Of a stretch of DNA of 25,645 bases, positions 1 through 25,645 are shown piece after piece. Made by a program: the position numbers and the translations under genes. The stretch covers positions 1 to 25,645 of IMG/VR virus record IMGVR_UViG_3300034073_002040, one strand, 5' to 3'. Source of the stretch: a virus. The notes below the pieces were generated by a model. It was given only the letters and a program-made list of their open reading frames with translations, did not search any database and was not told the DNA's origin. Positions within the stretch are counted from its first letter, which is position 1, and every line of letters begins with the position of its first letter.

Positions 1-3
1 CTT

Positions 4-40
4 TGCGCAGGGGGGCGGGGCCTGTCACACCCCCTGCGCA
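4..40 (+). terminator. Strong hairpin upstream of the glycan cassette (terminator or attenuator)
   Basis: TGCGCAGGGGG (4-14) is the exact reverse complement of CCCCCTGCGCA (30-40), giving an 11-bp perfect stem with a 15-base loop. There is no T tract, which is common for actinobacterial and phage terminators. The stem ends five bases before the AAGGAG ribosome-binding site of the next gene. In this position, just after what is probably the capsid gene outside the window, it could end or reduce readthrough so that capsid transcripts exceed downstream ones. The upstream gene is inferred, not seen. Confidence 0.65.
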
Positions 41-55
41 CCCCAAGGAGAAACG

Positions 56-1324
56 GTGGCCCATGCCACGAAAGCGTCAAGAACCCGCAATCGTTCACGT
101 TCGGGGAATCCCGCTCGACGTGCCGCCACCCGAGAGGGAGCAGCTGCTCCGGCTCGGACTGCTACACGAAGAATCGTCTGGGCCAGCAACGCGCCCTGGG
201 CGGCCACGGGCTACGGCGAGCAAACGCAGCAAGTCACCCGACGCATCAAAGCCGCCGGCCACGAAATAGCCATCGCCTCCAACTACGGGCTCGAGGGCTC
301 GACGATGGAGTGGGAAGGCATCCAGGTCTACCCCCGCGGCCTCGACGTCTATTCCAACGACGTCATCCCGGCCTACGCAATGGACTTCGGTCGCCCCACC
401 GGGCAGCAGGCCATCGTCATCACATTGTTCGACTGCTGGGTTTTCAAGGGCGCCGGCTGGGACGTCCTCGAGCGCGTCGCCTCTTGGGTGCCCATCGACC
501 ACTTCCCCGCCCCCGCCCCGGTCACCCAGTGGCTTGCGCGGCCCAACGTCACCCCCATCGCCATGTCGCAGTTCGGGCTTGACGCGATTGAGCGCCATGA
601 CATCGAGGCGCTTTACGTCCCGCACGCCATCGACACCAAGGTTTTCAAGCCGACGGAGTTGATGCAGGGCAGCGACGGCCAAGTGCCCGCCCGTAAATGG
701 ATGGGTGTCCCTGAGGACGCTTTCGTCATCGGCATGGTCAGCGCCAACAAGGGCTCGGTTGATCGGAAATCGTTCTCTGAGTCGTTCCTTGCCGCCGGGA
801 TGTTCATGCAGCAGCACCCCGACGTCTGGCTTTATTTGCACACCGAGCCCAGCCCTGCCATGTCTGGCCTTGACCTGAGGGCCTTGCTGTCCGCGACGGG
901 TGTCCCCGGTGACCGAGTCGCTGTCGCTGACTCGTACTCCTACCGCATGGGCATCCCCAAGGAAGCCCTCGCCAGCATCTACACCGGGATAGACGTTCTT
1001 CTTCAGCCGTCCCGCGGCGAAGGGTTCGGCATCCCGGCTATTGAAGCGCAGGCCTGCGGCACCCCCGTCATCGTGTCCAACGCCACCGCCCAGCCTGAGC
1101 TCGTCGGCGACGGGTGGCTTTGCGAAGTGCAGCCCGCATGGGACTCACCCCAAGGCTGCTGGTTCTTCACGCCCCTCGTGCCCAGCATCGTCGACAACCT
1201 CGAGGCCGCCTACGCGCGCGGCCGCGGCCGCTCCCAGCAGGCCATCGACTTCGCCGCCAACTATGACGCCGACGTCGTGTTCGACAAATACTGGCACCTG
1301 GCGCTTGAAGTGCTCCTGCCATGA
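56..1324 (+). CDS. GT4-type glycosyltransferase
   Basis: Probable retaining glycosyltransferase of the GT-B fold that transfers a sugar from an activated donor, most likely onto a virion protein given its position in the structural operon. The Rossmann-type start RIVWASNAPW lies at about residues 39-48, and a GT4 donor-site motif GEGFGIPAIEAQACGTP at about 321-337 contains E322-x7-E330. With the GTG start at 56 it is 422 residues, including a 38-residue Arg/Ala-rich extension with no homolog-like appearance. There is no ATG, GTG, TTG or CTG in frame between 56 and the conserved N-terminus, so GTG 56 is the only usable start seen; it sits five bases after AAGGAG. It overlaps the next gene by four bases. 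Function is well supported, acceptor and sugar are not. Confidence 0.88.
   Translation: MAHATKASRTRNRSRSGNPARRAATREGAAAPARTATRRIVWASNAPWAATGYGEQTQQVTRRIKAAGHEIAIASNYGLEGSTMEWEGIQVYPRGLDVYSNDVIPAYAMDFGRPTGQQAIVITLFDCWVFKGAGWDVLERVASWVPIDHFPAPAPVTQWLARPNVTPIAMSQFGLDAIERHDIEALYVPHAIDTKVFKPTELMQGSDGQVPARKWMGVPEDAFVIGMVSANKGSVDRKSFSESFLAAGMFMQQHPDVWLYLHTEPSPAMSGLDLRALLSATGVPGDRVAVADSYSYRMGIPKEALASIYTGIDVLLQPSRGEGFGIPAIEAQACGTPVIVSNATAQPELVGDGWLCEVQPAWDSPQGCWFFTPLVPSIVDNLEAAYARGRGRSQQAIDFAANYDADVVFDKYWHLALEVLLP
63..269 (+). CDS. Small basic phage protein, overlapping the glycosyltransferase in another frame
   Basis: This 68-residue ORF starts at ATG 63, 12 bases after AAGGAG (45-50). The N-terminal half reads VHVRGIPLDVP followed by a short acidic/leucine-rich helix, and the C-terminal half is rich in Lys, Arg, Ser, Pro and Ala. 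This resembles small proteins often found just after the capsid gene in actinophages, whose function is unknown. The first 100 bases look more like coding DNA in this frame than in the glycosyltransferase frame; after about base 170 the glycosyltransferase frame is clearly coding. The two ORFs share 207 bases. Either this is a true overlapping gene or one start is misjudged. Only the similarity in style is recognised, not a family. Confidence 0.5.
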   Translation: MPRKRQEPAIVHVRGIPLDVPPPEREQLLRLGLLHEESSGPATRPGRPRATASKRSKSPDASKPPATK

Positions 1325-1836
1325 CCACATGGTTTGCGCAGTTCGCCGAGAGAAACTTTGACACCCTGCTGCCTCGCACGCCCATGGATGTTTTGCAGAT
1401 CGGTGTGTACGAGGGCGACGCTAGCCGCTGGCTACTCGACAACCGAGCAGTCACTCGCCTTGTAGACGTAGATTGCTGGGACGGCCCTCCCATGTCGGGG
1501 GTGGATTACGAGGCGGCCGAGGGGATCTACGACGCCGCTATCGGTGGGCATCCCCTAGTGGAAAAGGTCAAGTCGACAAGCGATGAGTTCTTCAAGACCA
1601 ACACAGACACCTTCGACTTCGTTTATGTCGACGGCGACCACGACCCGCAGCAGACCTACCGCGACGGCATAAATGGGTGGGCGGTTCTGCGGCCCGGTGG
1701 CCTCATCGGGTTCGACGACTATCTCTGGCAGCACAATGGGGTAAGCCCCAAATCGGGCATTGACGCCGTACTCAGTGAAATGGAGGATGCCGAGGTCGTG
1801 CAACACGGCTACCAGGTTTGGTTGCGGAAGCCATGA
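1321..1836 (+). CDS. Class I SAM-dependent methyltransferase
   Basis: A 171-residue Rossmann-fold methyltransferase of the Methyltransf_24 type. The SAM-binding glycine-rich segment VLQIGVYEGDAS is at about residues 24-35. The sequence FVYVDGDHDPQQTYRDG, with D104-G-D-H107, followed by LRPGGLIGFDD, is typical of small methyltransferases that modify sugars or hydroxylated products. ATG 1321 overlaps the glycosyltransferase stop (ATGA), suggesting translational coupling. With glycosyltransferases on both sides, the likely substrate is a glycan or sugar intermediate, for example O-methylation of a virion sugar. This is inference; DNA methylation is unlikely because no target-recognition region or DPPY/NPPF-type motif is seen. 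Confidence 0.85.
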   Translation: MTTWFAQFAERNFDTLLPRTPMDVLQIGVYEGDASRWLLDNRAVTRLVDVDCWDGPPMSGVDYEAAEGIYDAAIGGHPLVEKVKSTSDEFFKTNTDTFDFVYVDGDHDPQQTYRDGINGWAVLRPGGLIGFDDYLWQHNGVSPKSGIDAVLSEMEDAEVVQHGYQVWLRKP

Positions 1837-2597
1837 GGGTTGCCTGGGTGACGCACCACATTCCCAGGGTCGAGGAGCGGCACGAGGCTTTGCTGCCTGG
1901 GAAGTACGCGGGTGGCGCCGAACGCAACACGGACTACATGGTCACAGCGGCGCCGGCTGGTGTCGAGGTCACCTACATCGAACCCGAAGCCGCTGAGAGC
2001 GCCGTAGACGGATCGTTTGACCGGGTAGTAGTCGGAGGCACCGACAAACTCTCCGAAGCCTCTATGAATTTCCTAGCGGCTCACAGGCCCATCGTTTGGG
2101 TGCAGCACGCCCAGCACCGCACACCCGCGAAGGCCGAGTTATTCCGCCAAGCCTCCCGGTTCCTCACCATGAGCCGCGCACACAAAGCCTGGGAAGCCGA
2201 ATGGACCGACAGGGCCGACGCCTACATTCACTCCCCCGTACCACCCGGCCAAGTCACCCCCGGCGTAAAAGAACCCTTCGCCTTGTTCGCCGGCAGGAAG
2301 CACCCAGCCAAGGGGAAACTCAACGCCCGCATATGGGCGCAGCGCCAAGGCGTGGAGCTCGTCGAGCTGGAGAACGCCCCGCACGAGGTCGTGCTTGAGC
2401 ACATGGCCCGCGCCACCTATTTCGTCCATCTCCCCAAGGAGCGGGACGCCTGCCCCCTCGTCGTCATTGAGGCCACCCTCGCTGGCTGCGAAATCGTCAC
2501 CAACTCCCTCGTCGGGCGGCTCGAGCCCGGCGACCCTGCGGCAGTCCTCGCCCAGCAACCCGAGCGGTTCTGGCGAATTGTGGAGGAATCAGCATGA
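1833..2597 (+). CDS. Second glycosyltransferase, short GT4-like
   Basis: A 254-residue protein starting at ATG 1833, which overlaps the methyltransferase stop. It begins MRVAWVTHHIPRV, a typical GT-B first strand, and includes GGAERN at about residues 28-33, as in GT4 enzymes that bind acceptors near the N-terminus. The C-terminal part reads PLVVIEATLAGCEIVTN, with an acidic residue D205 eight positions before E213, resembling the GT4 E-x7-E site. It is shorter than usual GT4 enzymes (350-400 residues), so one lobe may be reduced. It is probably the partner of the first glycosyltransferase, adding a further sugar. A simpler starting call at ATG 1818 is possible but lacks the overlap seen at the other junctions. 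Confidence 0.8.
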   Translation: MRVAWVTHHIPRVEERHEALLPGKYAGGAERNTDYMVTAAPAGVEVTYIEPEAAESAVDGSFDRVVVGGTDKLSEASMNFLAAHRPIVWVQHAQHRTPAKAELFRQASRFLTMSRAHKAWEAEWTDRADAYIHSPVPPGQVTPGVKEPFALFAGRKHPAKGKLNARIWAQRQGVELVELENAPHEVVLEHMARATYFVHLPKERDACPLVVIEATLAGCEIVTNSLVGRLEPGDPAAVLAQQPERFWRIVEESA

Positions 2598-3520
2598 AGA
2601 TCGTTGTCACCGGCTCCGCCGGCACCCTAGGCGCCCCCCTCGTCGCCGAGCTGCGCGAACGCGGCCACGACGTGTGGGGCATCGAACTCCAGCACACCGG
2701 GCAGCCCCAGACCGTGCGCGCCGACATCGCCGACTACCGGCAGCTGCGCGCCGCATTCGACCGCATCGGCGACTTCGACCTCGTCTACCACCTAGCCGCC
2801 GAGTTCGGCAGGATCAACGGCGAGGAGCACTACGAGCAGGTCTGGCGCACCAACGCCATCGGCACCCGCAACGTCCTCGAGCTGCAGCGCGAGCGAGGCT
2901 TCCTCCAGGTCTTCGCCTCATCCTCAGAGGTCTACGGCGAGGCCGACGCCGAAGCCATCGACGAGCGATACCTGCTTGAGCATCCCCAGCCTCGGCTCAC
3001 CAACGACTACGCGATCTCCAAGCGAGTCAACGAGGAGCAGGTCCGCAATTTTGCCGACCGGTACGGCACCAAGACCATGACGCTGCGGTTCTTCAACGCC
3101 TACGGCCCTGGCGAGCGTTACCACGACTATCGCTCCGTCGTGTGCCTGTTCGCCTACCGGCTCCTCACCGGCAAGCCCATCACCGTCTATGAGAACTACC
3201 ACCGGGTCTTCATGTACCAGGGCGACTTCATTAGCACGCTCGCCAACGCCACCAGCCATTTCACGCCAGGTGAAATCGTGAACGTGGGCGGGGACGAGTA
3301 CGTCAGCGTTGAGGACATGGCGAACATGCTGCTGGAAATCACTGAGGCGCACCCGTCCTTGGTGAACCGGCTGCCCATTGACAAGCACAACGTGACCAGC
3401 AAGAAGCCTGACATTTCCAAGGCCAAGGCTCTGCTGCACCACAATCCGCGCACGAGGCTCGCCCAGGGCCTTCCTTTGACCGTCGACTGGATGCGGAAGC
3501 ATTACGAAATCGGAGGCTGA
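2594..3520 (+). CDS. NAD-dependent epimerase/dehydratase (extended SDR)
   Basis: A 308-residue extended short-chain dehydrogenase of the nucleotide-sugar epimerase/dehydratase family. The NAD-binding motif TGSAGTLG is at residues 6-13, the second motif YHLAAEFGRI follows, the SSSEVYGE region supplies the catalytic serine, and Y139-AIS-K143 is the YxxxK dyad. Length and motif order match the family. The likely substrate is a nucleotide sugar that feeds the two neighbouring glycosyltransferases; which sugar cannot be told. ATG 2594 overlaps the previous stop (ATGA). It is the last gene of the cassette and is followed after two bases by the head-tail adaptor gene, so all are probably on one late transcript. 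Confidence 0.9.
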   Translation: MKIVVTGSAGTLGAPLVAELRERGHDVWGIELQHTGQPQTVRADIADYRQLRAAFDRIGDFDLVYHLAAEFGRINGEEHYEQVWRTNAIGTRNVLELQRERGFLQVFASSSEVYGEADAEAIDERYLLEHPQPRLTNDYAISKRVNEEQVRNFADRYGTKTMTLRFFNAYGPGERYHDYRSVVCLFAYRLLTGKPITVYENYHRVFMYQGDFISTLANATSHFTPGEIVNVGGDEYVSVEDMANMLLEITEAHPSLVNRLPIDKHNVTSKKPDISKAKALLHHNPRTRLAQGLPLTVDWMRKHYEIGG

Positions 3521-3522
3521 CC

Positions 3523-4149
3523 GTGGCAATTAGCAACGGCTACGCGACCCTGGCGCAAATCAAGTCTGCGCTGCGCATCGCCTCAGGCGACGCCACCGAC
3601 GACGCCCTGCTGGAAATGGCCGTCGAGTCGGCCTCGCGCCTTATCGACGCGTACTGCGGCCGCAACTTCATCAACGCCGGCACCGCGACCCGGTACTACA
3701 ACACGGACAACCCTTACGTCGTCCAGATCGACGACGCCCGCTCCATTGCCCAGGTGCAGACGTCCACCGGCCTGGACGGCGTGTACGACACGACCTGGAC
3801 TCTTGGCACGGCAGGCGGGCAGGGCGACGCGCAGCCCGAGCCCATCAACGACTACCTGGGCGGCGTCGTGTGGCCGTTCACGCGCATCCGAGCGATCGGC
3901 GACTACACGTTCCCCACGGGTGCCGAAAACTCCATCAAGGTGACGGCCGTATTTGGCTGGCCCAACATTCCTGTGACCGTGACGCAGGCAACCATCCTCC
4001 AGTCGTCAAGAATTTTTGCACGGCTACAGAGCCCCTTGGGCGTTGCAGGCTTCGGCCCCGACATGGGAATCATGCGCGTAAGCCGCGGCCTAGATCCCGA
4101 CGTCACCCAGCTCATTGAGGGCTACCGCAAATTCACGGGCGTCGCATGA
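3523..4149 (+). CDS. Head-tail adaptor (HK97 gp6-like)
   Basis: A 208-residue protein starting with GTG at 3523 after GGAGG (about 3511-3515). The N-terminus YATLAQIKSALRI followed by DDALLEMAVESASRLIDAYCGR is the hallmark of the gp6-like/phage connector family, whose subunits form a ring below the portal and link head to tail. The C-terminal part contains VTAVFGWP and a final helix. Its place immediately before a tail-terminator-like gene supports this. The strange aspect is the neighbour upstream: a sugar cassette separates it from the presumed capsid gene. Confidence 0.82.
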   Translation: MAISNGYATLAQIKSALRIASGDATDDALLEMAVESASRLIDAYCGRNFINAGTATRYYNTDNPYVVQIDDARSIAQVQTSTGLDGVYDTTWTLGTAGGQGDAQPEPINDYLGGVVWPFTRIRAIGDYTFPTGAENSIKVTAVFGWPNIPVTVTQATILQSSRIFARLQSPLGVAGFGPDMGIMRVSRGLDPDVTQLIEGYRKFTGVA

Positions 4150-4556
4150 CCGCGCTCACCGACCTGCGCACCGGGCTCGCCAACCGCCTCGCCACCATCA
4201 ACGGCTTGCGCTCCTCGGCGTACATTCCCGACAATCCCCAGCCCCCGGTCGCCGTTGTCATGCCGGGCCGCATCACCTACGACCAGGCCTTCGGGCGCGG
4301 GTCAGACGAATACCAGTTCACCATCATGCTCATCGTCGGCCGCGTCGCCGACCGGGCATCTCAGACCACGCTGGACGCCTACTGCGAATCAAGCGGCAGT
4401 CGTTCAGTCAAGGCGGCAATCGAGGCCGACCGCTCCCTCGGGGGCAAGGCTCTTGATTGCCGAGTCACCGAAATGACCAACCAGGGCTCGCTCGCCATTG
4501 GGGACGTCACCTACCACACGGCCGAGTTCAGCGTGACCGTGATTGCCGCCGGCTAA
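4146..4556 (+). CDS. Tail terminator / head-tail joining protein
   Basis: A 136-residue protein whose ATG overlaps the adaptor's stop. It starts with a helix, TALTDLRTGLANRLATI, followed by PPVAVVMPG and strands ending in YHTAEFSVTVIAAG. This pattern matches small tail-terminator (gpU-like) proteins of actinophages that cap the tail tube and join it to the head. It lies directly before the tail tube gene, as expected. Motif-level recognition is weak, so a stopper protein is the alternative. Confidence 0.6.
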   Translation: MTALTDLRTGLANRLATINGLRSSAYIPDNPQPPVAVVMPGRITYDQAFGRGSDEYQFTIMLIVGRVADRASQTTLDAYCESSGSRSVKAAIEADRSLGGKALDCRVTEMTNQGSLAIGDVTYHTAEFSVTVIAAG

Positions 4557-4568
4557 GGAGAAAAGAGA

Positions 4569-5000
4569 ATGGCAAAGTTCATTGGCAAGAATCTTCGGGT
4601 GAAGGTCGGCAGCACCGAGCTCACCGCGAACATCGCAAGCGTTGAGGTCACTGAGACCGTCGACGAGATTGAGACCACCGCGTTCGGCCAGTCGGCTCGC
4701 AGCCGCATCGCCGGGCTCAAGGACGCCTCAGTCACCATCAGCTTCCACCAGGACTACGACGCCTCGAGCGTCAACGCCACACTCGGCGGCGTCTTCGGTG
4801 GCACCGCCAACGTGGTCGTCCTCGCGGGCACCTCGCCCACACAGGGCACCGCATCGGCCACCGCACCGTTGTTCACCATCCCCGTGCTCTGCTCGCAGCA
4901 GACGCCTGTCAATGGGCAGGTCGGCGACCTCACCACGTTCGACGTGACGTGGCCCGCCGTCGGCGAAATCACCAAGTCCACCGCTGGCACGTTCGTCTAA
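4569..5000 (+). CDS. Major tail tube protein
   Basis: A 143-residue protein preceded by AAGGAG (4556-4561). It begins MAKFIGKNLRVKVGS and is rich in Thr, Val, Ser and Ala with alternating beta strands (ASVEVTETVDEIETTAFG, ASVTISFHQDY), the composition and layout of siphophage tail tube subunits that stack into the tail. It is followed at once by the tail assembly chaperone genes and the tape measure, the conserved order. There are no extra Ig-like domains at the C-terminus. Confidence rests on position plus composition. Confidence 0.82.
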   Translation: MAKFIGKNLRVKVGSTELTANIASVEVTETVDEIETTAFGQSARSRIAGLKDASVTISFHQDYDASSVNATLGGVFGGTANVVVLAGTSPTQGTASATAPLFTIPVLCSQQTPVNGQVGDLTTFDVTWPAVGEITKSTAGTFV

Positions 5001-5013
5001 CTAGGAGATCACC

Positions 5014-5298
5014 TTGCGCATCCAATTCAACATCACCTACGCCGACGGCACGGCGGCCGAGGCTACGGCCTCGGTCGCCGACCAGGTGGCATTCGAGCAG
5101 CAACACGACCGCTCGATTGCCCGCCTCGCCGACGACTTCCGGCTTACCGACGCCTGCTGGCTCGCGTGGCATTCGCTCAAGCGCACCAACCGCACGACCG
5201 AGGAATTCGACACTTGGCTTGACCGCGTCGACAACGTCGAGTTCGGGCAGGCCAAGATCGCCCCTTTGGAGGGGACGACAACGCCCACTGGCTCATAG
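5014..5298 (+). CDS. Tail assembly chaperone, short form (gpG-like)
   Basis: A 94-residue protein starting with TTG 5014 after TAGGAG (about 5002-5007). It contains VADQVAFEQQHDRSIA and ACWLAWHSLKRT, typical of actinophage tail assembly chaperones that bind the tape measure protein during tail assembly and are absent from the virion. It lies between tail tube and tape measure genes. Near its end is the heptamer C CCT TTG in the reading phase X XXY YYZ, which would let some ribosomes shift to the -1 frame and make the long form (separate entry). The zero-frame stop is TAG 5296-5298. Confidence 0.82.
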   Translation: MRIQFNITYADGTAAEATASVADQVAFEQQHDRSIARLADDFRLTDACWLAWHSLKRTNRTTEEFDTWLDRVDNVEFGQAKIAPLEGTTTPTGS

Positions 5299-5417
5299 TC
5301 CACCTGGCCTACGAGTTCGGCCTAGCGCCGTCCGTTGTCGCAGCAGAACCCGACCGCATGATCTTCACCATGTCTAAGTACCTGTCCTGGCGCGCCAATG
5401 AAAGCCGAAGGAGCTGA
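5014..5417 (+). CDS. Tail assembly chaperone, -1 frameshift long form (gpGT-like)
   Basis: If ribosomes slip by -1 after decoding CCT TTG, translation continues as GGA GGG GAC GAC and so on to TGA 5415-5417, giving about 134 residues. The extension contains HWLIVHLAYEFGLAPSVV and MSKYLSWRANESRRS. It has no start codon suited to independent translation and fills the gap of about 120 bases between the short form and the next gene, with its stop three bases before the next GTG. This is the standard G/GT arrangement of lambda-like tails. Coordinates join 5014-5268 and 5268-5417. Confidence 0.78.
5262..5268 (+). promoter_or_regulatory. Programmed -1 ribosomal frameshift site
   Basis: The heptamer CCCTTTG lies in the zero frame as C CCT TTG, an X XXY YYZ arrangement. 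Shifting both tRNAs back by one base lets them re-pair with CCC and TTT. It is ten codons before the zero-frame stop, the usual place in tail chaperone genes. A G-rich run (GGAGGGG) follows directly. Slippage itself is inferred. Confidence 0.75.
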
Positions 5418-5420
5418 CAA

Positions 5421-5960
5421 GTGGCTGACTTCACGGTGCGCGTTGAAGGTGCAGACCAAGCCGTTCGTGCTTTGCGCACGATGGAGCCTGAGACAGCCAA
5501 GCAGGTCGGCAAGGAAATCTCTGATGTGGGCCGCGACCTCGCCGCCTACATTCGCTCAAACGCTCCCGGCCAAGCGCCCATGAGCGGGTGGCGCGAGTCG
5601 GGTGCCGCCCAAGGTCGGACCCGTGGCGGCGCTGGCTGGCCCGCCTGGGCACCCATCTCGGCCACCAGTAAACGGCGCGGCACTTCGGTCACCGTCAACA
5701 TGACCGGTGCGGTCGCTGCCATTTATGAGTCGGCCGGCAAGAACGGGCTTGGCGGACTTTCCAGCCACCCTGACGGTGGGCAGTTCATTCGAAACTTGAG
5801 TCGCTACGGCCGGCTCTACACGTCGGGTGGTCGGCCTCGATCTGGGCGCCTCGCAGGTAAGGCGATCGTCACGCAGTACCCCGAAGCCATACGGCGTATC
5901 CAGGCCGCGTGCGACCGGGCCGTTGAAGCAGTCAACAGGAGGTTGCCCTCATGGCAGTGA
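5421..5960 (+). CDS. HK97 gp10-like tail/neck protein
   Basis: A 179-residue protein with GTG start 5421, three bases after the frameshift product. It starts FTVRVEGADQAVRALRTM and continues with EISDVGRDLAAYIRSNAP and a basic Gly/Arg-rich middle, ending in a helix AIRRIQAACDRAVEAVNRRL. This is the general pattern of HK97 gp10-type proteins, which connect tail and head or complete the tail. Such genes normally precede the tail tube; here it sits between the chaperones and the tape measure, which is unusual. It could instead be a minor tail protein that only resembles gp10. It overlaps the tape measure start by ten bases. Confidence 0.6.
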   Translation: MADFTVRVEGADQAVRALRTMEPETAKQVGKEISDVGRDLAAYIRSNAPGQAPMSGWRESGAAQGRTRGGAGWPAWAPISATSKRRGTSVTVNMTGAVAAIYESAGKNGLGGLSSHPDGGQFIRNLSRYGRLYTSGGRPRSGRLAGKAIVTQYPEAIRRIQAACDRAVEAVNRRLPSWQ

Positions 5961-7864
5961 CAGGGTCAGGCAAGGGCATCCAGATCGTTGTCGGCACCAA
6001 CTACAACGACCGCGACCTCAAGCGCGCGCAGGCCGACCTCAACCGGCTAAGAGGCCAAGCTGCCGCAACCCAAGGCCCCATGCGGAGACTCGGAAACACG
6101 CTTCGCGCAAACCTCGGCCCAGCACTAGCAATGGCTGGTGCGGCAGCCGGCGCCTTCGCCATCAAGCTTGGCGTCGACGGCGTCAAGGCTGCTATCGCTG
6201 ACCAGAAGACCGTTGAGGTCCTAGCCCAAACTCTTGAAAACCTAGGCCAAGCACACAAGCAGGCCGGCGTTGAGGAATTCGTCGCGTCACTTGAGTCGGC
6301 AACTGGTGTCGCTGACGAGAAACTGCGCCCTGCTCTTGGCATGCTGGTTACCGCTACTGGTGACGTCGAGGAGGCGCAGCGCCGACTCAAGCAGGCAATG
6401 GATCTGGCCGTCTTTGGTCAGGTCGATTTGCAGACAGTCAGCAAGGCACTAAGCCGCTCACTTGCAACCCAAACATCGGGCACCCTGTCTCGTTACGGCC
6501 TGGTCATCGACCAGAACACTGTGGCAACCGAAGGCTTCGGAGCCGCACTTGACGAGGCCATGGGCAAGGTTTCTGGCCTTGCTGAGAGAGAAGCCAAAAC
6601 CCTCGAAGGCCAGCTGCGAATTCTGGCAACGGAATTCGGCAACGTTCAGGAAGCCTTCGGCTACGGGTTCCTAGGTGGGCTAGGCGACGCTACCGACGGC
6701 GTCGGAGACATGTCCCAAATGATGCGGGACTTCAAGCCCATCGCGCACGACTTGGGTGAGCAGATCGGAACTCTCGCCAAGGCCCTGTCGGATCTAAACG
6801 ACCAGACAGGAATTGTCGCCGCCACATTCAAGGGCCTCACCGATATCACCGGCCCCACCCTCGACGCGATCCTGACTTTGTACCGCGTCCTCGGCCAAGG
6901 GGAAGACCCGGTCGAAGCCTTAAAGCAGCAGTTCTTCGGACTCGGCGAAGGCTATGACGATGTCGCTGACGGTGCCGGCAATGCTTCCTGGCTGACTGCC
7001 AAGGCCGGCGAAGTCTTTGGCACGACCGCTGGCTTCGCTGGTGAAATGGCTGACGAGACCGACGACGCAGCTGACGCGCTCAAGGAACTCAATGACCAAA
7101 TGAAAGAGTTCTTTGGGTTCCTTGACGAGCGCGACGCCGTTCGCGGATACCAGGACGCGATAGACAATTTGCGCGAGTCGCTGAAGGAAAACGGCAAGAC
7201 CTTCGACATAAACACTGAAGCTGGCCGAGATAACCAGAAGGCGCTAGACGGAATCTTCGACTCAGCACTCAAAGTGGCTGAAGGTCAAGCGACTGCTGCC
7301 CAAAAGATTGCCACGATGGAAGGCGCAGCTCGGGACGCAACCAGGCAACTAGACAAAACCAAGATGTCTGACGCGGCCAAGGCCGCTTTGCTTGCCCCCT
7401 TTGACGATGCCATCGCTCGATTCACAACGGCCACCACAAAGGTTGGCAACCTCAAGGCGGCAATGGAGACCATTCCAACGAAGATAAATGTGAACGTCAC
7501 TGTCGGGACGACATACGTTGGAACGCCCCCACCGGGCGGATTCCCGACAACTCGCGGATCTGCCTACGGCGGCTATGTCGGCGGCCACGGTGGCACTCGA
7601 GCGGACGACGTCCCCGCGATGCTGTCCTCTGGCGAGTTTGTCATCCAGGCTCCTGCTGTGGCGAAGTTCGGCAAAGGCTTCTTCGCTGCACTGAACCAGG
7701 GCGTAAACCCGCTCGCAGGGATGACTCCACGCATGGGCGGATCTGGCGGCGGCTTGACGATCAACGGCGGCATCACAGTGCAGTCTGCGCCGGGTGAGCG
7801 TGCCGAGACCTCCCTCCCTCGCGCGCTGCGGCGTGCCTCATTCCTGGCAGGCGTGAATGGCTGA
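5951..7864 (+). CDS. Tape measure protein
   Basis: A 637-residue protein, the second longest ORF of the tail module, located right after the chaperones. It begins with a helical, Arg/Gln-rich stretch, followed by a hydrophobic segment at about residues 56-75 (ALAMAGAAAGAFAIKLG), long helical regions rich in Ala, Glu, Lys and Asp, and a glycine-rich C-terminal part (YGGYVGGHGG, then the VPAMLSSGEFVI motif very common in actinophage tape measures). The tape measure sets tail length; by the usual rule of about 0.15 nm per residue this predicts a tail near 95 nm. No lytic peptidase or transglycosylase domain is obvious, unlike many larger tape measures. Confidence 0.92.
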   Translation: MAVTGSGKGIQIVVGTNYNDRDLKRAQADLNRLRGQAAATQGPMRRLGNTLRANLGPALAMAGAAAGAFAIKLGVDGVKAAIADQKTVEVLAQTLENLGQAHKQAGVEEFVASLESATGVADEKLRPALGMLVTATGDVEEAQRRLKQAMDLAVFGQVDLQTVSKALSRSLATQTSGTLSRYGLVIDQNTVATEGFGAALDEAMGKVSGLAEREAKTLEGQLRILATEFGNVQEAFGYGFLGGLGDATDGVGDMSQMMRDFKPIAHDLGEQIGTLAKALSDLNDQTGIVAATFKGLTDITGPTLDAILTLYRVLGQGEDPVEALKQQFFGLGEGYDDVADGAGNASWLTAKAGEVFGTTAGFAGEMADETDDAADALKELNDQMKEFFGFLDERDAVRGYQDAIDNLRESLKENGKTFDINTEAGRDNQKALDGIFDSALKVAEGQATAAQKIATMEGAARDATRQLDKTKMSDAAKAALLAPFDDAIARFTTATTKVGNLKAAMETIPTKINVNVTVGTTYVGTPPPGGFPTTRGSAYGGYVGGHGGTRADDVPAMLSSGEFVIQAPAVAKFGKGFFAALNQGVNPLAGMTPRMGGSGGGLTINGGITVQSAPGERAETSLPRALRRASFLAGVNG

Positions 7865-8510
7865 GTCGTACAAGGTTGGCGCCACCGACGTCACCACCTA
7901 CCTGACGCACCTCCAGGTCATCGACGGCAACATCGGTATCCCGCCACTGCGGCAGGACGACTACACGGTGCCCGGGCGCACCGGCGCGATCCCGGCCACG
8001 CCCTGGTGGGGGCCGAGGGTTGTCACCTTCGGCGGCATCATCGCCGGCGCGACAAGGCCCGCAATGCAGGCCAACCTCAAATCCCTCGCCTCGCTAGTGC
8101 TCAATGGCGGGGACACGTTCACGATGTCGCGCACCCTCGACACCGTGGGCACCCCGGCGACCGTGACGCACACGGCGACGGCCCGCTACCTCGGCGGCCT
8201 CGAGCAGTCTGAAGCCCTGTCGAACCGGGTGTCGCGGGTTGCCTTCGACGTCATGCTCATGGACGGCTACTGGTACGAGGCCGCCTACACGGCCGGCACC
8301 GCCCTCGCCGGCACCGCAGTCGTCAACGTCGTCGGTGACGCCCCCACCCAGGACGTGCAGCTGACCTACTCCATCGGCGCCGGCTCCCAGCGCATCACCA
8401 ACCAGGCCTACCCCGGCCTGTCCCGGCTCACCCTCAAGCCCGGCAACAACACCCTCGTCGTCACGGGCGGCGGCACCGTCACTCTCCGATACAAGGCGGC
8501 CTGGTTGTGA
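7857..8510 (+). CDS. Distal tail protein (Dit-like)
   Basis: A 217-residue protein whose ATG overlaps the tape measure end by eight bases. It contains YTVPGRTGAIPATPWWGPR followed by VTFGGIIAG, the N-terminal beta-rich pattern of siphovirus distal tail proteins that form the hub between tube and baseplate, and a C-terminal beta domain ending in LVVTGGGTVTLRYKAAW. Position between tape measure and the Tal-like protein is the conserved one. Confidence 0.8.
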   Translation: MAESYKVGATDVTTYLTHLQVIDGNIGIPPLRQDDYTVPGRTGAIPATPWWGPRVVTFGGIIAGATRPAMQANLKSLASLVLNGGDTFTMSRTLDTVGTPATVTHTATARYLGGLEQSEALSNRVSRVAFDVMLMDGYWYEAAYTAGTALAGTAVVNVVGDAPTQDVQLTYSIGAGSQRITNQAYPGLSRLTLKPGNNTLVVTGGGTVTLRYKAAWL

Positions 8511-10324
8511 CACACCTGCGCCTCGACGTCTACGACGCCCTCAACCAGACCTACCAGGGCACCCTTTCGCAATCGCTGAGCAGCGAGTTCGTGGACGAGT
8601 TCAACGCCCCCGGCTACGGCACCGTCACCGTGCCCCTGTTCTCGACCGACGCCAATCTGCTGGTCAAGGACGCCGTCGTGCGGGTGATCTACCAGGACGA
8701 CGTCAGGTTCGCCTGGTTCGTAGAGACCCGCGAGCGCGACCTCGCCAACTCCTCCGGCCAAATGACCCTGACCGCCTCGGGCCGAGGCCTGCTCGCGTGG
8801 CTCGAGGACGCCGTCGTCTACCCCCTCGGCGGCCTCGCCGACTTCCTCGCCCCCGATAGGCCCTTCAACTGGGCATCCGGCCCAGGCGGCGGCTGGCGTG
8901 CCTCGGGCAACTACCAGAACGCTCTCGGTGTGCAATGGCGCAACGACAGCACCGCGCGAGCCAAACTGCCTGTTCGGTGGAAAGATCCGCTCGCGCAATG
9001 GATCTGGCGCACCGACCCCGAAACAGTCGTCCAGCGCGGCACCGTCAACTGGTTCTACCGAGACTTCACCCTGACCGAGCCCAAGCGCATCAAGTTCTTT
9101 GCCTCCTGCGACAACCAAATGGACGTCTTCCTTGACGGCCAGCAGATCATGTCGTCAAGCGACTTTGATGCCGAAGCCGCTTCGTTCACTCAAATGGCGC
9201 GGTTCACTATCCGGCTCGGCATCGGCACACACACCCTCTCGGCGCGGGTCAAGAACGACAAGCCTTGGCAGCGGTTCGACGTGTCCGTTTCGGCATCCGA
9301 CGACAAAGTTTCAGTCTCGGGACACGGCCTCGCCAACGGCACCGAACTGACCGTCACAGACAAGTCAGGCGCCAACGGGCTCACCAAGGGAACCACCTAT
9401 TTCGTGCGCGCCAGGACGGACGACGACTTCAAGCTCGCCACCAGCAACTCAGACGGCTCCATCGTCAACGTCACCAGCAACGGAAAACTGGACCTGCGAC
9501 TCAAGGCCGACAACACCGCCGGGTTCATCCTCACCGGCATCGAGCTTGACTCAAACGGCAAAGAGACCGACACCATCGTTGTCCGCACCAACACCAACTG
9601 GCAGGTCTCCTCCACCGAGCCCTACTGGCGCCCCGGCATGATCCTCAAGGTACTGGCCCAGGAGGCGGCCACCCGAGGCGTCTACCGTCTCGGCCAACTC
9701 ACCTACGGTTTCGACATCAACGCCCCCACCAGCGGCGCCTGGTCCACCGAGGTCGACCTCACCCTGAAGGTCGGATCCACACTCCTGACCGTCCTTGACG
9801 ACATGGTCGACCTCGGCAACGACTTCTGGCTGAACCCGTCAACGCTGAGGCTGGACGCTTGGGAGGCCCGCGGCAGCGACCTGTCAGGGACGGTGTTCCT
9901 CGACACGGGCCAGAACCTTGCCCGGTTCTCCACCACGGTTGAGCGGCCCCTGAAAACCGTCGCGCTCGTCCGCACACGGGACGGCTGGTTCCGCACCGCC
10001 GACAACACCTTGCGGACGGCGAACGGCTGGCGCGAGACCTTCCTCGAATACGGCAACACAGCGTCTGAGGATGCTGCTCGGCGTAACGCCAACAGGGTGC
10101 TGCGCCGCACCGGCAAAACTCAAGTGATCGCCTCAGGGGTCGAGGTCGTCGTCACAAGCGGCGCGACTCCGTATGTTGACTTCAACGTCGGCGACCTAGT
10201 CGCCATCACGAATCCGTCGGGAAGTGGATTGCCTGGGAAGGCGCGTGTGCTGTCTATTGGCCTCAAGGAGGAGGGCGGCGGCGTGTCCTTCCAGCCTGAA
10301 CTTGAGGTGATTTCAACAACATGA
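8507..10324 (+). CDS. Minor tail protein, Tal-like with inserted beta-sandwich domain
   Basis: A 605-residue baseplate protein with GTG start 8507 overlapping the Dit stop. The N-terminal 110 residues (LRLDVYDALNQTYQ, VVRVIYQDD, GQMTLTASGRGLLAWLED) match the tail-hub fold seen in ReqiPepy6 Gp37-like/Tal proteins. About residues 155-265 form a probable inserted jelly-roll domain containing WFYRDFTLTEPKRIKFFAS and CDNQMDVFLDGQQI, similar in style to PA14/galactose-binding modules. A further strand-rich insert (VSVSASDDKVSVSGHG and following) comes next. The hub fold resumes from about residue 365 (YWRPGMILKVLAQEA) to the end. The inserted domain is a candidate carbohydrate binder. Confidence 0.8.
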   Translation: MTHLRLDVYDALNQTYQGTLSQSLSSEFVDEFNAPGYGTVTVPLFSTDANLLVKDAVVRVIYQDDVRFAWFVETRERDLANSSGQMTLTASGRGLLAWLEDAVVYPLGGLADFLAPDRPFNWASGPGGGWRASGNYQNALGVQWRNDSTARAKLPVRWKDPLAQWIWRTDPETVVQRGTVNWFYRDFTLTEPKRIKFFASCDNQMDVFLDGQQIMSSSDFDAEAASFTQMARFTIRLGIGTHTLSARVKNDKPWQRFDVSVSASDDKVSVSGHGLANGTELTVTDKSGANGLTKGTTYFVRARTDDDFKLATSNSDGSIVNVTSNGKLDLRLKADNTAGFILTGIELDSNGKETDTIVVRTNTNWQVSSTEPYWRPGMILKVLAQEAATRGVYRLGQLTYGFDINAPTSGAWSTEVDLTLKVGSTLLTVLDDMVDLGNDFWLNPSTLRLDAWEARGSDLSGTVFLDTGQNLARFSTTVERPLKTVALVRTRDGWFRTADNTLRTANGWRETFLEYGNTASEDAARRNANRVLRRTGKTQVIASGVEVVVTSGATPYVDFNVGDLVAITNPSGSGLPGKARVLSIGLKEEGGGVSFQPELEVISTT

Positions 10325-12195
10325 GTGGGGAACTGCGGAGGCCTCCGCAACTTTGGGAGCAGCGCCTCGCGCGCACGACCTCCATTTTTGGTGTCGGTGT
10401 CACCGGCGGGGACACGACGTCGCTTGTCCCCCCAGCTCCCCCGCCAGGTTCGGGCGGAGGAACCGACGACGGCCCGACGCTGCCCCCGCCTGGGGATTTC
10501 ATCAAGCCGTCGACGCCGACACTTCTCGGCGCCGTGCAGGGCATCCGTGTCATTTGGGACGGCCTGAACTCTGCCGGCGACTTGTGGCCCTACGACACGT
10601 CATGGGTCGAGGTTCACATGAGCACGACCGGCACGGCGTTCACGGTGGGCACGGCGACGTTGCAGGGACGTCTAGCGCGACCTGGCGGCCTTTATGTCGG
10701 CGGCCTCAACGCAGGCACCACCTATTACTTCCGGTTGCAGGGCGTCGACCCTGCCGGAAATGTGACTGCTGCCAGCGACGCGGCTAGCGGCCAGACCGGT
10801 TTGACGACGTCGTCGGACTACGGAACGGCTACTATTGGCAGCGGAGCAGTCTCGTTCAATGCCCGGCAAATCGGTGGCGTGACCAACACGGTTGGTGCAG
10901 TAGCTCCTAGCAACCCCATCCTCAACGACGTCTGGCTTGACTCATCTCCAGGCACCGCCATAGTCCACAAGATTTGGAATGGCAGCTCTTGGGTGACAAA
11001 CGCTTGGGGTTCAGCTTCCATTGCGGCTGGGCAGATTACGGCCTTGCAGGTCGCCGCTGGGGCAATTACTGCGGGGGCTATTGCCGCTGGGGCTATCACG
11101 GCTGAGAAGATCCAGGCTGGTGCTGTCACTGCCGACAAGTTGACGGCCGGCACAATCAGTGGCTTCTACATTTCTGGTGGCACGATCAACGGCGGTTTCA
11201 TCCAGGGCGGCACTGTCAGCGCGGGCTACATCAACGGCGGCACAGTCAACGCTGCCGTCTACACAGGCGGTTCAATCTCCTCAAGCACGTTCACCGGCGG
11301 CACGATCGCGGGAAGTATCACGGCAACCGGGACTGTTTCGGGTGCAGTTCTGTCAGGCGGCACGGTCATCGGCGGGCTGGTGAGCGGCGGCACAGTCAGC
11401 GGCGGCTACATCACTGGCGGAACGGTAGAAGCGACTGCCTACATCGGCGGCAGTATCACGCAAAGCATCTTCACGGGCGGCACCATCGCCGGCAACATCA
11501 CCGCGACAGGCACCGTCACGGGGGCCACCCTGCAAACCGGGTCAACCGGCAGCCGGATCGTCTTCAATGATTCCCAGGGCGGCGTCGCATCAGTATCCTT
11601 CTTCAACTCATCCGGTTCAGTTGTTGGCTACTTGCAACCAAATCCAACAAAGTTGTTCTTGAGTGGCAACCTGTTTTCCGCAAGCAATATTCAGGCGGAC
11701 ACCCTGACTGCTGACAACGGGATTGACGGAACCACCCTAGACATTAGCGGCGCCGGGGTAGACATGCTCGGCGTCTACAACAACAACACTACCGGCATTG
11801 ACGAAGTTGGCATTACCACCGCCGGACGCCTACGACGCATTTCCTCATCGCAAGAAATAAAGTACGACATCACGCCGCTGACGCAAACCCTTTCCAATTC
11901 CGTTGAGTTTGGGCGCGTCACAGATGTCGTCACGATTGACCCGCAAGACGTTCTTGACGTTGCGGTCACCGAGTTCTCAATTGTTGACGGCGGAGAGCCG
12001 ACCGACAGGCGTGTGCTCGGATTCATTGCCGACGATGTCGCCGACAAACTTCCTATCGCGGTCACCCGCTACGACGACGGGCGACCCGCAGGCGTCCTGA
12101 ATACCTCAATCATTGCTGCCGTCCTTGCGGTGGTTCAAGAGCAGGCCCAGCAGATCAAAGACTTGCGCGCCCGTATCGAAGCCCTGGAGGCCTAA
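10321..12195 (+). CDS. Tail fibre with FN3, beta-helical repeats and S74-type C-terminal chaperone
   Basis: A 624-residue fibre. Residues 1-60 are a Pro/Gly-rich linker. About 65-160 form a fibronectin type III domain (WVEVHMSTTG, AGTTYYFRLQGVDPAGN). Residues about 240-275 carry AGAITAGAIAAGAITAEKI-type coiled repeats. About 275-405 carry repeated xGGTIxGG units that should form a triple beta-helix shaft. From about residue 508 (S508-S509-S510-QEIKYDI) to the end is a peptidase S74-type intramolecular chaperone: GFIADDVADKLPIAV and a terminal coiled coil VVQEQAQQIKDLRARIEAL. Such domains help trimerise the fibre and cut themselves off at a serine. ATG 10321 overlaps the previous stop. Confidence 0.85.
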   Translation: MSGELRRPPQLWEQRLARTTSIFGVGVTGGDTTSLVPPAPPPGSGGGTDDGPTLPPPGDFIKPSTPTLLGAVQGIRVIWDGLNSAGDLWPYDTSWVEVHMSTTGTAFTVGTATLQGRLARPGGLYVGGLNAGTTYYFRLQGVDPAGNVTAASDAASGQTGLTTSSDYGTATIGSGAVSFNARQIGGVTNTVGAVAPSNPILNDVWLDSSPGTAIVHKIWNGSSWVTNAWGSASIAAGQITALQVAAGAITAGAIAAGAITAEKIQAGAVTADKLTAGTISGFYISGGTINGGFIQGGTVSAGYINGGTVNAAVYTGGSISSSTFTGGTIAGSITATGTVSGAVLSGGTVIGGLVSGGTVSGGYITGGTVEATAYIGGSITQSIFTGGTIAGNITATGTVTGATLQTGSTGSRIVFNDSQGGVASVSFFNSSGSVVGYLQPNPTKLFLSGNLFSASNIQADTLTADNGIDGTTLDISGAGVDMLGVYNNNTTGIDEVGITTAGRLRRISSSQEIKYDITPLTQTLSNSVEFGRVTDVVTIDPQDVLDVAVTEFSIVDGGEPTDRRVLGFIADDVADKLPIAVTRYDDGRPAGVLNTSIIAAVLAVVQEQAQQIKDLRARIEALEA

Positions 12196-13938
12196 ATGGC
12201 GATGCCCGCCAACGTCACGACCGTGGTCGTGCTCGGCACGTTCCTCACTCCCGAGGGCAACCCCTCAACCGGGACCATCACGTTCACGCCTTCGCGCTGG
12301 CTGACCAACTCAGGCGCCGACGTCGCCATCCCCAACTCCTCAGTCACCAAGACCCTCGGAACCGCCGGCGACTTCCAGGTCACCCTGCCGGTCACCGACG
12401 ACGCCGACCTCCAGCCCGCCAACTGGTTCTACACCGTCAGCGAAGTCATCGACGGGGTCAGCCAGTCTTACGCGATCCTGCTACCAGGCACCGCTGGCAG
12501 CGGCGGCACCGTCTACCTGGCCGACATTGCGCCGGCCGCCGAGCTCGGGCCTGAGTATGCGAGCCTTCGAGGCCCAGCCGGTGAGGCCGCGACGGTCACC
12601 GTCGGCACCGTCACCTCAGGCGCAGCGGGCGGCACCCCCACGGTCACCAACTCGGGCACCAGCGCGGCCGCTGTCCTCGACTTCGTGCTCATTCCCGGCG
12701 CCACCGGCCCGACTGGCGCTACCGGGCCCACGGGCCCGCAAGGCCCGCAAGGCGACGCGGCAACCATTGAGGTCGGGACCATCGGCACGGTCGCCTACCC
12801 GGGGCCAGGAACCGTCACCAATTCCGGCACGTCAGGCTCCGCCGTCTTCGACTTCACCCTTGTCACCGGCCCCCAAGGAGAGACCGGCGCGACCGGGGCT
12901 CAAGGTCCGCAGGGCGACGCCGCCACCATCGAGGTCGGCACCGTCGGCACCGTCGCCTTCGGCGGCACACCGACTGTTACAAACTCAGGCACCAGCGGCT
13001 CTGCCGTCTTCGACTTCGTGCTCGTCACCGGGCCCCAGGGCGAGCAGGGCATTCAGGGCATCCAGGGCGAGCAAGGCATCCAGGGCATTCAGGGAATCCA
13101 AGGCGAGACCGGGGCGACTGGTCCGCAGGGCTCGGCCGCCACCGTTGAGGTCGGCTCGGTCACCTCAGTCGCCTACGGCGGCACCGCGGAGGTCACAAAC
13201 TCAGGCACCTCGGGCTCGGCGGTGCTAGACTTTGTCCTCGTCACGGGCCCCCAAGGCGACCTGGCCGGTTTGTCCGCCAATGCCCCCCTGGCCTACGCCG
13301 CCAACACCTTCGATCTGCTGTACGGGGCGGGCCTTGGCACCGCCTCGGGCGGCACCCTCGTGGCCGACTTCTCCGACGCCACCCCAGCGGCGCTGGGCGC
13401 AGCTGCCGCCGGCACCGCTGAGGAACTGTCCAGGGGCGACCACGTCCACGCCATGCCTTCGGCCGCCGACGTCGGCGCCGTCGGAACCGCGACCACCATC
13501 ACGGCCGGCACCGGCCTCGCCGGCGGCGGCGACCTGTCGGCTTCCCGCACCCTCGACCTGGTCCTCTCTGACGCCACCCCGCTGGCCGTGGGTAGCCCGG
13601 CGGCCGGCACCGCGACCAGCCCAGCCAGGGCCGACCACGTCCATGAAGGCACGACCCTGTCCTCAGACACCCCGGCAGCCTTGGGCACCGCAGCTGCCGG
13701 CACGGCGACGACCGCAGCCCGAGGCGATCACGTCCACTCGACTGATGGACTTGTTCTAAATTCCCTGATTACGACCAAGGGCGACCTCATCGTTAGGGAC
13801 GCTTCGGCTCCGGCTCGCCTCGGGGTGGGCACTAACGGGCACGTCCTGACCGCTGACAGCGCCGAGACAACCGGCGTCAAATGGGCCGCCCCGTCCGGTG
13901 GTGGCGGCCTTGATCCATTCCTTCTGATGGGAGCCTGA
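12196..13938 (+). CDS. Collagen-like tail fibre with HVH motifs
   Basis: A 580-residue protein starting right after the previous stop. Residues 1-115 form a beta-rich head (TTVVVLGTFLTPEGN, WFYTVSEVIDG). About 125-355 contain four copies of a unit like AATVEVGTVTSVAYGG plus VTNSGTSGSAVFDFVL, each linked by collagen-like Gly-X-Y stretches (GPTGATGPTGPQGPQG, GIQGIQGEQGIQ). The C-terminal part repeats DATPxALGxAAAGTA...RGDHVH, with HVH at 416-418, 481-483 and 512-514; in T4 long tail fibre tips similar HxH motifs bind iron. It is likely a trimeric receptor-binding fibre. The end, VKWAAPSGGGGLDP, is typical of a fibre C-terminus. Confidence 0.85.
   Translation: MAMPANVTTVVVLGTFLTPEGNPSTGTITFTPSRWLTNSGADVAIPNSSVTKTLGTAGDFQVTLPVTDDADLQPANWFYTVSEVIDGVSQSYAILLPGTAGSGGTVYLADIAPAAELGPEYASLRGPAGEAATVTVGTVTSGAAGGTPTVTNSGTSAAAVLDFVLIPGATGPTGATGPTGPQGPQGDAATIEVGTIGTVAYPGPGTVTNSGTSGSAVFDFTLVTGPQGETGATGAQGPQGDAATIEVGTVGTVAFGGTPTVTNSGTSGSAVFDFVLVTGPQGEQGIQGIQGEQGIQGIQGIQGETGATGPQGSAATVEVGSVTSVAYGGTAEVTNSGTSGSAVLDFVLVTGPQGDLAGLSANAPLAYAANTFDLLYGAGLGTASGGTLVADFSDATPAALGAAAAGTAEELSRGDHVHAMPSAADVGAVGTATTITAGTGLAGGGDLSASRTLDLVLSDATPLAVGSPAAGTATSPARADHVHEGTTLSSDTPAALGTAAAGTATTAARGDHVHSTDGLVLNSLITTKGDLIVRDASAPARLGVGTNGHVLTADSAETTGVKWAAPSGGGGLDPFLLMGA
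12583..13257 (+). repeat. Four tandem protein-coding repeats with collagen linkers
   Basis: Repeat units begin at about 12583, 12754, 12916 and 13132, spaced 171, 162 and 216 bases. Each encodes the same strand set ending in AVxDFVL/T followed by Gly-X-Y triplets of variable number. The unequal spacing comes from the triplets, as expected from unequal recombination or slippage within the collagen part. Confidence 0.8.
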
Positions 13939-13941
13939 CCA

Positions 13942-14271
13942 ATGGCAACAAACTACAAGGTGCTCGGGCAGTCGGCACCATCAGCGACCACGGCCACGGC
14001 CCTCTACACGGTGCCGTCTGCGACCGAGGCTGTGATCTCTACGATTACGGTATGTAACCGAGGCAGCGCTTCGGGCACCTTCCGGCTATCGGTTCGCCCT
14101 AACGGTGCCTCCCTGGCTAATCAGCATTACCTCGTGTTCGATGCGGCTGTCGCCGCCAAGGACACACTCTTCCTCACGGTCGGCGCGACTATTGACGCGA
14201 CCGACGTGCTGGAGGTCTACGCCTCGACGGCTGACTTCTCGTTCAATGCTTACGGGTCGGAGATTTCCTGA
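13942..14271 (+). CDS. Small fibre-associated beta protein
   Basis: A 109-residue protein beginning ATNYKVLGQSAPSATTATALYTVPS, with strands VISTITVCNRG and TFRLSVRPNG. Proteins of this sort are very common next to tail fibre genes in many phages and are thought to be virion-associated small beta-sandwich proteins; their exact role is unknown. It is three bases from the collagen-like fibre and overlaps the glycine-rich adhesin by one base, so the three are co-translated. Confidence 0.7.
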   Translation: MATNYKVLGQSAPSATTATALYTVPSATEAVISTITVCNRGSASGTFRLSVRPNGASLANQHYLVFDAAVAAKDTLFLTVGATIDATDVLEVYASTADFSFNAYGSEIS

Positions 14272-15140
14272 TGGCGGTGCTGTCGGTAACTAAGGCAGGT
14301 ATCGGCGCGTCTGGAAAGTCGCGCTCACTTGCTGCTGCCCGCGCTATCCCTTTGCCTGTCGGGGGTACGATAACGGAGGCTGGCGGATACCGGATACACA
14401 CTTTTGACGACTCAGGCACCTTTACCGTGTACGACACCCGACAGGTGGAGTATCTGGTAGTTGCTGGTGGCGGTTCTGGTGGTCAATGGGACGGCGGCGC
14501 GTCTGGTGGCGGTGGAGCGGGCGGATACCGCACTAACGTCGGCGGCACGGCGCTAACGGTGTCAACGGCTCAAACCATCGTTGTCGGTGCGGGTGGGGCA
14601 GGTCCAGCCGCGGGTGCGTTCTCCGGTTCAAGCGGCTCAGCGTCTGAACTGGGGTCTTTGGTGACAACGACAGGCGGAGGCAGGGGCAGGGCGGCAAGCA
14701 ATCCAGGAGCGTCGGGGGGGTCTGGTGGCGGTGCCGGCGCCGACAGCCTGCCGAACAGTCCTGGCACGGGAACGTCAGGAGAAGGAAATAGCGGCGGCTT
14801 CGGTTTCCAGTCGGCAACCGCAAGCTCGCGACGAGGAGGCGGTGGCGGCGGCGCTGGGGGCGCTGGGGCTAATGCCACGAGTGCCGCGTCCGGTAACGGT
14901 GGAGCTGGCCTATCGTCCAGTATTACGGGGTCGTCTGTAACGCGGGCCGGTGGTGGCGGTGGTGGCGCGATTGGTGGCACCTCAGGCACGGGCGGCAGCG
15001 GCGGCGGCGGTAACGGGGCAGCCCCTACTGGCAACGGCGGCAACGGCACGGCCAACACCGGCGGCGGCGGCGGCGCCGGAGCCGACGGCAGCGGTGGCAA
15101 CGGCGGCAAGGGCGTCGTCATTATCCGGTACGCGATCTAA
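14271..15140 (+). CDS. Glycine-rich adhesin (polyglycine-type tail tip protein)
   Basis: A 289-residue protein. Residues about 40-75 form the attachment domain (YRIHTFDDSGTFTVYD, VEYLVVAGGGSGG). From there to the end it is glycine-rich, with blocks such as GGGGGGAGGAGANATSAASG and GGTSGTGGSGGGGNGAAP separated by short variable loops, and it ends GGKGVVIIRYAI. The whole pattern matches glycine-rich phage proteins in which polyglycine type II helices pack together, as in the gp38 adhesin of Salmonella phage S16, displaying variable loops that recognise the host. Base runs are repetitive, so recombination and assembly errors are both possible. Confidence 0.8.
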   Translation: MAVLSVTKAGIGASGKSRSLAAARAIPLPVGGTITEAGGYRIHTFDDSGTFTVYDTRQVEYLVVAGGGSGGQWDGGASGGGGAGGYRTNVGGTALTVSTAQTIVVGAGGAGPAAGAFSGSSGSASELGSLVTTTGGGRGRAASNPGASGGSGGGAGADSLPNSPGTGTSGEGNSGGFGFQSATASSRRGGGGGGAGGAGANATSAASGNGGAGLSSSITGSSVTRAGGGGGGAIGGTSGTGGSGGGGNGAAPTGNGGNGTANTGGGGGAGADGSGGNGGKGVVIIRYAI

Positions 15141-15152
15141 GGGGACTGCGCT

Positions 15153-15515
15153 ATGGCCTACTTCGCACAAATTGACGACGAGGGCACCGTCCTGCAAGTC
15201 ATCAGCGTGAGCAACGCTGACGCCCCCGACCCCGCACCGGAACACTCAGAGCCGCTGGGGCAGGCGTTCATCGCCTCCCTCGGGCTTGAGGGTGAGTGGC
15301 GGCAGACCTCGTACCACGGCAGTTTCCGCAAGGCATACGCGGGAATTGGCTGGCGCTTTGACGCTGACGCTGACGTATTCATCGCCCCGCAGCCGTACCC
15401 GTCGTGGACCCTTGACGCTGACCATGACTGGCACCCGCCGACGCCGATGCCCGAGGAGGGTGGTCCCTACACCTGGGACGAGGACACGACCTCATGGGTG
15501 GAGTCGGCAATCTAG
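15153..15515 (+). CDS. Tail fibre accessory protein
   Basis: A 120-residue protein preceded by AAGGGGA (about 15139-15145). It reads FAQIDDEGTVLQVISVSN, then YHGSFRKAYAGIGWRFDADA and PSWTLDADHDWHPPTPMP, ending in YTWDEDTTSW. Proteins with this same order of motifs are widespread in marine and actinobacterial phages next to fibre genes. They are presumed structural or involved in fibre assembly, but the biochemical function is not established. Confidence 0.7.
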   Translation: MAYFAQIDDEGTVLQVISVSNADAPDPAPEHSEPLGQAFIASLGLEGEWRQTSYHGSFRKAYAGIGWRFDADADVFIAPQPYPSWTLDADHDWHPPTPMPEEGGPYTWDEDTTSWVESAI

Positions 15516-15528
15516 GGGTTACTGACAC

Positions 15529-15702
15529 ATGGCTACCCTGACCCGCCGTGACCTGACCCGCAGGCGCTCCCAGATTTACCGAGACCTGGGCACGACACCC
15601 GCCGCGCTTGACGCCAAGGCCAGGTCCACGGAGCCGCTGACCGATGCCGAGTTCTCTGCCATCGAGGAGTTGCGGGAGATCGAGTTCCTGCTCGGTCCCT
15701 AA
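15529..15702 (+). CDS. Small helical protein at end of tail operon
   Basis: A 57-residue ORF from ATG 15529 to TAA 15702, 13 bases after the previous stop, with GGGGTTA upstream as a possible weak ribosome-binding site. Translation begins MATLTRRDLTRRRSQIYRDL and ends in an acidic helix, LTDAEFSAIEELREIEFLLG. Codon use resembles neighbouring genes. It is probably a helical hairpin. No family is recognised. It is the last gene before a hairpin-rich island. Confidence 0.6.
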   Translation: MATLTRRDLTRRRSQIYRDLGTTPAALDAKARSTEPLTDAEFSAIEELREIEFLLGP

Positions 15703-15725
15703 CGTAAGAGTTAACGCCGCCGCGT

Positions 15726-15755
15726 ATCGGCCCGACCTCGATGTCGGGCACCGAT
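15726..15755 (+). terminator. Hairpin after tail fibre operon
   Basis: ATCGG-CCCGAC (15726-15736) pairs with GTCGGG (15743-15748) and CCGAT (15751-15755), an 11-bp stem with a two-base bulge (CA) and six-base loop CTCGAT. It begins 23 bases after the last tail-operon stop codon, the place of a terminator, though no T tract follows. Confidence 0.55.
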
Positions 15756-15807
15756 GGGACACTAGATCTGCGAGCCGCTGCTAGTAGCCGCTCGCACTGC
15801 CGCCGGT

Positions 15808-15826
15808 CCCCCGCCTTGTGCGGGGG
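15808..15826 (+). terminator. GC-rich hairpin before the 15857 gene
   Basis: CCCCCGC (15808-15814), loop CTTGT, GCGGGGG (15820-15826): a 7-bp perfect stem. It is the second hairpin in 100 bases, which suggests strong insulation between the tail operon and the following small gene. Confidence 0.5.
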
Positions 15827-15844
15827 CTGGTGTGCAACCTGCGC

Positions 15845-15850
15845 TAGGAT
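15845..15850 (+). promoter_or_regulatory. Possible -10 element of a near-leaderless transcript
   Basis: TAGGAT ends seven bases before ATG 15857, the distance expected if transcription began at the start codon, as in many leaderless actinobacterial transcripts. The same bases contain AGGA, which could equally be the ribosome-binding site. No good -35 box is seen at the right spacing. Confidence 0.3.
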
Positions 15851-15856
15851 GACGGC

Positions 15857-16084
15857 ATGACCCACGACCCGCTATGCCCCAATATCCCCGAACACTGGGA
15901 CGGGCAAATCCTCTGGCAGGCTTGGTGCCATTGTGACCTCATCGCCAGGGTCAGGGCCGATGAGCGGGCAAAGTACGTCCCGCCCGACCTGCCTAGGGGC
16001 GGCGAGCATGTGGACTACTGCCGCGACCTCGCTTGCTGCGGGTGCGAGGAGATTACTGAGGGCGTGATCGCCCAGATGCTTTAG
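15857..16084 (+). CDS. Small cysteine-rich hypothetical protein
   Basis: A 75-residue protein with seven cysteines (C7, C24, C26, C55, C60, C61, C63) and histidines at 3, 13, 25 and 51, so it very likely binds zinc or another metal. It stands alone between hairpins (15726-15826 upstream, 16083-16129 downstream), separated from tail and lysis genes, and may have its own promoter. Similar short Cys-rich proteins occur in actinophages but I do not recognise a named family. A role in regulation or host takeover is possible but not shown. Confidence 0.65.
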   Translation: MTHDPLCPNIPEHWDGQILWQAWCHCDLIARVRADERAKYVPPDLPRGGEHVDYCRDLACCGCEEITEGVIAQML

Positions 16085-16129
16085 TGGGATTGGGCCGCGC
16101 TTTCGAGCGATTGTGGCCCAAGGCCCACT
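16083..16129 (+). terminator. Long nested hairpin after the Cys-rich gene
   Basis: AGTGGG (16083-16088) pairs with CCCACT (16124-16129), TGGGCC (16091-16096) with GGCCCA (16115-16120), and CGCT-TTCG-AGCG (16098-16109) forms the tip with a UUCG loop. It begins inside the stop codon of the preceding gene, so it is probably a transcription terminator or a 3'-end stabiliser. Confidence 0.6.
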
Positions 16130-16148
16130 GTCTCAAGCATTAGGACAT

Positions 16149-16164
16149 CGGCACGACCGTGCCG
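16149..16164. promoter_or_regulatory. Palindrome copy 1, operator candidate
   Basis: CGGCACG-AC-CGTGCCG is a perfect inverted repeat with a two-base centre. The same half-sites recur 61 bases downstream. Its length and twofold symmetry fit a dimeric repressor or activator site in the non-coding stretch before the gene at 16361. Confidence 0.55.
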
Positions 16165-16209
16165 CTTTCCGGCGATCGGTAGCGTAGAAGTCCGGCAAAT
16201 GGTCCAGTT

Positions 16210-16225
16210 CGGCACGAGCGTGCCG
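16210..16225. promoter_or_regulatory. Palindrome copy 2, operator candidate
   Basis: CGGCACG-AG-CGTGCCG, identical to copy 1 except for one central base. Centre-to-centre distance is 61 bases, about six helical turns, so two bound dimers would face the same side of the DNA and could interact. I did not find a third copy in the window. Confidence 0.55.
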
Positions 16226-16360
16226 GTTCTCATTACCGGGTGATGACTTCCGTTTATGAGTAGTCGCTAACTTGCCAGTTCACGACATAGGCACCATGTC
16301 GGCTACCTGTGGCATCCTGTTCACCGGGGAGTTGCGACCTCCCCAGGGGAGGAACCTGCG

Positions 16361-16630
16361 ATGAGTGACCTTGTGACATTTGCCAGCGCTGGCATGGTCA
16401 ACACCGACACGCTTGACCGCGACAAGCCCCTGCTGGTCGAGTTGCTACTGCGTAAGGCACGCGACACTTTCCCCGGTGCCGAGCTCGTAGGTGAGGCACG
16501 TTTGGACCTGGGCGAAGTGTGGGCCAAGGGAGGCACAGACTCATACGACGAGGAAGATGGCGTTTGGCACCGCGCCATTCCGGATAATCTCGCGCCGTAT
16601 CGCCTCCAGATTGACGTGCGCCAGCCCTAG
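16361..16630 (+). CDS. Hypothetical protein between palindromes and lysis cassette
   Basis: An 89-residue protein starting at ATG 16361 with GGGGAGGA upstream. It reads SDLVTFASAGMVNTDTLDRD, LLVELLLRKARDTFPGAEL and VWHRAIPDNLAPYRLQIDVRQ, an alpha/beta mix, slightly acidic. No family is recognised. It is isolated by non-coding DNA on the left (276 bases with twin palindromes) and a strong terminator on the right, so it is probably an independently transcribed, regulated unit. Confidence 0.65.
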   Translation: MSDLVTFASAGMVNTDTLDRDKPLLVELLLRKARDTFPGAELVGEARLDLGEVWAKGGTDSYDEEDGVWHRAIPDNLAPYRLQIDVRQP

Positions 16631-16654
16631 CCACTTTCCAAAGCAATACCGCCT

Positions 16655-16680
16655 AAGCCCCCGACAACCTCGGGGGCTTT
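16655..16680 (+). terminator. Rho-independent-type terminator
   Basis: AAGCCCCCGA (16655-16664), loop CAACC, TCGGGGGCTT (16670-16679) followed by TCGC: a perfect 10-bp stem with A residues before and T residues after. It lies 25 bases after the stop of the 16361 gene. Symmetry allows action in both directions. Confidence 0.85.
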
Positions 16681-16721
16681 CGCATGTCGCTAATTGCTGC
16701 GTTGAGAACAGGGGGCCTGCC

Positions 16722-16964
16722 TTGACGTGCGACTACTGCGACACCGAGTTCAACCCCACCGCTACCCGGTGGCTTTGTCCTGCCTGCCACACCAAACACC
16801 CGTGCTGCGACGGGGCACCCCTTCCAGTTACCCAGGAGATAGAGAGTGGACACGCCGCAGATCGACGACTTCCTGATGTGGGCCGCGGGAGTCGTCGCAG
16901 CAATTACCGCAATCAGCGTGGGCCTCGCCGCCCTGTACCGCCTCCTGACCGCAAGCCTCAGTAA
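16722..16964 (+). CDS. Small zinc-ribbon-like protein
   Basis: An ORF of 80 residues from TTG 16722. The first 30 residues read TCDYCDTEFNPTATRWLCPACH with CxxC...CxxC spacing followed by HPCCDG, a clear zinc-ribbon pattern. After about residue 41 the frame runs 119 bases into the next gene and loses protein-like character, so the functional part is probably the N-terminal half. The start is uncertain: no ATG is available, and only a G-rich run (GGGGG, 16711-16715) precedes TTG. It is the first gene after a strong terminator. Confidence 0.45.
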   Translation: MTCDYCDTEFNPTATRWLCPACHTKHPCCDGAPLPVTQEIESGHAADRRLPDVGRGSRRSNYRNQRGPRRPVPPPDRKPQ

Positions 16965-17133
16965 GCGCCTCGATGACGTGTCCTCGCAGCTGCGCCGCAA
17001 CGGCGGATCCAGCCTGCGCGACGCCGTCGACCGCATCGAGGAACGCCAACAGATCATTCACACCGACGTCCGCGACCTGCGCGAACGCCTCGACGACCAC
17101 ATTTCTTGGCATCTAACAAAGGAATCGAAATGA
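16846..17133 (+). CDS. Membrane-anchored coiled-coil protein of the lysis cassette
   Basis: A 95-residue protein with GTG start 16846 after CAGGAG (16833-16838). Residues about 9-33 (FLMWAAGVVAAITAISVGLAALYRL) are one membrane helix, followed by an amphipathic helix rich in Arg, Asp and Leu up to the end (DDVSSQLRR, DRIEERQQIIHTDVRDLRERL). This resembles actinophage proteins placed just before the holin, such as DUF2746-type proteins, which are thought to act as holin partners or anti-holins. Overlap ATGA with the next gene supports a common lysis unit. Confidence 0.7.
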   Translation: MDTPQIDDFLMWAAGVVAAITAISVGLAALYRLLTASLSKRLDDVSSQLRRNGGSSLRDAVDRIEERQQIIHTDVRDLRERLDDHISWHLTKESK

Positions 17134-17396
17134 CATTCCGTGAATGGTTCGCGGCGAGCCCCCTCGCCTCCTGGCTGCGCGTCTTCGCGGCCGTCATCCT
17201 CTCCGCAGCTGTCGCCGACTGGTCCACCAAGGGCACCATCGACCTCGGCGCCTGGCAGACCTGGGTAATCGCCGGCCTAGTCTCCGCCCTGCCCACCGCC
17301 GTCCGCTACCTCAACCCAGCCGATATTGAGTTCGGCCGCGGCTCCTGGCGTGACGACCGCTTCGACGTGTGGCTCGAGGACGACGAAGATGAGTGA
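17130..17396 (+). CDS. Holin
   Basis: An 88-residue protein starting at ATG 17130, overlapping the previous stop. It has two hydrophobic segments, SWLRVFAAVILSAAVADW (about residues 14-31) and TWVIAGLVSALPTAVRYL (about 44-61), and a charged acidic tail ending in WLEDDEDE. Two membrane helices, small size and position directly before the endolysin make it a class II-type holin that opens the membrane at lysis time. The longer reading from 17106 lacks the overlap seen at other joints. Confidence 0.8.
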   Translation: MTFREWFAASPLASWLRVFAAVILSAAVADWSTKGTIDLGAWQTWVIAGLVSALPTAVRYLNPADIEFGRGSWRDDRFDVWLEDDEDE

Positions 17397-18057
17397 AGTC
17401 TGGCTTGACGACCTCGTGAACGTGCTGCGAAAGGCCCGCGTTCAGGTCGTGCCCATGCGGTACGAAGCAGGCCGGTACGCCGGCAAAACGTGGGCCCAGG
17501 TCGGCGCTGAGAACCGCGGGTATGCGCAGTTGCGCGGCGTCATGTGGCACCACGACGCCTCTCCCGCTGGCGACTCCGGCCGGGCCACCATCGACGCCAA
17601 CGGCTTCGGGACCCGCCCCACCGGTGCGCTCTGGTGGTGCATGTACGACGGCTTTGGCTGGGCACCCGCCGCCGCTATCTGGGTAGACCGGTACGGCAAG
17701 TGGTACGTCTACGCCGCAGGCCGCACCAACCACGCTGGCGTCGGCAACTCCACGCTCACCGGCATGAACATGGGCAACGCCTACCTCCTCGGCATCGAAA
17801 CCGACCACAACACCGGCGAGGAATGGCCCGAATCCCAAGTCAGCAGCCTTCGCCGCGGCACCGCAGCCATCATGCGCCACTACAAGCTCGACCCCACGAA
17901 GGCACTTATTGGGCACAAGGAATACGCGCCCGGCCGCAAGAACGACCCCGACGGCCTCGACATGAACGTTGAGCGCCGCCGCGTCGCACGACTCGCCAGC
18001 ACACCGCAGAACCGCTGGCGTGCCCTGCTCACCAAATGGTTCAACCGCAACCGTTGA
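17389..18057 (+). CDS. Endolysin, N-acetylmuramoyl-L-alanine amidase
   Basis: A 222-residue Amidase_2/PGRP-type enzyme that cuts the bond between N-acetylmuramic acid and L-alanine in peptidoglycan. Zinc ligand motifs are visible: H54-H55-DAS near the N-terminus and GH176-KEYA...KND186P near the end; GIETDHNTG is at about 135-143. There is no signal peptide, so export depends on the holin. After the catalytic domain there is only a short basic tail (RWRALLTKWFNRNR), with no separate cell-wall-binding domain visible, which is shorter than many actinophage lysins. ATG 17389 overlaps the holin stop region by eight bases. Confidence 0.9.
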   Translation: MSEVWLDDLVNVLRKARVQVVPMRYEAGRYAGKTWAQVGAENRGYAQLRGVMWHHDASPAGDSGRATIDANGFGTRPTGALWWCMYDGFGWAPAAAIWVDRYGKWYVYAAGRTNHAGVGNSTLTGMNMGNAYLLGIETDHNTGEEWPESQVSSLRRGTAAIMRHYKLDPTKALIGHKEYAPGRKNDPDGLDMNVERRRVARLASTPQNRWRALLTKWFNRNR

Positions 18058-18072
18058 ACCGGAAAGGGCGGC

Positions 18073-18318
18073 ATGTCCTCCCTGCTCGACAACCTTGCCG
18101 ATCCGAACTACACGTACCGCAAAGGCCCCGAATGCACCGTCGCGCTAGCGATGGAGCAGATGGACAAGGCCACCCTCGCCACCTTCCAGACAGCCATGGC
18201 TAACCCGGCGGCACCCGGCACGCAGATTGCTAAGGCCGTTCAGGAACTCGGCTATCAAGTGCGCTACGAGGCGATCCAGCGACATCGACGAGGAGCGTGC
18301 CGCTGTGGCGTCTCTTGA
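18073..18318 (+). CDS. Small phage protein with basic C-terminal end
   Basis: An 81-residue protein, ATG 18073 after GAAAGGGCGG. It begins SSLLDNLADPNYTYRKGPECTV and ends EAIQRHRRGACRCG. The end RHRRGxCxCG with a preceding helix (GTQIAKAVQELGYQVRYEAIQ) is common in short actinophage proteins resembling a helix-turn-helix; a DNA-binding role, even as a small terminase-type factor, is possible. It overlaps the metallophosphoesterase start by 14 bases, so the two are probably coupled. Confidence 0.65.
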   Translation: MSSLLDNLADPNYTYRKGPECTVALAMEQMDKATLATFQTAMANPAAPGTQIAKAVQELGYQVRYEAIQRHRRGACRCGVS

Positions 18319-19501
18319 GGAACTCGCAGCTGCCTCCCCTGACGGGCAGGTGCCTTCCGCTTCGCTACCGGCGGGATGGGCGCCGTCCGTCGCCTACGAC
18401 CCGTCCGGTAGGGCGGACGTGGTCGTACTCGGCACCGGCCAGCCCGGCGACGAGTCAACCTGGAACGACGAAGTACGCGCGTTAGGGGTTGACATACCGC
18501 CGGGCTGGTCGGTGCGGCTCGTCGAAGTCCGACACGACCCTCGAGCCTGGGTGCGGCACAACCAAGGCGAGAAAGCCACCACCGAGCCCGTCACCCGGCG
18601 CCGCTACGTCGTGGAACCCGCCAAGGCCCCCGCCCTCGACGTCGACGAGCTCATCGCCGGCATCGGCAAGAAACGCCCCACCTCAAAGCCCGTTGAGGGT
18701 GACGCCTGGGCCTACGTCCACACCATCGCCGACTGGCAAATCGGCAAAACCGCCTACGGCCTCGGCACCGAACAAACCATCCAGCGCATCCTTGACGGCC
18801 TCGACGCCTCCCTCGCCAGGCTCAAGCGCGAAGCCAAGCGCCGCCCCGTGGGCACCGTGGTGCTCGCCTCTCTCGGCGACCTCTGCGAAGGCACCACCAG
18901 CCAAGGCGGAGCCGTCCACCTCACCGCCGACCTCGGCCTCACCGAGCAGCTGCGCGTGATCCGCAGGCTCCTGCTCGAGCACGTCAAAGCCTTCGCCGCC
19001 GTGGCCGAGCAGGTCATCGTCCCCACCGCCCCCGGCAACCACGACCAGGCCCACCGGCTCATGGGCATCACCGCCCCCGCCAACGACTCCTTCGCCGTCG
19101 ACGCCTCCATGCAGGTCGCCGACGCCCTCCACCTAGCCGGCGGATACGACCACGTCCAGATCATCACCCCCGACGTGGACGACCTCACCGTCACCATCGA
19201 GGCTGAGGGCACGATCATCGGCTGCGCCCACGGGCACCAGTTCCGCGGACCCGACAAAGCCCAAGACTGGTGGGCTAAGCAAGGGCACGCCCGGCACCGC
19301 ATCGGCCAAGCCCACCTGCTCCTCTCAGGCCACTGGCACCATTTCCGAGTCTCCGACGACTCAGGGCGCGTCCACATCGGCTGCCCCACCGTCGACCCCG
19401 GCTCACCCTGGTACGACCAGCGCAACGGAGGCGGCCCCCAACACGGCGTACTCACCCTGCTCACCCGCGAGGGAGCCTGGACCGGCCTGGAGATCCTGTG
19501 A
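18305..19501 (+). CDS. Calcineurin-like metallophosphoesterase
   Basis: A 398-residue protein with GTG start 18305, preceded by GAGGAG (about 18289-18294). All metal-binding motifs are present in order: D143-W-Q (motif I, with Q where DxH enzymes have H), G191-D192 (GDLCEG), G244-NH246-D247 (GNHD), H311 (HGH) and G342-H343-W-H345 (GHWH). The first 130 residues are a separate N-terminal part (VVVLGTGQPGDES, WSVRLVEVRHDP). Members of this superfamily hydrolyse phosphoester bonds, including Mre11/SbcD-type DNA ends. Phage versions are common but their substrate is generally unknown; a nuclease role is inference. Confidence 0.85.
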   Translation: MASLEELAAASPDGQVPSASLPAGWAPSVAYDPSGRADVVVLGTGQPGDESTWNDEVRALGVDIPPGWSVRLVEVRHDPRAWVRHNQGEKATTEPVTRRRYVVEPAKAPALDVDELIAGIGKKRPTSKPVEGDAWAYVHTIADWQIGKTAYGLGTEQTIQRILDGLDASLARLKREAKRRPVGTVVLASLGDLCEGTTSQGGAVHLTADLGLTEQLRVIRRLLLEHVKAFAAVAEQVIVPTAPGNHDQAHRLMGITAPANDSFAVDASMQVADALHLAGGYDHVQIITPDVDDLTVTIEAEGTIIGCAHGHQFRGPDKAQDWWAKQGHARHRIGQAHLLLSGHWHHFRVSDDSGRVHIGCPTVDPGSPWYDQRNGGGPQHGVLTLLTREGAWTGLEIL

Positions 19502-19764
19502 AACCCATCGACCCCACCCTTGCCACCGAGGCCGTCAAAATCGTCACCGGCGACAGGCAGACCGCCTACGACCACCCGCGGAGAAACTTCGCACGCATCG
19601 CTGCCCTCTGGTCCCCGATCCTGGGCATTGAGGTAACGCCTCAGCAGGTTGCCTTGTGCTCCGTGCAAATCAAAATAGCCAGAGAAATTCACGCCCATAA
19701 GCGCGACAACGTCGTGGATGCAATCGGCTACCTGCTAACCCTCGACGCCTGCCGGGAGGACTAA
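19498..19764 (+). CDS. DUF6378-like helical protein
   Basis: An 88-residue all-helical protein with GTG start overlapping the previous stop. It carries GDRQTAYDHPRRNFARIAALW, then VTPQQVALCSVQIKIARE and DNVVDAIGYLLTL. This motif order (YDHP..N..RIA..W, then KIAREIH...DN.VD..GY) fits DUF6378, a common phage family that in fold predictions resembles MazG-type NTP pyrophosphatases. If so it may act on nucleotides during infection. Exact biochemistry is unproven. The coupling with the phosphoesterase suggests a joint role in nucleotide or DNA metabolism. Confidence 0.75.
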   Translation: MKPIDPTLATEAVKIVTGDRQTAYDHPRRNFARIAALWSPILGIEVTPQQVALCSVQIKIAREIHAHKRDNVVDAIGYLLTLDACRED

Positions 19765-19767
19765 CCA

Positions 19768-20016
19768 ATGGCCCAAAACGTCAGCCTCTGGATGAGCCTG
19801 CGCTTCGGCCAGCTCGAGGTCAACTTCTCCGCAGACGAAGTCTCCGGCTACGCCCCCGACGTCGCCAACGACATGGCAATCCACGTCGTCCGCGCCTTCT
19901 CCGAAGGCATCGCCGAACTGCGCGGCCACGGCGTTATCGGCTCAATCGACGACGACGTCGCCGACCAAACAGACGACGAGGACGACAGCGACGAGGAATC
20001 CGACGAGGACGCCTAA
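19768..20016 (+). CDS. Acidic hypothetical protein
   Basis: An 82-residue protein with GGGAGGA before ATG 19768. The first 57 residues form a compact domain (WMSLRFGQLEVNFSADEV, DMAIHVVRAFSEGIAEL). The last 20 are almost entirely Asp and Glu (DDEDDSDEESDEDA). Such acidic tails are typical of DNA mimics or of proteins that bind basic partners, but no family is recognised. It is the last gene of the rightward late transcript and is followed by a terminator. Confidence 0.65.
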   Translation: MAQNVSLWMSLRFGQLEVNFSADEVSGYAPDVANDMAIHVVRAFSEGIAELRGHGVIGSIDDDVADQTDDEDDSDEESDEDA

Positions 20017-20034
20017 ACGGCCCCCAGGCAGCCA

Positions 20035-20071
20035 GCGGCCCCCCAACCCTCACAAGGGGAAGGGGGGCCGC
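20035..20071. terminator. Bidirectional terminator between converging operons
   Basis: GCGGCCCCCC (20035-20044) pairs perfectly with GGGGGGCCGC (20062-20071); CCCT-CACA-AGGG forms an inner stem with loop. TTCG follows. It lies between the end of the rightward late genes (20016) and the end of the leftward integrase operon (20083), as expected for a shared terminator. Confidence 0.85.
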
Positions 20072-20082
20072 TTCGCCGTCTG

Positions 20083-20412
20083 TCAGCGCCGCTTGTTCAT
20101 CAGCAAGAAGCCCAGGATGACAAACCCAGCAGCAACCACAAGGGCACCCATGCCCAGCAACGTCAGGATTCCGGCAAACGGATTCCCCTGGTTCTCTAGG
20201 TCAATGCCGCCGAACATCCAGTAGATCCCTTGGATTCCGGCCAACCCAGCGATGACGAACGACACGATGATGCCCAACGTCAGCCATGGCGAAGACGACC
20301 CTGCCGGCTTAGCGGCCTGGACCACCGGCAGCCATTCCGTGCCCGTCCACACATGCCCGTTCACAATCTGACCCGGTTGATACACCACCGGCTGCGGTTC
20401 ATTCGTTGACAT
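20083..20412 (-). CDS. Two-TM membrane protein co-transcribed with integrase
   Basis: A 109-residue minus-strand protein. The N-terminus carries VNGHVWTGTEWLPV, resembling the DUF2510-type short motif found before membrane helices in Actinobacteria. Two membrane segments follow: WLTLGIIVSFVIAGLAGIQ (about residues 43-61) and LLGMGALVVAAGFVILGFLL (about 84-103), with a short basic tail. It lies 11 bases after the integrase stop, so it is probably expressed from the prophage. Membrane proteins in this position can mediate superinfection exclusion; that is inference here. Confidence 0.75.
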   Translation of the reverse strand: MSTNEPQPVVYQPGQIVNGHVWTGTEWLPVVQAAKPAGSSSPWLTLGIIVSFVIAGLAGIQGIYWMFGGIDLENQGNPFAGILTLLGMGALVVAAGFVILGFLLMNKRR

Positions 20413-20423
20413 TCATCCCCCCG

Positions 20424-21203
20424 TCACGACGCCCACGCGCCGACAGCACGCTCAAGCTCGCTGTCATCCACATGAGTGTAAATCTCAGTAGTTGAAATAG
20501 AAGCATGCCCCAGCAACTGCTGGACAGCCCGAATGTCATGCGACGCCCGATACACGTTGCCCGCAAAATAGTGCCGCAGCGAGTGAGCCGACCACTTACC
20601 CGGCAACGCCCTAGCAATACGGCGCCCCATAGCGTCCGGCGTAATCGGACCGCCATCCACATTAGGAAAGGCATACCCGCCACGCCGCTGAACCTCACGC
20701 AACTGCTCCTCAAGCAGCGGATGAATAGGAACACGACGCACCTTCGAGCCCTTGCCCGTGATCGTCAGCATCCGATCCCCGATCTGGTCCGCATGCAGGC
20801 TCGCAATCTCAGCCCGCCTCAAACCAGCGTAAGCAGCCAGCATGATCGCCAGCCTGTCCCGAGCCTCAACCTTTTCCAAGGCCTCAAGCAGCGCCTCCTT
20901 CGGCGCCTCCTTGACGGACCTTGGCGGCATCTTGATAGCCCTCGTCTTAGCCGTGGGGTCCACGCTCAGCCGGCCAGACTCAATCGCCCAGCGGTAGTAC
21001 GACCGCAGACTGGCCCTAGCCGACAATTTGGTGGCCGGCTTCCACTCAGGGTTTTCCAGCCACTTGATGATGACTTCTGGCGTCGCCGTGTCCAAGTCCT
21101 GGACCCGCGTAAATCGCTCAAGGTGCTGGACTCGAAGGTTGATGGTGCCTTCGGTGTGGTTGCCTGCCCGAAGCCAGGACTGGTACTCAGGAAAGGCAGT
21201 CAT
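20424..21203 (-). CDS. int: Tyrosine integrase
   Basis: A 259-residue tyrosine recombinase with ATG at 21203-21201. A SAM-like core-binding domain is at about 1-90 ([30 protein letters not shown]). The catalytic domain contains R129 ([13 protein letters not shown]), K151 or K154 ([12 protein letters not shown]), H207-SLR210 (HSLRHYFAG), H233 ([11 protein letters not shown]) and nucleophile Y242 (IYTHV). It catalyses integration between attP and a host tRNA gene. It is small and lacks an obvious separate arm-binding domain at the N-terminus. Upstream starts reaching 21290 would read through the G tract; ATG 21203 begins directly at the conserved part. The G run lies three bases before it. Confidence 0.93.
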
Positions 21204-21206
21204 CTG

Positions 21207-21222
21207 CCCCCCCCCCCCCCCC
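21207..21222. repeat. 16-base homopolymer C (G on the integrase strand)
   Basis: Sixteen consecutive C residues on the plus strand, ending three bases before the integrase start codon on the minus strand. Read on that strand, the G run is where the ribosome-binding site should be and could pair with the 16S CCUCC end. Homopolymers of this length slip easily in replication and in sequencing. Confidence 0.9.
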
Positions 21223-21315
21223 GCTGGTTTGGGGCTTTGCGTGTCTTGCCATGTCTTCCCCCCGGTCGTTGGTCGTGAATGAACATCCACATCTACCGCC
21301 TTTTATCTGCGCAGG

Positions 21316-21506
21316 CGCGTGATTGTGTGGACTTTGATGCTGGGCAATGCGGAGTTAGTGGACGACGACACGCCCGACACGGACAAGATTTTCATAACGA
21401 AATTGTTATAAACCTTTTGCCCGCCTTGCCCCTTATTGCTCCCGCACCTGGACTCGAACCAGGAACCACTCGGTTCATGGATTGAAGCCCTGTCCGTAAT
21501 CACGCG
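21316..21506. repeat. Inverted repeat flanking attP (candidate integrase arm sites)
   Basis: CGCGTGATT at 21316-21324 is the exact reverse complement of AATCACGCG at 21498-21506; they lie on either side of the tRNA-like core. Also CCCGACACGG occurs at 21373-21382 and 21625-21634 in direct orientation. Both could be arm-type binding sites for integrase or an accessory factor. Short repeats can arise by chance, so the assignment is tentative. Confidence 0.4.
21437..21467 (-). other. attP: Putative attP core: 3' end of a tRNA gene
   Basis: Read on the minus strand, this 31-base segment runs GGTT, then CCTGG-TTCGAGT-CCAGG (a perfect T-arm stem with the tRNA T-loop), then TGCGGGA, G and CA (acceptor 3' strand, discriminator). 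No matching 5' acceptor strand, D arm or anticodon arm lies upstream, so it is a tRNA fragment and not a gene. The place, about 230 bases from the integrase start, is what is expected for a crossover core that restores the host tRNA 3' end on integration. The T-arm resembles that of some actinobacterial tRNA-Asn genes, but the identity is uncertain. Confidence 0.8.
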
Positions 21507-21702
21507 AGGCGATCTGGTGACCACCTAGCCCTATTTCTACAAGGTTTTTCGCAATTTAGGGATACCGGCGACCTTGGGATTCCCTGAAGAAATGCACTAC
21601 CGCGAGTCAATTTTGTCGTCAAGACCCGACACGGCAGTCAAACCGCAGTCAGGAAATTGCCCACGCTCTTGACGTGCCGGATTTCGGCTACACCTTTTCC
21701 AC

Positions 21703-21729
21703 GACCTGCGCGTCCCCCCGACGCAGGTC
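21703..21729. terminator. 8-bp inverted repeat upstream of early operon
   Basis: GACCTGCG (21703-21710) and CGCAGGTC (21722-21729) are perfect complements with an 11-base loop containing six C. It could be a terminator, an RNA hairpin or an operator. It is four bases before the larger inverted repeat. Confidence 0.45.
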
Positions 21730-21733
21730 ACAC

Positions 21734-21789
21734 GGCGGAGGTGGCCGAAGGCCCACTCCAGTTGGTCACCGCAAACGGCCACCTCCGCC
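21734..21789. promoter_or_regulatory. 14-bp inverted repeat in the early leader
   Basis: GGCGGAGGTGGCCG (21734-21747) is perfectly complementary to CGGCCACCTCCGCC (21776-21789), with a 28-base spacer. It ends 24 bases before the ATG of the first early gene and just before its GGGAGGGAGGGGG ribosome-binding region. As RNA this would be very stable and could attenuate transcription or be a small structured RNA; as DNA it might be a protein site. Confidence 0.6.
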
Positions 21790-21813
21790 CCTAACCGGGA
21801 GGGAGGGGGAAAC

Positions 21814-21981
21814 ATGACCGAAGCCATCGTCCTAGCCGTCGGCGTCATCATCGGCGCCGCCGGCATCGCCTACGGCCTCCAGGTCCGCGCCGAGTTCCAC
21901 GAGCGCGACCGCCTACGGCGCTTTCAGGAAGCCATGCGCGCCGGCGGCCGAAGCCAGCCCCTCCACAAGAAGGAGGACTGA
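21814..21981 (+). CDS. Small single-TM protein
   Basis: A 55-residue ORF from ATG 21814 to TGA 21981 with a purine-rich site GGGAGGGAGGGGG upstream. Residues about 4-22 (AIVLAVGVIIGAAGIAYGL) form a membrane helix, followed by a basic and acidic cytoplasmic helix (ERDRLRRFQEAMRAGG) and KKED at the end. It is the first gene of the early operon, with the next ATG one base after its stop, and AAGGAGG for that gene lies within its last codons. No family is recognised. Confidence 0.65.
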   Translation: MTEAIVLAVGVIIGAAGIAYGLQVRAEFHERDRLRRFQEAMRAGGRSQPLHKKED

Positions 21982-21982
21982 C

Positions 21983-22207
21983 ATGGACCCTGCACTCACC
22001 GCCGCCCTCATCGCCGCCGGGACAGCCCTCATCACGGGCTTCGTCGCCTACTGGGCCGGAGTCGGCACCGCCGAGAAGCGCCACAAGGCCCGCGAGGCCG
22101 CCCTCTTGGACGACCTCGACGACGCCATCGCCGTCCTCACGGACATGGCAATCAACAACCACCCCGCCGGGCGACACCTGCGCCTGGTCACACCCGAAGG
22201 AGCCTGA
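21983..22207 (+). CDS. Small single-TM protein 2
   Basis: A 74-residue protein. Residues about 4-26 (LTAALIAAGTALITGFVAYWAGV) form one membrane helix; the rest is a helical soluble part with a KRHKAREAALLDDLDDAIAV segment and a NNHPAGRHLRLVTPEG end. Its AAGGAGG site overlaps the preceding gene. It looks like the same design as the preceding protein (short helix plus charged tail), so the two may form a membrane pair. Function is unknown. Confidence 0.65.
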   Translation: MDPALTAALIAAGTALITGFVAYWAGVGTAEKRHKAREAALLDDLDDAIAVLTDMAINNHPAGRHLRLVTPEGA

Positions 22208-22210
22208 CCC

Positions 22211-22411
22211 ATGGCAATGAACCTCACCGACCCGACCCCCGACGACGACGACGACACCTACCCGCCGGCCTACCGCGAACTCGTCGAACCGTCCCAGCCC
22301 AGCCCGAAGTTGATTCGCGCGTGGGCGCTTGAGCGTGGCCTACCCGTCGGCAAGCGCGGCCGCATCCCCGCCGACGTCGCCCTCGCCTACCAGGAGGCGA
22401 CCCGCTCGTGA
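22211..22411 (+). CDS. Lsr2-like DNA-binding domain protein
   Basis: A 66-residue protein. After an acidic N-terminus (about residues 5-16) and a linker, residues 33-63 read LIRAWALERGLPVGKRGRIP then ADVALAYQEA. This matches the Lsr2 C-terminal domain (IREWA...G...RGRIPADV...Y), where the RGR loop (here 49-51) inserts into the minor groove of AT-rich DNA. The N-terminal Lsr2 dimerisation domain is missing. Lsr2 is the H-NS-like silencer of foreign genes in Actinobacteria, so this may interfere with or mimic host silencing. It starts at ATG 22211 and overlaps the next gene by four bases (GTGA). Confidence 0.82.
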   Translation: MAMNLTDPTPDDDDDTYPPAYRELVEPSQPSPKLIRAWALERGLPVGKRGRIPADVALAYQEATRS

Positions 22412-22764
22412 GCCAGCACCGCAAGCACCGCGGCTACCGGTCCCAACGCGTCGTCGCCGAGCGGTTCGCCGCCAACGGCTTCCCGCACGCCGAACCGGTA
22501 GGCGCGGGGCGCGCGGGCAGCGACATCGTCGGCCTCGTCGGCATAGACGTCGAGGTCAAAGCCCGAAGGGGCCTCAACATCAAGGCCCTCATGGACCAGC
22601 TCAACGAGCGCGCCGAAACCGGCGTACTCGGAATCGGTGTCATCCGCCCCGACGGCATGGGCGAAGCCAGCATCGGCAAATGGCCCGTCGTCATCTGCCT
22701 TGACGACGCCATCGCCCTCCTGCGCGCCGCCGGGTACGGCACCCCACCCGAGGAGGACTCGTGA
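22408..22764 (+). CDS. PD-(D/E)XK nuclease, Holliday junction resolvase-like
   Basis: A 118-residue protein with GTG start 22408 overlapping the preceding stop. Residues 10-20 (YRSQRVVAERF) carry a helix with E18; G-SD39-IVGLVGIDV-E49-V-K51-AR is the PD-(D/E)XK core in which D39, E49 and K51 hold the metal and catalyse phosphodiester cleavage. The size and the order E...GxxxxD...EVK fit archaeal-type Hjc resolvases and related phage nucleases. It likely processes recombination or replication intermediates. A role as a restriction-like or homing enzyme is less likely at this size. Confidence 0.75.
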   Translation: MSQHRKHRGYRSQRVVAERFAANGFPHAEPVGAGRAGSDIVGLVGIDVEVKARRGLNIKALMDQLNERAETGVLGIGVIRPDGMGEASIGKWPVVICLDDAIALLRAAGYGTPPEEDS

Positions 22765-23228
22765 TCCCCGTTTGCGCAGCGGTGCTCGCCACCGCACTCA
22801 CCATCACACCAACAGCAGCACCATCGAAGGCACCAAAGCCGTGCAAAGACAAGCTCGTCGCCTGGATCAAGGAAGCCGGCTTCACCGGCCCGCACGTCCG
22901 CGTCGCCTGGGCTATCGCCCAGCGCGAATCCAACGGCAACCCCAATGAAAGCAGCTGGCCCGACCTCGGGCTCATGCAACTCAACGCCCCGTCCTGGCAG
23001 GGCACTAAGTATTGGCCCGCCAACGTCTACGACCCTGTGCAGAACCTCACGGCCGTGCGCCGCATGGTCCGCGACATGGGCTGGCAGCCCTGGGGCCTAC
23101 GCGTCAAGCGCGGCCAAGTCACCTACGACTTCAGCTCATACGGCATGTGGTCGTCGTGGCAACACCAAAACTGGATCGTCGCGCCCTTCGAGCGCTACTA
23201 CGCCCAATTCCCCAAGGCCTGCCGATGA
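22761..23228 (+). CDS. Secreted lysozyme/transglycosylase-like protein
   Basis: A 155-residue protein, GTG 22761 overlapping the nuclease stop. The first 23 residues (PVCAAVLATALTITPTAAP) are a short hydrophobic probable signal peptide, though with no basic residue at its start. Then comes a lysozyme-like domain: AWAIAQRESNGNPN with the probable catalytic E56, DLGLMQLNAPSW and NLTAVRRMVRDMGWQPWG. This is the SLT/lysozyme-like fold that cuts peptidoglycan glycan strands. It is not in the lysis cassette but within the early genes. Possible roles are cell-wall remodelling early in infection or a secreted enzyme; it is unlikely to be the main endolysin. Confidence 0.75.
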   Translation: MIPVCAAVLATALTITPTAAPSKAPKPCKDKLVAWIKEAGFTGPHVRVAWAIAQRESNGNPNESSWPDLGLMQLNAPSWQGTKYWPANVYDPVQNLTAVRRMVRDMGWQPWGLRVKRGQVTYDFSSYGMWSSWQHQNWIVAPFERYYAQFPKACR

Positions 23229-23473
23229 GCGTCTGCGGAGTCTGCCAAGGCAAAGGCTGGAACTACATGCACGACGGGCACGGCTGCGTCGCCCGCGAAC
23301 CCTGCGACTTCTGTGAGGCATGGAATGACTGCGTTCAACGTTCAGCGAATGCTCGACCCGGTCAGGACCTCCCGCGAGGAAGGCAGGCTCCAGGGGCGGA
23401 AGGAAATGCGGGACCGGATCCGCGACCAGTTCGCCACCTTCGCCTCGCGTCACCCCGACCCGGTGATCTCTGA
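23225..23473 (+). CDS. Small zinc-binding protein overlapping the next gene
   Basis: ATG 23225 overlaps the previous stop by four bases. The N-terminal part SVCGVCQGKGWNYMHDGHG and EPCDFCEAWNDC has CxxCxGxG and CxxC knuckles like a minimal DnaJ-type zinc finger. From about residue 37 the frame continues 149 bases into the next gene and looks non-protein-like (Pro/Arg-rich), so the C-terminal 45 residues may be meaningless or a mutated end. The total is 82 residues. Confidence 0.55.
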   Translation: MSVCGVCQGKGWNYMHDGHGCVAREPCDFCEAWNDCVQRSANARPGQDLPRGRQAPGAEGNAGPDPRPVRHLRLASPRPGDL

Positions 23474-23522
23474 CGAACTATGGCTATTCGTCAACCACAT
23501 CGAGCGAATGGATCTGTCGTGA
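23325..23522 (+). CDS. Helical hypothetical protein
   Basis: A 65-residue protein with ATG 23325, six bases after GAGG (23315-23318). It reads TAFNVQRMLDPVRTSREEG then RKEMRDRIRDQFATFASRHP and ISDELWLFVNHIERMDL, mostly helical. It overlaps the zinc-binding ORF in a different frame and the WhiB-like gene by four bases. The coding character in this frame is good, so the gene is likely real. No family is known to me. Confidence 0.65.
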   Translation: MTAFNVQRMLDPVRTSREEGRLQGRKEMRDRIRDQFATFASRHPDPVISDELWLFVNHIERMDLS

Positions 23523-23872
23523 GCGGCTGGAACCACCCGCAGCCGTGCGCCCGCTGCGGCATCTCCCGCCGTCGACGCTCCGGCGACCAGGAAATGTGCG
23601 CGGCCTGCCGCGAAATCCCCAGCATGGACATGCCCCGCTGGACCGCCTACGCCTCCTGCAAAGACCCCAACTTCGACCCCAACTGGTGGTGGCCCGAAAA
23701 GACGGACGATCCGCTCTCCCCCGTCGCCATCGCGATCTGCCGCACCTGCAAAGTCCGAGACCTGTGCCTGGACTACGCCATCGGCAACCGCGAAGTCCAC
23801 GGCATCTGGGGAGGCATGCTCCCCGCTCACCGGGCAGCCATCGCCAACCAGCGCCGCCGGAGCGCCGTCTAA
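23519..23872 (+). CDS. WhiB-like transcription factor with N-terminal zinc ribbon
   Basis: A 117-residue protein with GTG 23519 overlapping the preceding stop. The WhiB domain has the four iron-sulfur cysteines C47, C74, C77 and C83 (C...CxxCxxxxxC) and the GIWGG turn at 95-99, followed by a basic tail NQRRRSAV for DNA binding. Before it lies a second Cys4 pattern, C10-x2-C13 and C27-x2-C30, suggesting a zinc ribbon fused in front. WhiB proteins bind the main sigma factor and alter transcription in Actinobacteria; phage copies can modify host gene expression or exclude other phages. The added ribbon is unusual. Confidence 0.9.
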   Translation: MSGWNHPQPCARCGISRRRRSGDQEMCAACREIPSMDMPRWTAYASCKDPNFDPNWWWPEKTDDPLSPVAIAICRTCKVRDLCLDYAIGNREVHGIWGGMLPAHRAAIANQRRRSAV

Positions 23873-24144
23873 TGCCCGCCCTCATCCCCACCCCCGACGA
23901 ACTGGCCCGCATGACACCCGCCCAAAAGAACAAGATCCGGCGGTTCATCGCCCAGGTCGCCCTTGAGCTCGACGCCGCAGCAGCCGACCTCGTCGACACC
24001 GCCGCTGCCCAACGACAACTCCGCGAACAGGAGCAGGGAGAACGCATCCGCGCCCACGCCCGCAACCTCCAAGCCATCCGCCCACCCGAACCGCCACACG
24101 TCACCGCCGCCCGCCGCCAAACCCTGCTCGACGCCACCCGATAG
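23872..24144 (+). CDS. Helical hypothetical protein
   Basis: A 90-residue protein whose ATG overlaps the WhiB stop by one base. It reads PTPDELARMTPAQKNKIRRF, AQVALELDAAAADLVDTAAA and RQLREQEQGERIRAHARNLQ: almost all helix, strongly charged, probably a coiled coil. It is eight bases before the nuclease gene. I recognise no family. Confidence 0.65.
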   Translation: MPALIPTPDELARMTPAQKNKIRRFIAQVALELDAAAADLVDTAAAQRQLREQEQGERIRAHARNLQAIRPPEPPHVTAARRQTLLDATR

Positions 24145-24152
24145 GAGCCCGA

Positions 24153-24986
24153 ATGTTCACCCGACCTGCGACCGAAATCCCCCGCGACCGGTGGGGCCGA
24201 CCACTCATCGTCCCCCCATCCGGCGGCAAGCCCATCGGCTACACCCGCGTCAGCACCCTCGCCAAAGCCCTTGACGACAAGACGTCGCTCATGGACTGGA
24301 AGTGCCGGCAGACCGCAATCGGTCTTGCCCGCCGCCCCGACCTCGTATCCAAGACGTCCGCTGTCGGCGAGAACCGCGCAGCCCTCAACGAAGTCGTCAA
24401 GGAAGCCCTCGCCGCCGCCGCATCCGACCGCGCCGCCAACGTCGGCACCGCCCTACACGCCTTCACCGAACGCATCGACGCGGGCGAACAACCCGAAGAC
24501 CTCGTCCCCCACACCGACCCCCTCTACCTCGACCTGTGCGCCTACCGCGAAGCCACCAAGCACCTAGGCATGGAAGCCGCCGAACTGTTCGTCGTCTGCG
24601 ACGAACTCCAGGCCGCCGGATCCTTCGACCGCCTCGTCACCATCCCCGACATCGGCATGGCAGTTGCCGACCTCAAGACCGGGCAGCACGAACCGGACTA
24701 CCCCCACGGCGTCGCCCAGCAAATCGCCATCTACGCCAACAGCACCCTCTACGACCCCGAGCAGGGCCGCATCGCCGCGCTCGCCGACCTGGGCGTGCGC
24801 ACCGACGTCGGCCTGCTCATCCACCTGCCCGCCGAGCGTGGCATCTGCGACCTGTACCTCATCGACCTCGAGCACGGCTGGCAGCTTGCCCAGGCCGCGG
24901 TCGCCGTGCGCGCCGCTTATAAAACCAAGCCCCTCATCAAGTTGGAAACCACCCCTGCGCCTGCACCCGCACGCGCATCCGCATAA
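24153..24986 (+). CDS. Cas4/RecB-like exonuclease
   Basis: A 277-residue PD-(D/E)XK nuclease. Motifs in order: GTALHAFTER with H102, GSFD159RLV, VAD173LK175TGQ, and Q190IAIY194. These match the RecB-like/Cas4-like nuclease family, in which the histidine, two acidic residues and the lysine bind metal and cut DNA from ends. There are few cysteines, so the iron-sulfur cluster of true Cas4 is probably absent. In actinophages this gene usually sits with DNA-binding and primase genes, as here, and likely acts in recombination. AGGAG precedes ATG 24153. Confidence 0.85.
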   Translation: MFTRPATEIPRDRWGRPLIVPPSGGKPIGYTRVSTLAKALDDKTSLMDWKCRQTAIGLARRPDLVSKTSAVGENRAALNEVVKEALAAAASDRAANVGTALHAFTERIDAGEQPEDLVPHTDPLYLDLCAYREATKHLGMEAAELFVVCDELQAAGSFDRLVTIPDIGMAVADLKTGQHEPDYPHGVAQQIAIYANSTLYDPEQGRIAALADLGVRTDVGLLIHLPAERGICDLYLIDLEHGWQLAQAAVAVRAAYKTKPLIKLETTPAPAPARASA

Positions 24987-25002
24987 GAAAGAGGAACCCG
25001 CA

Positions 25003-25470
25003 ATGACCGTATTCACCGCACCCGCCGCCGGAGGCGGCTCCGACGTCCGCCCCGCCGACCTCGAAGGACACCTCCTCGTCGTCGAACCTTTGGAGTACGT
25101 CGCCTCCATCCCCACGTCCATGGGCGACAAGGACGCCGTCCGCGTCACCATCCACGACGTCACCGACCAGCAGAGTTACGAAGACGTCCTCTGGTTCCCG
25201 AAGGTGTTGGTCGGCTCACTCAAGGGCCGCATCGGGCAGAAGGTCCTCGCTGTGCTCGGTAAGGGCACCGCTAAGCCGGGCCAGTCCGCGCCGTGGATCT
25301 TGGTCGACGCCACTACCGATGCCGAGTGCATTGACGCCGCAACCCGCTACATGGCAACGGTCACCGCCGGCCAGTTCGCCCAGGCCGACCCCGAGGTCGA
25401 ACAGCTTGCCAAGGACTCCGGCAACCCCGCCCTCGCCGCCGCCCTGGGCAAACTCGGCGCCCGCAAGTAA
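25003..25470 (+). CDS. Probable ssDNA-binding-type replication protein
   Basis: A 155-residue protein with AAAGAGGAA before ATG 25003. The middle (HLLVVEPLEYVASIPTSMGD, VRVTIHDVTDQQSYEDVLWF, LKGRIGQKVLAVLGKGTAKP, WILVDATTDA) is a beta-rich domain that looks like an OB fold. The end is helical with NPALAAALGKLGARK. Placed between a RecB-like exonuclease and a primase/polymerase, a single-strand-binding role is likely. It lacks a clear acidic SSB tail, so the call is moderate. Confidence 0.6.
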   Translation: MTVFTAPAAGGGSDVRPADLEGHLLVVEPLEYVASIPTSMGDKDAVRVTIHDVTDQQSYEDVLWFPKVLVGSLKGRIGQKVLAVLGKGTAKPGQSAPWILVDATTDAECIDAATRYMATVTAGQFAQADPEVEQLAKDSGNPALAAALGKLGARK

Positions 25471-25559
25471 TCCGAGCCCCCCACCCTCAACCTGCGCAGG
25501 TGAGCAGCCCGTTCGAGCCGGGCGTGGGGACAACAACACACCTGACGCGAAGGAGCACC

Positions 25560-25645
25560 GTGACCTCCAAACTTCTCAAGGCTGCCCGCAACTGGTACGA
25601 CGCCGGCTACTGCGTCGTCCCCAGCCACGAAGACGGAGGCAAACG
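25560..25645 (+). CDS. Bifunctional primase/polymerase, N-terminus only (partial)
   Basis: GTG 25560 after AAGGAG (25550-25555). The visible 28 residues, SKLLKAARNWYDAGYCVVPS then HEDGGKR, match the typical start of archaeo-eukaryotic-type primase/polymerase (Prim-Pol) proteins of actinophages: a helix followed by WY..G..VVP...GGKR. It probably synthesises primers for replication. The gene continues past the end of the window, so length and catalytic residues cannot be judged. Confidence 0.7.
   Translation, partial: MTSKLLKAARNWYDAGYCVVPSHEDGGK

What the first reader, a model, noticed from the sequence alone, without database searches (positions are those of the whole stretch)
56..3520. Four-gene glycan cassette inside the virion operon
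Two glycosyltransferases, a SAM methyltransferase and a nucleotide-sugar epimerase/dehydratase are joined by ATGA overlaps and sit directly before the head-tail adaptor. Seen: intact motifs in all four. Known: some mycobacteriophages glycosylate virion proteins with phage-encoded glycosyltransferases. Inference: this phage makes, attaches and methylates a sugar on capsid or tail, which may affect adsorption, phage-antibody contact or host defence. A phage-encoded epimerase together with a methyltransferase would mean a custom sugar.
Basis: partly seen in the sequence, partly recalled or inferred. Interest (0 to 1): 0.65.

Follow-up and report, generated by a model that had tools for sequence, protein, structure and literature searches.

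The report
Plug-in virion glycan cassette in phages
Aquatic phages related to this one carry, right after their capsid gene, one glycosyltransferase that is never missing in the relatives examined, followed by a slot where sugar-making, sugar-adding and sugar-methylating genes are swapped in and out, so they probably decorate their own particles with changeable sugars.

Summary
The four genes are real and intact, joined by three ATGA overlaps, between the major capsid protein (MCP, seen in an identical longer contig) and the head-tail adaptor. GT1 passes the Pfam GT cut-offs. GT2 scores below Pfam but folds as a small GT-B/GT4 enzyme (VIA-align Z about 20). The "epimerase" most resembles UDP-xylose synthase (UDP-glucuronate decarboxylase), so the predicted sugar is a pentose (+132 Da), not a hexose. 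MT is a class I SAM methyltransferase.

All 56 head-tail-adaptor loci with enough upstream sequence have a GT1 homologue in front. Between GT1 and the adaptor lies a slot of 0.05-3.3 kb. In 73 slots it holds about 20 gene families, mostly glycosyltransferases, sugar-nucleotide enzymes and several unrelated methyltransferases. The window's MT is a clean insertion of about 510 bp into a conserved GT1-GT2-SDR cassette. In other relatives the whole module is replaced exactly at gene ends.

Virion glycosylation is the best explanation, by position and synteny, but no target or chemistry is shown. A conserved, covarying stem-loop (probable pseudoknot) without an Rfam match follows MCP; the window starts inside it.

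The parts
1..40 (+). 3' part of a conserved stem-loop / probable H-type pseudoknot between MCP and GT1: loop 2-13, 3' strand of stem S1 14-28, 3' strand of S2 31-40 (pairs with loop 4-13); the 5' strand of S1 lies before the contig's first base
   Evidence: Covariation of S1 in relatives, control by shuffles and sliding; model hit window 1-49, 55 bits, cut off at its 5' end; full element in L005; no Rfam match
45..50 (+). Shine-Dalgarno AAGGAG before GTG 56 and ATG 63
   Evidence: sequence, near-conserved in relatives
56..1324 (+). GT1, GT4-type glycosyltransferase with EX7E motif; conserved domain from 170; start GTG 56 probable
   Evidence: PF00534 50 bits, phrog_2170, frame selection
63..269 (+). 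small ORF (68 aa) in another frame, conserved up to about 170, overlapping the GT1 leader
   Evidence: pN/pS 0.43 in its frame at 99-170, about 1 after 174; ATG kept in 49 of 49
1321..1836 (+). MT, class I SAM methyltransferase, lineage-specific insertion
   Evidence: PF13578 58 bits; fold; insertion of about 510 bp relative to L077
1833..2597 (+). GT2, compact GT-B glycosyltransferase
   Evidence: AlphaFold pLDDT 88; VIA-align Z 20.7 to 7fg9
2594..3520 (+). SDR, probable UDP-glucuronate decarboxylase / UDP-xylose synthase
   Evidence: PF01370 147 bits; Mth373 E 1e-70, human UXS1 E 2e-27
3523..4149 (+). head-tail adaptor, right border of the exchangeable slot
   Evidence: PF05135, phrog_442; homology to other module classes restarts at 3521
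4146..5000 (+). tail terminator (4146-4556) and major tail protein (4569-5000), downstream context
   Evidence: phrog_17840, phrog_4574

Best explanation
The cassette makes and attaches a short glycan to the phage's own particle, most likely the capsid. GT1, encoded right after MCP, adds the first sugar from a host nucleotide sugar (inferred). The SDR converts host UDP-glucuronate to UDP-xylose or a similar UDP-pentose (inferred from its nearest solved relative and active-site residues). GT2 adds that pentose to the first sugar (inferred). GT1 is the fixed part; the genes between GT1 and the adaptor are an exchangeable module, so related phages on one backbone should display different glycans (module exchange shown, glycan difference inferred). 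The likely benefit is tuning or evading surface recognition, adsorption or loss of particles in water.
For: Fixed order MCP-GT1-slot-adaptor: GT1 present in 56 of 56 testable loci, with MCP directly before it in most loci where MCP is in view. Slot content is overwhelmingly glyco: GT-A, GT-B, GT17, SDRs, cytidylyltransferase, methyltransferases. Gene-exact insertion of MT and gene-exact exchange of modules. GT2+SDR kept at 70-80% where flanks are 34-48%. Strong purifying selection on GT1 and SDR. SDR fingerprint of UDP-xylose synthase; the SDR of the alternative module and that of Microcystis phage Mae-JY09 also have human UDP-glucuronate decarboxylase as best solved relative. phiPsal1 has the same slot. 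Precedent for phage-encoded virion glycosylation: Che8, Corndog, Myrna (described in PMC12363180).
Against: No direct evidence of a glycan on any virion protein; acceptor unknown; GT-B and class I methyltransferase folds do not fix the substrate; Mth373's assignment rests on a co-crystal and residues, not on enzymology (PMC12820599); MT is seen in one population only.
Confidence: 0.66

Rival explanations
1. DNA hypermodification: the SDR makes a UDP-pentose and the transferases put it on modified bases of the phage genome, protecting it from nucleases.
For: Pentose-modified cytosines exist in phages RB69 and Thanatos (PMC6024577, PMC12838424); the T4 DNA alpha-glucosyltransferase is among the Foldseek matches of GT2.
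Against: No thymidylate-synthase-family enzyme (PF00303, the family of dCMP hydroxymethylases) in five long relatives or in complete phiPsal1, with controls ringing; the cassette sits between head genes, not with replication genes.
Confidence: 0.1
2. Host surface modification: the enzymes alter the host's wall glycans late in infection or in lysogeny, blocking superinfection or freeing progeny.
For: The phage group is temperate (integrase 20424-21290 on the minus strand); serotype-converting prophages are well known (own knowledge).
Against: No membrane protein, flippase or lipid-carrier transferase among the four proteins (maximal 19-residue hydropathy 0.5-1.6); position inside the head-tail operon; GT1 present with an intact head operon in every testable relative.
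Confidence: 0.1
3. The slot is mainly a cargo site: GT1 works, but the other genes are independent moron genes with no coordinated glycan product.
For: Slot content varies greatly and includes a homing endonuclease (L250), a radical SAM-SPASM protein and a 2OG-Fe(II) oxygenase; one copy has only 46 bp between GT1 and adaptor (L342).
Against: Nearly all slot genes fit one theme (activate, transfer or methylate sugars); GT2 and SDR travel together; strong purifying selection on the SDR.
Confidence: 0.1

Closest known systems
Pontimonas phage phiPsal1 (MG835450), MCP - group I GT - SAM methyltransferase - GT2-family GT - neck protein
   Same: Same slot between MCP and gp6-like neck protein; GT1 45%, adaptor 40%, tail terminator 45%, tail tube 42% identical
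   Different: Its methyltransferase lies on the other strand and belongs to another family, its second GT is GT-A, it has no SDR; the genome paper does not discuss the phage (PMC6106888)
Virion-glycosylating mycobacteriophages (Che8, Corndog, Myrna; Freeman et al. 2023, read through PMC12363180 and PMC12691614)
   Same: Phage-encoded glycosyltransferases; glycans on capsid and tail tube proteins are shown there
   Different: No mycobacteriophage record matches GT1 or GT2 in a tblastn search of 50,697 phage records; no exchangeable slot is described in what I could read
Microcystis phage Mae-JY09 (PP395641)
   Same: MCP - small gene - GT1 (40%) - unknown - UXS-like SDR - unknown - head-tail adaptor
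   Different: Different second and fourth genes, no methyltransferase found by Pfam
Tetrasphaera phage TJE1 glycan genes (HQ225832)
   Same: Epimerase, methyltransferase and glycosyltransferase together in an actinobacterial phage
   Different: Placed before the terminase, not after MCP; GT only 25% identical; separate assembly of similar functions
Mth373 UDP-xylose synthase of Methanothermobacter thermautotrophicus (8w3u, 9ar1; PMC12820599)
   Same: Best solved relative of the SDR (E 1e-70) with the same active-site fingerprint
   Different: Archaeal cell-envelope gene cluster; Tyr73 is Phe and Gly184 is Ser in the phage enzyme, which the paper gives as the usual residues of homologues
Thanatos and RB69 pentose DNA modification (PMC12838424, PMC6024577)
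   Same: Phage-encoded handling of UDP-pentoses
   Different: Base-modifying synthase absent here; T4-like phages; other gene order

Membership tests
GT4 / GT-B glycosyltransferase (Glycos_transf_1) | GT1: profile match above the curated cut-off and EX7E motif | tested here: met
   PF00534 50 bits against 26.4; EGFGIPAIE in the sequence
GT4 / GT-B glycosyltransferase (Glycos_transf_1) | GT2: GT-B fold over the whole chain | tested here: met
   Z 19-21 over 234-241 of 254 residues to GT4-type enzymes; Pfam score below cut-off
UDP-glucuronate decarboxylase / UDP-xylose synthase (EC 4.1.1.35) | Catalytic Ser/Thr, Glu, Tyr-x3-Lys and a carboxylate-binding Arg | tested here: met
   S110, E112, Y139, K143 and R73 (Mth373 pattern) by alignment
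UDP-glucuronate decarboxylase / UDP-xylose synthase (EC 4.1.1.35) | Decarboxylating activity on UDP-glucuronate | not testable with these tools
   needs enzyme assay
Sugar O-methyltransferase (MycF, NovP, SpnH, MeT1 kind) | Class I SAM fold with acidic metal-site motif | tested here: met
   Z about 15-16; invariant D99, D104, D106, D132, D133
Sugar O-methyltransferase (MycF, NovP, SpnH, MeT1 kind) | Sugar rather than catechol, RNA or lipid substrate | tested here: inconclusive
   Catechol and tRNA methyltransferases tie in Z; only the context points to sugar
Mycobacteriophage virion-glycosylation system | Sequence homology to the Che8 / Corndog / Myrna transferases | tested here: not met
   GT1 matches 12 phage records, none of a mycobacteriophage; GT2 matches none
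Mycobacteriophage virion-glycosylation system | Glycan on capsid or tail tube protein shown by mass spectrometry | not testable with these tools
   no virions
Gtr-type serotype-conversion cluster | Membrane flippase, lipid-carrier glucosyltransferase and multi-pass transferase | tested here: not met
   No transmembrane-like segment in the four proteins
Phage DNA sugar hypermodification | Phage-encoded base-modifying synthase of the thymidylate-synthase family | tested here: not met
   PF00303 absent in five long relatives and complete phiPsal1; control genomes rang. The relatives may be fragments; the TET/JBP search had no ringing control

The most novel reading that the evidence does not exclude
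A whole group of aquatic phages carries a dedicated glycan-diversification system in the head operon: an apparently obligatory capsid-adjacent glycosyltransferase, a plug-in slot whose modules are exchanged at gene-exact borders, and an RNA pseudoknot after MCP that sets how much of the cassette is made. Particle coats would thus switch sugars much as bacteria switch O-antigens.
Probability: 0.35. Interest if true: 0.78.

Novelty: new variant of a known kind. Interest (0 to 1): 0.57.

Why it matters
Virion glycosylation is known from few phages and is discussed mainly as a matter of antibodies. Here the anchor glycosyltransferase looks like a fixed part of the head-tail operon in aquatic phages, with fast module turnover next to a constant backbone. 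That makes a testable case that phage coats are under diversifying selection in nature. It also supplies a set of enzymes (UDP-pentose makers, compact GT-B transferases, cap methyltransferases) whose probable protein acceptor is encoded next door.

Tried and rejected
A -1 frameshift fusing the small ORF to GT1: no slippery heptamer is kept (several relatives lack the GAAGAA stretch), while GTG 56 (TTG in L130) and an open frame are kept in 49 of 49 sequences; unresolved but unlikely. MCP stop-codon readthrough into the small ORF: the stop differs (TGA, TAG, TAA), some relatives have a second in-frame stop, and S1 starts 15-17 nt away. GT2 identities, and the GT2 column, were computed in a wrong frame; the right ones are. 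Literature: Freeman 2023 (PMC10527164) is not held, so it is cited through reviews. Host: one relative is in an Actinomycetota MAG and one in a Gammaproteobacteria MAG; only 2 of 166 genomes in the order of the former carry GT1 relatives. Short contigs may be misbinned, so the host stays open (Actinomycetota likeliest, given phiPsal1). TET/JBP search: no control rang, so uninformative. The full stem pairing is by construction. wcaG RNA of cyanophages (own knowledge) was considered for the RNA element; Rfam gave no match to any family at E up to 1.

Full report
Observation. The window is a whole 25,645-base IMG/VR contig of 64% GC with no near relative among phage isolates. The four genes are present and intact, with ATGA overlaps at 1321-1324, 1833-1836 and 2594-2597, and the head-tail adaptor at 3523. 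The window begins just after MCP. The contig IMGVR_UViG_3300034072_000270, identical over the shared cassette, shows MCP, a spacer of about 200 bp to the GT1 core, then GT1.

Enzymes. GT1 is a GT4-like transferase (PF00534 50 bits). GT2 misses the Pfam cut-off, but its predicted structure (pLDDT 88) matches GT-B enzymes such as tll1591, BshA, AviGT4 and SenB at Z 19-21. The SDR's best solved relative is Mth373, co-crystallised with UDP-xylose and assigned UDP-xylose synthase; the residues named in that paper are kept, including the Phe/Ser pair that it calls typical of homologues (PMC12820599). MT is a class I SAM methyltransferase with conserved acids D104-x-D106 and D132-D133. Its fold neighbours include the sugar methyltransferases MeT1, MycF, SpnH and NovP, but also catechol and tRNA methyltransferases at equal Z, so a sugar substrate is inferred from context.

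Comparison in close relatives. About 100 IMG/VR contigs share GT1 at 72-100%. Of the distinct GT1-to-adaptor segments from the first scans, 42 hold GT2+SDR, one contig (the window's own lineage) has MT added, and 8 of the rows used for the tree hold a different SDR plus a GT2-family transferase; L129 holds only a methyltransferase. The window and its nearest relative L077 align at 1-1321 and 1831-4713 with nothing between in L077, so MT is a clean insertion of about 510 bp. Against the other module, homology ends at 1326 and restarts at 3521, both at gene ends. MT has no close relative elsewhere in IMG/VR; the next full-length ones are 36-40% identical, in other phages. The GT1 tree needs at least four changes for the second module, though starred branches force only one. 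L189 and L191 have GT2 and SDR at 70-80% but GT1 and the adaptor at 47-48% and tail protein at 34-35%, best read as transfer of the pair. Both classes occur under the same sample number in contig names, for example 3300034072 and 3300037502.

Comparison in distant relatives. In 73 slots with both borders there are about 20 gene clusters: GT2-family transferase (62 members), GT17, a cytidylyltransferase, MptE-like proteins (weak), SDRs, several unrelated methyltransferase clusters plus that of phiPsal1 (17 of 73 slots by my count), a radical SAM-SPASM protein, a 2OG oxygenase and a homing endonuclease. A few clusters are wrong-frame artefacts (c21, c22). Anchored on the adaptor instead, GT1 is present in 56 of 56 loci with enough upstream sequence; 20 were too short to tell; the slot ranges from 46 to 3,348 bp. 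The set is the 80 best of at least 591, so a bias to close relatives is possible, and some loci are overlapping views of one contig.

Mechanism. Shown: gene identities at family level, synteny, gene-exact module exchange, purifying selection. Inferred: the acceptor is a virion protein, first sugar by GT1, pentose by SDR and GT2, methyl cap by MT, display on the particle. The predicted mass signature is +132 per pentose with +14 for methylation, not only +162.

Rivals. DNA hypermodification with pentoses is real in Thanatos and RB69 (PMC12838424, PMC6024577), but no PF00303 enzyme was found in five long relatives or in complete phiPsal1. Surface modification of the host lacks membrane components. 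Cargo is possible for single genes.

RNA element. In L005 and relatives the MCP-GT1 spacer has a stem of 13-16 bp with loop TTTGCGCAGGGG, and the loop can pair with CCCCTGCGCA just downstream, next to the GT1 ribosome-binding site. Nine of 16 stem pairs show changes on both sides (29 cells against 7.0 in shuffles; slid controls 0-2); the second helix always pairs but hardly varies, so it is supported by complementarity rather than covariation. Rfam has no match. A model of the stem hits only GT1-upstream spacers in 62 sources. Around CGCAGG, 67 of 934 contexts carry stems of 10 bp or more, against 127 of 17,978 for permuted hexamers. Where genes are inserted before GT1 (L324, L332, L335, L337, L342) the element stays some 25-33 nt behind the MCP match, so it belongs to MCP's 3' end as much as to GT1. 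phiPsal1 has a classical terminator hairpin at that place. Possible roles: partial terminator, mRNA 3'-end protector, or brake on the cassette; none tested.

Start of GT1. The selected frame switches at about 170, from the small ORF to GT1. Two adjacent starts (GTG 56, ATG 63) behind one Shine-Dalgarno are the simplest reading.

Verdict. A real, functional-looking glycan module, a new variant of phage-encoded virion glycosylation: known in principle, new in its anchor-plus-slot organisation, its likely pentose and the lineage-specific methyltransferase.

Noticed in passing
window 1-40; full element in L005:2121-2184: Conserved, covarying stem-loop with loop core CGCAGG and a downstream complement CCTGCG (probable H-type pseudoknot) directly behind MCP in most relatives; no Rfam match; function unknown.
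   Followed up: partly
window 63-269: Small ORF MPRKRQEP...GIPLDVPPPEREQLLRLGLLHEE under selection in a frame overlapping the GT1 leader; two start codons 7 nt apart share one Shine-Dalgarno. The selected frame switches at about 170.
   Followed up: partly
window 20424-21290, minus strand; also L200:9048-9827, minus strand: Tyrosine integrase (PF00589, 97 bits): the group is probably temperate.
   Followed up: no
L250:6861-7487: GIY-YIG homing endonuclease with NUMOD3 motifs between GT1 and the next glycosyltransferase: a possible means of module mobility.
   Followed up: no
L227:5653-6594 and L218:2688-3452: Radical SAM-SPASM protein and 2OG-Fe(II) oxygenase in the slot of relatives: candidates for protein or sugar modification beyond glycosylation.
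   Followed up: no
L324, L332, L335, L337, L342 (between the MCP match and GT1): Some 0.6-1 kb of extra sequence inserted between the RNA element and GT1; content not identified.
   Followed up: no
window 12196-13938: Tail-region protein of 580 aa with a collagen-like repeat (PF01391 25.7 bits, just under cut-off), a possible fibre.
   Followed up: no
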